NCBI GenBank assembly: GCA_026129465.1
Contig: JAHCIA010000001.1
Coordinates: 319,964 to 383,963 of the forward strand
DNA: 64,000 nucleotides
DNA from: Flavobacteriales bacterium
GTDB taxonomy: Bacteria; Bacteroidota; Bacteroidia; Flavobacteriales_F; PHOS-HE28
Direction of reading: 5' to 3'
Shown here: positions 1 through 64,000 of the stretch, in pieces
Layout of the letters: every line of letters begins with the position of its first letter
Numbering within the stretch: position 1 is the first letter of the stretch
Made by a program: the position numbers and the translations under genes
The notes under the pieces: model-generated
Database searches by the model: none
Told to the model about the DNA's origin: nothing
What the model saw: the letters and a program-made list of their open reading frames with translations, nothing else

Positions 1-2
1 CC

Positions 3-3000
3 AAGAAGATCGACGGGGTGACCGTGACGGTCTACAAGAACGGGGCGAAGCTCACCGACGTCCGCACCAACGCCAGCGGCAAGTACGATATCAACCTGGA
101 CTATGGCGCGGACTACAAACTGGTCTATGCCAAGCAGGGCATGATCTCGAAGATCATTTCGCTGGACACGCGCAACGTGCCCGAGGAGGACCGGGTCGGG
201 GGCCATGGCTTCAATCTGGAGATGACCCTCTTCAACGACATGCCCGGTGTGGATTTCAGCATCCTGCAACAGCCCATCGGCAAGGCCAAGTTCGATCAGG
301 CCAAGGGCGAGATCTCCTGGGACTTCGCCTACACCGAGCAGATCCGCAATGAGGTGAACCGCCTCATGAAGGAGTACGAGGACAAGAAGAAGCGCGAAGC
401 GGGCGCCGAGGCCGAATACGCCAAGCAGATGCAGGCCGGTGAGGCCGCCATGAAGGCCAACGACTTCAAGAAGGCCGTGGCATCCTTCTCCGCAGCGCTT
501 GTGGCCAAGCCCGCCGATCCGATGGCCACGGCCAAATTGAGCGATGCGCAGATGCGGCTGGACGAGCAGGAGGGAGGCAAGCGCCGCGAGGAGGAGTATG
601 CCGCCCTGATCAAGGATGGCGACGCGCTTTTCCTGAAGAAGAGCTACGAGGAGGCCAAAGTGAAGTACAACCTGGCACTGAACATCAAGGAGAACGAGGC
701 CCACCCCAAGGCGCGCATCAAGGAGATCGACCGCCTTTTGGAAGAAATGGCGAAGAAGGCCGAGGAGGAACGCAAGGCGAAGGAGTTGGAGGAGAAATAC
801 AAGGCGGCCATCGCGGCGGGCGATGCGGCCTTCAAGGCGGAGAAGTGGGATGATGCAACCGTCAAGTACAACGATGCCATCGGCCTGAAGCCGCAGGAGA
901 AATACCCGAAGGACCAACTGGCCGCCATCGCCCAGAAGAAGGATGAAGCGGCCAAGAAGGCCGAGGAGGAACGCCTGGCCAGGGAACTGAACGAGAAATA
1001 CCAGGCCGCTGTGAAGGCGGGCGATGTGGCCTTCAAGGCGGAGAAGTGGGATGATGCCGCGGCGAAGTACACCGAAGCATCAGGCCTGAAGCCGGATGAG
1101 AAGTATCCGAAGGACCAATTGGCGGCGATCGCACTGAAGAAGGACGCCGCCGCGCGGAAGGCCGAGGAGGAGCGCTTGGCGAAGGAGCTCGATGAGAAGT
1201 ACAAGGCGGCCATCGCCGCTGGTGACGCGGCCTTCAAATCGCAAAAGTGGGAGGATGCCACCGCGAAGTACAACGAGGCGCTGGGTCTGAAGGCCAACGA
1301 GAAGTATCCCAAGGAGCAACTCGCGGCCATCCAGAAAAAGCTGGACGAACTGGCGAAGAAGGCGGAGGAGGAGCGCATGCAGCGCGAACTGGATGAGCGC
1401 TACCAAGGCATCATCACCGAAGCGGACAAGGCCTTCGGGAAGCGCGATCTGGCCGAAGCCAGGACCCGCTACCAGGAAGCGAGCGGCCTGAAACCCCAGG
1501 AGCGCTATCCCAAAGATCGGCTGGCCGAGGTGGCCGCCTTGGAGGCCGAGTTGGCCAGGAAGGCCGAGGAGGAGCGCAAGCAGCGGGAACTGGATGAGCG
1601 CTATGCGGGCCTGATCGCCAAGGCGGACAAGGCCTTCACGGAGGAGCAATGGCCCGTAGCGCTGAATGACTACAGAGACGCGCTGCAATTGAAGCCCGGC
1701 GAAGCCCACCCCAAGAACCGCATCGCCGACATCGAAAGCAAACTGGACGCTGCAGCACGCGCCAAGGCGGAGGAAGAGCGGCTGGCACGGGAGAAGCAGG
1801 AACTGGAGAAACGCTACAACGAACTGGTGGCTGCGGCGGACAAGGCTTTCGGACAGAAAAAGTACGAAGAGGCCAAGGACGGTTATTCCGGAGCCTTGGG
1901 TCTGAAGCCTGATGAGCGCCATCCGAAGGACCGACTCGCCGAGATCCAGGCCATCCTGGCCGACCAGGCCAGCAAGGCCGAAGCCGATCGACTGGCCGAA
2001 GAGCAGCGAAGGGCCGAGGAAGAACGCAAGCGCCGGGAAAAGGAGGAGGCCGATGCCGCCGAGCTTGCCCGTCTGGCCGAACTCGAACGCCAGCGCAATG
2101 CGGATGCCGCAGCCATAGAGGCGCGCTTCAAGGAGTTGGTGGCCCAGGCGGACATGGCCTACACAGCGGATGACTTCGACCGTGCGCGCAGCAAGTATTC
2201 TGAGGCCTTGGAGGTGAAGCCCGAGGCGAAACACCCCAAGGACCGCCTGGCCGCCATGGATGCCGAACTGGCCCGCCGGGACAAGGCACGCTCGGAAGCC
2301 GATCGCCTGGCGGAAGAGCAGCGGCTTCGGGACGAGGAACGCCGCCTCCGGGAGATCGACGAGGCCGAAGCGCGCAGGCTGGAGGAGGAGCGGCAAAGGA
2401 TGGAACGCGATGCCTCGAAAGCCATTGAGGAGCGTTATCGTCAGAGTATCATCGATGCCGATGAGGCGCTTGCGGTGAAGGAGTACGATCGCGCCCGCAG
2501 CCTCTATTCACAAGCCAGCGACATCAAACCGGCGGAGACCTATCCGAAGTCGAAGATCGAGCAGATCGACAAGCTGCTGGCCGAGTTGGAGCGCCAGCGT
2601 GAGGAGGCCGAGCTGGCCGCAAGGCGCGCGGAAGAGGCCCGGCAGGCCAACCGGCAGCGTTCAGGCAACACCATCGACACGCGCAAGGAACAGGAGGCCG
2701 AACAGTTCATGCGCGCCGCCCGTGAACGCGAGGAGGCCGAGAAGTACGAACGCATCCGCAAGTTCCGGGACAAGCTGGAAGGCGAAGAGGCGGATCGCGC
2801 CGACCGTTCGGCCGAACGCCGTTCAGCAGAGGTGGACCAGAACCAACGCACGCTTGAAGCCGGGGCGGGGGTCTACGAGGGCGATGATGCGCGCCGCCGC
2901 CGCAACGCCGAGGAGCTCGAAGCCTATCGCGAAGCACTGTCCCGGGAGGAGGCCCGCCGCGCCGGCCGTGCCGCCCAGGAGCGCGATGCGCAGTACAATG

Positions 3001-3578
3001 AGAAACTGCGGCGCGAGGAGGACAAGCAGGCCTTCGACCGTGAGCGCGATGAACTACAGGCACAGCGCAACCGGCAGGCGGCGAATGATGCCGAGCGGAT
3101 AGCCCAGGAACAGGTGCGTCGCACGGAAGCAGGTACGGATCGCAATGTGCGCAACCGCGAGGAGGCCCTGGAGACCGCCGAACGACAGCAGCGCATGCAG
3201 GACAAGGGCAGCCACCAAGCGGAGGCGAATCGGCATGCCGTGGAGGACGAGAAGCGCGCACAGCAGGCCCGCGAGGCGGGTTATGCCAAGGCCAGCGAAC
3301 TGGCCCGCACCAGCGCCCAGAACCAGCAGGCGGCCGCACAGGCCGGTGGGTCAAGGGCCTTCGCGGACATCAACCGCTCGAAACTCGCGCAGGAATACCC
3401 ACCAGGGGTCACCGAGGAGAGCTATACCGAAGGCAACAAGGTGATCATCCGCCGGGTGGTGGTCAACGGCAACCGTGCTGATGAGTACAGCAAGGTCATC
3501 GCCAAGTGGGGCACCTTCTACTTCAAGAACGGCCAAAGCATATCCGAGGCCATCTGGAGCAAGGAGACGGAGGGGTGA
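3..3578 (+). CDS. Giant TPR-like/coiled-coil repeat protein, 5' end cut off by the window
   Basis: The frame is open to the left edge, so the gene is partial; the GTG at 18 is an internal codon, not a convincing start. Counting from that GTG, residues 1-60 look like a carboxypeptidase-regulatory-like beta sandwich (VTVYKNGAKL). Residues of about 134-857 hold ten copies of a 63-70 residue unit, a TPR-like helix pair with YxxAIxxGDxAF and a conserved KPxEKYPKDQL, joined by charged EEERxxRELxEKY linkers. A long Arg/Glu-rich coiled coil follows. The last 70 residues (DEYSKVIAKWGTFYFKNG) recur at the end of the protein at 17075-18241, which also shares the N-terminal domain. No enzyme motif is visible. 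A scaffold or envelope-structural role is a guess; the family is not one I can name. Confidence 0.85.
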   Translation, partial: KKIDGVTVTVYKNGAKLTDVRTNASGKYDINLDYGADYKLVYAKQGMISKIISLDTRNVPEEDRVGGHGFNLEMTLFNDMPGVDFSILQQPIGKAKFDQAKGEISWDFAYTEQIRNEVNRLMKEYEDKKKREAGAEAEYAKQMQAGEAAMKANDFKKAVASFSAALVAKPADPMATAKLSDAQMRLDEQEGGKRREEEYAALIKDGDALFLKKSYEEAKVKYNLALNIKENEAHPKARIKEIDRLLEEMAKKAEEERKAKELEEKYKAAIAAGDAAFKAEKWDDATVKYNDAIGLKPQEKYPKDQLAAIAQKKDEAAKKAEEERLARELNEKYQAAVKAGDVAFKAEKWDDAAAKYTEASGLKPDEKYPKDQLAAIALKKDAAARKAEEERLAKELDEKYKAAIAAGDAAFKSQKWEDATAKYNEALGLKANEKYPKEQLAAIQKKLDELAKKAEEERMQRELDERYQGIITEADKAFGKRDLAEARTRYQEASGLKPQERYPKDRLAEVAALEAELARKAEEERKQRELDERYAGLIAKADKAFTEEQWPVALNDYRDALQLKPGEAHPKNRIADIESKLDAAARAKAEEERLAREKQELEKRYNELVAAADKAFGQKKYEEAKDGYSGALGLKPDERHPKDRLAEIQAILADQASKAEADRLAEEQRRAEEERKRREKEEADAAELARLAELERQRNADAAAIEARFKELVAQADMAYTADDFDRARSKYSEALEVKPEAKHPKDRLAAMDAELARRDKARSEADRLAEEQRLRDEERRLREIDEAEARRLEEERQRMERDASKAIEERYRQSIIDADEALAVKEYDRARSLYSQASDIKPAETYPKSKIEQIDKLLAELERQREEAELAARRAEEARQANRQRSGNTIDTRKEQEAEQFMRAAREREEAEKYERIRKFRDKLEGEEADRADRSAERRSAEVDQNQRTLEAGAGVYEGDDARRRRNAEELEAYREALSREEARRAGRAAQERDAQYNEKLRREEDKQAFDRERDELQAQRNRQAANDAERIAQEQVRRTEAGTDRNVRNREEALETAERQQRMQDKGSHQAEANRHAVEDEKRAQQAREAGYAKASELARTSAQNQQAAAQAGGSRAFADINRSKLAQEYPPGVTEESYTEGNKVIIRRVVVNGNRADEYSKVIAKWGTFYFKNGQSISEAIWSKETEG

Positions 3579-3826
3579 ACCCGGGTTGGCCTGTTGCGCG
3601 TTCGCAGCTGGCGACCCGGTCCGTTCATCAGGTCATCAGGATATGCCCCGCTTCGGCCCACATCCGAAGCCATCCGCGGACCAATCCCATTCCGGGCATC
3701 GATGGTAGGCGGCGGCCTCACGGACCCCAAGACGATCGTGCTCCACCTGCGTGAAGGTGACTTGCCGCTGGTGAACTTGCCGCTCGCCACTTCACGACTT
3801 CGGATGGGGCGTTCAGCACCAATGGT

Positions 3827-5326
3827 TCACTCCTTGTTCTTGCGTTCCTTCAAGCGTTTCACCAGATCCTCGATCTGCTCCGGGGCCAGTTGTTTGCCCA
3901 CGATCTTCCGGTCGCCGTCCACCAGGAAGATCTTCGGCGTGCTGTACACGTCGTATGTGTCCGCATAGTTGAGGCTTTCCAAGGTGGTGAGCTTGGGGAT
4001 GTACTTCATCGGGTCCTTGCGCGCTTCTTCATACACCGTCTTCGTCAGCGCCACATTCACCCAATCGAGGTCCTTCTCGCGGATGAACTTCTTCCAATCG
4101 CGCAGCAGGCCATCATCCACGGCCTTGGCCACGGCGAAGACCTCCACACCAAGCGCCTTGAGTTTTTCCTTGTAAACCTCGTGCAACGCGGGCAACTCCT
4201 TTTTGCACACCCCGCAGTGCGGGTCCCAGAAGACGATGACGACGTACTCGGCCGGCAGCTTGTGGAAGGAGATCCACCGCTGCTCGGTGCTGTCGGTGAG
4301 GATGATGTCCTTGGCGGGCTTGCCCAGGGTGAGCGGGGCCAGCTTGCGTGCCCTTTCACAGAGCTTCTCTAGTTTCTCGTCGCTCATCCAGGTGGCGCGG
4401 CTGCCACGGCCCGGCGCGGGGCAGTAATAGGTCTGCGCCATGTGCACGAACACCGCGTCCATGCCCATGATGTCGCTGGTCTCGTACTTGTGCGTGTAGC
4501 TGTGCACCACGTATTTGAAGACCTCCTCGCTGGCCTCGGTGCGGGCGATGAGGGCATCGGCCAGGCGGGTGATGGTGTCCGGCACCTGCGGCACCAGCTT
4601 GGTCATGTACTCCTCCAGCTTGTTGGCGAAGATGGGCACGCGCACGATGCGCTCGTCCGTGAGGTCGAAGTGGTCCCAGTAGTGTCTGCGGAACTGGTGG
4701 TAGGCGGCCAGGCTGTCCAGGGTTCCATCAGCCTTGCGGATCTCGGGCAGCTCGGGTGGCATGCTCATGTGCACCAGCCCGGCGGCCAGCGTGCCGGGGT
4801 TGTCGGCGATGAGCTTCCGTTGGAACTCCTTCACGCGCCGGTCCAGATCCTCCATGTCGGCCTTCATGCCGGCCTTGGCGATGGGGTCCTTCGCGGCGCC
4901 CATCCTTTCCCGCAGCGCGTCACCCTCGGCCTTTCGTTCGGCCAGGAAATGGATGTAGTCGAGGAACAGCTTGTTCTCCAAGGATTCCTTCACCTGCAGG
5001 TCGCCATTGAGATCGCTGAGGGTGGTATGCAGCACGATGCGCGGCTCATTCACCACCACCTCGAAGTACTTCGGGCCGGGCACCACCACCGCATACACGC
5101 CGGCCTTGTAGCCCTTGGCATCGTCGAAGCGCGCCGTGGCCTTGGCGTCGGCCACGGCCGTGTCGGCGTAGAAGAGTTTGTTCCCGTAGTAGTTGGCCAG
5201 GTAGACGGTATCGCCCTTCGCCAGTCCTTCGGCGCGCACTTCAATGACGCGGCTCGGGGCCTGTTGCGCGGCGATCGTTGTGGTCAGCAATAAGCAGGGG
5301 AGAAGCGCAAGGTCACGGTTCGGCAT
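3827..5326 (-). CDS. TlpA-like thioredoxin-fold protein, exported (DUF5106-like)
   Basis: 499 residues. The start is placed at 5326 because a signal peptide follows directly (PNRDLALLPCLLL...AAQ) and a TACTTTTG element lies 5 nt upstream; the longer frame to 5365 has no support. Residues 20-130 form a beta-rich N-terminal domain as in the DUF4369/DUF5106 proteins of Bacteroidota, a helical middle follows, and a C-terminal thioredoxin fold carries the redox pair CGVC at about residues 371-374 after VIVFWDPH. Such proteins act in the periplasm as thiol-disulfide reductases or cytochrome-maturation-like factors; the substrate is unknown. It is convergent with the upstream repeat protein and probably monocistronic. 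Confidence 0.85.
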   Translation of the reverse strand: MPNRDLALLPCLLLTTTIAAQQAPSRVIEVRAEGLAKGDTVYLANYYGNKLFYADTAVADAKATARFDDAKGYKAGVYAVVVPGPKYFEVVVNEPRIVLHTTLSDLNGDLQVKESLENKLFLDYIHFLAERKAEGDALRERMGAAKDPIAKAGMKADMEDLDRRVKEFQRKLIADNPGTLAAGLVHMSMPPELPEIRKADGTLDSLAAYHQFRRHYWDHFDLTDERIVRVPIFANKLEEYMTKLVPQVPDTITRLADALIARTEASEEVFKYVVHSYTHKYETSDIMGMDAVFVHMAQTYYCPAPGRGSRATWMSDEKLEKLCERARKLAPLTLGKPAKDIILTDSTEQRWISFHKLPAEYVVIVFWDPHCGVCKKELPALHEVYKEKLKALGVEVFAVAKAVDDGLLRDWKKFIREKDLDWVNVALTKTVYEEARKDPMKYIPKLTTLESLNYADTYDVYSTPKIFLVDGDRKIVGKQLAPEQIEDLVKRLKERKNKE

Positions 5327-5331
5327 GGTCG

Positions 5332-5339
5332 CAAAAGTA
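5332..5339 (-). promoter_or_regulatory. Bacteroidota-type -7 element TACTTTTG, thioredoxin-fold gene
   Basis: It matches the TAnnTTTG -7 consensus of Bacteroidota sigma factor. It ends only 5 nt before the ATG at 5326, so the transcript would be leaderless or nearly so. No clear -33 element was identified. Confidence 0.55.
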
Positions 5340-5389
5340 GGATCGCGTGGCGCGCGCTCAGGCAAGATCCATACCGCGCGGGCGGCGCG

Positions 5390-6985
5390 TCAGACCACCG
5401 CGGTCTTGAACTCGCTGGTGGTGTGGAAGGTGATCCCCGGGTTGTTGCGCCGTTCCAGATCCAGCATGTAGGCGCTGGGGGCCATGAATACCGGGTTGCC
5501 GTCCTTGTCTTGCACGATCTGCTGGGCTTTGACGCGGATGAACTGGTCCAGCGCGGCGGGATCGTCGCTGGTCATCCAGCAGGCCTTGTGCGCGGGGATG
5601 GCCTGGAAGGCGCATTTGGCGCCGTACTCGTGCTCCAACCGGTAGGCGATCACCTCGAACTGCAGTTCGCCCACACAGCCCACCACCTTCTTGTTGCCCG
5701 GCTGCTGGGTGAAGAGTTGTGCCACGCCCTCATCGGTGAGCTGGCGGATGCCCTTGTCCAGCTGCTTGGTCTTCATGGGGTCCAAATTGACCAACTCGCG
5801 GAAGAGCTCCGGGCTGAAGGCCGGGATGCCGCGGAACTGGAATTTGGCGCCCTCTGTGAGCGTGTCGCCGATCTTGAAGTTGCCAGTGTCGAACAGGCCG
5901 ATGACGTCACCGGGCCAGGCTTCGTCCACGATGTTCTTGCTGGCGGCCAGGAAGGTGGTGGGGTTGGCGAAGCGCAGGTCCTTGTCCAGGCGCACGTGAT
6001 GGTACGGGGTGTTGCGCTGGAAGCGGCCGCTGCACACCCGCAGGAAGGCGATGCGGTCGCGGTGGTTGGGGTCCAGGTTCGCGTGGATCTTGAAGACGAA
6101 GCCGCTGAAAGCGGGATCGTCGGGCTTCACATCGCCCTGGTCGGTGGGACGTGGTTGCGGTGGTGGTGCGATGCCTGTGAAGGCGTCGAGGACCTCCTTC
6201 ACGCCGAAGTTGTTGAAGGCGCTGCCGAAGAAGACCGGTGCGATTCGGCCCGCCCGGTAGGAGGCCACATCCAGCGGATCGTACACGCCCTGGATCAGCT
6301 CGATGTCCGCCCGAAGCTCCGTGGCGGCATCCTCACCGATCAATTGGTCCAACCGCGGATCCCCCACCTCGTTGATGCGCACGCTGCTGCTTTCCACCTT
6401 GGTCTTGCCGGGATCGAATAGCCGAAGCCCACCGGCATAGAGGTCGTACACACCCTGGAAGGTGGCACCGATGCCAATGGGCCAGCTCATGGGCCGCACC
6501 TTGATCGAAAGTTTTTCCTCCAGTTCGTCCAGCAGGTCGAAAGCATCGCGGCCCTCGAGATCGAGCTTGTTGATGAAGACGATCACCGGCGTGTCGCGCA
6601 TGCGGCACACTTCCATGAGTCGCTCGGTCTGGGCCTCCACACCCTTCACGCAGTCGATCACCAGCACCACACTGTCCACGGCCGTGAGGGTGCGGTAGGT
6701 GTCCTCGGCGAAGTCGCGGTGGCCGGGGGTGTCCAGCAGGTTGATGAGCTTGCCCCCGTAGGCGAATGTCATCACCGAGGTGCTGACGGAGATGCCACGC
6801 TGGCGTTCGATCTCCATGAAATCGCTGGTGGCGCCGCGGCGGATCTTGTTGCTCTTCACCGCGCCGGCCGTCTGGATGGCGCCGCCGTAAAGGAGGAACT
6901 TCTCCGTGAGGGTGGTCTTGCCGGCGTCCGGGTGACTGATGATGGCGAAGGTGCGCCGGTGCTCGATCTCTTCGTGAAGGCCCAT
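5390..6985 (-). CDS. prfC: Peptide chain release factor 3 (RF3)
   Basis: 531 residues, the normal RF3 length. It is a translational GTPase that recycles RF1/RF2 from the ribosome after peptide release. The G domain shows G1 [10 protein letters not shown] (residues 17-26), G3 DTPGH and G4 NKLD; the RF3-type switch sequence [19 protein letters not shown] is present, followed by the beta-barrel and C-terminal domains ([13 protein letters not shown]). The ATG at 6985 is the first in frame and fits the family N-terminus ([13 protein letters not shown]). The stop lies 60 nt from the start of the downstream thioredoxin-fold gene, which has its own promoter-like element. Confidence 0.97.
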
Positions 6986-7010
6986 GATTCACCCGTGCTT
7001 GGCAGGGCGG

Positions 7011-7018
7011 CAAAAGTA
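7011..7018 (-). promoter_or_regulatory. -7 element TACTTTTG of prfC
   Basis: Exact copy of the element before the preceding gene, here 25 nt before the prfC ATG at 6985, so a short leader is expected. Confidence 0.5.
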
Positions 7019-7084
7019 GAGGTCACTGCCGGAGCGTGTGGGCATGCATGGCCGTCTTTCCTTGCGTGGGTGGCGTGTACCGGC

Positions 7085-7091
7085 TACTTTG
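7085..7091 (+). promoter_or_regulatory. -7-like element TACTTTG of the first T9SS cargo gene
   Basis: One base shorter than the TAnnTTTG consensus. It lies 26 nt before the ATG at 7118, a spacing also seen at 11019-11025 and 13614-13621. Confidence 0.35.
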
Positions 7092-7117
7092 CCATGCTCA
7101 ACCCAAAATCCACGCTC

Positions 7118-9154
7118 ATGGATCAGAAGAAAACCCTTGCCGCCCTGCTGCTGCTCGCAGGCACTACCGGCCTGCATGGCCAGACCACCCTTTTCCAAGA
7201 AAATTTTGAAGGGACCTATGCATTCACGCTGAACACCACGGACGTGGGATGCATAACGACATCCACCACCAACAAATGGGTGGTGAACAACGTGTATACG
7301 GGTGGGCTCTTCGGCCTGATACCGAACACTGCGGCCCAGCCCGCCGGGATCGTGCCGGCCAACGGCAATTACCTGCACACGTTGAGCAATACGGCGCAGA
7401 CCTTTGGTGTGCTCAACAGCAACTTCATGGCGCCGGGTGACGGCCCCACCTTCGCCCGGATGAGCGCTGACGTGAGCACCATTGGCTTAGTGGACATCAA
7501 CCTTTCCTTTTGGTGGGTATGCCAGGGCGGTCCCACCAATTTTGGGGAGGTCTACTACAGCACGAACGCTGGCAGTACCTGGACGCTGATCAACACCGGT
7601 TCGCCCGCTTCGGGGCAGTACCGCAACCAGACCGCCTGGGTGCAGCAGAATATTTCCCTGCCCGCATTCGAAGGGCAGGCCACCCTGCGGTTCGGGTTCC
7701 GTTTCGTCAACTCCGGCTCGACCGGCAGTCCCTCATCGCCGGGATTTTCGATCGACGATGTGCGGGTCATTGGTACGGCGGCCGGACCCACCTGCACCGA
7801 AGACCTCTTCTTCGTGCACAACAACACCACCAACTACCAGGATCTGGTGTGGACCATCCACGACCAGACGGACGACTCCGTGGTGGAGACCGGCGGCATC
7901 AACCCAGGCGAGGGCAGCGTGCCCCTGTGCCTGCCCGACGGCTGCTTCTACCTGCGCGTGACCAACAGCGGTGGCAACGTGATCAGCGGTGGCTACCGCC
8001 TGGTGCTGAAGGATGCCGTGGGCGCCTACGGCAATGCCCGCATCATCGACGATACGGACAACCTGGTGCTGGGGCCCGGTGGCGGCAGCGGCATCAGCAA
8101 CAACGAGGGCTTCTGCATTCCGCTGGGCACCGATGAGCCCATCTACACCAGCTGCGACCGCTATTGGTGGAGCAGCGGCGACTACCTGGTGGGCAAGGAG
8201 AACGCGGCGGTGAGCGCCGAGTTCGGCGGTCCCAACGCCAGCAGCAGCGGCTACGAGTTCTGGTTCTACGATCCCAATGGTGGCCTCAGCTTCCGCAAGA
8301 CGCGTGTACACACCGTGAGCGATGGCTTCGCGCCCAACAACGCAGTGCGCGCCTGCCACATCAAGCTCAACAACTGGGCGGCCGCCAGCCACCTGCAGAA
8401 CGGGGTGCTCTACAACGTGCGCTCGCGCGGCGTGGTGGCCGGCAACCCGCTCAGCGAGTTCGGCCCCGCCTGCCGCGTGACGCTCGATCCGGTGCTGGCC
8501 GCCTGCCCGCCCACGGGTCTGAACGACATCCCCGGCAACCCCAACTACAGCTGCGGCGTGACCAAGAAATTCGGTGGACCCAACCAGGTGGCCAACCGCC
8601 TGTACTGCCGCCCGGTGGCAGGTGCCAACCTGTACGAGTGGGAGTTCACCAATGACCCCAACGAACCGGCCTACTACGTGACGCGCCAGACCACCGGCGT
8701 GCAGCGCCACCTGAACTGGCCTGCCAGCCAAGGTGATCCCATGCTCGTAGGCAATACCTACCGTGTGCGCGTGCGGGCCAGCAAGGACGGTGGTGCCAAT
8801 TGGTGCGACTGGGGCTGGACCTGCGAGGTGACCATCATACCCAGCGCAGCGCCGGGCAATGAGAACATGGCCCCGGAAGGCGAAGCCGCCAGCAACCTGG
8901 CCCTCTGGCCCAACCCCAACAACGGCCAGCAAGTGTGGATCACCCTCCCTTCAGCCGGAGTGCCCCACGAGGCCCGTTCCATGACGGTAGACATCCACGA
9001 TCTCGGAGGCGATCGGATCATGGCTCGGGAAATGGCCATTGGTCAGGGTGTCTTATCCATCGACTTGGAACACCTGCTGGCGCCTGGGGTGTACATGGTC
9101 ATAGCAACGGTTGGCGAGGATCGCCATGTGCGGCGTTTGGTGGTCGCGCACTGA
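7118..9154 (+). CDS. Secreted MAM-like protein with T9SS type A sorting domain
   Basis: 678 residues. The frame is open far upstream, but ATG 7118 gives a clean signal peptide (LAALLLLAGTTGLHGQ); ATG 7094 is the other option. Residues 22-230 form a MAM/choice-of-anchor-J beta sandwich (FQENFEG ... RFGFRFVN ... GFSIDDVRVIG). A long Cys-containing beta-rich middle region binds an unknown ligand. The last 80 residues form a T9SS C-terminal sorting domain (LALWPNPNNGQ ... VYMVIATVGED), which directs export across the outer membrane and surface attachment or release. The N-terminal domain is closely related to that of the protein at 11048-13027. Confidence 0.85.
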   Translation: MDQKKTLAALLLLAGTTGLHGQTTLFQENFEGTYAFTLNTTDVGCITTSTTNKWVVNNVYTGGLFGLIPNTAAQPAGIVPANGNYLHTLSNTAQTFGVLNSNFMAPGDGPTFARMSADVSTIGLVDINLSFWWVCQGGPTNFGEVYYSTNAGSTWTLINTGSPASGQYRNQTAWVQQNISLPAFEGQATLRFGFRFVNSGSTGSPSSPGFSIDDVRVIGTAAGPTCTEDLFFVHNNTTNYQDLVWTIHDQTDDSVVETGGINPGEGSVPLCLPDGCFYLRVTNSGGNVISGGYRLVLKDAVGAYGNARIIDDTDNLVLGPGGGSGISNNEGFCIPLGTDEPIYTSCDRYWWSSGDYLVGKENAAVSAEFGGPNASSSGYEFWFYDPNGGLSFRKTRVHTVSDGFAPNNAVRACHIKLNNWAAASHLQNGVLYNVRSRGVVAGNPLSEFGPACRVTLDPVLAACPPTGLNDIPGNPNYSCGVTKKFGGPNQVANRLYCRPVAGANLYEWEFTNDPNEPAYYVTRQTTGVQRHLNWPASQGDPMLVGNTYRVRVRASKDGGANWCDWGWTCEVTIIPSAAPGNENMAPEGEAASNLALWPNPNNGQQVWITLPSAGVPHEARSMTVDIHDLGGDRIMAREMAIGQGVLSIDLEHLLAPGVYMVIATVGEDRHVRRLVVAH

Positions 9155-9176
9155 GGCCGTCGTGGTGTTATGATGC

Positions 9177-9210
9177 CGGGGCGGTATCACGAAATGGTGA
9201 TGCCGCCCCG
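9177..9210 (+). terminator. Hairpin between the first two T9SS cargo genes
   Basis: A 14-bp stem with one G-T pair (9177-9190 with 9197-9210) and a 6-nt loop, 22 nt after the stop codon at 9154. There is no clear T-run after it, so termination is inferred from position and stem strength. Confidence 0.55.
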
Positions 9211-9334
9211 ATCCTGCCTGTTCGGCCTGCATATCGGATAACCTGACACAAGGCACTCCCAGAATGCCATGGTTACTGCCCGGTCATGAAGTCCGTCAAG
9301 CCCTAGCTTTGAACACGAAACCCAAGGAAGAATC

Positions 9335-10957
9335 ATGTTGTTTAGAGCAATTCCTCTGCTTGTGGGCGTTCTGATGTCCGCCTGTGCAGATGCCCAATCA
9401 CCCAGCCCTGTGCGGGTGCAACTGCAGACCTTCGCCACTGGCCTGGGCCAGATCACCGATGTCGCCCATTGTGGCGACGACCGTCTCTTCGTGGTGCAAC
9501 AGAACGGCAACATCCGCATCGTGCAGCCCAACGGCACGGTGCTGCCCACGCCCTTCCTCAGCATCAGTGTGAACACGGGGGCCAACGAGCAGGGTTTGCT
9601 GGGACTCTGCTTCGATCCGGACTATGCCACCAACGGCTATTACTACGTGTATTACACGGCCGGAACAGGAGCCGGCATTTCACGGGTTTCGCGCTTCTCC
9701 GTGGATCCGAACAACCCGAACGTGACCCTCCCCGGCAGTGAGACGATCCTGTACACGCGCTCGCAACCGCAATGGAACCACAATGGTGGCGATCTGGAGT
9801 TCGGCCCGGATGGCTACCTCTATGTCTCCTTCGGCGATGGCGGAGGCGCTGGAGATACGCAGAACAACAGCCAGAACAACGGCAATGTGCTGGGCACCAT
9901 CATCCGCATCGATGTGCATGGTGAGCCGCCCTTCTCCATTCCGCCTGACAATCCCTTCGTGGGCGTGCCGGGCGTGATGCCTGAGATCTGGGCCAGTGGC
10001 TTGCGCAACCCCTGGCGCTTCGGATTCGACGCCCTTACTGGAGATGTGTGGATCGGCGATGTGGGCCAAAACGCTTGGGAGGAGGTGGACTTCTGGCCAG
10101 CGGGCGACAATAGCGGCCCCAATTTCGGCTGGCGATGCTACGAGGGCAATGCGCCGTACAACACCGCGGGCTGCCAGCCCGCATCGAACTATGTGGCCCC
10201 GGTGGCAGTGCATGTCACCAGCGGTTCGCAATGGTGCTCGGTGATCGGCGGACGCGTGTACCGTGGTGGTCCCTACTGGCGGCTCTATGGCCGCTATATA
10301 TACACGGACTATTGCCTGGGGCGCTACTTCTCGTTGCGGCCCAATGGCTCGGGCGGCTGGATCAACGAGCAGATCACCACCACGGGTATCAGCGGCGCCA
10401 CCTGCATCGGCGAGAACAGCGCGTTGGAACTCTTCGTGGGCAACCGTAACACGGGCATCGTCTACCGCATTGTGGACGTGTGCCCCATGGCACAGCCCAG
10501 CATCACGGTGGACGGCAACGTGCTCACCGCGAGCGAGGGCCTGGGCTACACCTGGTTCCTGAACGGGCAGGCGATACCGGGTGCCAATGAGCAGACCTTC
10601 GAGGCTGGACAGTCCGGCGACTACGCTGTGCTGGTGGACAATGGCCCGGACTGCCTGCTCCTTTCCGATGTGGTTAACGTGACGATCACCGGAGTGACCG
10701 TCCTGGCGGAAGGTGCGGTGAAGGTGCACCCGGTGCCCACCAACGGCCTGCTCTTCCTGGATGGCCTGTGCGCCGAGGCGTTCGATGCCGTGCTGGTGGA
10801 CATGGCCGGCCGGACCCTGCTTCGCCAGGATCTGCGCATGCGCGACGGCCGGGCCACGTTGGATCTGACCTCACTGGCGGAAGGCAACTACATGCTGGTG
10901 GTTCGTGGCGCCCAAGGCGAGGAACTGCTGGGTCGGCAGGTGAGCGTTCTGCGATAG
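9335..10957 (+). CDS. PQQ-dependent sugar dehydrogenase (Gdh/sorbosone type), T9SS-secreted
   Basis: 540 residues. Signal peptide at residues 1-21 (FRAIPLLVGVLMSACADAQ). Residues 30-385 are a six-bladed Gdh/sorbosone dehydrogenase propeller: FATGLGQITDVAHCGDDRLFV, EQGLLGLCFDPDY, WNHNGGDLEFGPDGYLYVS, GLRNPWRFGFD and IGDVGQNAWEEVDF are the family signatures. A short Ig-like stretch and a T9SS C-terminal domain (KVHPVPTNGLLFLDG ... NYMLVVRGAQGEE) follow. It would oxidise sugars outside the cell if PQQ is available; some homologues are inactive or use other substrates. It sits between two MAM-like T9SS cargo genes and is flanked by hairpins on both sides. Confidence 0.9.
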   Translation: MLFRAIPLLVGVLMSACADAQSPSPVRVQLQTFATGLGQITDVAHCGDDRLFVVQQNGNIRIVQPNGTVLPTPFLSISVNTGANEQGLLGLCFDPDYATNGYYYVYYTAGTGAGISRVSRFSVDPNNPNVTLPGSETILYTRSQPQWNHNGGDLEFGPDGYLYVSFGDGGGAGDTQNNSQNNGNVLGTIIRIDVHGEPPFSIPPDNPFVGVPGVMPEIWASGLRNPWRFGFDALTGDVWIGDVGQNAWEEVDFWPAGDNSGPNFGWRCYEGNAPYNTAGCQPASNYVAPVAVHVTSGSQWCSVIGGRVYRGGPYWRLYGRYIYTDYCLGRYFSLRPNGSGGWINEQITTTGISGATCIGENSALELFVGNRNTGIVYRIVDVCPMAQPSITVDGNVLTASEGLGYTWFLNGQAIPGANEQTFEAGQSGDYAVLVDNGPDCLLLSDVVNVTITGVTVLAEGAVKVHPVPTNGLLFLDGLCAEAFDAVLVDMAGRTLLRQDLRMRDGRATLDLTSLAEGNYMLVVRGAQGEELLGRQVSVLR

Positions 10958-10980
10958 GCCGCTGCAGGCATCCAGCAGTG

Positions 10981-11018
10981 GCGAAGCCCGCGAGCCTTGA
11001 CCAGTTCGCGGGCTTCGC
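10981..11018 (+). terminator. Perfect 13-bp hairpin terminator of the PQQ dehydrogenase gene
   Basis: GCGAAGCCCGCGA (10981-10993) pairs perfectly with 11006-11018 across a 12-nt loop, 23 nt after the stop codon. The following TATTTTG supplies the U-tract and at the same time resembles the -7 element of the next gene. Confidence 0.75.
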
Positions 11019-11025
11019 TATTTTG
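11019..11025 (+). promoter_or_regulatory. -7-like element TATTTTG overlapping a terminator tail
   Basis: Lies 22 nt before the ATG at 11048, the same spacing as the phoH element. It starts at the base directly after the hairpin at 10981-11018. Confidence 0.4.
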
Positions 11026-11047
11026 CCCTTCCTTAACCAGCTCACCC

Positions 11048-13027
11048 ATGCGATCGACCACGACCCTGCTCCTCATTCTGCCCTTCCTGTCGGCCCAAGG
11101 CCAGACCGTGCTCTTCTTCGAGGACTTCGAGTCCATGACACCGGCCTTTACCCTGAACACCACGGATATGGGTTCCGTGGCCAACTCACCCGACAACACC
11201 TGGCTGGTGAACAACGCTTACGCGGGCGGAAGCGGCACGGTGACCTGCCTGGGCTTCCCATTCCCCTTCACGGTGCCACCCACGGCGGCCCAGCCCGCTG
11301 GTATCACCAACCAGAACGGCCGATATATGCACACCACCAGCGTCGCCGCCATGAACAGCGGTGTGATGAACTGCTGCTTTCTGGCCGCGGATGGCTTATG
11401 CGCATCGGCAGCGAACCATTTCGCGCGCATGAACACGGATGTGAGCACGGTCGGCGCCTCGCAGGTGACCCTGAGCTTCTGGTGGCTCTGCGGAGGCGGA
11501 AACAACAACTACGGTGAACTGTACTACAGCACCAACGCCGGTGGCAGTTGGACCTTGATCACCGAGTCGCCCAACCAGTACCGCAACCAAAGCACCTGGA
11601 CACAGCAGACCGTAAGCCTGCCGGCTTTCGACGGGCAGGCCACCTTGCGTTTCGGCTTCCGCTTCGTGAATGGCACCACCCTGAGTGCCTCCGATCCCGG
11701 CTTCGGCATCGATGATGTGCGGATCACCTCGGCGGGTGGCGCGCCGCCCACCGTGCAGCCCGGCCTCATCAACCCGCTGAGCTATTGTGCCGGCAACGCG
11801 GTGTCAGTGCCATACAACGCCCAAGGCACCTTCGATCCCGGGAACGTGTTCACCGCGCAACTGTCCGACCCCTTTGGTGGCTTCGCTTCACCCGTGAGCA
11901 TCGGTTCGGTGGTTTCGACCACTTCTGGGACCATCGCGGCCACGATCCCGCCGGGCACTCCGCCGGGCGCAGGCTACCGCATCCGGGTCGCAAGCAGTTC
12001 GCCCATGATCGTTTCCGACCCCAACGCGTCCAACATCACCATTTCGGAGACTCCCTTCGCGGGTCAGAGCACCCAAGCGACATTCTGCACGGGATCGGGC
12101 AATGTGGATCTCTTCGCGCTGTTGGGGCCGGGCGTGAGCACATGCGGAAGCTGGACCGGCCCGGGTGGGGCGCCCTTTGGCGGAACGCTCAATACCAGCA
12201 CGGGGGTGAGCGGCATATACACCTATGCCACGAACTGCCCGGGTCCTTGTCCACAGGACCAGGCGACCGTTACGGTGACCCTTGTGGCGGTTGCCAATGC
12301 CGGCAACGACGTCCAAGCCAGCTTCTGCGCCACCGGACCCGCGCCCGATCTGCCATCACTCGTTTCCAATGGACAGGCCGGTGGACAGTTCCTCTACCAA
12401 GGACAACCCTCACCATTGCCGGACTGGACCGTTCCAGGGGTGTACATCCTGCAGTATGTGGTGAATGCGCCACCGCCATGCGGAACGGACTTCGCCATCT
12501 TCACCATCACCGTCAGCGCTGCCGCGAACGCCGGCCAAGGGGCGAGCATCCAGCTCTGCGTCTACGGTCCGCCGGTGCAGTTGTCCGGTTTCCTCACCGG
12601 CGCGGATCCCGGTGGCACATGGACAGGCCCGGATGGCATGCCTTTCAATGGCACGCTTGACCCGGCCACCGGCATGCCGGGATTGTACACCTATACCGTT
12701 CAAGGCCAGCCACCGTGCCCCATCGCTCAGAGTTTTGTCGCTGTGGTGATCGATCCATGTCTGGGGGTGGAAGAGCAGAGTTGGACGGCTCCCATCCTTT
12801 GGCTGGGTCAGACCGTTGATGGAGGACATGATTTCTCCATGCCAATGGGTCGGGTGTTGGCGCATGAACTCTACGACCTTGGCGGTCGGCTGGTGAGTGG
12901 CAGCAGCTTGGTGCCGGTGGGAGAAAGACTGCGCTTGTCGCTGCCCTCCTCGTCGGGTGCCTATGTGCTTCGTCTTCGCTTGGAGGAAGGCTTTGCGGTG
13001 GTCCGGATCATCCACCAGGCATGGTGA
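11048..13027 (+). CDS. Secreted MAM-like protein with Ig-like repeats and T9SS sorting domain
   Basis: 659 residues. ATG 11048 starts a signal peptide (MRSTTTLLLILPFLSAQGQ). Residues 18-240 form a MAM/choice-of-anchor-J domain almost parallel to that at 7118-9154 (ENTAFTLNTTDMG-like start, YYSTNAGGSWTLI, QATLRFGFRFVN, GIDDVRI). Then come one Ig-like domain and two or three Pro/Gly-rich modules with regular Cys (TWTGPGGAPF, TWTGPDGMPF) typical of gliding-motility-type adhesins. The C-terminus (ELYDLGGRLVSG ... GAYVLRLRLEEGFAVVRI) is a T9SS sorting domain. Probably a surface or secreted adhesin; its ligand cannot be read from the sequence. Confidence 0.82.
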   Translation: MRSTTTLLLILPFLSAQGQTVLFFEDFESMTPAFTLNTTDMGSVANSPDNTWLVNNAYAGGSGTVTCLGFPFPFTVPPTAAQPAGITNQNGRYMHTTSVAAMNSGVMNCCFLAADGLCASAANHFARMNTDVSTVGASQVTLSFWWLCGGGNNNYGELYYSTNAGGSWTLITESPNQYRNQSTWTQQTVSLPAFDGQATLRFGFRFVNGTTLSASDPGFGIDDVRITSAGGAPPTVQPGLINPLSYCAGNAVSVPYNAQGTFDPGNVFTAQLSDPFGGFASPVSIGSVVSTTSGTIAATIPPGTPPGAGYRIRVASSSPMIVSDPNASNITISETPFAGQSTQATFCTGSGNVDLFALLGPGVSTCGSWTGPGGAPFGGTLNTSTGVSGIYTYATNCPGPCPQDQATVTVTLVAVANAGNDVQASFCATGPAPDLPSLVSNGQAGGQFLYQGQPSPLPDWTVPGVYILQYVVNAPPPCGTDFAIFTITVSAAANAGQGASIQLCVYGPPVQLSGFLTGADPGGTWTGPDGMPFNGTLDPATGMPGLYTYTVQGQPPCPIAQSFVAVVIDPCLGVEEQSWTAPILWLGQTVDGGHDFSMPMGRVLAHELYDLGGRLVSGSSLVPVGERLRLSLPSSSGAYVLRLRLEEGFAVVRIIHQAW

Positions 13028-13613
13028 AAGCCGTGTTCGGAAGTTGTGCATAAAGCAAGTCCTCACGATTTGGCCCAGGGTGACGCGCACGGATACATTG
13101 GCATCACCAACGTTCATTGAGGTCTGGCCGCAAGGCCACACGATCACGGATCACAAGGAGGGCGGAAACGGCGCGGCGGCATCGCAAGATGCATCCAACC
13201 TGGTAAGAGGTCATGCGCAACGGACCACCCGGCCATGCCAGCCATGCGCCACCTTGCCGTGTATCAGCGAGGGATGTGTGACCTTCGGGTGACACAAGTA
13301 CCAAGGGCCGGGATGGACATGGTCATGCGCACAAGGCCAAGGCCGAGTACGCATGGGAGCGGGGATCGCCGACAAGGTGGTCCCCGCTTCGCATTCATGC
13401 CCACCGCATTTGCCATCGCCCCCGATCCATATCATGGCGGCATGTGGGACCGTCAATGGATACCCCTTGCACCAAGCGGACGGGTGACATGGATGGCGCG
13501 ACGATCACCTGCGCTTGACACGGAGGAAAGCCTGCGTACACGTTGGCCCATTGGAACATCCGATCGTGGATAAGTGCACCATGCCGTCTCCCGGCCACCG
13601 CATCGCACGCGGA
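13028..13613 (+). other. Non-coding gap of about 590 bp, nothing convincing
   Basis: Open frames here (for example 13235-13573 plus, 13104-13304 minus) have unnatural composition and overlap one another. The only structure seen is an imperfect 10-bp stem, 13356-13365 with 13381-13390, with one G-T pair and a 15-nt loop; it could be a weak terminator. No RNA gene was recognised. Confidence 0.4.
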
Positions 13614-13621
13614 TACTTTTG
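13614..13621 (+). promoter_or_regulatory. -7 element TACTTTTG of the phoH-like gene
   Basis: Exact TAnnTTTG match, 22 nt before the ATG at 13644. Confidence 0.55.
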
Positions 13622-13643
13622 GTCATCACCGTTCATTGAGAGG

Positions 13644-14978
13644 ATGAAGAAGAAAGACCGGAAGATCTTCGTACTGGATACCTCCGTGATCCTGTACGAC
13701 CATTCGGCCATCGAAAGCTTCGAGGAGCACGACGTGGCCATCCCCATCCAAGTATTGGAGGAACTCGACACATTCAAGAAAGGGAACGACACGATCAACT
13801 ACGAGGCGCGGGAGTTCATCCGCCACCTCGACGACATCGCGAAAAGGGACGTCCTCACGGACTGGATCCCGCTGAACGGCTCCTCGAAGGGGAAGTTCAA
13901 GGTGGTGGCCAAGCACGACCTCAATGGCGTGGACGCCACCAAGGTGTTCGATGATGGCAAGAACGACCATCAGATCCTGAACGCCACGCTTACCCTGCAG
14001 CGCCAGAACAAGGACCGCAAGGTGGTGCTGGTGAGCAAGGACATCGCCCTGCGCCTGAAGGCCAAGAGCCTCAATATCGTGGCGGAGGACTACCTCACGG
14101 GCAAGGTGCGCGATGTGCGGGAGAAGCTCTACACCGGCCGCACCGTGGTGGAGGACATGGACGAAGGGATGATCGACACGCTCTTCGCGAATGACCGGCT
14201 TCCAGTTGAGGACCTCGGTTTGAAGAAACCTTCAGGCAACCACTTCTTCATCCTGAAGCACAAGAAGAAAAGCATTCTGGCCAAGTTCGATCCGCGCACG
14301 GGCCAGGTGGAACGCGTGGAGAAGCAGAGCATCTTCGGCATCGGCCCGCGCAACGCGGAGCAGGCGCTGGCCATGAGCGCGCTGATGGACCCGGAGATCA
14401 AGCTTGTGACCTTGCAAGGCACCGCGGGCACGGGCAAAACGCTGCTGGCCCTGGCCTGTGCCCTGGAGCAGCGGCGCAACTACCGGCAGATCTATGTGAC
14501 GCGGCCGGTGGTACCCCTCAGCAACAAGGACATCGGCTACCTCCCCGGGGACATCCAGAGCAAGCTGGACCCCTATATGCAGCCGCTGTGGGACAACCTG
14601 AAGCTGATCAAGGGGCAGTTCGAGAAGCACGACAGCACGCCCAAGCGCATCGATGAGATGCTCGAGAACGAGAAGATCGCCATCGCGCCGCTCGCCTACA
14701 TCCGTGGCCGCAGCCTGAGCAACATCTTCTTCATCGTGGATGAAGCGCAGAACCTCACACCGCTGGAGATCAAGACCGTGATCAGCCGTGCGGGCGAAGG
14801 CACCAAGATCGTCTTCACCGGAGATGTGCACCAGATCGACACGCCCTTCCTCGATACCGAGAGCAACGGGTTGAGCTACCTGATCGACAAGGCCAAGGGC
14901 GATCCGCTCTTCGCGCACATCACTTTGGAGAAAGGCGAGCGCAGCCCGCTGGCCAATCTGGCCAACGACCTGCTCTGA
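13644..14978 (+). CDS. PhoH-like protein: PIN RNase domain fused to PhoH ATPase
   Basis: 444 residues, the usual length of the PhoH2/YlaK family. The start at 13644 is chosen because the conserved PIN N-terminus (KKDRKIFVLDTSVILYDHSA) begins there. The PIN domain spans about residues 5-150 with acidic residues in VLDTSV, EELDTFKK and VSKDIALR. The PhoH ATPase fills about residues 230-440 with Walker A GTAGTGKTLLA (about 258) and Walker B FFIVDEAQN (about 360). Family members are thought to couple ATP-driven RNA unwinding to cleavage; the physiological target is unknown. A strong hairpin follows the stop. Confidence 0.93.
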   Translation: MKKKDRKIFVLDTSVILYDHSAIESFEEHDVAIPIQVLEELDTFKKGNDTINYEAREFIRHLDDIAKRDVLTDWIPLNGSSKGKFKVVAKHDLNGVDATKVFDDGKNDHQILNATLTLQRQNKDRKVVLVSKDIALRLKAKSLNIVAEDYLTGKVRDVREKLYTGRTVVEDMDEGMIDTLFANDRLPVEDLGLKKPSGNHFFILKHKKKSILAKFDPRTGQVERVEKQSIFGIGPRNAEQALAMSALMDPEIKLVTLQGTAGTGKTLLALACALEQRRNYRQIYVTRPVVPLSNKDIGYLPGDIQSKLDPYMQPLWDNLKLIKGQFEKHDSTPKRIDEMLENEKIAIAPLAYIRGRSLSNIFFIVDEAQNLTPLEIKTVISRAGEGTKIVFTGDVHQIDTPFLDTESNGLSYLIDKAKGDPLFAHITLEKGERSPLANLANDLL

Positions 14979-14997
14979 TCACAGGCCATTTCCTGAT

Positions 14998-15028
14998 GAC
15001 GATCCCCGTGCATGTCACGGGGATCGTC
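14998..15028 (+). terminator. Intrinsic terminator-like hairpin after the phoH-like gene
   Basis: 13-bp perfect stem (14998-15010 with 15016-15028) with loop CATGT, 20 nt after the stop at 14978. The T-run is poor. Confidence 0.65.
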
Positions 15029-15050
15029 GTTCCCACCAGTCGCGAAAGGA

Positions 15051-15074
15051 GAAGCCCGCTGTGCAGCGGGCTTC
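15051..15074. terminator. Bidirectional hairpin between phoH-like and siaC-like genes
   Basis: 10-bp perfect stem GAAGCCCGCT/AGCGGGCTTC with loop GTGC. ATTCCTT follows on the plus strand and TCCTTTC on the minus strand, so it most probably ends the minus-strand gene whose stop is at 15095. Confidence 0.6.
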
Positions 15075-15094
15075 ATTCCTTGGCTTGAAGTGCT

Positions 15095-15493
15095 TCAGAA
15101 GAGCTCCTTCACCTCGATGAACTGGAAGTCGATGTTGAAGAAGCTTTCGTAATCCTTGCCGGTCTCGGCCATCTCCTCGTCGCCCGTCTCATAGTGCCAG
15201 TTCACCTGCACGCGCTGCCCGCGTTCGCTTACCGCGTCGAGCTTCTGGAAGATGTTGTAGAAGTGCTTGCTGGAACTGGTGTCCAGGTAATCGAGCCGCA
15301 TATTCACCGTGGTCTCCCCCTTGGGTCGCTGGAGATACTCGTCCAGCCAGCGGTAGACGCGGCCATAGAACTGTTCGGAATTGGGCGGGAGCGAACGGCC
15401 GACGAATTCCATGCGGCCCTCCTCCAGGTCCAGATCCACCTGGGGCGAGGTCTCGGTGCGCTCGATGTGGTAGCGTTTCGCGGACATTTCCAC
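15095..15493 (-). CDS. SiaC family regulatory phosphoprotein (DUF1987)
   Basis: 132 residues. Recognised from the family pattern: YHIERTETSPQVDLD, GRMEFVGRSLPPNSEQFY, WLDEYL, LDYLDTSSSKHFYNIF and VNWHYETGDEEMAETGKDYES. In Pseudomonas SiaC is phosphorylated on a Thr in the TSSS loop and controls a diguanylate cyclase; the equivalent Thr is present here (DTSSS). No SiaA/SiaB/SiaD kinase, phosphatase or GGDEF gene lies nearby, so its partners must be elsewhere. ATG at 15487 is an equally good start. Confidence 0.88.
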   Translation of the reverse strand: MEMSAKRYHIERTETSPQVDLDLEEGRMEFVGRSLPPNSEQFYGRVYRWLDEYLQRPKGETTVNMRLDYLDTSSSKHFYNIFQKLDAVSERGQRVQVNWHYETGDEEMAETGKDYESFFNIDFQFIEVKELF

Positions 15494-15600
15494 CTTGGTG
15501 CGTGCTATGCTCCAAAGGTGGGGGTGGCCCGCATGCGGGTGCCCATGCTCGAGCCAGGCTCATGAACAGGGCGCTGTTGACTACGGTCCGCGCCGCGGGC

Positions 15601-16011
15601 TCAGCGACCTCTATACTCGGTGATGATCTCCTGGTCGGAGGGGAGGATGATCTCCGTGTCGTTCACACGGCGCACCCAGTAGAGGTACTTGCCCGTGCCC
15701 TGGCATGCGAAGGCTTCCATGCTCTCGTTGGCGGCCAGCGCCTTCACGGGGAAGGTGCGCCAGGTGCCGCCCTTTTCCTGCATGGCCATCTTCACCTCGA
15801 TCATTTCCCGGCAGGTGTTGCGCATCTCCAGGATGAAGGTGCCGCTGAAATCGCGCTTGTAGCCCTCCTTGTAGTATTCACATTTCTCGCAGGGTGCGCC
15901 CCACTTGCTGCCCACCTTCATCAGGCAGTCCGAATAGCTCTGGTCCTGGGCGTTCACCGCGGCCACCATGGCGAAGGAGAGGATGACGAGTAGGGTAGGT
16001 TTCGCGCTCAT
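15601..16011 (-). CDS. Small exported hypothetical protein, last gene of a TPR operon
   Basis: 136 residues. The ATG at 16011 opens a signal peptide (SAKPTLLVILSFAMVAAVNAQ) and overlaps the TGA of the preceding TPR gene by 4 nt (ATGA), so the two are translationally coupled. The mature part has five Cys (YSDCLMK, PCEKCEYY, RNTCREM, EAFACQG), beta-rich composition and no motif I recognise. The longer frame to 16245 lies inside the TPR gene and is rejected. Confidence 0.7.
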   Translation of the reverse strand: MSAKPTLLVILSFAMVAAVNAQDQSYSDCLMKVGSKWGAPCEKCEYYKEGYKRDFSGTFILEMRNTCREMIEVKMAMQEKGGTWRTFPVKALAANESMEAFACQGTGKYLYWVRRVNDTEIILPSDQEIITEYRGR

Positions 16012-16553
16012 TTGCAACGGGTGTTCGTGAGGATGATCTTGGCTTCGCCATTGCCCAGGCGTTGGCTGGTCTTCCAGTCGCGGCACGCGGCGTCCAGGTC
16101 GCCCAAGGCCTTGTGGGCCCAGCCACGGTTGTTGAAGGCCTCCTCGTTCCTGGCGTCCAAGGCGAGCACAGCGTCGAAATCCTTCAGCGCGAGTTGGGGT
16201 TCTCCCATGCGGAGGTAGGCGCTGCCGCGGCTGGTGAAGGCCCACAGGTGGTCCTGTTTTCGCGCGATCACCGCTGTGAAGTCCTTCACAGCGGCTGGGT
16301 AGTCCTTGTTCAAACTATGGCAGAAACCGCGCTGCAGATAGGCATTGAGGTGGTCGCCATCCAACCGCAGCACCTCGGTGAAGCGCTCGATCGCCGTGGC
16401 ATGGTCGCCGCTGCGGTAGGCTCTTTCGCCGGCCTGGTAGATGGTCTGAACCTCCTTTCCCAGGCCGGTGTTGTCGGCCAGGTATTGGGCCACACAGCGA
16501 CCTGTGAACAGCACCGGCAGGGCCATGGCCAGGGTGAACGCACGCGTCGTCAT
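16008..16553 (-). CDS. Periplasmic TPR-repeat protein
   Basis: 181 residues with a signal peptide (TTRAFTLAMALPVLFTGRCVAQ) followed by three to four TPR units: YRSGDHATAIERFTEVLRLD, LNKDYPAAVKDFTAVIARK, LRMGEPQLALKDFDAVLALD and a last one ending DAACRDWKTSQRLG. TPRs mediate protein-protein contacts; the partner is probably the Cys-containing protein encoded immediately downstream with a 4-nt overlap. The gene lies 23 nt after a third small exported ORF (16577-17017). Confidence 0.85.
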   Translation of the reverse strand: MTTRAFTLAMALPVLFTGRCVAQYLADNTGLGKEVQTIYQAGERAYRSGDHATAIERFTEVLRLDGDHLNAYLQRGFCHSLNKDYPAAVKDFTAVIARKQDHLWAFTSRGSAYLRMGEPQLALKDFDAVLALDARNEEAFNNRGWAHKALGDLDAACRDWKTSQRLGNGEAKIILTNTRCK

Positions 16554-16576
16554 GGTCGTGTTCTACGGGGCAAGCA

Positions 16577-17017
16577 TCAACGGGTTACACCAGCCTGCAA
16601 AGCGTGGGGGCAGGGGGAAGCGCGCCACATTTCATGCAGCGCCTCCATGGTCCGCGCACCATCATCGCCAGGGGGCAGGTGTATGACGTAGCGTGAACTC
16701 CGCTTCAGCAGCCCTGTGCGCAGATCCTCGCGTTCCACACAGCGGTTCCCATCACGGCAGGACAGCATGATCATGGGCGAACCGGGATCATGGACATTGG
16801 CCTCGGCATCCAGGTCGCAGATGGAGAACCTGTCCTGTCCGGTGCGTCGCCCTTCGTGCAAATGGTCTATGTGGAGCCGGCCGGTCGCATCGATGCGGTG
16901 GCGCGCACCCTCCCCGAACACGTGGATGTCCATGGGTCCGGGAGGCCGGAAGTGGTCCTGGGCCATCCCTTGGTCCGCGATCAGAACCAGGGAGAGAAGA
17001 TGGAACAGCGGTCTCAT
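16577..17017 (-). CDS. Small exported hypothetical protein, probable first gene of the TPR operon
   Basis: 146 residues beginning with a signal peptide (RPLFHLLSLVLIADQGMAQ). The mature part is His/Asp-rich with three Cys (SICDLDA, MLSCRDGNRCVERED). I recognise no family. Gene status is supported by the signal peptide, codon composition and 23-nt spacing to the TPR gene on the same strand. It could supply an accessory envelope protein. Confidence 0.6.
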   Translation of the reverse strand: MRPLFHLLSLVLIADQGMAQDHFRPPGPMDIHVFGEGARHRIDATGRLHIDHLHEGRRTGQDRFSICDLDAEANVHDPGSPMIMLSCRDGNRCVEREDLRTGLLKRSSRYVIHLPPGDDGARTMEALHEMWRASPCPHALQAGVTR

Positions 17018-17074
17018 CAGTGAACCTCCGAGGCGGCTCTTACGTACACCGGCGCCCTTGGTTCAACACCCGCA

Positions 17075-18241
17075 ATGGAAGACCGCTACGAGACCGCTTG
17101 GCGCACCATCCTGATGGCCCTGGGCATGACGCTCGCGTTGATGTCCTTTGGGCAGGGCAAGTTCACCATCAACGGAAGGCTCAAAGCCGAAGGCGGTGAC
17201 CTGAGCGGCGCACGCGCCGTGGTGTACAAGAATGGCGAGAAGGAGCGCACCATCACGAGCAACCTGAGCAAGTTCAGCATGGAGCTTGACCTGGATGCCA
17301 ACTACGTCATCTCCTTCGAGAAGGAAGGCTATGTGACCAAGAAGCTCTCCTTCAACACCAAGGTGCCTGCGGACGCGCGCGGTGGCAGCTTCACGCCATT
17401 CGACTACGCGGTATCGCTCTTCAAGCAATATGACGACATCAACATCGTGGTCTTCAACCAGCCGGTGGGTGTGATCCGCTACGACCCGGGAACCGCCGAC
17501 TTCGATTACGACACCGACTACACCAAGTCCATCCAATCGCAGTTGCAGAAGGTGATGGCCGAAGTGGACAAACGGCAGAAGGAAGAGTCCAGGACCGCGG
17601 TGCAGGACGCCAAGCAGAAGGCCGCCGAAGAGAAGGCCCGCGCCAAGGCGGAAGCCGAGGAGCGCAAACAGGCCGAAGCCGCGTTGAAGGAGGAGCAGCG
17701 CCGCGAAGCTGAAGCGCGCAAGGCCGAAGAAGAGAGACGTCGTGCAGAAGCGGCCCGCCTGGCCCAGCAGGAGGCACCGCCAGCACCCCGACCGATCGAG
17801 GAACCGGAGCCAGCACCCATTGCCGAGGTGGCACCGCCCGCACCGAAACCCGTATCTGCGCCCAAACCCGCGCCTGTGCGCAGGAATGCCCTGCTCGCCG
17901 AAACACTTGGTGGGGAGGAGGGCCGTCGCGGCATTTCACCGGTCATGGGTGAGGAGGCCTCACGAGTCGCGCCGGCGTTGGCGCATGGCGAATCCGATGA
18001 ACGCCCGGAGGATATCGTCCATATGTCCGAGGTGTTCCGCAATGAGCAACTCATCGTCGAACCGAACAAGGTGATGACCATCGTGGAACTGGAGCGCGAT
18101 GGGCGGCGGGACGAATACCGGAAGGTGATCCACAAGTGGGGCGATACCTTCTACTTCAAGAACGGCAAGGCCTGCTCCGCACAGGTCTACCAGCAGGAGG
18201 CCATGGCCGACCGCATGGTGGCCGCCATGCCCCGGGATTGA
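17075..18241 (+). CDS. Exported coiled-coil protein, short paralogue of the giant repeat protein at the left edge
   Basis: 388 residues. A signal segment (LMALGMTLALMSFGQ) is followed by a carboxypeptidase-regulatory-like domain (residues 30-125: KFTINGRLKAEGGDL, VVYKNGEKERTI, FEKEGYVTKKLSFNTKV), a 60-residue Glu/Lys/Arg/Ala coiled coil (about 165-230), a Pro-rich hinge, and a C-terminal domain (DEYRKVIHKWGDTFYFKNG). Both end domains match those of the first gene, but the ten TPR-like repeats are missing. The role is unknown; the domain architecture suggests an envelope-anchored structural protein. Confidence 0.8.
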   Translation: MEDRYETAWRTILMALGMTLALMSFGQGKFTINGRLKAEGGDLSGARAVVYKNGEKERTITSNLSKFSMELDLDANYVISFEKEGYVTKKLSFNTKVPADARGGSFTPFDYAVSLFKQYDDINIVVFNQPVGVIRYDPGTADFDYDTDYTKSIQSQLQKVMAEVDKRQKEESRTAVQDAKQKAAEEKARAKAEAEERKQAEAALKEEQRREAEARKAEEERRRAEAARLAQQEAPPAPRPIEEPEPAPIAEVAPPAPKPVSAPKPAPVRRNALLAETLGGEEGRRGISPVMGEEASRVAPALAHGESDERPEDIVHMSEVFRNEQLIVEPNKVMTIVELERDGRRDEYRKVIHKWGDTFYFKNGKACSAQVYQQEAMADRMVAAMPRD

Positions 18242-18267
18242 CACGGTCCGACGCCGCCGTGCGGGGC

Positions 18268-18275
18268 TACCTTTC
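18268..18275 (+). promoter_or_regulatory. -7-like element TACCTTTC of vsr
   Basis: One mismatch to TAnnTTTG; it ends 3 nt before the ATG at 18279, implying a leaderless message. Confidence 0.4.
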
Positions 18276-18278
18276 GAC

Positions 18279-18791
18279 ATGGCACCCGCTGTTTATGTCC
18301 GCGACCGCCGTTCACCCAAGCCCAAGGACGAGCGCACCAGTGCGCTCATGAGCCGGATCCGGTCGCGGGATACAGGACCGGAAAGGGTCATGCGACGCCT
18401 CCTGTCCGAAGCCGGTGTGCGCGGCTACCGGTTGCACCACGCGGGCACCGAAGGCCGGCCTGACATCGCTTTTCCCGGTCGGCGTGTGGCGGTCTTCATC
18501 CATGGTTGCTTCTGGCATGTATGCCCGCATTGCAAGCGTTACGCGCCGAAGAACAACGCGCGATTCTGGTCGGAGAAGCTGGAACGCAACCGGCTTCGCG
18601 ACCAACGCAAGACCAATTGTTTGCGTGTTGCCGGCTGGCGGGTGGTGACCATCTGGGAATGCCGGCTCAAAAGTTACCCGGCGGCACAGGTGGGCCGGGT
18701 GCTTCAGGCCTTGTCACGGGCCGAGTCCGACCGACGACCGAAGAGCCGTGCGAAGAAGCGCTTCTCGAATGTCCAGAAGAAGCGGAACTGA
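18279..18791 (+). CDS. vsr: Very short patch repair endonuclease (Vsr)
   Basis: 170 residues. T:G mismatch endonuclease that nicks next to deaminated 5-methylcytosine. Family motifs: MSRIRSRDTGPE, RPDIAFPGRRVAVFIHGCFWH with the catalytic Asp (RPDI) and the two His (IHG, FWH), HCKRYAPKNNARFW and WRVVTIWECRL. No cytosine methyltransferase or restriction gene lies next to it, which is unusual for vsr. The C-terminus is longer and more basic than usual (KSRAKKRFSNVQKKRN); this extension overlaps the convergent DUF6787 gene by 88 bp. Confidence 0.9.
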   Translation: MAPAVYVRDRRSPKPKDERTSALMSRIRSRDTGPERVMRRLLSEAGVRGYRLHHAGTEGRPDIAFPGRRVAVFIHGCFWHVCPHCKRYAPKNNARFWSEKLERNRLRDQRKTNCLRVAGWRVVTIWECRLKSYPAAQVGRVLQALSRAESDRRPKSRAKKRFSNVQKKRN

Positions 18792-19048
18792 CCGAAGATC
18801 GCCCCGTAGATCAGCAGGATGACGTTGTAGACGGGCAGGATGAGGACGTAGTAGAGCACCGTGAACAATACGGGCTGCTCGCCCTCGCCGGCAAAGAAGG
18901 TCACCACCGGCCGCTTCAGGAACATCACGGTGAAGCCCGTGCAGGCGAACACGAGCAGGATGATGAACACCTGCGCTGTGCCCACACCCCAGCGATCGCG
19001 CAAGCGCCCAACCCAACGCGGGCCATTTGTGTCGTTCTTCCGGTGCAT
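18704..19048 (-). CDS. DUF6787-like small membrane protein
   Basis: 114 residues from ATG 19048. Two hydrophobic spans (VFIILLVFACTGFTVMFL and LFTVLYYVLILPVYNVILLI) are separated by a short polar loop; LRDRWGV before the first span and GAIFGQFRFFWTFEKRF after the second match the DUF6787 family of Bacteroidota as I remember it. Function unknown. It overlaps the 3' end of vsr, tail to tail, by 88 bp, and the overlap encodes its conserved C-terminus. Confidence 0.75.
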   Translation of the reverse strand: MHRKNDTNGPRWVGRLRDRWGVGTAQVFIILLVFACTGFTVMFLKRPVVTFFAGEGEQPVLFTVLYYVLILPVYNVILLIYGAIFGQFRFFWTFEKRFFARLFGRRSDSARDKA

Positions 19049-19096
19049 GTTCCGCTGGTCCTCTTCAGGCCAAACCCCACCCACCCCCAAACAGCG

Positions 19097-20203
19097 TCAA
19101 TCCTTCCACTCCGCGATGAACAGGTTCGTGTCCCGTGAACCGGGCTTGTTGTTGCGGTTGCTGCTGAAGACAAGGTGTTTCCCATCGCCGCTGAAGACCG
19201 GGAAGGCGTCGAAAGTGTCGCCAAAGCTGATCTGCTCCAATCCGCTCCCGTCGATATTGACCATGAAGAGCGTGAAGGGGAAACCGCGCTGGCTCTTATG
19301 GTTGCTTGCGAAGATGATCTTCTCACCCTTGGGGTGCCAGTATGGGGCCCAGTTGGCCTGGCCCAGATCGGTGATGCGGCGGGCATCGCTTCCATCGGCG
19401 TTGGCCACATACAGCTCCATGTTGGTGGGCATCACCAGGCCCTGTTGGAGCAACTCCTGGTACTCGCCCAACTCCTCAGGTGTCTTGGGCCGTGAAGCAC
19501 GCCACACCAGCTTGCTGCCATCGGGGCTGAAGAAGGCGCCACCATCATAGCCGGGTTCGTTCGTCACGCGGCGCACGTCACTGCCGTCAATGGCCATGGT
19601 ATAGAGATCCAGGTCGCCATCGCGCATGCTGGTGAACACGATGCGGTCGCCCTTTGGCGAAACGGTGGCCTCCGCATCATAGCCGGGTGTGTCGGTGAGT
19701 TGCTTCACGATGTTGCCTTCCAGGTCGCTTACATAGATGTCGAAGCTCTCGTAGATGGGCCACACGTATTTGCCATCGGCACGGCGTTCCGGCTTGGCGG
19801 GACATGTAGCAGCGGCCTCGTGCGTGCTGGCGAATAGGATGGTGCGATCGCCCGGCATGAAATAGCTGCAGGTGGTGCGCCCGCCGTGGATGCTCACCCG
19901 CTGCGGGGGGACGCCCATGAGGTCGTTCTCAAAGGGGCTGAAATGGAAGATCTGGTCGCATTCGTCGCCCCATTCGGGTACGGTGGCCTGGAACACGAGA
20001 CGGCGGCCATCGAAGCTCCAATAAGCCTCGGCGATGTCGCCGCCATTGCTCAGTTGGCGCAGGCTTTTGAAGTGTTTCTCATCGGGATGGATGAGTGCCC
20101 TGCCGGCAGGCTCCTCTTGCTGCGCCTGGCTTTCGCCTGATGGGGTACCACAAGTGGTAAGGATGAGGCTGAGAAGGATCGTGCTTTCACTGGCTCGTCG
20201 CAT
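19097..20203 (-). CDS. WD40/TolB-like beta-propeller lipoprotein
   Basis: 368 residues. The N-terminus has a lipobox-like LILTTC at residue 18, so a lipoprotein is likely. From residue 45 on, PD40-type blades repeat: AYWSFDGRRLVFQA, TVSPKGDRIVFTSMRDGDLDLY, AFFSPDGSKLVWRASR, PYWHPKGEKIIFASN and PVFSGDGKHLVFSSNR. This is the TolB-like fold, used for protein-protein contacts at the cell envelope. No peptidase domain follows, unlike in the S9 peptidases that share these blades. A TACCTTCG element lies 32 nt upstream. Confidence 0.85.
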   Translation of the reverse strand: MRRASESTILLSLILTTCGTPSGESQAQQEEPAGRALIHPDEKHFKSLRQLSNGGDIAEAYWSFDGRRLVFQATVPEWGDECDQIFHFSPFENDLMGVPPQRVSIHGGRTTCSYFMPGDRTILFASTHEAAATCPAKPERRADGKYVWPIYESFDIYVSDLEGNIVKQLTDTPGYDAEATVSPKGDRIVFTSMRDGDLDLYTMAIDGSDVRRVTNEPGYDGGAFFSPDGSKLVWRASRPKTPEELGEYQELLQQGLVMPTNMELYVANADGSDARRITDLGQANWAPYWHPKGEKIIFASNHKSQRGFPFTLFMVNIDGSGLEQISFGDTFDAFPVFSGDGKHLVFSSNRNNKPGSRDTNLFIAEWKD

Positions 20204-20235
20204 GGTTTCCTGCCCCGCTTCTTCACGCGGGGCCG

Positions 20236-20243
20236 CGAAGGTA
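20236..20243 (-). promoter_or_regulatory. -7-like element TACCTTCG
   Basis: Identical to the element before osmC at 59642-59649; 32 nt upstream of the ATG at 20203. Confidence 0.35.
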
Positions 20244-20304
20244 TCCCTTCACTTTCGGAGGAATGTCACTGAAGATCCACAGGACGGATATCTAACTTCC
20301 ACGC

Positions 20305-21381
20305 ATGCCGATCGACGAAAAAGTCGTCCGTGGCCGGGGCGCAATGGGGGAGGTGGAGAACCGCTTCCTGCGCGTCCAGCGTGGCATTGTGCATCCAGAA
20401 GGTGTGGATGGACCCGACCCGGACGATCCGGCGGATGCCCCCACCATTTACCGCGATGAGTGGCCGCGCAGCATCCTCAACAAGGTCGAAAGCGCCGATC
20501 TGCCCTTCCGTTGGAGCCTGAATCCCTACCAGGGTTGCGAGCACGGTTGCAGCTACTGCTACGCGCGGCCCACGCATGAGTATTGGGGCCTTGGAGCGGG
20601 TCTGGATTTCGAGCGCGTGGTGCTGGTGAAGCGTGATGCGGCCGCCCTGCTGGTGAAGGCCTTGCGATCACCGGGCTGGAAGGCCGAGCCCATCATGCTT
20701 TCCGGCGCCACCGACCCCTACCAGCCCGTGGAGCGGAGGGAACGCATCACGCGTTCCTTGTTGCAGGTGATGCACGACCACGGCCAGCCGGTGTCGGTGA
20801 TCACCAAGAACGGCCTCATCCTGCGCGATCTGGATCTGCTTGCGCCCATGGCCGCCTTGAGACAGGCCCAAGTGGCCATCAGCATCACATCATTGAATGA
20901 GGACCTGCGGCGTGCCATGGAGCCACGCACCGCCAGCGCCAGGGTGCGCTTGAAGGCCATCGCGAAACTGTCCTCCGCAGGCGTTCCGGTGCATGCCATG
21001 ATCGCTCCGGTGATCCCCGGTCTCAATGACCAGGAGATCCCCGCACTGCTGGAAGCCGCTGCCCAGGCCGGTGCCCGGTCGGCCAGCTACATCCTGTTGC
21101 GCACCAATGGGCCGGTGCATGAGGTGTTCACGCGCTGGCTGCGCACCCACTTCCCGCTTCGGGCCGCCAAGGTGGAGCATCTTACCGCGGAGACCCATGG
21201 CGGTTCCATGAGCGACCACCGCAGCGGGAGGCGCTTCAAAGGTGAAGGCCCTGTGGCCCAGCAGATCGGCGCTTTGTTCAAGCTCATGCATGGCCGTCAC
21301 CTTCATGGGCGCAGTGCACCGCCCTTGGACAGCAGCGGCTTCCGCAGGCCCGCGCAGGGGCAGTTGGACCTGTTCCAGTGA
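20305..21381 (+). CDS. PA0069-type radical SAM protein
   Basis: 358 residues. The radical SAM CxxxCxxC cluster site is CEHGCSYC (Cys78, Cys82, Cys85) inside NPYQGCEHGCSYCYARPTHEY, the hallmark of the SplB-like PA0069/Rv2578c family. Downstream: MLSGATDPYQPVERR, VSVITKNGLILRDLDLL and APVIPGLNDQEIPALLEAA, typical of the TIM barrel. The reaction is not known for this family; spore photoproduct lyase is the nearest characterised relative, and that function should not be assumed. It is monocistronic. Confidence 0.9.
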   Translation: MPIDEKVVRGRGAMGEVENRFLRVQRGIVHPEGVDGPDPDDPADAPTIYRDEWPRSILNKVESADLPFRWSLNPYQGCEHGCSYCYARPTHEYWGLGAGLDFERVVLVKRDAAALLVKALRSPGWKAEPIMLSGATDPYQPVERRERITRSLLQVMHDHGQPVSVITKNGLILRDLDLLAPMAALRQAQVAISITSLNEDLRRAMEPRTASARVRLKAIAKLSSAGVPVHAMIAPVIPGLNDQEIPALLEAAAQAGARSASYILLRTNGPVHEVFTRWLRTHFPLRAAKVEHLTAETHGGSMSDHRSGRRFKGEGPVAQQIGALFKLMHGRHLHGRSAPPLDSSGFRRPAQGQLDLFQ

Positions 21382-21520
21382 GTGCGGACGACTCCTGGGG
21401 TGATGCCGATCATGGCGATCGTGGATATTTCACCTTGACCTTTGGTCGACTTCCGAGGTAATTTCGTCGTCCGTTTCCACTCGCTGGTGTGTGGAATGGA
21501 CCAATTCGAAGGGCAGTTCA

Positions 21521-24500
21521 ATGATCCACATCCCCACTTTCGTGTCGCGATTGCTCCGCTTGATGCCGTCGGCAGCGTTTCTCTTGACAGGGCCTACAGA
21601 TGGAGCACAGGCGCAGATCGTACCCCCCAATTTCGCCGATGCCCTGGTCATGGGCGGTTGGAACGAACCCGTTGGGGCCACTTGGGACGCGAATGGCCGG
21701 ATGTACGTGTGGGAAAAGCGCGGCATGGTGTGGATCGTGGACGGTGGCGTCAAGCTGCCGAATCCGCTGGTGAACATCAGCGAGGAGGTGGGCAACTGGC
21801 GCGACCATGGTCTGTTGGGGTTCGCGTTGGACCCGAACTTCCTGGCGAACGGGAGGGTGTACCTGCTGTATCTGGTGGATCGGCACCACTTGAAGTTCCA
21901 CGGTACACCGAACTACAACCCCAATACGAACCACTACTACCAGGCCTCCGTCATGCGCATCACGCGCTACACGGCCAATGGTCCATCGTTCAACTCGGTC
22001 GACCCCGCCAGTCGTTTTGTTCTGGTGGGTGCAACGCCGCAGACCGGCGCACCCAACCTGCACGAATCCCACAGTACGGGGTCCATCGTCTTCGGCGCGG
22101 ATGGTACGCTCATGGCCGCTTTTGGCGATGGTGCGAGCTATGCCAGCACGGATCTGGGCAATGCGGGCGAGACCTATGTGGATTCGGCGCTTGCGGACGG
22201 CATCATCCGACCGCAGGAGAACGTGGGCGCTTTTCGGTCACAGATGGTGAACTGTCTCAATGGCAAGGTGATCCGCATCGATCCGGTGACCGGCCATGGC
22301 ATACCGAGCAACCCCTGGTACGACCCCGCTGAGCCCAATGCCACGCGTTCCAAGGTCTGGGCGCTTGGGCTGCGCAACCCGTTCCGCATGACGATCGACC
22401 GGAGCCAAGGCAGCAACGATCCATCCGCCGGGCGCCCCGGGACCCTATACATCGGTGATGTAGGCTGGAATGTGTGGGAAGACCTGAACGTATGCTACGA
22501 AGGGGGTATGAATTTCGGCTGGCCCCTGTACGAGGGCATGACACAGCACAACAACTACATGGGTGCGAGCATCATGAACCTGGATGCGCCGAACCCGCTC
22601 TATGACGGGGTCTCCTGCACCCAATCACATTTCATGTTCAAGGACCTGCTTAAGCAGGACACCCCCATCCACCTCAACGGGCACCCCAATCCGTGCAACC
22701 CTTCGGTGCAGATCCCCAACTCCATCCCGAAATTCTTCCACGCGCGTCCGGCCATCGACTGGCGCCATGGCAACCAATCGCGTTGTGCTGGATTCCTGGG
22801 CAGCACAGCAGTGACCTGGGACTTGGACGCTGCTGATTCCCCCGTGCCGGGTCCGCGTTTCGGGGGCAACGCCGCCATCGGTGGGCCGAAGATGGCCGGG
22901 CAGAATTTTCCATTGGGTTACCAGAACAGCAGCTTCCACGGTGATTACCCAGGCGGATGGATACGCCGCTTTGTTTTCGACGCCCAGGACAAACCTGTAA
23001 GCGTACACAACTTCGCCACCAACCTGGGTGCCATCGTTTGGATCGGGGAGGGACCTGATGGTTGCCTCTGGTACATCAAGTACAACAACAGCGAACTGCG
23101 CCGCATCTGTTACACCCTGGCGGTGAACCTGCCGCCTGTGGCCGTGGCCACGCAGAATGAGCAGTACGGGCCGGGGCCGCTCACGGTGCAGTTCTCCAGT
23201 GCGGGCAGCCTCGATCCGGAGAACGGACCGATAACCTTTCATTGGGACTTCGGCGACGGGCAGCAGAGCACGGCACCGAACCCCCAGCACACCTACACCG
23301 CGCCGCCGGGTGTACCCACCACCTACCAGGTTGTGCTTACCGTGAAGGATGACCAGAACCAGCAGGCCACGGCCAACCTGATCGTCTCGCTGAACAATAC
23401 TCCGCCACAGGTGGAGATCATCAGCTTCGAGAACGGCAGCACTTATCCCCTGGGTGTCGATACCGTGTACCAGCTGGTGGCGAATGTGACTGACTTGGAG
23501 CATGGTCCTGCGCAACTTTCCTATGCCTGGCGAACCACCCTGCACCACAACACCCATATGCACCCGGAGGCCATCGACAACAATCCGGTGACCAGCACCA
23601 TGATCAGCGGCGTGGGCTGCGACGGCGAGAGCTACAGCTACAACATCACCTTGACCGTTACGGACGCCGGAGGGCTGGCGACCACGGTGGACCACTGGCT
23701 TTTCCCGCGCTGCTCGGCCATTGCGCCTACCGCGGTCATCCTCACCAATACGAATGCAGGCCCGGGTCCGCTGCAGGTCCAGTTCGATGGCACCAACTCC
23801 TACGACCCCGGCTACATCGCGGCCTACCATTGGGACTTCAACGACGGCACCTTCAGCACCGATCCCGCGCCATTGAAGGTCTTCACCGAGAGCGGAGACC
23901 ATGTGGTGGTGCTTACCGTGACGGATGATGATGGGCTCACCGATCAGGCCACGCGTGTGATCACCGTGGTGACGCCCGGACCAGCCGAGTGTGTGGGCGC
24001 TTTGGGCAGTCTGCTCGCCCAAAGGTGGACCGGCATCGGCGGCACCAACGTGAGCGACCTGCTCAACCACCCGAACTACCCCAACAACCCGAACACGACC
24101 TTCTACCCGACCAGTTTCCAGGGGCAGGTGAACATCGCCGACAACTACGGCACGCGTGTGCGGGGCTACATCATTCCACCCACCACCGGGCTGTACACCT
24201 TCACGGTCACCAGTGATGACGCGTCGGTGGTCTACCTCAGCCCCGGTCCCGACCCCCAGTACAAACAACAGATATGCAGTGTGCCGGGTTGGACGAACGA
24301 GACCGAGTACTTCAAGTATCCTTCCCAAGTGAGCGCGCCTGTCATGTTGCAGGCGGGCGCCTATTATTATGTGGAGATGATCCACAAGGAAGGCAGCGGC
24401 GGTGACCACTGGGCCCTGCGCTGGCAGACACCCACCAACTCGAACCGCGTGATCATTCCGGGTTCCGCGCTCGGACGCTGGCAGGATTGCGGCCCGGGCG

Positions 24501-25225
24501 TGAAGTTGCGTGCCGCGCTGCAGGGGCCATGGGATCCCAGCGTGAACCTGATGAAGGACGGCATGCGCCAGCAAGGGCTTGTGCCCCTGGCCGAACCCTA
24601 TGCCGCGCTCGGCTTCGGCAATGCCGGTGGGGAAACCACCACACCACAACGGCTCGCCGTTTCGGGCAAGAATGCCGTGGTGGACTGGGTGTTGGTGGAG
24701 ATCCGCAACAAGAACACGCCCACCACCGTGCTGGCCCGCAAGAGCTGCCTGCTGGAGCGCGATGGCGATGTGGTGGATGTGCAAGGCAAGTCGCGGTTGG
24801 AGTTCGGTTTGCCACAGGGCGAGTACCTCGTTTCGATCCGCCATCGCAACCACATGGGCGCCATGGCGCAATGGCCGGTGATGCTCTCGCCGCAGGCCGG
24901 CTTTGTGGACCTTACCATGCCGAGCACCGCTACGTGGGGCCAACAGGCGCGTGCCCCGCTCAACGGCGGACGCATGGGCCTGTGGAGCGGACATGTGGTG
25001 CGCAACGGCAAGGTGAAGTACACCGGCCAGGACAATGATCGCGATCCGATCCTGGTGCGTATCGGTGGCGTCGTGCCCTCCAACACCGCAGCAGGCTACC
25101 ACGTGGAGGATGTGAACCTGGACGGCCTGGTGAAATACACAGGCGCCGGCAACGATCGCGATCCCATCCTGGTGAATATCGGCGGCACGGTGCCCACCTC
25201 GATCCGTGAAGAGCAACTGCCCTGA
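21521..25225 (+). CDS. Very large secreted PQQ-dehydrogenase-like protein with PKD and PA14 domains and dockerin-like tail
   Basis: 1,234 residues from ATG 21521, where a signal peptide begins (FVSRLLRLMPSAAFLLTG...AQAQ). In order: Gdh/sorbosone-type propeller, about residues 30-520 (GLLGFALDPNFLANGRVY, GLRNPFRMTID, GDVGWNVWEDLNVC); PKD domain, about 540-620 (HWDFGDGQQS); a beta-rich linker; second PKD, about 735-820 (YHWDFNDGTFS); PA14, about 825-985 (GYIIPPTTGLYTFTVTSDDASV); and a C-terminal region ending in two copies of KYTGxxNDRDPILVxIGG, the second preceded by DVNLDG like a dockerin calcium loop. Sugar oxidation or carbohydrate binding at the cell surface is inferred. Confidence 0.88.
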   Translation: MIHIPTFVSRLLRLMPSAAFLLTGPTDGAQAQIVPPNFADALVMGGWNEPVGATWDANGRMYVWEKRGMVWIVDGGVKLPNPLVNISEEVGNWRDHGLLGFALDPNFLANGRVYLLYLVDRHHLKFHGTPNYNPNTNHYYQASVMRITRYTANGPSFNSVDPASRFVLVGATPQTGAPNLHESHSTGSIVFGADGTLMAAFGDGASYASTDLGNAGETYVDSALADGIIRPQENVGAFRSQMVNCLNGKVIRIDPVTGHGIPSNPWYDPAEPNATRSKVWALGLRNPFRMTIDRSQGSNDPSAGRPGTLYIGDVGWNVWEDLNVCYEGGMNFGWPLYEGMTQHNNYMGASIMNLDAPNPLYDGVSCTQSHFMFKDLLKQDTPIHLNGHPNPCNPSVQIPNSIPKFFHARPAIDWRHGNQSRCAGFLGSTAVTWDLDAADSPVPGPRFGGNAAIGGPKMAGQNFPLGYQNSSFHGDYPGGWIRRFVFDAQDKPVSVHNFATNLGAIVWIGEGPDGCLWYIKYNNSELRRICYTLAVNLPPVAVATQNEQYGPGPLTVQFSSAGSLDPENGPITFHWDFGDGQQSTAPNPQHTYTAPPGVPTTYQVVLTVKDDQNQQATANLIVSLNNTPPQVEIISFENGSTYPLGVDTVYQLVANVTDLEHGPAQLSYAWRTTLHHNTHMHPEAIDNNPVTSTMISGVGCDGESYSYNITLTVTDAGGLATTVDHWLFPRCSAIAPTAVILTNTNAGPGPLQVQFDGTNSYDPGYIAAYHWDFNDGTFSTDPAPLKVFTESGDHVVVLTVTDDDGLTDQATRVITVVTPGPAECVGALGSLLAQRWTGIGGTNVSDLLNHPNYPNNPNTTFYPTSFQGQVNIADNYGTRVRGYIIPPTTGLYTFTVTSDDASVVYLSPGPDPQYKQQICSVPGWTNETEYFKYPSQVSAPVMLQAGAYYYVEMIHKEGSGGDHWALRWQTPTNSNRVIIPGSALGRWQDCGPGVKLRAALQGPWDPSVNLMKDGMRQQGLVPLAEPYAALGFGNAGGETTTPQRLAVSGKNAVVDWVLVEIRNKNTPTTVLARKSCLLERDGDVVDVQGKSRLEFGLPQGEYLVSIRHRNHMGAMAQWPVMLSPQAGFVDLTMPSTATWGQQARAPLNGGRMGLWSGHVVRNGKVKYTGQDNDRDPILVRIGGVVPSNTAAGYHVEDVNLDGLVKYTGAGNDRDPILVNIGGTVPTSIREEQLP

Positions 25226-25231
25226 TCGCGA

Positions 25232-27829
25232 TCAGAAGCGGAAACGTGCCCCGGCGAGGATGGCCCGTGGCAGACCGGGACGTGCACCAGCGGGCACGAG
25301 CGACGCCAGGTAGCGCTCGTCCAGGAGATTGCGGATCGTGAAGGAGAATTCCACCTGCTCCTTCGCCTGGCCGATGACCGGCCGCCAATAGGCCACCAGA
25401 TCCACCACGGCATAGGCCGGCACTTCCGTCTTCACGGCATCCGATCCACTGTGTCGGCCCGTGGGCATTTCGCCCACGAAAGTGGCCTGTGCGCTGATGC
25501 CGCCGCGGGCACTTTCCAATCCGGCGCGGAGGTTCACCTGGTGCCGGGCGATATAGGGTATGGGGTCCCCTTCCAACACCTGCCCCCAGCCGCTGAAGGT
25601 GCTGTTGAAGCTGCTTCCGAAACGGGCATCCGTCAACGTCCAGGCCAGTTGCATGGGCAGACGAAGCTTCTCACCGCGTCCGTGCAAGGCGTCGTGCTCC
25701 ACATGCAGCTCGATACCGCGCACCAAGGCCCGGCCACCATTGAACAGGTCGCCGCTGCCCGTACCGCCCGCCGCGGCCAGATCGGCGCCGAGCAGTTCCT
25801 CATAGTCGTTCAGGAAGCCGATCAATTGGAAATGTGTGCCCTTGTGTCGGATGCGCAGCCCGCTCTCGTAGTTCAAACTTCGCTCAGGTCTGGTCTCCGG
25901 ATCGCTGCCAGGCGGGGAGAAGCCCCGGTGGACGCCCGCGAAAAGGAAGAGGCCATCACGTATCGTCAGGTCCACGCTCACACCAGGTATCCACACCTCC
26001 ACGGTATTCTCGGTCCGCACAAGCTGGTCACCCGTCCGCCCGGGATCCTGCCGGCCGTAGTCGTTCTGTGCCAGGGTGATATGCTCGTACCGCAGCCCTG
26101 GCCGAAAACCCACACATCCGCGCTCATAGGCATAGGCCACATGCGCAGCGCGTGCGTCGGCGGTGGCCAGCCGATTGCTCTCGGTGCCCTGTTGGCCGCG
26201 GCTGGTGAGCATCATGTGGCCGCTGCGCATGCGGTAGCCGTCTGTGCGTTGGAAGCGGTCCATCAGATCACGGTGCACGCGGATGCCAGCTTCAATGTCA
26301 TGCCTGCCCCGATCCATGCTGATGTTCTTGGAAGCGGTGAATTGCAGCCCGCTGCTCTGGTAGTTGCGCAGGTTCGACTTCACTTGCATCGCATCACCGC
26401 CGGTATCGCCGCCACCGAGCGCCTCCATCGCCCATGGCCAAGGTGAGGGGTCATCGAGCAGGCTCGCGATCGGCAACTTGGCTCCAGAACTGTCCACCAC
26501 CTGGTCCAACTTGTACCAGTCGCGGTGCGTGTTGGTGCGGTACGCCGTTGCTACGAAGCTTATTCCGCCCTTCAACTCCAAGCCATAGCGCGCGGTGAGC
26601 ATATCCTGCCGCACCGTCATGCGGTCATTGGCCGATGCGGCATAGCGACGCAAGGGTGTCCGCTGGAAGTCGGCCATGGAAAGGCCCAGGTAGGTCTCGT
26701 CGCTCGCCTCGGTGTTGAGGCTGGCGCGAAATGAGATCGCCTGCCGGATGCGGGCTTCGTCACGTGCCCGCCATTGGGCCTTCACCACATGGTCGCCTTT
26801 CTGGAATCCGGTGGGGCCCTGGGTATCGAGCTGCTTGAATCCGTCGGCGGCCTGCTGGAAGGTCTCCACCAGGAAACCCGCGTGATCGCCGTTGGCCAGG
26901 GTCTGTTCGGTCCCCGCATGGGCATGCAGGTCGCGCATACCGAAGGATCCGCCGCGCAACAGGACCATACCGCTGGTGCGTTCGGGGATGGGTGTGGACA
27001 GCAGGTTGATGGCGCCACCCGTGGTGAGTGGCCCATGGCGGATCTGGCTGCTCCCCTTGGCCACTTCCACCGCGTGCATACGGCCCATGGTGGGGAAGTA
27101 GTACGCCGCTGGGGCCGCATAGGGCGCAGGCGCCACCAGCACACCGTCCTCCATCACGGTGATCTTCGCGCTGCGCTCCGCACCCGCACCGCGCATGCCG
27201 ATGTTTGGTCGAAGTCCGAAACCGTCCTCCTCCTGCACATTCACACCGGGCACCGTGCGCAACAACCGGCCAATGTCCGTCTGGCCATACAGCGCCATCT
27301 CCTTCGGACCGATGTACCACACCGATCCCGGGGTCTCCTGTGCCGGGCCGGAACCACCGGTCAAGCTCGATCGCACCGTGAAGACAGGAAGCTCCACGAC
27401 CCTTTCCTTCAGCTTGATCTCCATGGGTGCGCCATTCACGGCAGCGGCCCCGGTCCAGAGATCATGTCCCACGCTGCTTACGGCGATCCGTGCGCCTTCG
27501 GAAGGGATCCCTTGCAGGCGGAACCGGCCTTGGGCATCCGTGACCGTGCCGATGGATGTTCCCAGGATGGACACGTTCACGAAGGGCAGCCCCAGTCCCC
27601 GTGCATCTGTGACGATACCGTGCGATACCATCTCCTGGGCTTGGACCGATGGCATGCATGCCCACACCAAAGCGGCCACCTTGCCCATGGCGCGCAGCCA
27701 GGCCCGCAGCGCACGTCCAGGGGCCTCGCGGGAAATTTCGCCCAACACGGCCTTGGTGCGCGCATCCAGCAGCCGGGAGGTCTCGCTTCGCCTGGAGCGG
27801 TGGAGAGAACACTTGCCGATGGTGGACAT
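25232..27829 (-). CDS. TonB-dependent outer-membrane receptor, FecA-like
   Basis: About 865 residues. A carboxypeptidase-regulatory-like domain (GIVTDARGLGLPFVNVSILG) precedes the plug (TDIGRLLRTVPGVNVQEEDGFGL, ITVMEDGVLVAPAPYAAP, SSQIRHGPLTTGGAINLLST), which resembles FecA, and a 22-strand barrel that ends in Phe (ARFRF). It would import a chelated metal or another large nutrient with TonB energy. Start choice: ATG 27829 lies 21 nt after an AAGTTTTG element (27851-27858) but puts about 47 residues before the hydrophobic signal; ATG 27688 gives a conventional signal peptide (GKVAALVWACMPSVQAQ). No siderophore or heme genes are adjacent. Confidence 0.9.
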   Translation of the reverse strand: MSTIGKCSLHRSRRSETSRLLDARTKAVLGEISREAPGRALRAWLRAMGKVAALVWACMPSVQAQEMVSHGIVTDARGLGLPFVNVSILGTSIGTVTDAQGRFRLQGIPSEGARIAVSSVGHDLWTGAAAVNGAPMEIKLKERVVELPVFTVRSSLTGGSGPAQETPGSVWYIGPKEMALYGQTDIGRLLRTVPGVNVQEEDGFGLRPNIGMRGAGAERSAKITVMEDGVLVAPAPYAAPAAYYFPTMGRMHAVEVAKGSSQIRHGPLTTGGAINLLSTPIPERTSGMVLLRGGSFGMRDLHAHAGTEQTLANGDHAGFLVETFQQAADGFKQLDTQGPTGFQKGDHVVKAQWRARDEARIRQAISFRASLNTEASDETYLGLSMADFQRTPLRRYAASANDRMTVRQDMLTARYGLELKGGISFVATAYRTNTHRDWYKLDQVVDSSGAKLPIASLLDDPSPWPWAMEALGGGDTGGDAMQVKSNLRNYQSSGLQFTASKNISMDRGRHDIEAGIRVHRDLMDRFQRTDGYRMRSGHMMLTSRGQQGTESNRLATADARAAHVAYAYERGCVGFRPGLRYEHITLAQNDYGRQDPGRTGDQLVRTENTVEVWIPGVSVDLTIRDGLFLFAGVHRGFSPPGSDPETRPERSLNYESGLRIRHKGTHFQLIGFLNDYEELLGADLAAAGGTGSGDLFNGGRALVRGIELHVEHDALHGRGEKLRLPMQLAWTLTDARFGSSFNSTFSGWGQVLEGDPIPYIARHQVNLRAGLESARGGISAQATFVGEMPTGRHSGSDAVKTEVPAYAVVDLVAYWRPVIGQAKEQVEFSFTIRNLLDERYLASLVPAGARPGLPRAILAGARFRF

Positions 27830-27937
27830 GGGAGCCGGGTGGAGCGGCCGCAAAACTTCCCTCTGCCAACACAGTGGGCAATACTTCGATCGTGGTATTG
27901 ATCGGCGGAAGGATCGACGATCGATCGTGGGATCGCG

Positions 27938-29095
27938 TCAGTCGCCTTGGTCGTTGCGGCGAAGCAGAAGGACCTGACGGCCGAGTTCGGCGAAGGACCA
28001 ACCACTGGCCACGAAACCCTGGGCCAGGGCATGCACGTGCAGCAACTTCGCCTCCTTGCCGGTCTCATAGGCACGTTCCCATGACAGTTGCCCGTTGGTG
28101 CCGCAGCGCATCGCCATGGCGTCACCGATGGCCGACCGGTATCGCTCCCCGCCAATGATCAGGTCGCCGTTGGACGCCAGTGCGATGGCGTGGGCCGCGC
28201 GGTTGAAGATCGTGTCGCCATGCACGCGCGTCCAGAGCGTGTCGCCGTTGTGGTCCAGCTTGATGAGGTGGACGCAGCGTTTCCGCCTGCCCAGATGGTC
28301 CTGTGGCCCCAGTCCATCGGTGTGTCCTGCCAGGATGAAGCGGCCGTCCGGTGCGCGCACCACCGCCTTGGCGGTCTCATTCAATGCGCTGCCCGTGCTG
28401 TTGTCCCATTGGAGCGCGCCTTGAAGGTCCAGCCGCATCGCCATCGCATCACTGGCGCCGCCCGCGTTCATACGGCGCCCGGCGATCACCAGGCCGGTGG
28501 CATCCACCGCGACCCCGTTGGCCTCCTCATCGAAGATTGAGGGGAAGACCTGTGTCCATAGCACACCACCTTGGGCATCGAAGCGCGCCACCAGCACGTC
28601 ATGCGTGGCGCCGGTCACAGAGACGCCGCAGACCACCGCACCGCCATCGGGCAGGGACGCCACGCCGAGGTATTGCTGTTGGCCGGGTAAATCGGGCCGA
28701 ACCGCCCAAAGCACATTCGCCTGCGCATCCAGTTTGATGAGCACGCCGTCGTGGTCCGTTCGCCCTGGTGCGAAGGAACTGCCGGCGATGAAACGGTCGT
28801 CCCCTGTGCCCATGGCCATGGCTTGCAGGAATACCGCACCATTTAGGGGCAATTCCGCCTGACCGTTCAATTGTCCGTTGGAACCGCAGTGCATCAGGAA
28901 CGGTCGGTATCGCCGTGCGCCTGGATCATAGATCCGCGCGGCCACCATCCAGCCGGTCGCAGTGGGCATCACACCCACGCCATCCTGCGCATACATGCCA
29001 CCCAGCAACTGGGTGAAACTGCTCTGCCCATGAAGGGTTCGCACCGTGGCGATCGCCACTCCAAGGATGATGCACGATGTCAGGAGCCGTTTCAT
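27938..29095 (-). CDS. Exported beta-propeller-like protein (SBBP-type repeats)
   Basis: 385 residues from ATG 29095; a hydrophobic signal follows (KRLLTSCIILGVAIATVRTLHGQ). The rest is built of repeating blades of the form LIKLDAQANVLWAV, LVARFDAQGGVLWTQVF, AMRLDLQGALQWDN, HLIKLDHNGDTLWTRVHGD and AMRCGTNGQLSWERAY, spaced about 45-50 residues, as in SBBP/kelch-like secreted proteins of Bacteroidota. There is no T9SS domain at the C-terminus, so it probably stays in the periplasm. It lies downstream of a divergent promoter pair shared with the PAP2 gene. Confidence 0.75.
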   Translation of the reverse strand: MKRLLTSCIILGVAIATVRTLHGQSSFTQLLGGMYAQDGVGVMPTATGWMVAARIYDPGARRYRPFLMHCGSNGQLNGQAELPLNGAVFLQAMAMGTGDDRFIAGSSFAPGRTDHDGVLIKLDAQANVLWAVRPDLPGQQQYLGVASLPDGGAVVCGVSVTGATHDVLVARFDAQGGVLWTQVFPSIFDEEANGVAVDATGLVIAGRRMNAGGASDAMAMRLDLQGALQWDNSTGSALNETAKAVVRAPDGRFILAGHTDGLGPQDHLGRRKRCVHLIKLDHNGDTLWTRVHGDTIFNRAAHAIALASNGDLIIGGERYRSAIGDAMAMRCGTNGQLSWERAYETGKEAKLLHVHALAQGFVASGWSFAELGRQVLLLRRNDQGD

Positions 29096-29106
29096 CCAGT
29101 GCGCCA

Positions 29107-29114
29107 CGAAAGTA
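29107..29114 (-). promoter_or_regulatory. -7-like element TACTTTCG, left arm of a divergent promoter
   Basis: Lies 11 nt before the ATG at 29095. Only 19 bp separate it from the element of the opposite gene. Confidence 0.45.
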
Positions 29115-29133
29115 GTGGAGCCGGACCGGGCCG

Positions 29134-29141
29134 TAGTTTCG
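29134..29141 (+). promoter_or_regulatory. -7-like element TAGTTTCG, right arm of a divergent promoter
   Basis: Ends 4 nt before the ATG at 29146, so the PAP2 message is probably leaderless. Confidence 0.45.
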
Positions 29142-29145
29142 CCGC

Positions 29146-29799
29146 ATGGAGCGCGAAATGGCGGTGCGTTGTTTCCTGGTCACCGGGCTGGCGTTCGCCG
29201 TTCCCGCGCTGGTGGCGGTGGCGCAGCATGATCAATTGGCGTTGCACCGCATCATCAACGCGCATCACGCGCCCTGGTCCGACCTGTTCTTCCGTTACGC
29301 CACACACCTGGCCGATGGCCTCGTTCCCACCGTACTGGCGGTAGTATTGCTTTTCCTGCGGGATGTCCGATCGTTCCTGATGATGGGCCTGGGATGCGGG
29401 ATCTCCGCGATCGTGGTACAGGCGCTCAAGCATCTGGTCTTCGGTGCACACCATCGGCCAGCGGGCAGGCATGCAGAACTGGATGGCATCCGGTGGCTGG
29501 AGGGCGTGGACCTGCACCACCACTTCAGCTTTCCCAGCGGACACGCCACGGCCGCTTTCGCCATGTGTCTGGCGTTGGCGGTGATCGTGGCGCGTCCGCG
29601 TTGGGGTGTGGTGCTGGCCGCCGTGGCGTCGGTGCTCGCCTTCAGCAGGGTCTACATCTCTCAGCACTTCACCGAGGATGTGCTCGCCGGGGCGGCCTTG
29701 GGCGGCATCAGCGCATGGCTGGTGTACCGCTGGCTCTACCGTTCGCGCTTCGCCACGCGGCCCTGGCTTGACCGGCGCCCCTTCTACTTGCCGAAGTAG
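29146..29799 (+). CDS. PAP2-family membrane phosphatase
   Basis: 217 residues. The three phosphatase motifs are present: KHLVFGAHHRP (KxxxxxxRP), FSFPSGHATAAF (PSGH) and SRVYISQHFTEDVLAG (SRxxxxxHxxxD). Five to six hydrophobic spans place it in the inner membrane with the active site facing the periplasm. Substrates in the family are lipid phosphates such as undecaprenyl pyrophosphate or phosphatidic acid; LpxE/PgpB-like roles cannot be separated from sequence. The 3' end overlaps the convergent gene by 16 bp. Confidence 0.93.
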   Translation: MEREMAVRCFLVTGLAFAVPALVAVAQHDQLALHRIINAHHAPWSDLFFRYATHLADGLVPTVLAVVLLFLRDVRSFLMMGLGCGISAIVVQALKHLVFGAHHRPAGRHAELDGIRWLEGVDLHHHFSFPSGHATAAFAMCLALAVIVARPRWGVVLAAVASVLAFSRVYISQHFTEDVLAGAALGGISAWLVYRWLYRSRFATRPWLDRRPFYLPK

Positions 29800-30287
29800 T
29801 AGCGGAAGCCGAGCGCCGCGCCGATGTCGAAGGTGGTGCTGGGCACGATGTCCAGCGTGGGTGACGCTTCCAGGAAGATGTCCACCGGAGCGCCCTCGAA
29901 CATGTAGGTAAGGCCCACCGGGAACCTGACGCCCAGCCGCGTGTGCCCGCCCCGGCTGTCATACCACCGGCCATTGGCCCAATAGCGATCGCCGGTCCAA
30001 CTGCGCATGCGGATGCCAGGACCGTAGTGCAACGCCATGCGGCCCTTGTTCACATTGATCAGGTTGAAGTTGTGGAAGAGGTAGTCGCCGTGCAGGTGGA
30101 AGTAGCCACCACGGCCCCAACCTCCCCAGGCCACCCCGAAGGCGATGGCGTTGTTGCCGCCGGTCCAAGCCTTGCCGGAGATGCCGGTGGGTTCGCCAAG
30201 CATGATGCCGAGGCCGAAGCCATGGTCCTGGGCATGTATGGCCATGCTGGAACCCAATAGGAACAGGATGATGATGTAACGTTTCAT
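29784..30287 (-). CDS. Small outer-membrane beta-barrel-type protein
   Basis: 167 residues from ATG 30287. Signal peptide KRYIIILFLLGSSMAIHAQ, then alternating Gly/aromatic strands (LGIMLGEPTGISGKAW, YFHLHGDYLFHNFNLI, MALHYGPGIRMR, LGVRFPVGLTYMFEG) ending with Y-F-G-K after GFRYY, typical of an 8-strand barrel. No named family recognised. A GAACTTTG element (30292-30299) ends 4 nt before the start. Confidence 0.78.
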   Translation of the reverse strand: MKRYIIILFLLGSSMAIHAQDHGFGLGIMLGEPTGISGKAWTGGNNAIAFGVAWGGWGRGGYFHLHGDYLFHNFNLINVNKGRMALHYGPGIRMRSWTGDRYWANGRWYDSRGGHTRLGVRFPVGLTYMFEGAPVDIFLEASPTLDIVPSTTFDIGAALGFRYYFGK

Positions 30288-30332
30288 GGTGCAAAGTTCA
30301 GGTTGATGACGCACTGATGCCATTTTCCGTGC

Positions 30333-31637
30333 CTATGGACCTACCTCGCCCCGATTTTCCTTGATCGATGAGGCCCACAGCCGCTGGTGGTCACCTTGCG
30401 GATCGTACTGCGCAGCCTGGCGATCGGGGAGGAATTTCCTCAGGGGCCTGGGGTCGTTCCCCACACCGGCGATGTACTGCCAGTTGCCCCAATTGCTGCA
30501 AGGGTCGTAGTCGATGAGCATACACTCGAACCACCAGGCGCCCATACGCCAGTCGAGCCCCAGGTCGTGCACCAGGTAGCTGGCTGTGTTCTGGCGTCCG
30601 CGGTTGCTCATCCAGCCGGTGGCGGCCAGTTCGCGCATGTGCGCATCGATGAAGGGCTGGCCCGTGCGACCCTCGCACCAAGCGGCGAAGCGGCGCGGGT
30701 CGTGGTTCCCCTGGGCGGGCTTGTGGGCGATACCGCTGCGCTTGAAGAGGTCCGCACCGTGCTTCGCGGCCGTGAACTGGAAGAAGTCGCGCCACAGCAG
30801 TTCGAAGACCAGCCAGTAGGTGCTCTCATTGGCGCCATGGAGCCGCTCATAACGCTTCACCTGGTGGTACACCTCGCGCGCGCTGATGCAACCCAGCGCC
30901 AGCCAGGGGCTGAACTTGCTGCTGTAGTCCGCGCCGATCATGCCGTTGCGCGTTTCCTTGTAGCTGGAGAGGGAGCGGTTGTCCCAGAAGTAGTGCTTCA
31001 ATCGTTCCAGTGCGGCGGCACGTCCGCCCGTGAAGTGCATCACCGCACGCGGGTCACTAGTGGGCGCTTCGCAGCCGAGATCCGCCAGGGAGGGAAGTTG
31101 GCTGGCCCACTCCGTTGGCGTGGGCAATTGTGAAGGTTCGGGCAATGCATCGCGCACCTGCCAATGGGTCTCCACCTTGTGGCGGAAGGCGGTGAAGACC
31201 TTGGGCAACTTCTCGATGGGAAGGGGTAAGTCCTCCGGATGCAGCAGTGTGGGGGGACCGGCCGCCCGCACGGGCAGCACTTCGGACACCGTGCGCAGGT
31301 GCCGTTGTTCCTCCCAGGCGAATTGCCGCTTGGTGTACACGGCTTCCACTTTCCATTCCGCCGCGATCCGCGACAGCACGGTGGCAGGTTCACCGATGTA
31401 CACCCGCAAAGCCGACCCGCGCAAGTGCAGTTGGGCATCGAGGTCGGCAAGGCTTTCCAACAGGAACTGTGCACGGTACGGACCCATCCTGCTGAAGCCG
31501 AAGGGCGATGGAGCGATCTGCCGCGGATCGATGATGTGCACCGGCAGTACCTCGTCGCTGTCCGCCAAGGCATCCACCGCAGCGGGATGATCGGCCAGGC
31601 GCAGATCGTTGCGGAACCAGAGGAAGGAGCGGGACAT
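30333..31637 (-). CDS. DASH-type cryptochrome/photolyase
   Basis: 434 residues, the family length. The N-terminal antenna-binding Rossmann domain starts RSFLWFRNDLRLADHPA; the FAD domain shows KETRNGMIGADYSSKFSPWLALGCIS, ELLWRDFFQF, TGWMSNRGRQNTASYLVHDLGLDWRMGA and the flavin-site WFECMLIDYDPCSNWGNWQY. DASH cryptochromes repair cyclobutane pyrimidine dimers, mostly in single-stranded DNA, with blue light and may have signalling roles. It is followed by a short gap from the second photolyase gene on the same strand (25 nt), so both probably form one unit with the DUF2256 gene. Confidence 0.93.
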   Translation of the reverse strand: MSRSFLWFRNDLRLADHPAAVDALADSDEVLPVHIIDPRQIAPSPFGFSRMGPYRAQFLLESLADLDAQLHLRGSALRVYIGEPATVLSRIAAEWKVEAVYTKRQFAWEEQRHLRTVSEVLPVRAAGPPTLLHPEDLPLPIEKLPKVFTAFRHKVETHWQVRDALPEPSQLPTPTEWASQLPSLADLGCEAPTSDPRAVMHFTGGRAAALERLKHYFWDNRSLSSYKETRNGMIGADYSSKFSPWLALGCISAREVYHQVKRYERLHGANESTYWLVFELLWRDFFQFTAAKHGADLFKRSGIAHKPAQGNHDPRRFAAWCEGRTGQPFIDAHMRELAATGWMSNRGRQNTASYLVHDLGLDWRMGAWWFECMLIDYDPCSNWGNWQYIAGVGNDPRPLRKFLPDRQAAQYDPQGDHQRLWASSIKENRGEVGP

Positions 31638-31662
31638 GGTGCAAGGGTGGGGCGGATGCCGA

Positions 31663-33240
31663 CTACAGCGTTTCGATATCGGCCAGCAGTTGTTCTCCTT
31701 TGTCCAGCAGGGCCTGCCGTGCCGCAGGTGCCATCTTCTCCCAGGTGCGGTACACCATGCCCACCCGCATCATCGTTCCGGGTCTTGCGTCAGGGCTTTC
31801 CAGGCGTTCCCGGTTGCGGGCGTGGAAGTGCCAGTATAGCGCGTTGAAGGGGCAGGCCTTCGGGCCAGTGCGGTCGTTCACGTCGTAATAGCAGTTTCCG
31901 CAGTGGTGGCCCATCTTGTTCAGGTAGGCGCCGCTGCTCACATAGGGCTTGGTGCCCACGATGCCGCCATCGGCCCACTGGCTCATGCCGCGCGTGTTGG
32001 TGATCTCCACCCACTCCAGCGCGTCGATGTAGATGCCCAGGTACCAGCGGTCCACCTCATCGGGGTGCACGCCCGCCAGCAGCGCGAAGTTGCCGGTGAC
32101 CATCAGCCGCTGGATGTGGTGCGCGTAAGCGTTGGTGAGGCTGCCGGTGATCGCCTCGCGCAGGCAGGCCATCTTCGTGCGACCGGTCCAGAACCACTCG
32201 GGCAAAGGGCGTTCGTGGCCGAGGAAGTTCATTCCGGCGTACTGCGGCATGTGCGCCCAGTAGGCCCCGCGCATGTATTCGCGCCAGCCGATGATCTGCC
32301 GGATGAAGCCTTCCACCTGAGGCAGAGTGATGCGCTCGGGATCGGCCCTCCAGGCGGCTTCAGCGGCTTCGCATACTTCCAGTGGCGATATCAACTTCAC
32401 GTTCATGGCGAAGCTGAGGCGCGAGTGGTACAAAGCCCACTGACCGGGCATCAGTGCATCCTGGTAGGTGCCGAAGCAGGGCAGGAGGTGTTCGCTGAAG
32501 TGGTCGAGCAGTTGAAGACTTTCCGCTCGGTCCAGCGGCCAGGGGAAATGCCGCGCGTCCACCGTGCCGATCGTCTTCACGCCGTGGGCCTCCACCATCT
32601 GCTGGATACCGCGCAGGTCGTGGTCGAAGAGCAGGGGAGGAGGGGCCACGTGCGACTTCGGTGGGCGGCCCCGGTTCTCCTTGTCGAAGTTCCATTGCCC
32701 GCCGATGGGCTGGTCACCATTCATCAGCAGGCCGGTGCGTTCGCGCATCACGCGGTAGAAGCGCTCCATCAGGTACTGCTTCTTCCCCTTGAAGAGTGTG
32801 CCCAGTTCCTCGCGGGTGGTGAGGAAGTGCTCGGTGTCCGCCACTTCCACCGCACAGCCGCAGCGCTTCGCGAAGTCATTCAGCTGCTGGTCCAGGCGAT
32901 ACTCATCGGGCAACTGGTACCCGAAGGTCCGCGCGCCGATCTGCTCCAGGATCCACTGCAGGTTGTCCGGGATGGACTGTGTGTTGCGCGGATCGAGGCT
33001 GATGTACAGCACGCGTTGTCCGTCCTTCCGAAGATGTTCCGCAAAGCGCCGCATGGCCCCGAAGAAGCCCAGCACCTTCTGCACATGGTGCCACGCGTAG
33101 TCGGTCTCCTGCCGCACTTCCATGAGCACGTACAGGGCGTCCGGGTCCGGCTCCTTGAACCAGCTGTGCGCCCCATTGAGCTGATCGCCCAGGATCAGGC
33201 GGAGGCGATCGGCCGGACCTGGTTCCTGTTGTTTCGGCAT
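31663..33240 (-). CDS. Fe-S cryptochrome/(6-4) photolyase (PhrB/CryB type)
   Basis: 525 residues from ATG 33240, which opens the conserved [20 protein letters not shown]-domain signatures include [38 protein letters not shown] and [23 protein letters not shown]. Four Cys that would bind the 4Fe-4S cluster of this class are seen in [14 protein letters not shown] and KACPFN. Members repair (6-4) photoproducts or act as photoreceptors. The start overlaps the DUF2256 ORF by 46 nt. The alternative longer frame to 33513 is not supported by homology. Confidence 0.93.
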
Positions 33241-33362
33241 CGGTCGCTGCAGTGCTTCACCTCGTCCCACACACGCTCCCATTTCTTGCGCCAGTGGAAA
33301 GGCCTGCCACAGGTGGCGCAGGTCTTCGTAGGGCGTAGGGAGGGGGGGCGGTGGCGGGGCAC
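33195..33362 (-). CDS. DUF2256 zinc-ribbon microprotein
   Basis: 55 residues if read from GTG 33362 (no ATG is close; the first ATG is at 33419). The core [20 protein letters not shown]...[15 protein letters not shown] has four Cys as CxxC and CxxxC, the DUF2256 signature as I know it. DUF2256 genes are commonly found beside cryptochromes, which fits: it overlaps the start of the Fe-S photolyase by 46 nt and would be co-transcribed. Function unknown; a small zinc-binding partner is plausible. Confidence 0.75.
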
Positions 33363-33430
33363 GCGGAAGGAACACGGAACGGCAGCGCGTGTTCGTGCGG
33401 GAAGCGTTCGAAGCCCCAACTTCGCGAGCG

Positions 33431-36400
33431 ATGTGGCGGCGTCTGGTCCTTGTTGTTTGGCTGATGGGCACCGGGCCGTGGTCCGTGGCGCGATCTCCCG
33501 TGTTCCGCTCCATCCAGGAGCGCGACGGGCTGTCGAACCATGACGTGCTGGCCTTACATCGTGATGTGACCGGTGCGCTTTGGATCGGTACCGCCCATGG
33601 CCTCGATCGCTATGACGGGGACCGCATCACGAACTTCTCTCCGGATGACGGCCTGCCCTCGCCCACCATCAAGGCGATCGCCAGTGATGCCGCGGGCATG
33701 TTGTGGATGGCCACCCTGGGTGGCGTGACGCGCATGGACCCGCACACCTGGCGCATGGAGAGTTGGCGCGTCAGCAATGGTGCCGATCCGGTGCGGAACA
33801 ACATGTTCATGCATGTGCTCCCGCTGGGGGACCGTGTACTGTGCACCAGCGAAGGGGGCCTGTGGTGGTTCGATCCGCGGGACGCGTCGTGGAGCCGACC
33901 ATCACCCAGGAACGCCGATGGGCTCGTGCCCTTCGGCAGTGTGTTGCGCGCGGACAGTGGCGGAACGGGATGCTGGATCAGCACGCGTGACAGGGGATTG
34001 GTGTACTACGATGTGGCCCGGGAGGTCCTGCACGATCGGAAGCAGAACCCCGGAGCGCATCCTTTGCTGGAGGGGCTGCACATCAGCGCCATGTGCACGG
34101 ATCGCGATGGCAACCTGTGGCTCAGCGAGCATTTGAGCAAGGAGATCATCCACTACCGCGTGGCCAGCCGCCGCTTGGAGCGTTGGAAACATTGGCCCGG
34201 CCATCCGGAGGCGGTCATCCGATCCGGCGCCCGCGTGCTGGCCTGTGATGCCGCCGGCAGGCTCTGGTATAGCGGATGGGACTTTCTGCCGCGCGTGTTC
34301 GATCCCGTGGCGCGCACCCTCATCGATCTGGTGCCCGACCAGGGCGACCCCACCACCATCCCCTTCGGCTTCATACACGAATTCCATGAGGATGAGCGCG
34401 GCCTCATCTGGCTGGCCACACCCAATGGCATCGCCGTGCATGATCCCTCCGCGTTCCAGTACCAGGTGATCGACCCCGGACGCCATTTCGGGAGCTACTT
34501 CGACATGACGATCACCGGCATCGCGACCGATGAGATGGGCGCGATCTGGACATCATCGGAGGCCGGTCTGGTGCGGTACGATCCGGGTACTGGTGGCTAT
34601 GAACATATGCCGTCATTGCCGGGTCCCGATGCCGCCAGCAAGGTCCTCTCCATGTCCAAGGGCGATGGGGTGTTCTGGTTGGGCACGCGCCACGGCCTCT
34701 ACACGTTCGATCCGCGAAGCCGGAGATCGGTGCCGGTGGAACTGCTCAAAGGCCGGGATCCGGCGCGCGTCCCGATCTCCAAGGTGCACGTGGATCGGCA
34801 GGGTGGCATTTGGGTCTTCTCCTGGTCCGAAGGGTTGTTCCATCATGACCCTGCCACCGGCAGCACCGAGCAATGGCCGCACGGCTGGGATCCTCCGCGC
34901 GGATTCAGCTCGGGCATCATGCACAGTATGTTGGAAGCCGCGGATGGCAGCATCTGGTTGGGGCATATCTATGGGGGTATCGTGCGCTACGACCCGGCCA
35001 AGCGGACGTTCGCCGAGGTGCTCCGGACGGGTGGGACCGAAGGAGGTGCCGGCAAAGGACCCATCACCGCTTTGGCGGAGGACGCGCGCGGCAACATCTG
35101 GTACTTCTCCCAGGGCTTCGGGCTGTTCTCCCTGGACCCCGGTTCCGGCGCTGTGCGGCGCTACGGCATGCGGGAAGGGCTGCCCTCGCTGTCCGGTTGG
35201 AACATAGTACCAGACAGTCGCGGAAGACTTTGGCTGGGCACCGGCAAGGGGCTCGCCTGTTTCGATCCGGTGGCCGGCCGCGCCACGCCGATCCGCCTGG
35301 ACCACGGACTGTCCTACCATGACATGCCTCCGGCCCATGCCTGGCTGCCCTCCGGCGAGTTGCTCATGGCCGACGGGTACACCTTGGTGCGTTTCGACCC
35401 CGGGCGCTTCGTGCGGTCCGATCCGCCGCCGGCCCCGGTCGTGCGGTCACTCCTGGTGAACGGAGAACGGGTACCTTTGTCCGGCGAGGACCCCATCCGA
35501 TTGGAGCATGGTCAGGACCGCATCACCATCCGGTTCTCCTCCTTCGATCTGCCGGGGCGCATCACGCGATACGCCACACGGCGCGTGGGTGATACCACCT
35601 GGGTGGAAGGCCCCACTGGGACGTTCTCACTGTCCGGGCTCAATCCCGCAGAGTACGAGTTCAGGTTCCGCACCATGTCCGATACCGGCGTGTGGAGCGA
35701 GGAGAGTGGTTTGCGGTTCATCATCGCGCCGCCCTGGTGGCAGCGGCTCTGGGCGCGTGTGCTCTTCGCCCTGCTGATCGCGGCGTCCATCGTGCTGCTG
35801 TTCCGGCTGCGGCTGAACCTGATCCGTTCGCGTGAGCGCAAGGAGGAATCCGTCGCCCGAACGATGAACGACCTCAAGCTCCGCGCCCTGCGTGCCCAGA
35901 TGAACCCGCACTTCGTGTTCAACTGCATGAACTCGATCGACAAGTACATCCTGATGAACGAGCCGGAGCAGGCCTCGCGCTACCTGAACCGCTTCGCCAA
36001 GCTCGTGCGCCTCATCCTCAACCAGAGCGACAGCGTGAGCGTGCCGTTGGACAAGGAGGTGGAGATGCTCCGCTACTACCTGGAGCTGGAGGCCCTGCGC
36101 TTCGAGGAGCCCTTCACCTTCGAGGTCACCGCCGATCCCCTGCTGATGAACGAGGATCCCGAGCTGCCTGCGATGCTGGTGCAGCCTTACGTGGAGAACG
36201 CCATCTGGCATGGCTTGCAGCACAAGCACGGCCGCGGCCACATCCGGGTGGACTTCCGCAAACTGGGCAACGACCTGGTGGTGACCGTGGAGGACAATGG
36301 TGTGGGCCGCGCCGAGGCCGCGCGAATCAAGGCGCAGCGCAGCACCGTGCACAGCAGCAAGGCCATGCAGGTGAACGCGGACCGCATGAGGCTCATGGAG

Positions 36401-36541
36401 GAGCTGAAGCTCGGTGGCGCCAGCGTGGCGATCGACGATCTCACGGACCGCGAGGGCAAGGCCCTCGGTACACGGGTCACGATCACCTTGCCTTTGGAGG
36501 CGCTGCGCGAAGGGGTGTGGATGGAAGAGCAGGAGGCCTGA
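33431..36541 (+). CDS. Hybrid-propeller LytS-type sensor histidine kinase
   Basis: 1,036 residues. Signal ([19 protein letters not shown]), then a two-component regulator propeller (Reg_prop) with at least ten blades ([54 protein letters not shown]), a Y_Y_Y Ig-like domain (about 705-765), one TM helix (about 773-797, [20 protein letters not shown]), a His-kinase domain with phospho-acceptor [15 protein letters not shown] (about residue 828) and an ATPase with [13 protein letters not shown] (about 916) and [10 protein letters not shown]. It senses an envelope cue. Its likely partner is the LytTR regulator at 40140. Confidence 0.93.
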
Positions 36542-36546
36542 TCCCT

Positions 36547-36773
36547 TCAGCGCCCGTCCATGGTGAGGTCCAAGGGACGGATCACGCTGTCCACGATGCG
36601 GCCCGCGAGGAGTTCCTTCTCCCAGAAGGCACAGTCGTCGAGGAAAGCGCCGATCTCCCGGGCATCGTCCAGCGCGTAGGGCTGGTAGTAGTGCCGGGAG
36701 AGCACCACATGTACCGCGCGCGGATCGAGCCGCTCGCGCTCTCGGGCGCGGTGATGAGGGGTGTGGTGGTCAT
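36547..36773 (-). pseudogene. Possible frameshifted or start-less small gene
   Basis: Between the kinase and the next minus-strand operon, one minus frame ending at the TGA of 36547-36549 reads VVLSRHYYQPYALDDAREIG, then FLDDCAFWEKELLAGRIVDS and VIRPLDLTMDGR, which looks like ordinary coding sequence. It has no ATG in frame after the preceding stop; the nearest ATG (36773) is in another frame. A single indel between about 36712 and 36750 would join the two into a 75-residue protein. It could equally be a small GTG-started gene or a relic. Confidence 0.35.
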
Positions 36774-36857
36774 GGGGTCAGGGTTTCTGGTGTGCTATGG
36801 CCGACGCGCGGATCCAAGATGCCGGGGTGGTTCTGCACGTGTTGGGGTTGTTCGCGG

Positions 36858-37592
36858 TCAAGGGACCTTGGGCAGTTTCACCACCCGGTAGCGCACCGTG
36901 GCGCCGCTTGGTTCGTAGGTGCCATCGGGGCGGATGCCCTTGCGCATTGAGTAGGGCTCGCTCCAAGCGGTGTTGGCTTCCATGGGCCTTGCGGGAAGCA
37001 CCATGTCCAGGGTGATCGATGCCCGGTCGTACGGGATGAAGGTGAGCATGCGGAAGGACGCCACGGTGTTGAGGCGGCCGCGCAGGGGGATCACCCATTG
37101 GCCATCGCGCAGGGCGATGCGTTCACGGTCCACGGTGATGTAGGCGTTGTCGTTGTCTCCCGCGTAGAGCGAGGCTTTGACGTACTCGTGGCGCAGGGCT
37201 TCCTCCGGGTAAAGGCCCTCGGGCACGAAGACCTCGGCTTCGAGTTCCAGCGCATGGCCGTCGATCGTGGGCGCCACGGGCCGCGTGAGCATTTTGAAGC
37301 CGAAGAAGAGGAGCACCAGCGCGTTGGGCAGGAGCTGGGCCAGCGTGAAGGCACGCCAGAACTGGGGCCATGCGTTGGTGCCCAGGATGCCCGTGGCGAT
37401 GAGGCCCCACACGAAGCCCACCGCCGCGGCGAAGGGGCCGAACACGAAGAACACGCCCATGCTGCCGCCACCATCACGATCGTGGATGTTCAGCAGGTGC
37501 ATGAGGCCGAGCCCCACCACTACCGTGATCACGAAGGCGAGCAGGGCGTTGGCGAAGGCGACGGTGAAGGCGATGGACCAGGACATTTTCAT
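36858..37592 (-). CDS. Membrane protein of unknown function, last gene of a four-gene operon
   Basis: 244 residues; ATG 37592 or 37586. Four hydrophobic spans in the first 105 residues (IAFTVAFANALLAFVITVVV, MGVFFVFGPFAAAVGFVWGL, AQLLPNALVLLFFGF) are followed by a soluble beta-rich domain of about 130 residues (HALELEAEVFVPEGLYPEEA, RIALRDGQWVIPLRGRLN, RYRVVKLPKV). No family recognised. It is 20 nt downstream of the 449-residue membrane protein gene. Confidence 0.75.
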   Translation of the reverse strand: MKMSWSIAFTVAFANALLAFVITVVVGLGLMHLLNIHDRDGGGSMGVFFVFGPFAAAVGFVWGLIATGILGTNAWPQFWRAFTLAQLLPNALVLLFFGFKMLTRPVAPTIDGHALELEAEVFVPEGLYPEEALRHEYVKASLYAGDNDNAYITVDRERIALRDGQWVIPLRGRLNTVASFRMLTFIPYDRASITLDMVLPARPMEANTAWSEPYSMRKGIRPDGTYEPSGATVRYRVVKLPKVP

Positions 37593-37612
37593 CTGGGTGT
37601 TGGGTCAGGCGT

Positions 37613-38962
37613 TCATTCCACGGCCCAGCGTAGGGCGGGCGGTACATCGATGAGCACGGGCTTCCACGTCCATCCGGCCTGGGTGACAGCCGCGATGAAA
37701 GGCGCCTTCAGTTCCTGCAGGTTGAAGCGGTAGGTGTAGCTGAGGTCGCCCGTGGGCCGTCCGTCAGGGCCGAACTGCAGCCCGTAGACCTTGCGGTGGT
37801 CCACTTGGAAGAAGGTGATGCCCAAGGCGGTGCTCCACTTCAGGCGGGCACCGTCCATGCCGACGCTGGTATCGAACAGCGACCACTGCTCGGTGACACG
37901 TACGGCCTTGTCCCCGGCATCGAAGCGCAGTACCAAGCGGTGGGTGCGCCGCATGCGGTGCGTGTTCAGCAGGTCGGTCCAGCGGGCGTCGGCATAGTTC
38001 CACGTGATGGCGATACGCCCGTCGTTCAACTCCTCCACGGTCATCGGTACGCTGGCGCCGTTCACGGCGAGGACACGTTCGCGCAAGCCGCTCTCCGCGA
38101 TGGGCGCGGCACCCGGCTCCGCCGGCACCGAGCTCGCCCAGATCGCGCCCTTGAAGAACCAGATGGAGAACAGCAGCACCAGCAGCAGCACCGAGATCAC
38201 TTGGATCCAGACGGGTTGGAAGAGGCGCTTCAAGGGCTGCATGGCGGGGATCAAGGGTGTTCCCGCGCTCGCCATGGCCGCTGGTGAGGCGACGCTTTCA
38301 GGCCTGCGGAGGATGGGGATCGCCGCCACACGGGCTTCGAGCATGGGCTCGGTGAGCGCGGTGACGATGAGCACGGCGTTGCCGCTGCGCAGCAGGTGCA
38401 TGCGGTCTTGGCCCAAACCACGTTTTCCCTTCACTTCGGCACCGCCGCGGTCCAGTTCCACCGCCACCTCATAGAGGCCCAGGTAGGCGAGCAGGCCGTC
38501 GGTGGTCTGTTGCGCATCGCCGAAGACCAGCGCGGTGATGGTCTCGCCGGTGGGCAGCGATGCCGTGTTCGCAGCAAGGAGCCCGGGCATTCGGCTGGCG
38601 AAGAGCGCGCGGCTGTCCTCGAAGGAGGAACCCGGCATGGAGGGCCCGAAGACCTGCTCGGGCTCGGCGACCAGGCCGTCCTTCACGGTGATGCTGAAGG
38701 AGGGGAGGCCCAGCAGTGCGGCGGCATCGGGCTGGATGGCGCCCGCTTCCGCCACACTGCCAGGTTTCACGGCCATGGTCAGGTGCGCCACGAACTGTGG
38801 AAGCACCACCAGCCCGAAGGCGATGGCGAAGAAGATGATGGGCCGGAGCGATGCGCCGCCGCGTGACATGAAGAGGCCGAGCAATGAGCAGACGAGCAGG
38901 CCGCCCAGTACCAGGGCACCCATCACGCCCAGCATGGGGTTCTGTTCGATGATCTTGATCAT
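37613..38962 (-). CDS. Membrane protein of unknown function with a large periplasm-type domain
   Basis: 449 residues. ATG 38962 overlaps the TGA of the upstream gene by 4 nt. TM helices at about residues 10-30, 37-62 and 238-258 (WIQVISVLLLVLLFSIWFF) divide it into two soluble parts; the C-terminal part (RIAITWNYADARWTDLL, GITFFQVDHRKVYGLQFG) is beta-rich. There are no Cys or enzymatic motifs I recognise. It shares an operon with a coiled-coil protein, a 98-residue membrane protein and a 244-residue membrane protein. Confidence 0.78.
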   Translation of the reverse strand: MIKIIEQNPMLGVMGALVLGGLLVCSLLGLFMSRGGASLRPIIFFAIAFGLVVLPQFVAHLTMAVKPGSVAEAGAIQPDAAALLGLPSFSITVKDGLVAEPEQVFGPSMPGSSFEDSRALFASRMPGLLAANTASLPTGETITALVFGDAQQTTDGLLAYLGLYEVAVELDRGGAEVKGKRGLGQDRMHLLRSGNAVLIVTALTEPMLEARVAAIPILRRPESVASPAAMASAGTPLIPAMQPLKRLFQPVWIQVISVLLLVLLFSIWFFKGAIWASSVPAEPGAAPIAESGLRERVLAVNGASVPMTVEELNDGRIAITWNYADARWTDLLNTHRMRRTHRLVLRFDAGDKAVRVTEQWSLFDTSVGMDGARLKWSTALGITFFQVDHRKVYGLQFGPDGRPTGDLSYTYRFNLQELKAPFIAAVTQAGWTWKPVLIDVPPALRWAVE

Positions 38963-39627
38963 GTTCCACCATACAGGGTGATGTGGTCTTCCGCCACGCG
39001 GTACAAGCCACCGCCGGGTACCTGGTCCAGCAGGGCCCGGTGGGCGATCCATCCCAGGGTGGCGTCGCGCTCCTCCACGGGCAGTCCGGTGGTGTTCTCC
39101 CAAGCGGCCCTGTTCGGCACACCGATGATGGCCACCGCGGGTTCCACGGCGAACTCCCACCACAGGCTGAAGGACGTGCGGTCGTCACGGTAGTGCACGG
39201 TGCCGCCACGGCCCTGGCTGGTGTAGCTCAGCGTGGCGTGGTGAGGTGCGGGCAAAGGTTTCCGGTCATCGGCGCGGCGCTGCACCAGCTTCGCGGCATG
39301 CGCCATCAGGTTCGCGTCGGCATCGAGCCAGCGGGCCACTTCATCCTCCCGCTGGCCGGCCGCGAGGTGCTTCATGGCCAGCGACAGGATCGCTTCGTAC
39401 CGTGCATGGCGGGTGAATTGTGCCCTTCGCTCATCGAACCAGGCCTGCGCCAGGCGCTCCCCTTCGCGCTCGGCCTGCTGGCGCAGTTCGCGCAGGGCAT
39501 CACGTTCGGCGATGGTGGCCTGTTGCTCGCGGGCCAGTTCTTCGCGCGCGTTGTCCAGCGTGGCCAATGCGGCCCGCATCGCTTCCGCGAAGACACCTTC
39601 GGGGCCAGTGTGGCGCTCTTCGCTCAT
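38959..39627 (-). CDS. Cytoplasmic coiled-coil protein of unknown function
   Basis: 222 residues from ATG 39627. Residues 10-75 are a predicted coiled coil (AALATLDNAREELAREQQAT, LRELRQQAEREGERLAQAW); the rest is globular (AILSLAMKHLAAGQREDEVA, RWLDADANLMAHAAKLVQ, SLWWEFAVEPAVAIIGVPNR). No signal peptide. The 4-nt stop/start overlap with the next membrane-protein gene indicates coupling. Confidence 0.75.
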   Translation of the reverse strand: MSEERHTGPEGVFAEAMRAALATLDNAREELAREQQATIAERDALRELRQQAEREGERLAQAWFDERRAQFTRHARYEAILSLAMKHLAAGQREDEVARWLDADANLMAHAAKLVQRRADDRKPLPAPHHATLSYTSQGRGGTVHYRDDRTSFSLWWEFAVEPAVAIIGVPNRAAWENTTGLPVEERDATLGWIAHRALLDQVPGGGLYRVAEDHITLYGGT

Positions 39628-39632
39628 GGTGT

Positions 39633-39929
39633 TCAGTTCCAGCGGGCGTGGGTGGCGGCGAAGAACACAAGTGCGAAGATCGCGGCCCAGAAGACAACAA
39701 GGACCACCGTGGCCGAAGTGGTCCGTGCCTGCTCTGACAGCCGCCAGGCCCACAGACCGATCCCGGCGAAGAGGACCATTGCACCGATGGCCAGGCCCCA
39801 TTCCTTCGCGGTGTTGCGCGACCCGGCCACCAGGCCCGCAGCGGTGAACAGTGCGTTCACAAGGCCCATGGCGAGCATGGCCGTGGACAGTCCGTGCAGA
39901 CCTAGCAGAATGAGGAAGAGTGTGCGCAT
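39633..39929 (-). CDS. Small membrane protein, first gene of the unknown operon
   Basis: 98 residues, three hydrophobic spans (RTLFLILLGLHGLSTAMLAM, GLAIGAMVLFAGIGLWAW, ATVVLVVFWAAIFALVFFA). The stop is 5 nt before the next start. A weak -7-like TATGCTTG (39937-39944) ends 7 nt before the ATG. Confidence 0.7.
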   Translation of the reverse strand: MRTLFLILLGLHGLSTAMLAMGLVNALFTAAGLVAGSRNTAKEWGLAIGAMVLFAGIGLWAWRLSEQARTTSATVVLVVFWAAIFALVFFAATHARWN

Positions 39930-40023
39930 CGCGGTGCAAGCATAGAAGGGGGTGTTCCGGCCCGAGCACAGAGCAAGGGGAACGCGGTATCTCGGAAAAC
40001 CTCCACCCAACGGATCACCATGA

Positions 40024-40053
40024 CCACTTGCTGTCAGGATCGCCCATTGGCTG
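40024..40053 (+). promoter_or_regulatory. Candidate LytTR binding site: direct repeats 20 bp apart
   Basis: CCACTTGCTG at 40024-40033 and CCATTGGCTG at 40044-40053 (8 of 10 identical), start-to-start distance 20 bp, 87 bp before the LytTR gene. LytTR proteins bind direct repeats on one helix face, spaced about two turns. Confidence 0.5.
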
Positions 40054-40139
40054 GGACCTGCTGGACGACCTGACGGAAGGTGGACTTCCATGCCCTTGTT
40101 TTGGGGTGCAGATGAACGGAGACAAGAACCAACGGATCC

Positions 40140-40889
40140 ATGCTCAATGCCCTGATCATCGACGACGAGGCCAACGCCCGAGAGAAGCTGGCCTTTCTGC
40201 TGGAGCGCTACTGCGCCGATACGGTGAATGTGATCGGCATCTGCAAGGATGGCGAGGAGGGCGTGGAGGCCATCCGCCAGCACCAGCCCGACCTGCTCTT
40301 CCTGGACGTGGAGATGCCGCGCATGACCGGCTTCGACGTGCTGCGCGAGGCGGGCCGCGGCCGGCACGAGGTGATCTTCACCACGGCCTACGACCACTAC
40401 GCCATCAAGGCCATCAAGTTCGCCGCCATCGACTACCTGCTCAAGCCCATCGACATCGACCAACTGAAGGAGGCCATCACACGCACGCTGGAGAAGCGCG
40501 GCACCGCAGGTTCCGAGCAACGTGTGGAGCAGTTGATGGAGAACACGCGCCCCGGCATGGCGCCTGGCAGCCTCAGCGTACCCGGCAAGGATGGGTTCGT
40601 GATGGTGAAGGTGGACGACATCGTGTGGTGCGAGGCCATCAACTACTACACCGTGCTGCACCTGCTGGGCGGCAAGGAACTGGTGGCCACGCGTACGCTG
40701 AAGGATTTCGAGGAGATGCTCAGCGGCTCGGGCTTCGCGCGCATCCACCATTCGCACATGATCAATGTGAAGCACCTGGAGCGCTACATCAAGGGCGCGG
40801 GCGGCCAGGTGGTGATGGCCGGCGGAAAGACGCTGGACGTGAGCCGCCGCAAGAAGGACGAGCTGATGGCGCGCCTGGGCCGGGGCTGA
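40140..40889 (+). CDS. LytTR-family response regulator
   Basis: 249 residues. The receiver domain (1-122) has the acidic pair in LIIDDEA (Asp8/Asp9), the phospho-acceptor Asp56 in LLFLDVEMP, Thr in FTTAYDHYA and Lys in DYLLKPID. The LytTR DNA-binding domain (about 145-245) shows DIVWCEAINYYTVLHL and FARIHHSHMINVKHLERY. The likely cognate kinase is the LytS-type protein at 33431-36541, 3.6 kb upstream beyond an opposite-strand operon. Direct-repeat pairs of the same 10-mer precede and follow this gene, suggesting autoregulation and control of the next gene. Confidence 0.95.
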   Translation: MLNALIIDDEANAREKLAFLLERYCADTVNVIGICKDGEEGVEAIRQHQPDLLFLDVEMPRMTGFDVLREAGRGRHEVIFTTAYDHYAIKAIKFAAIDYLLKPIDIDQLKEAITRTLEKRGTAGSEQRVEQLMENTRPGMAPGSLSVPGKDGFVMVKVDDIVWCEAINYYTVLHLLGGKELVATRTLKDFEEMLSGSGFARIHHSHMINVKHLERYIKGAGGQVVMAGGKTLDVSRRKKDELMARLGRG

Positions 40890-40904
40890 ACTGGCCCGCC
40901 ACGA

Positions 40905-40934
40905 CCACTTGCTGATGTGCCCTTCCACTTGCTG
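40905..40934 (+). promoter_or_regulatory. Candidate LytTR binding site: perfect 10-bp direct repeats 20 bp apart
   Basis: CCACTTGCTG at 40905-40914 and again at 40925-40934, both identical to the first half-site at 40024. The second copy also sits in a 6-bp hairpin CTTCCA/TGGAAG. The pair ends 33 bp before a CAGTTTCG element (40967-40974) that is 22 nt before the ATG at 40997, a position suited to activation. A run of nine G (40951-40959) lies between. Confidence 0.55.
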
Positions 40935-40996
40935 GAAGCGGCTTTACCACGGGGGGGGGACCGAAGCAGTTTCGCCATCGAAACGAACGGACCCCC

Positions 40997-43150
40997 ATGA
41001 ACCACCAACACACCACCCGTATCCACCGCAACAAACGCGGTACGTTGAAGCATCGCCTGTTGCGCAGTGGCCTGTTGGACCTGCTGCTGTGCATCGCAAT
41101 CGCCATCGTGCTGGTTCTGCTCAGCAGCGGCGCGGCTTTTGGCCAGAACGTGGGCATCAACACCCCCACGCCTCACGACAAGGCCCTGTTGGACATGGCC
41201 AGTTCGGACAAGGGCGTGTTGGTGCCCCGCATGACGGTGGCGCAACGCACGGCCATCTTCCCCGCGCCCGATGCCACCGCCAAGGGCATGCTGGTGTACC
41301 AGACCGACGGGCAGGAGGGCTTCCACTACTATGATGGGGCACAATGGATCTTCCTGGATCCAGCGGGGACTCCGGCTTCTGCTGGCTGGGCCTTGGAAGG
41401 GAATACGGGCACCGATCCCGCCAACGACTTCGTGGGCACCACGGACGCACAGCCGGTGGTGTTCCGCACCGCCAATGCGGAACGCATGCGCGTGGGAGAG
41501 ACGGGCAATGTGGGCATCGGCACCACCACACCGGTCCATGGCCTGCATGTGGTCCGTGCTGTGGAGAACGCCACGCTGGGCCTGCGCAACCTGAACAACA
41601 ATGCCGTCGGTGGCGTGAACTATTATGGTTCGGGCGGTACGCTGGCGGGTGTCACCGGATGGTCCAATGGGGGGTACACCATCGCGCCGGGAAGCCTGCT
41701 GCATGGGACCTTGACGGCCAGCCCCGCCGCGTTCATCACCAGCGGCAATGAGCGCATGCGCATCGCCGCCAACGGCATGGTGGGCATCGGCACCAACAAC
41801 CCCGCTTACAAATTGGACCTGTGGGACGATATCGCAGGACCAAGCATGCGCATACGCAACGTGAACAACGCGGGTTGGTCGGGCATGCACATGGAGAGCG
41901 CGGGCGGCACGGGTCGCGCACACTTCGGTTTCGGCAATGGTGGGGCGCCGGTACTGGCCGCCGTGGGTTATGCCGGCACCACGAGCAACCATCCCTTCGT
42001 GTTCACCACGGTGGATGTGGAGCGCATGCGGATCCAGCCCAATGGTAATGTGGGGGTAGGCACACAGAACCCCACTGCCCGGATGGACATCACCATGAAT
42101 TCCACCATCGCACAGCCGCAATTGCGCCTGTCGGAGGTCGGTGACGACTTTGGGCGCATCGCCTTCAACAATGATCAGACGGCCAAGTTCTGGCAGATCG
42201 CGGGGCTGCCCCATGAGAACGACGACATCATGGCGCTCAATTTCTTCCACAGTTCCGGCGTGAACCTGATGAGCCTGCGCGGCAATGGCAACCTGGGGAT
42301 CGGCACGGTGAACCCGGTGCACGGGCTGCACGTGGTGCGCACCACGGACAACGCCACCCTGGGCCTGCGCAACTTGAACGACAACGCGGTGGGCGGGGTG
42401 AACTACTACGGATCGGGCGGTTCCCTTGGTGGCGTAACGGGCTGGAGCAACAACGGTAACACCATAGCCCCCAACTCCCTGTTGCACGGCACATTCACGA
42501 ACAACCCCCTCACCTTCATCACCAACAGTACGGAGCGCATGCGCATCCTGGCCAATGGCCGCGTGGGTGTGGGTACCGCAACACCCGCTGGACACATGGA
42601 AGTGGCCAGCAACTCCGGCGCTGGAAGTGGCCAGGTGATCATCACAGAGACCGAACTGGACCATGCGCGCCTGGGCATGCGCAACACCACCACGCCCAAG
42701 TTCTGGGAACTCACCGCGCTGGCCCACGCCACCGATGCGACGGCCAACTTCAACGTGTACCACAGTGTCACCGGAAACCTGCTCACCGTGCGCGGCAACG
42801 GCAACGTGGGTGTGGGCACCAACAACCCCACCACCAAGCTGGAGGTGAACGGCTACACCAAGCTGGGCAGCGATGCACCGGCGGTGCGCATGCGGAAGTA
42901 CACCGGCACAACACCGGCAACATCTTCCTCCACCACGTCCATCGTTCACGGATTGGACCCCTCCAAGATCCTGGGGGTTCAGGCCATGCTGGTGGCCACC
43001 AACCTCGTGTATCCCAATGGCAATACGGTGAACGGCTACCAGTTCGACTGCTATGTGGACGGACCCACGATACGACTTTCACTGCCGACGACCGGTTCCA
43101 ACCTGGCCGGTGCGCGTGCGGTCCGCATCCTGGTCACTTACGAGGAGTGA
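40997..43150 (+). CDS. Long repetitive exported protein with tail-fibre-like GNVGIGTxxP repeats
   Basis: 717 residues. A long basic N-terminus then a signal-like helix (LLDLLLCIAIAIVLVLLSSGAAFGQ). Residues 50-640 are made of repeats with GNVGIGTxxPxxxLxV separated by RMRI-type strands, as in phage tail fibres and many Bacteroidota surface fibres. A module of about 95 residues, PVHGLHVVR...LGLRNLNNNAVGGVNYYGSG, occurs twice (about 180-275 and 435-535), an internal duplication. No T9SS domain, no intramolecular chaperone. The candidate LytTR sites lie directly upstream. Surface fibre or adhesin is the best guess. Confidence 0.8.
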   Translation: MNHQHTTRIHRNKRGTLKHRLLRSGLLDLLLCIAIAIVLVLLSSGAAFGQNVGINTPTPHDKALLDMASSDKGVLVPRMTVAQRTAIFPAPDATAKGMLVYQTDGQEGFHYYDGAQWIFLDPAGTPASAGWALEGNTGTDPANDFVGTTDAQPVVFRTANAERMRVGETGNVGIGTTTPVHGLHVVRAVENATLGLRNLNNNAVGGVNYYGSGGTLAGVTGWSNGGYTIAPGSLLHGTLTASPAAFITSGNERMRIAANGMVGIGTNNPAYKLDLWDDIAGPSMRIRNVNNAGWSGMHMESAGGTGRAHFGFGNGGAPVLAAVGYAGTTSNHPFVFTTVDVERMRIQPNGNVGVGTQNPTARMDITMNSTIAQPQLRLSEVGDDFGRIAFNNDQTAKFWQIAGLPHENDDIMALNFFHSSGVNLMSLRGNGNLGIGTVNPVHGLHVVRTTDNATLGLRNLNDNAVGGVNYYGSGGSLGGVTGWSNNGNTIAPNSLLHGTFTNNPLTFITNSTERMRILANGRVGVGTATPAGHMEVASNSGAGSGQVIITETELDHARLGMRNTTTPKFWELTALAHATDATANFNVYHSVTGNLLTVRGNGNVGVGTNNPTTKLEVNGYTKLGSDAPAVRMRKYTGTTPATSSSTTSIVHGLDPSKILGVQAMLVATNLVYPNGNTVNGYQFDCYVDGPTIRLSLPTTGSNLAGARAVRILVTYEE

Positions 43151-43170
43151 TACCCCGAACACATACCACG

Positions 43171-44757
43171 ATGGAGACACTCATCACCCTGCTTCGGATG
43201 CTGCGCCACTTCGGTCCCTGGCTGGCCCTTGTGCTGGGCACAACAGCGCTCCATGCGCAATCCTTGTTCGTGAAGGATGCCCTGGTCACGATCACGCCGG
43301 GCACCGAGGTCCACCTGAGCGGTGACCTCATTACCCAGGCGGCGGCCGAGTTGCGCAACAACGGCACGATCCATCTGGACCGCGACCTGTTCCACAACGG
43401 CACAGGGAATTGTTTCGGCAACAGCCAGGGCACCGTGGTGCTCAACGGCAACTGGCAGACGATCGGAGGATCGGGCATTCCCGTGTTCAACAACCTGGTG
43501 CTGGCGGGCATAGGCGACAAGTCACTGAACAACCATATCGAGGTGGGTGGGGCCGTTGCGGCACCCACGGGCGTGCTTCACCTGAACGATCGCCGCTTGC
43601 ACCTCTCGTCGCGCTCGGCCACAGTGCGCAACCCTTCACCCTTGGCCATACAGCGCACCACGGGGCAGCTCATCAGCGAGACCGATCCCACCATCGGCTA
43701 TGGCACGGTGCGTTGGAACATCGGACAGGCAACGACAGGCAGCGCCTACGTGATGCCCTTCGGCAACGCGGTCACCGGGCACGATCTGCCCTTCATGGTC
43801 ACCGTCACCGATCCCGGTGCGGGGCTGACCGGATGGCTGGCCATGGCCACCTATCCCACGGACCCCATGCCCTGGCCCAACAACCGGCCCCTGCCGGATG
43901 GTCTCACCGAACTGATGAGCATGACCGGCCCGGAGAACGCACCCTTCACCCTGGACCGCTGGTGGGTGATGGAGACCGGTGGCTTCACACAGCCGCCCAT
44001 GGCCGATCTCTCCTTCACCTATCGCGACAGCGAATGGAACAGCGGTACCAACATGATGACCGAAGATGGCCTCATGCTGCAGGACCATTTTGACGGCCAG
44101 TGGCATTTCCCACCTTCGCTGGTCATCCCCACGGACGACCGCCTCATCACCACGGGTGCCGTGTTGCGCAACTCCATCTGGACGGCTTCCTCCATGGGTT
44201 CGCCCTTGCCGGTAACACTATTGCGCTTCGAGGGCGAGCGCCGCGACAGACGGACGGTGCACCTGGATTGGAGCACCGCTTCGGAGCAGTTCTGCGATGG
44301 CTTCGAGGTGTGGCGCATGATCGAGGGCGAGGAGGACTTCACGAAACTTGGCTGGGTGGACGCCGTGGGCATCAGTACGTCACCCAGGCATTACACTTGG
44401 ATCGATGACAACCCCACTGGCCACGTGAGCTACTACATGCTGAAGCAGTTGGATCTCGACGGCGGGCAACAGCCCAGCCCCGTGGTGGCCGTGCAGGGCA
44501 TGGGCCTCCCCGGCGGATTCCTGCTCTATCCGAACCCCGCGACCGATGCGGTACTGGTGGATCTGCCCTTCGCGGTGGAAGGCGCGCTGCACGTGTTCGA
44601 TGGCAGCGGTCGAAGTGTCATCACACAATTGGTCACTGGCGTATCCAGCGTGGAGCGCATAAATGTTTCCCACCTGGCCCCTGGCACCTACATGCTACGT
44701 TTTCAACCCGGCGATGGAAGCATGGATAGCTTCGCTCGGCTGGTGGTCTCGCGTTGA
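43171..44757 (+). CDS. Secreted protein with T9SS type A sorting domain
   Basis: 528 residues from ATG 43171; a GTG at 43147 overlaps the previous stop but is less likely. Signal peptide WLALVLGTTALHAQ, a beta-helix-like stretch (GDLITQAAAELRNNGTIHLD, GNWQTIGGSGIPVFNNLVLA), an unassigned middle and a T9SS C-terminal domain (FLLYPNPATDAVLVDLPFA, HLAPGTYMLRFQPGD). The 20-nt gap to the repeat protein gene suggests a two-gene operon, with the M61-like peptidase gene 18 nt further on. Confidence 0.82.
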   Translation: METLITLLRMLRHFGPWLALVLGTTALHAQSLFVKDALVTITPGTEVHLSGDLITQAAAELRNNGTIHLDRDLFHNGTGNCFGNSQGTVVLNGNWQTIGGSGIPVFNNLVLAGIGDKSLNNHIEVGGAVAAPTGVLHLNDRRLHLSSRSATVRNPSPLAIQRTTGQLISETDPTIGYGTVRWNIGQATTGSAYVMPFGNAVTGHDLPFMVTVTDPGAGLTGWLAMATYPTDPMPWPNNRPLPDGLTELMSMTGPENAPFTLDRWWVMETGGFTQPPMADLSFTYRDSEWNSGTNMMTEDGLMLQDHFDGQWHFPPSLVIPTDDRLITTGAVLRNSIWTASSMGSPLPVTLLRFEGERRDRRTVHLDWSTASEQFCDGFEVWRMIEGEEDFTKLGWVDAVGISTSPRHYTWIDDNPTGHVSYYMLKQLDLDGGQQPSPVVAVQGMGLPGGFLLYPNPATDAVLVDLPFAVEGALHVFDGSGRSVITQLVTGVSSVERINVSHLAPGTYMLRFQPGDGSMDSFARLVVSR

Positions 44758-44775
44758 ACGATACATCACAAGAAG

Positions 44776-46308
44776 ATGAAAAGCCTCCTCCACACCCTCA
44801 CGGCATCCCTGCTCTTGTCCGTGTCGCAGGCCCAGGATCCCATCATCTACACGGTGGACCTCACGGACCAGCGCAACGACCAGCTCAGCATCCGGGTGGA
44901 CCTTCCCGCCCTCGACCGGGAGGTGGTGACCTTCGCATTCCCCCGCATGGTGCCCGGCATCTACGGCGCCATGGAACATGGCCGTCTGGTGCATGCGGTG
45001 TCCGCTTTCGATGAGGAGGGCTATCCCATGGCCGTGCGCAAGGTGGATGTGAACACCTATGTCATCGAAGAAGGACGGGCATTGCGTACGCTCACCTATG
45101 CGGTGGACGACGGCTGGGAGGAATTCGCCCCCCTGTACCAGTATGGCAGCTACCGCAGCAGCGAGGGCACCGTGAAGCGCGACGCGCAGGTGATCAACCA
45201 CAATGCCCTGTTCGGCTATGTGGTGGGAGAGGAGCGGCGGCCGGTCGAGGTCCGCATGACCCACGCACCGACCCACTTTCCGGCCACAGGGCTCACCAGC
45301 ACCGCCAAGGCTCCGGGTTCAACGGTCCTCACCGCGCGCGACTACCGGCACTTGGTGGACAACCCCATGCTGATCGCCGATCCGGATACCGTGCATCTGC
45401 TCATCGGGAACACCAAGGTGCTCGTGGCCTGCCACAGCACCACGGGGCAGCCCATCGCGCGCATGATATCCGAGCAGGCCAAGCCGTTGCTGCGCGACCA
45501 GTTCGCCTACCTCCGTGCCCTGCCCCTGGAGCGTTACACCCTGCTCATCTACCACCATCCCAACAGGGAGGAGGGCAACTACCAGGCGGATGGCCTTGAA
45601 CACGCGTCCAGCACGCTCATCCTGCTCTGCCTGCCCTTGGAAGCCGAAATGCTCGGTGGTGTGGTCAGTGATATCATCAGCCACGAGGTCTTCCACACCT
45701 TGCTGCCGATCCACCTGCACGGCGAGGAGATCGCGCACTACGACTGGTCCGATCCCCAGGTGGGTTCGCACCTCTGGCTCTACGAGGGCATGACCGAATA
45801 CTTCGCCATGCACATGCCGGTGAAGCAGGGGAGGGCCACGGTGCAGGAATTCCTGGCCACACTGGAGGAGAAGACGAAGAAGATGAGCGGGTTCCCCGAC
45901 GATGAGGCGCTCACCCTTCTGAGCCGTGATGCCGTGACCAGGCAGGATGCCTACCCGAATTTCTACCAGAAAGGCGCCCTGTTCTGCATGCTGCTCGACA
46001 TAGAACTGCGCGCGCTGAGCAAAGGCCGGTATGGCGCGGTGGACCTCTGCACCGACATGGCGCGCGTCTATGGGCCGGACAAGCCTTTCAAGGATGATGC
46101 GCTCTTCGCGGAGCTGGCGCGCGTGAGCGGCCTCCCCTCCATCGAAGGCTTCCTGCGAGACCACTTGGATCGTCCGGTGAAGCTCGATGTGGCGAAGCAA
46201 CTGGCCCGTGCTGGTATCGTCCGGGATGCCACGAATGGAGGATACCGGTCGGATCCCAAAGCCACCGGCGAGCAGCAAAAGCTGCGCAAGGCCTGGTTGG
46301 GACGATAG
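44776..46308 (+). CDS. M61-like (glycyl aminopeptidase) metallopeptidase
   Basis: 510 residues. Signal peptide KSLLHTLTASLLLSVSQAQ; an N-terminal beta domain (YTVDLTDQRNDQLSIRVDLP) as in M61; the zinc site HEVFH (His302 and His306) and the third ligand/catalytic Glu in LWLYEGMTEYF (about residue 337), all as in M61/M1 gluzincins. C-terminal helical part and no PDZ domain recognised, unlike the longer family members. Periplasmic or secreted peptide hydrolysis is likely. It lies 18 nt after the T9SS protein gene. Confidence 0.87.
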   Translation: MKSLLHTLTASLLLSVSQAQDPIIYTVDLTDQRNDQLSIRVDLPALDREVVTFAFPRMVPGIYGAMEHGRLVHAVSAFDEEGYPMAVRKVDVNTYVIEEGRALRTLTYAVDDGWEEFAPLYQYGSYRSSEGTVKRDAQVINHNALFGYVVGEERRPVEVRMTHAPTHFPATGLTSTAKAPGSTVLTARDYRHLVDNPMLIADPDTVHLLIGNTKVLVACHSTTGQPIARMISEQAKPLLRDQFAYLRALPLERYTLLIYHHPNREEGNYQADGLEHASSTLILLCLPLEAEMLGGVVSDIISHEVFHTLLPIHLHGEEIAHYDWSDPQVGSHLWLYEGMTEYFAMHMPVKQGRATVQEFLATLEEKTKKMSGFPDDEALTLLSRDAVTRQDAYPNFYQKGALFCMLLDIELRALSKGRYGAVDLCTDMARVYGPDKPFKDDALFAELARVSGLPSIEGFLRDHLDRPVKLDVAKQLARAGIVRDATNGGYRSDPKATGEQQKLRKAWLGR

Positions 46309-46314
46309 TCCGAC

Positions 46315-46725
46315 TCACGCGCAACCCTTGCAGCGGCCCTCCAGGTCCAGGTGGCTGCCCGTGAGCTTGAAGCCTTTCGGAAGCTTCACCGCGGGCATGG
46401 TCACCTGTTCCAGGCAATACACCGCGCCACAGCCCACGCAGCGGAAATGCGCATGGGTATCCTGGTGGCGATGCGTGTCACACCCGTCGGCACAGGCCGC
46501 GTAGCAGGCCACGCCCTCGGCATCCATCACCCGGTGCGCCAGGCCGGCCTCCTCAAAGGCTTGCAGCACACGGAACAAGGTCACACGATCGGCCAGACCA
46601 GGAAGCGCTGACTCCACATCGTGCTGGGCCAAGGCCCGGGGACTGCCTTGCAACAACTCCAGCACCGCCAGGCGGGCGTCCGTCACACGCAGGCCATGCT
46701 CACGCAGGAGGGAGGCGGTATCCAT
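46315..46725 (-). CDS. Fur-family regulator, Zur-like
   Basis: 136 residues from ATG 46725. Winged helix RLAVLELLQGSPRALAQHDV...RVTLFRVLQAFEEAGLAHRV is of Fur type; the metal/structural sites are CDTHRHQDTHAHF, CVGCGAVYC and GRCKGC (Cys4 zinc). The neighbouring lipoprotein and MerC genes and two palindromic sites in the shared upstream region point to zinc (Zur) rather than iron; a metal assignment from sequence alone is uncertain. It is divergent from the lipoprotein gene. Confidence 0.9.
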   Translation of the reverse strand: MDTASLLREHGLRVTDARLAVLELLQGSPRALAQHDVESALPGLADRVTLFRVLQAFEEAGLAHRVMDAEGVACYAACADGCDTHRHQDTHAHFRCVGCGAVYCLEQVTMPAVKLPKGFKLTGSHLDLEGRCKGCA

Positions 46726-46744
46726 GGCCGCGAAGATAATTGTC

Positions 46745-46757
46745 GCCACCGGGTTGC
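46745..46757 (-). promoter_or_regulatory. Zur-like operator, copy 1
   Basis: GCCACC G GGTTGC, one mismatch from copy 2, within the presumed leader of the regulator gene, downstream of a CACCTTTG -7-like element (46766-46773, minus strand). Confidence 0.5.
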
Positions 46758-46782
46758 GTTTTGATCAAAGGTGTGCATATTT

Positions 46783-46795
46783 GCAACCGGGTTGC
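46783..46795 (+). promoter_or_regulatory. Zur-like operator, copy 2
   Basis: Perfect palindrome GCAACC G GGTTGC with AT-rich flanks ATT/AAT, 35 nt before the lipoprotein ATG at 46831, 38 bp centre to centre from copy 1. Binding of a dimer here would block the divergent lipoprotein-merC unit. Confidence 0.6.
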
Positions 46796-46830
46796 GAATG
46801 ACGTCCACGACCTTCCAACGGAGAAATACG

Positions 46831-47421
46831 ATGGGACCTCTCATGAACATTGGCACCGCGCTGGTGCTTGGTGTGGCCATGATCATGGCCGGGTGCAAGA
46901 AGGATGATCCGGTCCCACCCACGCCGGGTGGCAACAACCCGCCGCCCAATGAACAGGAGCTGATCACCACGGTGGTCCTCCATTTCGAGAGCCAGGATGG
47001 CACCGAGCACAGGCAATTCGTCTGGCGCGATCTGGATGGCGACGGAGGCGACGCGCCCGTGATCGAGGTGGAGCCGCTCACAGCGGGCCAGGTCTACAGC
47101 GTGCATGTACAATTGCTCGATGAGAGCAAGGACCCACCGGTGGATATCACGCACGAGGTGGAGCAGGAGGCCGAGGAACACCAGTTCTTCTACATCGTGG
47201 ACGGTGTCGGTGCGAGTTTCGTCTATGCGGACGCCGATGCGAATGGGCATCCGGTGGGCATCGGGACCATTTGGACCATGGGCGCGGCGGGCTCCGGCAC
47301 ATTGACGGTGGTACTGCGGCACGAACCGGACAAGGACGCGCCCGGCGCAAGTGCTGGTGACATCACCAATGCAGGTGGGGACACGGATGTGGAGGTGACC
47401 TTCCCGCTGATCATCCAGTGA
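46831..47421 (+). CDS. Lipoprotein of the Bacteroidota 'type 1 periplasmic-binding-fold' metal-uptake group
   Basis: 196 residues. Lipobox VAMIMAGC at residue 20. The mature part reads VVLHFESQDGTEHRQFVWRD, LDGDGGDAPVIEVEPLTAGQ, ITHEVEQEAEEHQFFYIVDG, GTLTVVLRHEPDKDAPGASA and GDITNAGGDTDVEVTFPL. I remember this pattern from flavobacterial genes annotated with that name and placed next to Zur-like regulators, TonB receptors and MerC genes. It may be a surface metal-binding or scaffold lipoprotein. The stop overlaps the ATG of the MerC gene (TGATG). Confidence 0.75.
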   Translation: MGPLMNIGTALVLGVAMIMAGCKKDDPVPPTPGGNNPPPNEQELITTVVLHFESQDGTEHRQFVWRDLDGDGGDAPVIEVEPLTAGQVYSVHVQLLDESKDPPVDITHEVEQEAEEHQFFYIVDGVGASFVYADADANGHPVGIGTIWTMGAAGSGTLTVVLRHEPDKDAPGASAGDITNAGGDTDVEVTFPLIIQ

Positions 47422-47843
47422 TGTCCACAACGATCCACCTACCCGCCATGGCCTCCGACCGATCACGCCGGGCCGACCTGCTGGGCATGACCAATTCGGT
47501 GTTGTGCCTGGCGCATTGCCTGGCCATGCCCTTGCTGGTGGCCATGGGCGCGGCCTTCCTCCACCACCCCCTGGTGTCGGTGGCCTTCATCGCCGTGGCG
47601 GCATGGGCCGTGCATGGTGCCACGCGCAGGTCCGTGAAGCGTGTTCTCACTTGGTACCTCTGGTCGGCGTGGGTGGTATTCGGCATCACGTTGATGCTGG
47701 AGGACCTGCATCACGGTTTTGAGATAGCCAGCCTGCTCGCATCGGCCGCCTTGGTGTTGGGGCACTTGCTGAATCGGTTCGGGGGGCCGTCCGTGCCAGC
47801 GGGTCAGGACAGTCTTTCGAGCAGCCCGTCCACGATGCCGTAG
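47421..47843 (+). CDS. MerC-domain membrane protein
   Basis: 140 residues. Four hydrophobic spans with the MerC-type N-terminal motif LGMTNSVLCLAHCLAMPLL (CLAHC pair) and a C-terminal LGHLLNRF. MerC proteins transport metal ions across the inner membrane; in this setting an unknown metal linked to Zur control is likely. The ATG at 47421 shares its A with the stop of the lipoprotein gene, so the two are coupled. The 3' end overlaps the convergent clpP by 40 bp. Confidence 0.83.
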   Translation: MSTTIHLPAMASDRSRRADLLGMTNSVLCLAHCLAMPLLVAMGAAFLHHPLVSVAFIAVAAWAVHGATRRSVKRVLTWYLWSAWVVFGITLMLEDLHHGFEIASLLASAALVLGHLLNRFGGPSVPAGQDSLSSSPSTMP

Positions 47844-48358
47844 GCCACGCTCTCCTGCGCATCCATCCAGTGGTCCCGGTCGAAGTCCTTGAGGATGCGT
47901 TCCACCGGTTGGCCACAATTCTCCGCCAGTATCCTTGCCCCGAGGTCACGCGTTTTCAGGATCTCCTTCATCTGGATCTCCAGATCGGCGGAAGTGCCAT
48001 GTGCGCCGCCACTGGGCTGGTGGATCATGACCCTGGCGTTCGGCAGGATGAAGCGACGGCCTTTGACACCGGCTGAGAGCAGGATGGACCCCATGGAGGC
48101 GGCGTAGCCCGTGCAGATGGTGCTCACCGGGCTATGGAGGCTGTTCATCGCGTCCAGGATGGCCATGCCCGAGGTGACATAGCCGCCGGGACTGTTGATC
48201 AGCAGTTGGATCTCCTTGCCGGGCGCGACAAGGTCCAGATAGAGCAGCCTTTCGATTACATGACGGGCCGAGCGGTCCTCCACCGGCCCCCATAGGAAGA
48301 CTTTGCGTTCGTCCAGGATCCTGCCGTCGATGAGGTCTTGGAGTGTGGGGTTTTGCAT
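47804..48358 (-). CDS. clpP: ATP-dependent Clp protease proteolytic subunit
   Basis: 184 residues from ATG 48358. The catalytic triad is Ser88 in TGYAASMGS, His113 in RVMIHQPSGG and Asp160 in KDFDRDHWM; the ClpP oligomer helix and NSPGG stretches are present. It is shorter than the usual 200-220-residue Bacteroidota ClpP and has no long N-terminal propeptide, so it may be a second ClpP paralogue. No ClpX/ClpA gene is nearby. Starts further upstream (48439) would overlap the DUF429 gene. Confidence 0.93.
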   Translation of the reverse strand: MQNPTLQDLIDGRILDERKVFLWGPVEDRSARHVIERLLYLDLVAPGKEIQLLINSPGGYVTSGMAILDAMNSLHSPVSTICTGYAASMGSILLSAGVKGRRFILPNARVMIHQPSGGAHGTSADLEIQMKEILKTRDLGARILAENCGQPVERILKDFDRDHWMDAQESVAYGIVDGLLERLS

Positions 48359-48435
48359 GGTGGTATCGGATCGGTGTCGAAAGATGTCCTCAGGCGCGAT
48401 CCGATCCGGCCAGGATGTGATGGACGGCGGTCGGC

Positions 48436-49008
48436 TCACACGAGGATCAGCCCCTCGTGTTCATCCCCGAGGCGCTCAGCACCGCCCCGTTGGTGGCGGT
48501 ATCCGCTCAGCCAGCACAGCCAGGCGTCCGCTTCGTGGCGGTCCTTCGGCTCGGGCGGTGGCAGGGTGAAGAGACCGGCCATGAGCCGCAGCTTGTGGCG
48601 GGGTATGGCACGTCCCGCCGGTATCCTCAGATAGTCCCATTCCTGCCGGATGAGGGCTGCGGGATACACCTCATGCACCTCAATGCCGCGCGCACGCCAG
48701 CGCTGCGCCAGGCGAATGGCGCGCGCGGTAAGGCCGCCAAGGAACATGGGACTCATGCCACCGGCCAGACGGTCGGCACGGCGGAAGAAGTGGTCCTGCC
48801 CCTTGCCGTAGTAAGCGCCCGGCAGACTCAGCGGCGCATCGATGTAGATCGCTGTCGGAGCGCGCAGGCGCACTTCATCGTCGAGCCAGCCATCGGCATC
48901 CTCGCCCTTGGCGCAACGGCTGAAGCGGAAGAGTCCCCGTTCGCGCCAGCAGACCACGGTGCTGCCCGCCGTGCGCGCGCCGAAGTCGATGCCGATGTGT
49001 TGGTCCAT
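48436..49008 (-). CDS. DUF429-like protein, predicted RNase H-fold
   Basis: 190 residues. Starts with the RNase-H-like IGIDFGARTAGSTVV; Asp in YIDAPLSLP and EADAWLCWL supply the acidic pattern seen in DUF429 nuclease-like proteins. Function unknown; the fold predicts nuclease or phosphotransfer chemistry. It is on the same strand 78 nt upstream of clpP and 38 nt after a small CutA-like gene. Confidence 0.75.
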   Translation of the reverse strand: MDQHIGIDFGARTAGSTVVCWRERGLFRFSRCAKGEDADGWLDDEVRLRAPTAIYIDAPLSLPGAYYGKGQDHFFRRADRLAGGMSPMFLGGLTARAIRLAQRWRARGIEVHEVYPAALIRQEWDYLRIPAGRAIPRHKLRLMAGLFTLPPPEPKDRHEADAWLCWLSGYRHQRGGAERLGDEHEGLILV

Positions 49009-49046
49009 CGCGCAAGGAACAACGCGGAGGGCCGCACCGTTCGCCG

Positions 49047-49358
49047 TCAGACCTTGGCCATGCGCTCCATCAGCTCCTTGGTGCTCTTCGGGTCAAGCGC
49101 GGTGACCGGTTGCGCCCAGACACGCACCAACCTTTCGCCCAAAAGCTCCATGGCCGTGCGCTCCACCGTACTGTGGAGCAGGGCCTTGGTGAAGCCGATC
49201 AAGTGGGTGAGAGACCGCCGTTCCAAATGGCCGCTGACCCACACCAGGTCCACATGCTCCTCAATGGTATCGAACATCAACAGTCCATGCTCGTGCAACA
49301 CGCCTGCAAGCTCCACGGCGTCGGCTTCGGTGAGGGTGAGGAAGGAGATGCGGATCAT
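49047..49358 (-). CDS. Small ferredoxin-fold protein, CutA-like (tentative)
   Basis: 103 residues. The order of secondary structure and the ending RVWAQPVTALDP resemble CutA divalent-ion tolerance proteins, but the conserved CutA residues are not clearly there, so this is tentative. The start is 6 nt from the stop of the TolC gene and it is probably co-transcribed with the export operon. Confidence 0.55.
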   Translation of the reverse strand: MIRISFLTLTEADAVELAGVLHEHGLLMFDTIEEHVDLVWVSGHLERRSLTHLIGFTKALLHSTVERTAMELLGERLVRVWAQPVTALDPKSTKELMERMAKV

Positions 49359-49364
49359 GGCGTA

Positions 49365-50792
49365 TCAGTTGGAAGTGAGTTGTGAGGCGACCTCCTGCCA
49401 GAGGATGCCGGCGTCACGATCGAGGATGAAGAAGGCCTTGCGCAGGCGGCCTTCGAGTTCCACCTGCTTGATGCGGCTGTCGAGCAAGGCCACTTCGCGC
49501 TGGTTCACCAGGAAGAGGGAACTTTCCCCGGCGGCGAAGCGCGTGTTCTCGCCTGCGAGCAGAGCCCGGTAGTTGCGCACCATGGCGGCACCGAGGTCCA
49601 CCTGTCTGTTCAAGGTCGCCAGTTCCTCGTAGCGCCTGCCGATGGTGTTGCGGATGCCGAGGCGCTGGCGCTCCAGGCCCAACTCGGCATCCGTCAGGCC
49701 CAGGTTGGCCAGACCGAGTTCGCCTCTTTCGCGCCGGAGGAAGAGCGGCATGCTGAAACCCAGGCCCCACTGGCGGTCGGCGGTGTTCCAAGTGGGCGTT
49801 CCTTCGCCGCGCACCACCCCACCGCCTGCCAGGAAGGCGTGGCTCAGGTCGAGCCGGGGTTTGAGGAATTCGCTGCGCAGGCGACGCTCCACTTCCAACT
49901 GGCGCAAACGTCCCTGCTGTTCCAGCAGGTCGGGATGCCGATCCACGGCACGCGCCATCAATGTGTCCAGCGGAGGAGGAGCATCGGGTGCTTTCAGGTC
50001 GTTGGTATCGGGCAGGAGCGATGGCGCGATCTCCAGCGGGCGCAATGCCTCGTCCCACAGGTGGTTGCTGAGCCGCAGGCCGCTCACGCGGTAGGCCAGT
50101 TCCGCATCCTGCAGGCGCAGCCTACGATCCTGCACCTGCAGCAGGGCTTCGAGCGTGTCGATGGCGGGTACATCACCGCCGCGGAAGCTGCCGCGCACGG
50201 CGGTGAGGCGCACTTCGGCCTGTCGTACGGCATCGCGGGCCACCAGCAACTGGCGGTAGGCGGCCACCCAGTCCACGTGGTCGCTGAGCGCTTCGAGGAA
50301 GACCTCGTTCAGCAGGCGCTGCCGGTCGGCCTCGGCCATGTCCTGAAAGGCCTGGGCCTTGCGCAGTTCGGCTCGCCGCCTGTCGATGAAGAGCCCCTGG
50401 CCGAGTTGCACGGAGGCGCCCAAGCGCAGTTGCCCATCGCTTGGCATCATGTTCTGCGGGTCCAGGAACACACCGTCGCTTTCGCTGTAGCCGCCGAAGA
50501 CCTCCGCACCGAACCAGGTGGGTACACGCAGGCCGACGTCGAGCAGGCGGTAGTATTCGGTGCCGCCGAAACTCTTCTCCGTGACCCCGCCCTGCGCCAC
50601 GGGATCGAAAGCGCCGCGCGCGCTGCGCAGCACGGCCTCGCCCATGGCGTTGCGCAGGCCGGCCTGCCGCGCGGCGGGATGGTTGTCGGCCACCAGTTGC
50701 AGCAGGGCCTTGCGTGTGAGCAGGGGTCCGTCGCTCTGGGCCTGTGCCATGGCCGCGAACGCCACCAGGGGGAGGAAGAGCAGGTTGCGCAT
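49365..50792 (-). CDS. TolC-family outer-membrane efflux protein
   Basis: 475 residues. Signal peptide RNLLFLPLVAFAAMAQAQ; two OEP repeats with long amphipathic helices (RRAELRKAQAFQDMAEADRQ ... LELERQRLGIRNTIGRRYEE) forming the trimeric tunnel. Works with the HlyD and ABC proteins encoded upstream. Start ATG 50792 shares one base with the HlyD stop (TGATG). Confidence 0.92.
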   Translation of the reverse strand: MRNLLFLPLVAFAAMAQAQSDGPLLTRKALLQLVADNHPAARQAGLRNAMGEAVLRSARGAFDPVAQGGVTEKSFGGTEYYRLLDVGLRVPTWFGAEVFGGYSESDGVFLDPQNMMPSDGQLRLGASVQLGQGLFIDRRRAELRKAQAFQDMAEADRQRLLNEVFLEALSDHVDWVAAYRQLLVARDAVRQAEVRLTAVRGSFRGGDVPAIDTLEALLQVQDRRLRLQDAELAYRVSGLRLSNHLWDEALRPLEIAPSLLPDTNDLKAPDAPPPLDTLMARAVDRHPDLLEQQGRLRQLEVERRLRSEFLKPRLDLSHAFLAGGGVVRGEGTPTWNTADRQWGLGFSMPLFLRRERGELGLANLGLTDAELGLERQRLGIRNTIGRRYEELATLNRQVDLGAAMVRNYRALLAGENTRFAAGESSLFLVNQREVALLDSRIKQVELEGRLRKAFFILDRDAGILWQEVASQLTSN

Positions 50793-52165
50793 CACTCCTC
50801 GATCTTGGCGGGCACGGGCCAGTTGCCCACAGGTTTCAGATCCTTGTAGAGATCGGGTGGGAAGCCGTTGAGTTGGCGCCACAGTTCGTACCAGATCGGC
50901 ACGTCCTTCAGCAGTGCGATGCCCAGCGCCCCGCTGCCCATGCGCAAGGCATCGGGCCAGGGCTTGTCATCGGGGTCGGGCGCCACCAGGATGCGGTACC
51001 TGCCATTGGCGCTGATCAGGTTGTCGATGGCCACCACCTTGCCGCCGTAGGTGCCGTAGCTCACGTTGGGCCAGCCGCTGAAGACGATCGCGGGCCAGCC
51101 GTCGAAGAGGAAGCGCACTTTCTGCCCGTTGTGCACCAACGGCATGTCCATGGGCCGCACGTATAGTTCCACGGCCATCTCGAAGCGCTCGGGCAGGATG
51201 CTGATCAACGGTTCACCCTCCTTGATCAGCTCGCCCAGGCCGGTGCGCAGGGCCTGCGTCACGTAGCCGCTCTGTGGCGCGGTGATGTAATAGTTGCCCG
51301 CGCGGATGGTGTAGCTGGCGAGGTCCACCTGCATCTTGCTCACCTCGGCCTCGGTGGTGTAGTACTGGCTCATGCTCGCGTACTTCTCACTCTCGGCCTT
51401 GGACAATTTGTCGCGGTAGTCGTTGCGGATGCCGCCGAGGTCCAGTTCGGCGTTGAGCAGTTCGTTGCGGCTTTGGAGCAGGTCGTTCTCGGCGTCGATC
51501 AGGTTGGCGTTGGCGCGTTGCTCGTTCACCCTGCGGCGTTCCAGTTCCACCATGCTGATCAGGCCCTGTGCGAATTGCTCCTCACCACGCTTCAACTGGT
51601 CTCGTGCCACGGTGATCTCGGTGCGGGAAGCCACCACGCGGATGCTGTCGCTGGCGATGCTGAGTTGGGCCTGCAGGATCTTGTTGCGCGCCTGGTCCAG
51701 CTTGATGCGCATGGCCTGGTTGAGCGCGGCGATCTGCGCATCGAGCGCGGCCACCTTCTCCTGGTAGCTGCGGGCGGTCATCTCCTTCGCGCTGATCTGC
51801 TGTCCGGTGCGCTCCAGCAGCATCGGATCGAAATACTGCTGTTCCACCTCGCTGATACGCAACAGCGTATCGCCCTGCACCACACGCTGGCCCTCCTGCA
51901 CGTACCATTGCTCGATGCGGCCTGGGATGATGGCATGCACGGTCTGCGGACGCATGCCGGGGTCCAGGCCGGTGAGCGTGCCACGTGCGCGGATGTTCTG
52001 GGTCCACGGCAGGAAGAGCGAGAGAAGGAAGATGATCAGGAAGGTGGCGATGACACGTGCGAACCTGCGTGCCGAACGGGGATCGCCCACGGCCGTCATG
52101 GAACGGTATGTGCGCTCATCCAGCCTGGGCGTGGCGCTCTCGGGACCGATGTGGATGTCGAGCAT
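50792..52165 (-). CDS. HlyD-family membrane fusion protein
   Basis: 457 residues. One N-terminal TM helix (VIATFLIIFLLSLFLPW), a barrel-sandwich/biotinyl-like domain split around two long coiled-coil helices (about 120-285; AEVSKMQVDLAS etc.), then the beta-barrel (GYVTQALRTGLGELIKEGEP, YVRPMDMPLVHNGQKVRFLF). It joins the inner-membrane ABC protein to the TolC channel. The start is 6 nt from the ABC gene's stop codon. Confidence 0.93.
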   Translation of the reverse strand: MLDIHIGPESATPRLDERTYRSMTAVGDPRSARRFARVIATFLIIFLLSLFLPWTQNIRARGTLTGLDPGMRPQTVHAIIPGRIEQWYVQEGQRVVQGDTLLRISEVEQQYFDPMLLERTGQQISAKEMTARSYQEKVAALDAQIAALNQAMRIKLDQARNKILQAQLSIASDSIRVVASRTEITVARDQLKRGEEQFAQGLISMVELERRRVNEQRANANLIDAENDLLQSRNELLNAELDLGGIRNDYRDKLSKAESEKYASMSQYYTTEAEVSKMQVDLASYTIRAGNYYITAPQSGYVTQALRTGLGELIKEGEPLISILPERFEMAVELYVRPMDMPLVHNGQKVRFLFDGWPAIVFSGWPNVSYGTYGGKVVAIDNLISANGRYRILVAPDPDDKPWPDALRMGSGALGIALLKDVPIWYELWRQLNGFPPDLYKDLKPVGNWPVPAKIEE

Positions 52166-52171
52166 GGCGCG

Positions 52172-53872
52172 TCAGTTCGTGTCGTTTCCGTTGCCGTTGT
52201 CGGAGATCAGGCGCCCATTGTGCAACCTCAGGATGCGGCCACAGTGACGGCGGAAATCGGGGTCGTTGCTCACGGCGATCAGCGTGAAGGGGGCATCGGC
52301 GCCGGTGAGCAGGTCCAGCAGCACCTTCTGTTCCTCGCCGGCGATGGGCAGGGCATCGTCCTCGAAGAGCACCAGCCTTGGCCGGCCGGCCAGGCAGCGC
52401 GCCACGATGATGCGCTTCACCAGGCTGCCTGGCAGGCGCGATCCGAGTGGATCGAGGCGGGTAAGGAGGCCATCTGGAAGATCGGCCAGCAAGGGCATCA
52501 AGCCCGTGCGTTCCGCCGCTTCACGCGCATGCTGTTCGGTGACCCAGTCGCGGCCCATGATGATGTTGTCCAGCACCGTGGCACTGAAGACCTCCTCCTG
52601 GTTGAAACTATCGCCCATGGCGCTGCGGGCCTCGGCCGGAGAAAGGCTTCTCAGGCCCAGACCATCCAGCAGCACATTGCCCTCGTCGGGCTCCACCATG
52701 CCGGCGATCAGGTGCAGCAGGGTGCTCTTGCCGCTGCCGTCCGGACCGCTGATGCAGACCTTCTCGCCCGGCGCGATGCGCAGATCGATGCCGTCGAGGA
52801 TCGGCGTACCACTCCAGTGGCTGCGGAACACCAGGCCCTTCAACTCCACCGCCATGGGGCCGCCATCCTCCATGGTGCGGGCGATGGGCATGCCGTCCTG
52901 GCGTTCCACCGGCAGGTCGGCCACTTCGCCGAGTTTCTCCATGGCGGTGAGCACATCGTAGATCGACTCCAGCCCGAGGATCACTTTCTCCACGGCGTTC
53001 AGCACCAGGATGATGATGATCTCCGCCGCCACGAACTGGCCGATGTTCATGCGCTCGGTGAAGACCAGGATGCCGCCCAGTACCAACAGCGACAGGGTGA
53101 TCACGGTCTTGAAGCCCACCATGCCCCAGTAATGGCCCAGCAGCACGCGGAAGTGTGATCTGCGCGCCTTCACGTAGCTCTCCGCGATGCCGTCCGCCGT
53201 GTCCACCGCGATGGAGGTGCGCCCGGCGAGCTTGAAGCTGGCGTTGCTGCGGCCCAGTTCCTCCAGCCAGTACGCCATGTCGTATTTGTACTTGCTCTCC
53301 TCCAGACTTGTGCGCAGGCCGTTCTGGCCGGTGACGCGGAAGAGCAGGAAGAGCAGCAGCATCAGGAACAACCCGAATCCGATGAAGAAGGGATGATAGA
53401 AGGCCAGCAGCACCAGGCCGAAGAGGATCTGCAGGGCGCTCACCGGCACATCGATGAGCACCTTGTTGAGGCCCTTCTGCACGGTGAGTACATCGAAGAA
53501 GCGGTTGGCCAGCTCGGGGAGGTAGCGGCCATGCACGGCGCTGGTGCGGATGCGTGGCAGGCGGTAGGCGAACTCCAGCGCGGCGCGGGCGAAGATCCGC
53601 TGCTTGAGGTGCTCCGACAGGCTCAGTTCCATCACCTGCAGCACGCCGGCGAAGAGGATGCCCAGGGTGACGAAGCCGATGAGCACGCCCCAGCTGGTGG
53701 CCACCTGTCCGCCGCCGATCAGGTTGATGATGGCCTGGATGCCCAGCGGCAGTGAGAGCATGATGAGGCCGCGCAGGAGGGCGTAGAGGTAGAGATACAC
53801 GATGTCGCGCCGGTCCTGGCGCAGCATGCCGAACAGCCGCTGGAAGGGTCGTATGGCCAGTGGGGAGCGCAT
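52172..53872 (-). CDS. ABC half-transporter with a degenerate nucleotide-binding domain
   Basis: 566 residues: six TM helices (about 20-300; IVYLYLYALLRGLIMLSLPL, HPFFIGFGLFLMLLLFLLF) and a C-terminal ABC domain. Walker A GPDGSGKST is intact, but the signature reads LPGSL in place of LSGGQ, Walker B reads VLFED with the catalytic Glu replaced by Asp, and the H-loop position is AVSNDP with Ser instead of His. This may be a feature of the whole family, which I cannot check. It starts 2 nt after the TetR gene and would power or structure export together with HlyD and TolC. Confidence 0.9.
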   Translation of the reverse strand: MRSPLAIRPFQRLFGMLRQDRRDIVYLYLYALLRGLIMLSLPLGIQAIINLIGGGQVATSWGVLIGFVTLGILFAGVLQVMELSLSEHLKQRIFARAALEFAYRLPRIRTSAVHGRYLPELANRFFDVLTVQKGLNKVLIDVPVSALQILFGLVLLAFYHPFFIGFGLFLMLLLFLLFRVTGQNGLRTSLEESKYKYDMAYWLEELGRSNASFKLAGRTSIAVDTADGIAESYVKARRSHFRVLLGHYWGMVGFKTVITLSLLVLGGILVFTERMNIGQFVAAEIIIILVLNAVEKVILGLESIYDVLTAMEKLGEVADLPVERQDGMPIARTMEDGGPMAVELKGLVFRSHWSGTPILDGIDLRIAPGEKVCISGPDGSGKSTLLHLIAGMVEPDEGNVLLDGLGLRSLSPAEARSAMGDSFNQEEVFSATVLDNIIMGRDWVTEQHAREAAERTGLMPLLADLPDGLLTRLDPLGSRLPGSLVKRIIVARCLAGRPRLVLFEDDALPIAGEEQKVLLDLLTGADAPFTLIAVSNDPDFRRHCGRILRLHNGRLISDNGNGNDTN

Positions 53873-53874
53873 GG

Positions 53875-54549
53875 TCAGCGGGCGTTCACCGAGGCGAAGA
53901 CCAGGTGGATGAAGAGCTCGGGCACACGGTTGCGGGCACCCTTGTCGGTGACCGTGGGCAGATGCTCGGCGAAGAAGCGCTGCGTCATGCTGCCGTCCAC
54001 CACCTGGCTGGCGAGCGCGGCGGGAAAGGGATGCGCCGGTGCCACGGCCAGGATCATCTCGCGCAGCCGGTCGCACAAGCGGCGGAAACTGCTGAAGCAT
54101 CCTTCCTTGTGCTCCTGGTCGACCTCCTTGGTCATGTAAGCTTTGCCGCTCTCGCTCACCGCGATGCGGTACAGGGCGCGCAGGTCCAGGTAGCCGAAGT
54201 TGCCCTTGTCTGTGACCGGCTCGGTGATGGAACGCACGGCGCGTTCCAGGCGCTCGCGGTCGTCGGCGATGTTGGCCGTGTCGAATACAAGTTTGAATTC
54301 GCGCCAGCTCCAGTACCAGCCTGTCAGGTAGATCAGCAGGCGATGCTTGTTCTCGAAGTAGCGATAGATACTGCTCTCGGCCGTGCCCAGCGCCGCGGCC
54401 AGCTTGCCGAAGGTGAAGGCCTCCAGGCCGAGTTCATCGATCAGCGCCACACTGGTGCCGATGATCCGGTGGCCCAGTTCGGTGCCCTGTGGATCCTTCA
54501 GGTAGACCGGCTCGGTCACCTGGACATTCATCTGCATCAGTCGCTCCAT
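53875..54549 (-). CDS. TetR-family regulator of the export operon
   Basis: 224 residues from ATG 54549 (54537 is also possible). HTH near residues 35-65: LGLEAFTFGKLAAALGTAES followed by SIYRYFENKHRLL. The C-terminal ligand domain is not like a named group. It is the first gene of the TetR-ABC-HlyD-TolC series, 2 nt from the ABC gene; a 15-bp perfect palindrome lies 112 bp upstream. The efflux substrate would be its ligand. Confidence 0.9.
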   Translation of the reverse strand: MERLMQMNVQVTEPVYLKDPQGTELGHRIIGTSVALIDELGLEAFTFGKLAAALGTAESSIYRYFENKHRLLIYLTGWYWSWREFKLVFDTANIADDRERLERAVRSITEPVTDKGNFGYLDLRALYRIAVSESGKAYMTKEVDQEHKEGCFSSFRRLCDRLREMILAVAPAHPFPAALASQVVDGSMTQRFFAEHLPTVTDKGARNRVPELFIHLVFASVNAR

Positions 54550-54661
54550 GCGATGGACGCCATGGCCTGGCGTGGGCGTTGGTGATGGGTGGCTTGATGG
54601 GGCAAAGATCAGCGAAGACCATGCCAAAACTTTCAAATACGACTGTAAAAAAAGCTAAAGG

Positions 54662-54676
54662 GATAGTAATACTATC
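54662..54676 (-). promoter_or_regulatory. Palindrome upstream of the TetR export operon
   Basis: GATAGTA A TACTATC, 7-1-7 perfect. It is in an AT-rich island (54620-54680) that contrasts with the surrounding GC-rich DNA and holds an AAGTTTTG element (54625-54632, minus). It is in the normal place for a TetR operator. Confidence 0.45.
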
Positions 54677-54721
54677 ATAAGGGGTCGCGCGATGCACGCT
54701 AGGGCCTGGTTCGGGCAAGGA

Positions 54722-55843
54722 CTATTTGCCTGTGTAGGCGACGCGGTAGATCATGTCCGCCGCGTCGTCGCTCACCAGCAGGCTGCCATCGGGCGCGACC
54801 AGCACATCCACAGGGCGCCCCCAGGCTTTGCTGCCCTTCAGCCAGCCTTCGGCGAAGACCTCCGTGCGTGCGCTGCCGTCGGGCTGTGGCCAGGCCACCA
54901 TCACCCGGTAGCCGATGGGTGTGCTGCGGTTCCAACTTCCGTGCTGGGCGATGAAGATGGCGTTGCGGTACTTGGCCGGGAACTGCTGCCCCGTGTAGAA
55001 GCGCATGCCCAGCGGCGCGGTGTGCGGACCAAGGATGGCGGACTCCTTCACGAAGTCGGAGCATGGGCGTTGCTGGCCGAACTCGGGATCCGGCAGGTCT
55101 GGCGCATGGCAGTAAGGGTAGCCGAAATGCGATCCCTCAACGGCCAGCCGGTTCAGTTCGCAGTCGGGCTGGTCGTCGCCCATCCAGTCGCGGCCGTTGT
55201 CAGTGAACCACAATTCTCCGGTCTCCGGGTGCCAGTCGAAGCCCACCGTATTGCGCACGCCGTGGGCGATGATCTCGCGGTCGCCTCCATCGGGATCGAT
55301 GCGGGTGATGGTGGCGTAGATGGGGTCCTCGCTCAGGCAGATGTTGCAAGGCGCGCCCACGGGCACATAGAGCTTGTCGTCCGGCCCGAAGGCGATGAAC
55401 TTCCACCCGTGGTGCTTGTCACCGGGGTATTGGTCGGTGACCACCACAGGTTCGGGCGGGTCGTCCAGCCGCTCCTCGATATTGTCGTAGCGCAGGATGG
55501 TGCTCACCGCGCTCACATGGAGCGATCCGTTGCGGAAGGCCACGCCCACGGGCATGTTCAGCTGGCGGGCAATGATCCAATGCTGGTCCGCGCGCCCATC
55601 GTTGTTCGTGTCGCGCAGCGCATGCACCACGCCCTCTCCGCGGCTGCCCACGAACAGGGTGCCCTTGTCGCCCCAACACATGGCGCGGGCGTTCTTCACC
55701 TTGTCGGCGAAGACCGAAATGGTGAATCCTTCGGGAAGGCCGATGTCCTTCAATTCGGGCCTGCCGCCGAGCACCGTGGGCATGCACACCGATCCGGAGA
55801 ACAACCACCAGGCGGCGATGGACAGGACGATCGGACGGCGCAT
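54722..55843 (-). CDS. PQQ-dependent sugar (sorbosone-type) dehydrogenase
   Basis: 373 residues with a signal peptide (RRPIVLSIAAWWLFSGSVCM). Propeller signatures: LPEGFTISVFADKVKNARAM, YPGDKHHGWKFIAFGPDDKLY, HGVRNTVGFDWHPETGELWF, GDDQPDCELNRL and SWNRSTPIGYRVMV. Five Cys in GAPCNIC, DCELN, YCHAP and RPCSDF may form disulfides. Third such gene in this window (see 9335 and 21521) but not T9SS-tagged. It starts 3 nt after the UspA stop, so the two share a transcript. Confidence 0.88.
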   Translation of the reverse strand: MRRPIVLSIAAWWLFSGSVCMPTVLGGRPELKDIGLPEGFTISVFADKVKNARAMCWGDKGTLFVGSRGEGVVHALRDTNNDGRADQHWIIARQLNMPVGVAFRNGSLHVSAVSTILRYDNIEERLDDPPEPVVVTDQYPGDKHHGWKFIAFGPDDKLYVPVGAPCNICLSEDPIYATITRIDPDGGDREIIAHGVRNTVGFDWHPETGELWFTDNGRDWMGDDQPDCELNRLAVEGSHFGYPYCHAPDLPDPEFGQQRPCSDFVKESAILGPHTAPLGMRFYTGQQFPAKYRNAIFIAQHGSWNRSTPIGYRVMVAWPQPDGSARTEVFAEGWLKGSKAWGRPVDVLVAPDGSLLVSDDAADMIYRVAYTGK

Positions 55844-55846
55844 GGG

Positions 55847-56287
55847 TCAGGAGCGTGGTGTGGGAATGATCATCACCGGCACCTTGCTGTCGCGCAGGAC
55901 CTGTTCACTCACACTGCCCACGAAAGCCCGGAACAAAGCGCTCTTGCCATGCGAGCCCATGACAATGAGCCCTGCCTCCACCTTGGTGGCCATTTCCAGT
56001 ATGGTGTCCGTCGTGGGACCTTGCACCAGCCGCGCCTCGGCATCAATCCCTCGCGCATTGAGGTCCGCCGCGATGGCCTGGATGTCCTGGTGTTCCTGGC
56101 GCAGGGTCTCCGCGCGCTGCTCACGCACATAGCTCGGACCGACCTTGAAGCCGACGAAATCCGGATCCGGTGCGGCCACGTGTACCAGCCAGACCTTGGC
56201 GCCGAAGGCCTTGCCCAGGCTGGCGGCGGTCTCCACCACCAAGGGTGTCACTTCAGAAAAATCGATGGTGGCGAGCAGGTCTTTCAT
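55847..56287 (-). CDS. Universal stress protein (UspA family)
   Basis: 146 residues. KDLLATIDFSEVTPLVVETA at the start and the ATP-binding GLIVMGSHGKSALFRAFVGS with SVSEQVLRDSKVPVMIIP at the end are the Usp pattern (GxxGxGxxxS-type loop as GSHGKSALFRAFVGSVS). ATG 56287 is chosen because it opens the first beta strand. It is followed by the PQQ dehydrogenase gene with a 3-nt gap, an unusual pairing. Confidence 0.9.
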   Translation of the reverse strand: MKDLLATIDFSEVTPLVVETAASLGKAFGAKVWLVHVAAPDPDFVGFKVGPSYVREQRAETLRQEHQDIQAIAADLNARGIDAEARLVQGPTTDTILEMATKVEAGLIVMGSHGKSALFRAFVGSVSEQVLRDSKVPVMIIPTPRS

Positions 56288-56339
56288 GGCGATGGTACTT
56301 GTGCGCAAGATAGAGGTGGCACCAAGCGACCGGAATGAC

Positions 56340-56366
56340 GAAGGGCGGCATGGTTCGCCGCCCTTC
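56340..56366 (-). terminator. Hairpin terminator of the basic DNA-binding-type protein gene
   Basis: GAAGGGCGGC (56340-56349) pairs perfectly with 56357-56366 with a 7-nt loop, 27 nt past the stop codon at 56393 in the minus direction. Confidence 0.6.
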
Positions 56367-56392
56367 ATCCTGAACACTATTCGAACAGCCCG

Positions 56393-56950
56393 TCAGATCA
56401 CGAGCTTGTCCAGGTGACCGGGGCGCATTTTGCCCGTGCTGGCGAAGAACCACTCCTTCAGCCCGTAGTGGTAGCCGCGGCGCAGACCGGTGCGGTGGGT
56501 GCCCAGCACGCCGCGCTTGCCGCTGAGCTTTTGCAGCACACGGGTAAGTTTCGCCTCCACATCGGCCTCCTTCATGCCGGGTTCGTTCTTCTTGGCCCAG
56601 GTGACAGCCTGCGCCATGATGTCCGCCTTGGGCAGCATGCGGTTGCGCTTGGTGATCAGGTCCACCACCATGAGGTCCCAAGGGCTCAGGCGATAGCCAC
56701 CCTTCACGGCGCGGGATTTTTTGCGCCCGGGTTTCCGGCGGCGGCCTCTTTTCACCGCGGCCTTTTTCGCCGGTCCGCCGGATTTCTTCTTCGCTGCCGT
56801 TCCTTCGCCCCCACTGGCGGCGGGCAGGCCTTTCAGGTCCGCGATCGCGTCACGCACGCGGTCCAGTTGGAAGATCAAGCGGCGTCGCTCGCTGCGGTAT
56901 TCGCTGAGCAGCCGTTCGATCTCCTTCGCATTCAGTCTTTTGGTCGCCAT
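56393..56950 (-). CDS. Basic nucleoid-type protein with AT-hook-like linker
   Basis: 185 residues. An N-terminal coiled coil (residues 5-40, NAKEIERLLSEYRSERRRLI), a Lys/Arg-rich linker with GRRRKPGRKKSR (AT-hook-like), and a C-terminal helical domain (SPWDLMVVDLITKRNRMLPK). Probably DNA-binding, comparable in design to H-NS or other bacterial chromatin proteins, but no orthologue can be named. A TATTTTCG element sits 34 nt upstream. Confidence 0.7.
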   Translation of the reverse strand: MATKRLNAKEIERLLSEYRSERRRLIFQLDRVRDAIADLKGLPAASGGEGTAAKKKSGGPAKKAAVKRGRRRKPGRKKSRAVKGGYRLSPWDLMVVDLITKRNRMLPKADIMAQAVTWAKKNEPGMKEADVEAKLTRVLQKLSGKRGVLGTHRTGLRRGYHYGLKEWFFASTGKMRPGHLDKLVI

Positions 56951-56984
56951 TCGATATTTGGATTTGGTTTGTACCGGAGTGCGG

Positions 56985-56992
56985 CGAAAATA
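56985..56992 (-). promoter_or_regulatory. -7-like element TATTTTCG of the basic protein gene
   Basis: 34 nt before ATG 56950; same TTTCG ending as the elements at 29107 and 29134. Confidence 0.4.
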
Positions 56993-57077
56993 GGGAAGTA
57001 TCGATGCATTCTATCCCTTCGGTACGACCATCATCCATCCACGATCGTAAAGCTTTGCTGGCGGCGAACCATATGTT

Positions 57078-58148
57078 TCATGCAAGGTGCAGCATCACCC
57101 CACTTCCTTCGTTCGTCGTGAACCGACCGATCGTGACCGCCATGCCCACATGCCTATCCAGCAAGTGCAGGGCCTCCAATGCGCCTTCGGGCGCAACGGC
57201 CACCAACAAACCACCGCTTGTTTGCGGGTCGCTCAGCACCATCATGCGTTCCATGTCGCCGGCACCCGAAATACCGCCATGGTAGCTCTTCCAGTTCCTT
57301 AGTGCGCCATCCGCATAGCAGCCCAGGGCCAGGTATTCCTTCGCCTCGGGGATCACAGGAATACGGTCGTATCCGATCTCGGCCGTGAGCCCGCTGCCCC
57401 TGCACATCTCCAGCAGATGCCCCGCCAGTCCGAAGCCTGTCACATCCGTCATGGCATGCACCTCCGGGAGCTTGGCCAGTTCAGCGCCCACGGCGTTGCT
57501 GCGACACATCAGCTCGCTGGCGATGCGTGCATGTTCCGGCTTCAGGACAGCACGTTTCTGGGCGGTGCTGAGAATGCCCACGCCGATCGGTTTGGTGAGG
57601 ATGAGCACGTCGCCGGCCCGTGCCGTGTCATTGCGCTTGAGCTGTTCGATGGACACTTCACCTGTCACCGCCAGGCCGAAGAATGGCTCGGGGGCATCGA
57701 TGCTGTGTCCGCCTGCGAGTGCGATGCCCGCATCATGGCAGGCCTGTCTTCCGCCCTCCACCACCCGGGCCGCCAATTCCGCAGGCAGCTTCTCCACGGG
57801 CCAGCCGAGGATGGCCACGGCCAGGAGTGGCTTGCCGCCCATGGCGTACACATCACTCAGCGCATTGGTGGCGGCGATGCGTCCGAAGTCGAAGGCATCG
57901 TCCACGATGGGGCTGAAGAAGTCGGTGGTGCTGATCAGCGCGCGGCCGTCGCCCAGGTCGTACACGGCGGCATCGTCGCGGCTGCCGTAGCCCACCAGCA
58001 GGCGTGGATCGGGGAAAGTGCCCAGGTCGCTCTTCAGGATGGTCTCCAATACCGCAGGCGCGATCTTGCAGCCACATCCTGCGCCATGGCTGAATTGCGT
58101 GAGACGGACAGGGCCTTCAGCGGGCGGGGGTGGAGGCGGCAGCGGCAT
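57078..58148 (-). CDS. selD: Selenide, water dikinase
   Basis: 356 residues. Makes selenophosphate from selenide and ATP. Catalytic Cys/Lys in [11 protein letters not shown] (Cys25, equivalent to E. coli Cys17); it is Cys, not Sec. [14 protein letters not shown] and the glycine-rich [13 protein letters not shown] region bind [17 protein letters not shown] is also conserved. The proline-rich N-terminus is unusual. The start overlaps the 3' end of mnmH by 32 nt. Confidence 0.95.
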
Positions 58149-59154
58149 GTTCCTTCAGACGTTGGGCCAGGCCGCGAAGATCGCTGGCTGTGGCGGCAAG
58201 CTTCACGACACGCGATGCATCGCGCCTGGCGAGACCATGGGCGTAGGTCTTGTCATAATAATGGAGCATGGTACGGGCCACCATGTCCAGCTCTCCGGCC
58301 TCCAAAGCTTCCAAGGCGGTCTTGGCATGTTGTGGGCCAATGCGCCTGGCGATACGCTTGATCGCTGCGGCCAGTTCCTCCTTGGGAAAGCCACCGTAGT
58401 CCACCACGAGCCGCCCCACACGCTCGTGCAGCGGCATGTCGGCGAAAATGACCGTCGCCCGGAGCATGGCCTCATGCCATGGGGCTGGCAGCAGAAGTTT
58501 GCCGATCATCCGGCTTTCGTCCTCCAGCCATAGCGGCTTGGCAGGGTCCACGCGGCGCAGCGCGTCCCACAGCAGGTTCTCGAAATGCTCCTGGGTGGGT
58601 TGGGGCTGCTCGCCCAGCATGCCGAAGGAGGATCCCTTGTGGTGCGCCAGTCCCTCCAGGTCGATCATCTGCTCGCCCAGCTCGCGCAGGTGCCGCAATG
58701 TTTCCGTCTTCCCTGTACCGGTATATCCGCCGAGGATGAGGAGCTCCGGAATGTCGATGGAACCGGCCAGCACATGGCTCCGAAAAGCCTTGTAGCCACC
58801 CTTCAACGTGTACACCTCGATGAAGCCCGCCTTGTCAAGCAACCAGGCCACACTGCCGCTGCGCTCGCCACCGCGCCAGCAGTGCACGGCGATGCGGCGA
58901 TCGGGCGCGAGTTCGATCGCGCGTTCCACGATGGTGGCCAGCTTGGGCCCTACGATCCGCAGGCCCTCCAGCACGGCGGCGTCTCGCCCCTGCTGTTTGT
59001 AGAGGATGCCCACCAAGGCGCGCTCCGCATCATCGAAGAGCGGCATGTTCGCCGCGCCTGGGATATGGCCGCGCCCGAACTCACCGGGCGAGCGCACATC
59101 GAGGATGGGCAAGCCTGTGGCGAGGAAGTCCTGGACAGGTAGCGCGCGGTGCAC
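58117..59154 (-). CDS. mnmH: tRNA 2-selenouridine synthase
   Basis: About 345 residues. It replaces sulfur by selenium in the wobble uridine of some tRNAs using selenophosphate from the adjacent SelD. An N-terminal rhodanese domain carries the catalytic Cys in [12 protein letters not shown]; a P-loop domain has [13 protein letters not shown] 59154 is chosen as start because a TACTTTTG element ends 3 nt before it; TTG 59160 is the alternative. The gene pair gives selenium use for tRNA; no selA, selB or selC was seen in the window. Confidence 0.92.
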
Positions 59155-59157
59155 GCC

Positions 59158-59165
59158 CAAAAGTA
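59158..59165 (-). promoter_or_regulatory. -7 element TACTTTTG of mnmH-selD
   Basis: Exact consensus, 3 nt before the GTG start, indicating a leaderless GTG-initiated transcript. Confidence 0.55.
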
Positions 59166-59174
59166 GGAGCGGTC

Positions 59175-59615
59175 TCAGCCCAGTTTCGCGGTGAGCGTGA
59201 TGGGTACGCTCTTCAGGGCCTGGCTGATCGGGCAGTTGGCCTTCGCATCCTCGGTGCAGGTGTTGAACAGGGCCTGGTCGATGCCGGGCACCTTCGCAGT
59301 CAGATCGAGATGGATGGCGGTGATGAGCATCGCTTCACCCACCTTGTCCATGGTCACGGTGGAGGTGCATTCCAGGCGCTCGGGCGTGAAGCCGTGGTTG
59401 CCCAGCACGAAGCTCAGCTTCATGGTGAAACAGCTGGCGTGCGCGGCGGCGATGAGTTCCTCGGGGTTGGTGCCGGCCTTGCCGTCCTCGCTCACGAAAC
59501 GCGTGGTGAAGGAGTGCGGAATGCCGTTGAGGGCGCCGCTGGTGCTGCTGATGTGGCCGGTGCCTTCCTTGCCCGTACCGGCCCAGGTGGCTGTTGCTTT
59601 GCGATGGATCGCCAT
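59175..59615 (-). CDS. osmC: OsmC/Ohr-family organic peroxide resistance protein
   Basis: 146 residues from ATG 59615. A thiol peroxidase; the two redox Cys are in HASCFTMKL and ANCPISQAL. KATATWAGTGKEGTG and SEDGKAGTNPEELIAAAH mark the OsmC branch, though Ohr cannot be fully excluded. A TACCTTCG element lies 26 nt upstream. Confidence 0.92.
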   Translation of the reverse strand: MAIHRKATATWAGTGKEGTGHISSTSGALNGIPHSFTTRFVSEDGKAGTNPEELIAAAHASCFTMKLSFVLGNHGFTPERLECTSTVTMDKVGEAMLITAIHLDLTAKVPGIDQALFNTCTEDAKANCPISQALKSVPITLTAKLG

Positions 59616-59641
59616 GGGCTTCTTGTGCTTGATGATATCGG

Positions 59642-59649
59642 CGAAGGTA
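59642..59649 (-). promoter_or_regulatory. -7-like element TACCTTCG of osmC
   Basis: Same sequence as that before the propeller lipoprotein gene (20236-20243), 26 nt upstream of the ATG. Confidence 0.35.
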
Positions 59650-59816
59650 CCGCCGCATGCGCGTAACGTTGGCATACCAATGGGTCTTGCACCAATTGAA
59701 GGAGGTGGATGGATGTGCCGGACGCTGAACTGACCTGCTGAACAATGGTTACAGGCGCTTGCAGAACGCGGAGCGGATGCCTAGGTTTAGTCACCCTAAC
59801 CAAACCATACAGGACC

Positions 59817-60179
59817 ATGTCAAGAGCAACATCGGTGAGCGTATCCGCAACGGATCCAGGCCTGACCCGGGATACGAGCATCTCCAGGACCGGAACCGCG
59901 CGATCGGGCGACCAGGTCACCGTCACTGGATGGGAGGATTCACTCGTCGGAAGCAGCGTGGTGGTGGTGCTCCAGATCAATTGTGCGACCCAACCGACCG
60001 CCAGGACCGATACCAACGGCAATGCGGCCATCACCGCATCGGGCACCGGGAACACTTACTATCTCAGCATCACTCTCAACACCGCCACCCTGGACAATTG
60101 GAGCGTCCAAGTGGGCACGAGCGGTGGCAGCACCTACACCTTCACCAAGGGAACAGGCGGCGGTGGCCACAAAGGCTGA
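59817..60179 (+). CDS. Small Ser/Thr/Gly-rich hypothetical protein
   Basis: 120 residues from ATG 59817 (in frame to 59745). Ser, Thr and Gly dominate (SGDQVTVTGWEDSLVGSSVV, TATLDNWSVQVGTSGGSTYT, FTKGTGGGGHKG) and the pattern suggests a small beta sandwich. No signal peptide. A weak TAGGTTTA element is 27 nt upstream. The stop is 13 nt before the cyclase start, so the two may be co-transcribed. Function unknown. Confidence 0.55.
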   Translation: MSRATSVSVSATDPGLTRDTSISRTGTARSGDQVTVTGWEDSLVGSSVVVVLQINCATQPTARTDTNGNAAITASGTGNTYYLSITLNTATLDNWSVQVGTSGGSTYTFTKGTGGGGHKG

Positions 60180-60192
60180 TCGGTCGGCATCC

Positions 60193-62022
60193 ATGGGATC
60201 CCTGCTCCAATGGCGAGCAGGGATCCTTTTGCTTGCTCTGGTCTGGCGAACACCGGTGTTGCCACAGGCCGACCGGACCGGGCGCGCATGGGCGGACAGT
60301 GTCTTCCGGACCATGGAGAACGTGTCCTTCGAGCACCATGCGCGCGAATTGGGCACGCTCAACAGCATGCGGGCCATCTATCTGGCGCATGGCGATAGTT
60401 GTAAGCTGGCGCGTGTGGGGTCCTGGCGGGCGAACTGTTTCGATGCGCTGGGACAGTTGGATTCCGCCATTGTCGCCGCCCAGCACGCGCTCACCCATTT
60501 CACCGCGCGTTGTGACAGCATCGCGTACATGTCCATCCAGGTCAACCTGGGCAATACGTTACTGAGCCTGGGCGAGCCCCAGCGCGTTCTGGACATCAGT
60601 GAAGCTGCGCTGGCCTTATGGAATGATGACTGGCCATACGCTGTGGCGCGCAATGGCCTCTACTCCAACCGGGCCATCGCACTGGCCTATCTCGGCGACA
60701 TGCCAGCGTCGCAACAAGGCTTTCGTGACGCGCTGCTTCTGGCCAGGAGGGAAGGGGTGCTGAAGAATGAACTGGACGCGTACGCCAACCTGGGGGCACT
60801 CTTCGGGATGATGGCCGAGGGAGGGAGGCATCCTCATTTTCTGGACAGTTTGTCGTACTACAGCCGCAAGGCTTTGGGCGTATTGAAGCGCATGGAGGAC
60901 CAGCAGGGGATGATGCTGCAGTACAGCAACCTGGCCGGGGCCGCAAAGGACCGCAAGCGTTACCGCGAAGCGCTCCAGTACCTGGACTCCACCTTGCGCA
61001 TCGCGCGGCCCCTGGGGCGTTTGGACATGCGCACCACGGTGGCCGGCATGCGCGCGGACAGCTACCGTGGGCTGGGGCGCTTGGACAGCGCGCTCTTCTA
61101 TTTGCAGGAGTTTGTCACGTTGAAGGATTCGCTCCTCAACACGGAGAAGGTCAAGGCCATCGCCGACGTGCAGGAGAAGTACGAGAGCGAGAAGAAGGCG
61201 CGGACCATCACCGAACTGCAGGTACAGAAACTTGACAGCGACCTGCGGCAGGAAGGCCTCAAGCGCACGCGCAACATCTACCTCTTCACCGGGATCGGTG
61301 TGCTGATGATGGCCGGTGGCCTGTGGAGCCGCCTGCGTTATGTGCATCGCTCACGGGCCGCCATCCGCAAGGAAAAGGAGGTCAGTGAAGGATTGCTGCT
61401 GAACATCCTGCCGGGCGAGGTGGCGGAGGAGTTGAAGGCCAAGGGATCGGCCGATGCCCAGCTCTTCGACCAGGTCACCGTGCTCTTCACGGATTTCAAA
61501 GGCTTCACCGCCCTCAGTGAACTACTGGGGCCGAAGGAACTGGTGCGGGACATCCACGAGTGCTTCTCCGCCTTCGACCACATCATGGCCCGCTACGGCA
61601 TTGAGAAGATCAAGACCATCGGCGATGCCTACATGGCCGCCGGTGGCCTGCCCACGCCCAATGCCAGCCATGCGCGTGACGCGATCATGGCCGCCCTGGA
61701 GATCCGTGATTTCATCGAGCTGGGCAAGGCGGCGAAGGTGGCCATGGGACTGCCCTTCTTCGAGATCCGCATCGGCATCCACACCGGCCCGGTGGTGGCT
61801 GGGATCGTGGGCGTGAAGAAATTCCAGTACGACATCTGGGGCGACACGGTGAACACCGCCAGCCGCATGGAAAGCAGCGGCGAAGTGGGGCGTGTGAACA
61901 TCAGTGAGGCCACCCATGCGCTGGTGAAGGACCTGCCGGGCCTCGTCTTCACCCCGCGAGGCAGGGTACAGGCCAAGGGCAAGGGCGAGATGGAGATGTT
62001 CTTCGTGGAGCGCGCCATGTGA
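60193..62022 (+). CDS. TPR-containing adenylate/guanylate cyclase (class III)
   Basis: 609 residues. A signal-like helix (GSLLQWRAGILLLALVWRT), TPR units over about residues 40-340 (ALGQLDSAIVAAQHALTHF, YREALQYLDSTLRIARPLG), a TM helix near residue 366 (IYLFTGIGVLMMAGGLWSRL), and a C-terminal class III cyclase: VTVLFTDFKGFTALSELLG (metal Asp), IKTIGDAYMAAGG, GIHTGPVVAGIVG and WGDTVNTASRMESSG. The product, cAMP or cGMP, cannot be read. Its catalytic end is nearly repeated in the truncated copy at 63390. Confidence 0.93.
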   Translation: MGSLLQWRAGILLLALVWRTPVLPQADRTGRAWADSVFRTMENVSFEHHARELGTLNSMRAIYLAHGDSCKLARVGSWRANCFDALGQLDSAIVAAQHALTHFTARCDSIAYMSIQVNLGNTLLSLGEPQRVLDISEAALALWNDDWPYAVARNGLYSNRAIALAYLGDMPASQQGFRDALLLARREGVLKNELDAYANLGALFGMMAEGGRHPHFLDSLSYYSRKALGVLKRMEDQQGMMLQYSNLAGAAKDRKRYREALQYLDSTLRIARPLGRLDMRTTVAGMRADSYRGLGRLDSALFYLQEFVTLKDSLLNTEKVKAIADVQEKYESEKKARTITELQVQKLDSDLRQEGLKRTRNIYLFTGIGVLMMAGGLWSRLRYVHRSRAAIRKEKEVSEGLLLNILPGEVAEELKAKGSADAQLFDQVTVLFTDFKGFTALSELLGPKELVRDIHECFSAFDHIMARYGIEKIKTIGDAYMAAGGLPTPNASHARDAIMAALEIRDFIELGKAAKVAMGLPFFEIRIGIHTGPVVAGIVGVKKFQYDIWGDTVNTASRMESSGEVGRVNISEATHALVKDLPGLVFTPRGRVQAKGKGEMEMFFVERAM

Positions 62023-63321
62023 TCACCAGCTCCCATCGATCACACCATCCCCGTGCAGGTCATAGGTTTCCAGGCGCGACCGCAGGACCTCCCGCTGTTC
62101 CGGACTTTCCTTGGTGAGTGACCACCGGGGTCGCTTGAACAGCAGGGTGCGTCCCATGAAACCCAGTGTGTAGAGCGCATCGCCGTGATGGAAGGTCACG
62201 GGCTGTCCTTCGCGCAAGGCCAGGGCGTGGAGGTGCCCGATGTCCTGTTCGCCACGGATGGTGACCAACAGATCTTGCCCGTTCGGTGCCATGCCGCTCT
62301 CTGTGATCAGAAGTCCGTCGGTTGAACAGGATCGGGACCTGGATAATTTGCCAGAGGCCGAGCCCTGCTCATTCAATGGGCGCCGAACCAGCTTGATGGG
62401 ATCGGGTTTCATGGGCGCCGTACCCGGACGAATGACAAAGGCATCGCTGCACAACCAGAAGAGCACCGTGTCCGGGATGGTCACATAGCCCTTCAAGCCC
62501 CAGCTTCCACCCCAGGAATTCAGCGCCACAAGGGTGCTGTCGTTGTCGTATCCCGTGCACACCATGATATGCCCTTCCCGGCCGCTCCAGTCCACAGGAA
62601 GCGGCTCATTCCAGATGAACGGCTTGCCACCGCCCGTTTGAAAACCTTCGTGGAACGTGGGTCCTATGGAAACCAGGAAGATGACCGGTTCGCCCTGGCT
62701 GAGGTGATAGCGCCATTGGGTGTAGTCGCGGTTGTCGATGGCCACCGGGTGGGCCATGCGGTGGCGGTTGGCCGCGTGGGTCACGCTTTCCGGGATCGGT
62801 CTCAGGCATTGGTGTGTGGCGGTGTCGAAGGGGAACTGCCGCCAGGTGACATTGCCCAATGAACAGACCACCTGGATCGCATCGGGCAGGGAGACGCCTT
62901 GGGTGCAATCGGTGAAGCGCTCCATGGAGGCCACCTGGGTGTACACGAATGCCGGGCTGAAGACCGCCGCCGGATCGGCGAGGAATGTCGTGTCGGCCAG
63001 CCTGCCCATGGCCCGGTTCCATTGGAAGGTGGCGAGGCCGTAGCCCAAGGCCCAGCCGCTGCAGGAGGCTTGGGCGAACTGGTCTCCGGCGGGCGGGAAC
63101 CAAGGGGAGAGGTCCACGCTGGGAGGAAGCACATACCCTTTGGGCATGGCGAAGGGGAGTTCCCAAGGGATCTCGAACACCTCCGCGGGCGTGGGAAGCG
63201 CGCCACCTGCGGCACGCGATGCTTCCTGCGCCGCGCAAGGAGGCACCAGATGAAGCCCGGGCAGCAACCCAAGTACATGGATGCCGATGACCCGCTGGAG
63301 GATCGGATCAAAGGAAAACAT
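62023..63321 (-). CDS. Papain-like (C1A-type) cysteine peptidase, exported
   Basis: 432 residues from ATG 63321. Hydrophobic N-terminus (IGIHVLGLLPGLHLVPPCAA), then SVDLSPWFPPAGDQFAQASC with catalytic Cys in ASCSGWALGYG, His in REGHIMVCTGYDND and Asn in ALNSWGGSWGLKGY, the papain triad. A basic region and a 120-residue C-terminal extension (LHALALREGQPVTFHHGDAL) follow. It lies tail-to-tail against the cyclase (adjacent stops) and head-to-head with a truncated cyclase copy; TACCTTGT (63328-63335) is a possible promoter 6 nt upstream. Confidence 0.82.
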   Translation of the reverse strand: MFSFDPILQRVIGIHVLGLLPGLHLVPPCAAQEASRAAGGALPTPAEVFEIPWELPFAMPKGYVLPPSVDLSPWFPPAGDQFAQASCSGWALGYGLATFQWNRAMGRLADTTFLADPAAVFSPAFVYTQVASMERFTDCTQGVSLPDAIQVVCSLGNVTWRQFPFDTATHQCLRPIPESVTHAANRHRMAHPVAIDNRDYTQWRYHLSQGEPVIFLVSIGPTFHEGFQTGGGKPFIWNEPLPVDWSGREGHIMVCTGYDNDSTLVALNSWGGSWGLKGYVTIPDTVLFWLCSDAFVIRPGTAPMKPDPIKLVRRPLNEQGSASGKLSRSRSCSTDGLLITESGMAPNGQDLLVTIRGEQDIGHLHALALREGQPVTFHHGDALYTLGFMGRTLLFKRPRWSLTKESPEQREVLRSRLETYDLHGDGVIDGSW

Positions 63322-63389
63322 CACAGGACAAGGTATCGAGACCTTTGCTATGCCACAGGGAGCAGGTAGCTGAATGCCACCATACCGTC

Positions 63390-63720
63390 TTCGAGATCCA
63401 CATCGGCGTACACAGCGGGCCGGTGGTGGCGGGCATCGTGGGGGTGAAGAAGTTCCAGTATGACATCCGGGGCGACACGGTGAACACCGCGGCGCGCATG
63501 GAGAGCAGCGCGGAGGTTGGGCAGGTGAACAATAGCGAGGCGACATATCGGCTGGTAAAGGATGTTGTCAGTTCTCAGTTGTCGGTTGTCAGTGGGGGGC
63601 AACGGCAGCCGGACAACCGACAACTGAGAACTGACAACCAAGGCATTCACCTTCACCTCCCGTGGCCAGTGGCCGCCAAGGGCAAGGGCGAACTGGAGAT
63701 GTGGTTCGTGGAGCGCGGTG
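63390..63720 (+). pseudogene. Truncated class III cyclase fragment, interrupted by a hairpin repeat
   Basis: Matches the last 87 residues of the full cyclase (61759-62022): FEIHIGVHSGPVVAGIVGVK, FQYDIRGDTVNTAARMESS, EVGQVNNSEATYRLVKD, then AAKGKGELEMWFVERGV. There is nothing of the TPR or TM part, and the 5' end is cut abruptly. After VKD the 75-bp hairpin (63564-63638) interrupts; between it and AAKGKGE, FTFTSRGQ-like codons read in the +1 frame, so at least two frame changes cancel out. The residual open frame (63345-63887) is not a real protein. Confidence 0.8.
63564..63638. repeat. 75-bp perfect-hairpin MITE/REP-like element
   Basis: 27-bp left arm (63564-63590, begins GTTGTCAGTTCTCAGTTGTC) and exact reverse complement at 63612-63638, with a 21-nt loop. 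Each arm contains three GTTGTC/GACAAC units. No transposase in the window. It inserts into the cyclase remnant and does not occur elsewhere in these 64 kb as far as I can see. Confidence 0.85.
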
Positions 63721-63909
63721 TGTGGATCGGAAAGCCCAACAGCAACATGGGCCATGGTGCGGACCCGGTGGCTTCAGCGCGTGATGCTGCGCGATCACCT
63801 CGAGAACTTCGGGCCTTGTCCGGGTCGGCATCCCGGCCAGGGTGGAACGAAGCAGGTGTTCACTGTTGGGGCACTGATCGAGGTTGAGCCATAGCTCACA
63901 TCGCCATGA

Positions 63910-64000
63910 TCACCGCCGCATCAACTTGAAGGCGATGCCCCGGCCCATCTTCTGGAAGATGGCCAGGTCGATCCACACCAGCGCGAAGCCCTCGAGGATG
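63910..64000 (-). CDS. 3' end of a minus-strand gene, cut by the right edge
   Basis: From the right edge the minus frame reads ILEGFALVWIDLAIFQKMGR, then GIAFKLMRR and stop at 63910-63912 (TGA). The amphipathic/hydrophobic ending suggests a membrane-associated protein. Too little is left for a family. Confidence 0.5.
   Translation of the reverse strand, partial: ILEGFALVWIDLAIFQKMGRGIAFKLMRR

Follow-up and report, generated by a model that had tools for sequence, protein, structure and literature searches.

In the 64,000-nt stretch of Flavobacteriales DNA analysed here (the window), a gene for a LytTR response regulator lies between two pairs of short direct repeats, pair A upstream and pair B downstream, which raises the question of whether these repeats are binding sites of that regulator and which genes they would control. 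The repeats are placed as an earlier note on this DNA had described: CCACTTGCTG is present as exact copies at 40024, 40905 and 40925 and, with two mismatches, as CCATTGGCTG at 40044, and both pairs have a start-to-start spacing of 20 bp on either side of the regulator gene (40140-40889). An 11-mer is the best description of the repeats in both pairs (Table 1). A scan of the window revealed an additional lone exact copy of CCACTTGCTG at 15901 that is absent from the earlier note. A lone 10-mer carries little meaning, since the window holds 122 copies within two mismatches (shuffle mean of 85.5).

The spaced pair is far rarer. A search for two 10-mers separated by 10 nt, with up to three mismatches, gave four matches in the 3.88-Mb genome and none with a reversed-pattern control: pair B (no mismatches), pair A (two) and two further sites (three each). 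The genome-wide search proposed in the earlier note thus returns only A and B within two mismatches, where we estimate a chance expectation of ~0.01 sites per genome, assuming equal base composition. The two three-mismatch sites were set aside; neither has a -7-like octamer in register, and both lie inside long open frames that are probably coding. An Rfam search for structured RNA returned no match, and a scan for terminators detected none.

Table 1. Features of the locus and half-sites of the related systems.
Feature	Position	Strand	Remarks
Propeller (Reg_prop) histidine kinase	33389-36541	+	orthologue of the kinase directly preceding the regulator in relatives
Three or four genes separating kinase from regulator	36858-39945	-	this genome only
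Pair A, half-site 1, ACCACTTGCTG	40023-40033	+	11-mer
Pair A, half-site 2, CCCATTGGCTG	40043-40053	+	weaker, two mismatches in the 10-mer
Possible -7 for pair A, TTGTTTTG	40096-40103	+	candidate; no good -33
LytTR response regulator	40140-40889	+	249 aa; receiver and LytTR domains; putative binder of A and B
Pair B, half-site 1, ACCACTTGCTG	40904-40914	+	11-mer
Pair B, half-site 2, TCCACTTGCTG	40924-40934	+	starts 20 bp from start of half-site 1
-33-like TTTA	40943-40946	+	8 bp past half-site 2; TTTC/TTGG/TGTG there in five relatives
G9 tract	40951-40959	+	within the -33/-7 spacer
-7-like CAGTTTCG	40967-40974	+	same octamer at own-genome LytTR locus 786405
Target 1, fibre-like protein	40997-43150	+	717 aa; signal/TM start; GNVGIGT-type repeats
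T9SS-sorted protein (Por_Secre_tail)	43171-44757	+	close behind the 40997 gene
G019 half-sites, GCAGTTCACTG/GCCGTTCACTG			20-bp repeat at target promoter
G011 half-sites, GCCGTTCGCAG/GCCATTCACAG			20-bp repeat at target promoter
Own-genome paralogue half-sites, GCCATTCGCAG/ACCATTCACAG	2718868		20-bp repeat at target promoter
G009 half-sites, GCCAGTTATCG twice			20-bp repeat at target promoter
G021 half-sites, ACCAGTTGTCG/GCCAGATATCG			20-bp repeat at target promoter

The protein encoded between the pairs is a LytTR-type response regulator by its profile scores (Response_reg, 77.2 bits; LytTR, 61.5 bits; both above cut-off). Its best full-length NCBIfam profile is that of the BtsR/YehT family, but it is no member of that family, its score of 135.3 bits falling far below the cut-off of 246 bits for the BtsR equivalog. 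A sequence search of the PDB gave receiver-domain matches only, among the matches listed. The propeller kinase is of the LytS type, with PF06580 (His_kinase) in its product, though it lies ~3.6 kb from the regulator gene, and it shares 45% identity with the corresponding kinase of the congener G019. The intervening genes seem to result from an insertion or rearrangement by which a kinase-regulator operon was divided. Downstream of pair B, the product of the 40997 gene matches PHROG tail-fibre profiles and gave no match in a Pfam search. The T9SS-sorted gene probably comes second in the target operon. A gene for an M61-family glycyl aminopeptidase (44776-46308) begins 19 bp past it and may be the third gene on the target transcript. 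Clusters of adjacent fibre-like (GNVGI) genes are also found across the genus (G000:C1:1304960-1311948, G041:C23, G006:C61 and G030:C86), most of them with no LytTR-type repeat upstream.

The -7-like element that had been claimed downstream of pair B is present. From half-site 2, the register of this promoter reads 8 bp, TTTA, 20 bp and CAGTTTCG, which is a weak -7. When the half-sites are written as 9-mers, ACCACTTGC and TCCACTTGC are separated by 11 bp, consistent with the published definition of two direct repeats of 9-11 nt that lie 11-13 bp apart (PMC4847170, PMC6193735), and the pair ends 10 bp upstream of TTTA. The same 10-bp distance to a -33-like box is present in the five relatives described below. 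A scan for sigma-70-type promoters, which does not cover those of Bacteroidota, detected none. At own-genome locus 786405, where an array of three half-sites lies behind a LytTR gene, CAGTTTCG sits 31 bp past the third. The spacer between the -33 and -7 boxes is 20 bp in the window, one more than the 19 bp of the five relatives, and the extra base coincides with the G9 tract, the only one in the window; this tract is perhaps phase-variable or a sequencing error.

Comparison with related systems reveals the same arrangement built from different letters. Regulators from four congeners (G019, 72-73% identity to that of the window; G021, 67%; G009, 63%; G011, 60%) and an own-genome paralogue at 2718868 (62%) were compared, and every one of their target promoters contains a direct repeat at exactly 20 bp. 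The paralogue, G019, G011 and G009 have this repeat in the interval from regulator to target. G021 has its target operon on the upstream side of the kinase and regulator genes, and there the repeat accompanies the target; it is thus an element of the target promoter and does not belong to the regulator gene's 3' end. In all five relatives, the order downstream of half-site 2 is 8 bp, a T/G-rich box (TTTC, TTGG or TGTG), a 19-bp spacer and an octamer resembling a -7 element (GACTTTTG, GACCTTTG or GACTTTCG, that is, GACTTTTG or one mismatch from it) that is close to TAnnTTTG. Summed over six promoters, a spacing of 20 bp yields 59 matched positions versus 37-46 for the other spacings from 12 to 40, a score reached by none of 2000 shuffles. 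When 237 kb of genus DNA were searched on both strands for the repeat with a -7 at the same distance, the matches were these promoters only.

The letters of the half-sites diverge strongly among orthologues. No pair with fewer than two mismatches was found in 44 congeners, where weak matches with two or three mismatches are about as frequent as in the reversed control, and the exact 10-mer letters of the CCACTTGCTG pair are specific to this genome. The absence of the repeat from relatives was what the earlier note had named as evidence against a regulatory site, and it holds for the CCACTTGCTG pair itself (up to one mismatch, 44 congeners), but a diverged 20-bp repeat is in place in each orthologous system. 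A reading of the exact-motif search as lack of conservation was overturned by this comparison of positions. The half-sites group as the regulators do: the window with G019, the paralogue with G011 (68% regulator identity) and G009 with G021 (80%). In AgrA, residues R198, N201 and S202 in the motif FhRhHRS contact DNA (PMC4227749). The regulators compared here differ in the stretch after FhRhHRS, a possible specificity region for which the comparison is suggestive only; within the stretch HMIN-HL, the Asn is replaced by Ser or Gly in G009 and G021.

Similar arrangements are observed at other LytTR loci. In the own genome, the pattern CCRYTYRCWG-N10-CCRYTYRCWG has exactly two matches without mismatches, pair B and the paralogue, and two of its two-mismatch matches fall at a third LytTR locus, 2515387, whose regulator is 36% identical. 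Of the pairs at this locus (20 bp), one is directly past the regulator and before the next gene, and the other precedes another fibre-like gene. Overall, 5 of 14 own-genome LytTR genes have a 3'-flank repeat of 20-21 bp with at least 9 of 11 positions matching, locus 2515387 being additional. Across Bacteroidota, a half-site position-weight matrix close to TACCATTTAYTC was applied to 80 LytTR loci, of which six had been used to train it. Pairs of 20-22 bp were detected directly past the gene in 29 of the 80 flanks, compared with 3 of 240 control windows; many of the loci are related, so these counts are not independent. Matches to the -7 consensus (TAnnTTTG, at least 5 of 6 letters) peak at exactly 31 bp past half-site 2, in 11 of 23 non-identical sites. 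The downstream genes at some of the 80 loci encode T9SS-sorted proteins.

Some LytTR arrays consist of three tandem half-sites at 20-22 bp (L148, L158, L133, L178 and L216, the last being own-genome 786405), and in these the -7 lies ~31 bp past the last half-site. A conserved small ORF of ~56 aa (MATxLLxFNNLNSKAMNRKTSIRHGHNYHEEGIGTVTILLAIATVAIIFYSIYxAF), with what looks like a single membrane segment, is found ~170-400 bp downstream of the LytTR gene at L119, L122-L124, L126, L128-L130, L133, L137, L140, L142, L144, L153 and L154 (e.g., L129:7033-7203). Most of these loci have direct repeats of 20 bp and a TAATATTG box upstream of the ORF. An NCBIfam search with this ORF gave no match, and it could encode a peptide under the control of the kinase-LytTR pair.

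For pair B, the proposal that a LytTR direct-repeat site spanning two helical turns controls the 40997 gene is strongly supported, since four congeners and two other own-genome systems keep a repeat in the same position, with the same spacing and at the same distance from the promoter. The repeat, its spacing and its place relative to the promoter-like boxes recur beside an orthologous regulator and target. Pair B very probably serves the neighbouring response regulator as an activator site, and the complete reading, in which it is the predicted site of the 40140-40889 regulator and drives the 40997 promoter, is one that we hold with high confidence on comparative grounds. In this mechanism, the propeller kinase would phosphorylate the regulator, which as a LytTR dimer would bind the two head-to-tail half-sites on one face of the DNA. 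Positioned directly upstream of the -33 box, the bound regulator would recruit RNA polymerase to a promoter of the Bacteroidota type (-33 TTTA, -7 CAGTTTCG), and this promoter would drive the fibre-like gene together with the T9SS-sorted gene behind it in a presumed operon. The mode would be class-II-like activation rather than repression.

Two other explanations of the repeats are far less probable. The genome encodes at least 14 LytTR domain proteins able to cross-bind, and the repeats could be sites of another regulator that controls the neighbourhood; however, a change of half-site type goes along with a change in the neighbouring regulator's clade, pairs of such geometry are enriched directly past LytTR genes across Bacteroidota, and three separate own-genome LytTR systems each have their own half-site version, so that we regard this explanation as improbable. 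Even less credible, to the point of being nearly dismissed, is a chance repeat or the remnant of a mobile or duplicated element with no regulatory role. The 10-mer alone is common, as noted above, and one of the two pairs could have arisen by copying from the other, but the spaced pair is unique in the genome, and the 20-bp geometry and promoter boxes are conserved in other species despite differing letters, a comparative result that contradicts chance.

The function of pair A is more evenly balanced. The pair probably binds the 40140-40889 regulator, and we see an even chance that it autoregulates this gene, now split from its kinase. The autoregulation suggested in the earlier note is therefore possible, but pair A has neither a -33 nor a -7 box at +8/+31, and so does not lie ~10 bp upstream of a -33 box, and the regulator genes of relatives share an operon with the kinase gene that precedes them and have no such upstream pair. 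The region upstream of the window kinase gene likewise yielded no 20-bp pair. These observations, together with the two mismatches in half-site 2, favour a reading, given a little under even weight, in which pair B alone is the LytTR site and pair A, a decoy or a copy without function, has no part in autoregulation. Against it, the match between A and B is far beyond chance genome-wide, the independent Bacteroidota half-site matrix scores pair A (10.8) above pair B (8.5), and TTGTTTTG is found 42 bp past half-site 2 of pair A, 11 bp, or one helical turn, beyond the canonical position.

The earlier description of a new site was overstated, as the class, spacing and position have already been described for LytTR regulators (PMC4847170, PMC6193735). 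Known sites, such as those of YpdB in E. coli and AgrA in S. aureus, consist of two repeats of 9-11 nt with 11-13 bp between them and no common consensus (PMC4847170), and a repeat pair of this geometry lies beside the promoter, where a LytTR protein binds it; the AgrA repeats are directly upstream of P2/P3 (PMC4227749). The present site differs from the YpdB and AgrA type in its half-site letters, Bacteroidota -33/-7 promoter, propeller sensor kinase and fibre-like/T9SS surface target. Also similar are the sites of the LytTR regulatory system (LRS), 9-mers with 11-13 bp between them that are mostly 10 bp upstream of the -35 box, with examples from Bacteroides and Treponema (PMC6193735). Pair B fits this geometry to the base (9-mers, 11 bp, 10 bp), and the same layout with other letters recurs beside related regulators; both argue for a known class of control element. 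The first seven letters of the Treponema bryantii site (ACCACTTAT-11-GCCACTTAT) are near-identical to those of pair B, and TGTA-19-TATCTTTG follows the repeats of the Bacteroides thetaiotaomicron site (PMC6193735). In contrast, the LRS regulator has no receiver domain, is paired with a membrane inhibitor and is autoregulating, whereas the regulator here contains a receiver domain and is partnered by a histidine kinase, which places it outside LRS, and the conserved site precedes the target gene. Apart from two LRS-like examples in Bacteroides (PMC6193735), a search of the open-access literature gave no LytTR site of a Bacteroidota response regulator. What is new here is the target and the phylum-level pattern, neither of which is described in the literature searched.

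A more speculative extension, which we consider doubtful, joins the G9 tract as a slippage-prone switch to a pattern in which Bacteroidota kinase-LytTR loci have their own site beside the regulator gene. If true, nine G residues would give the weak 20-bp spacer and eight the 19-bp spacer of all five relatives, and the surface-fibre operon would therefore be both LytTR-controlled and phase-variable. A site of its own beside each regulator would also make the LytTR recognition code readable by comparative genomics. Few LytTR sites have been mapped in Bacteroidota, and they share no consensus. At the present locus, comparison by itself suffices to read the site type, the target and the precise register of the promoter, and the half-site tracks the regulator clade. 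This opens the numerous propeller-kinase/LytTR pairs found in the phylum to direct testing and links them to the surface proteins that are probably under their control.
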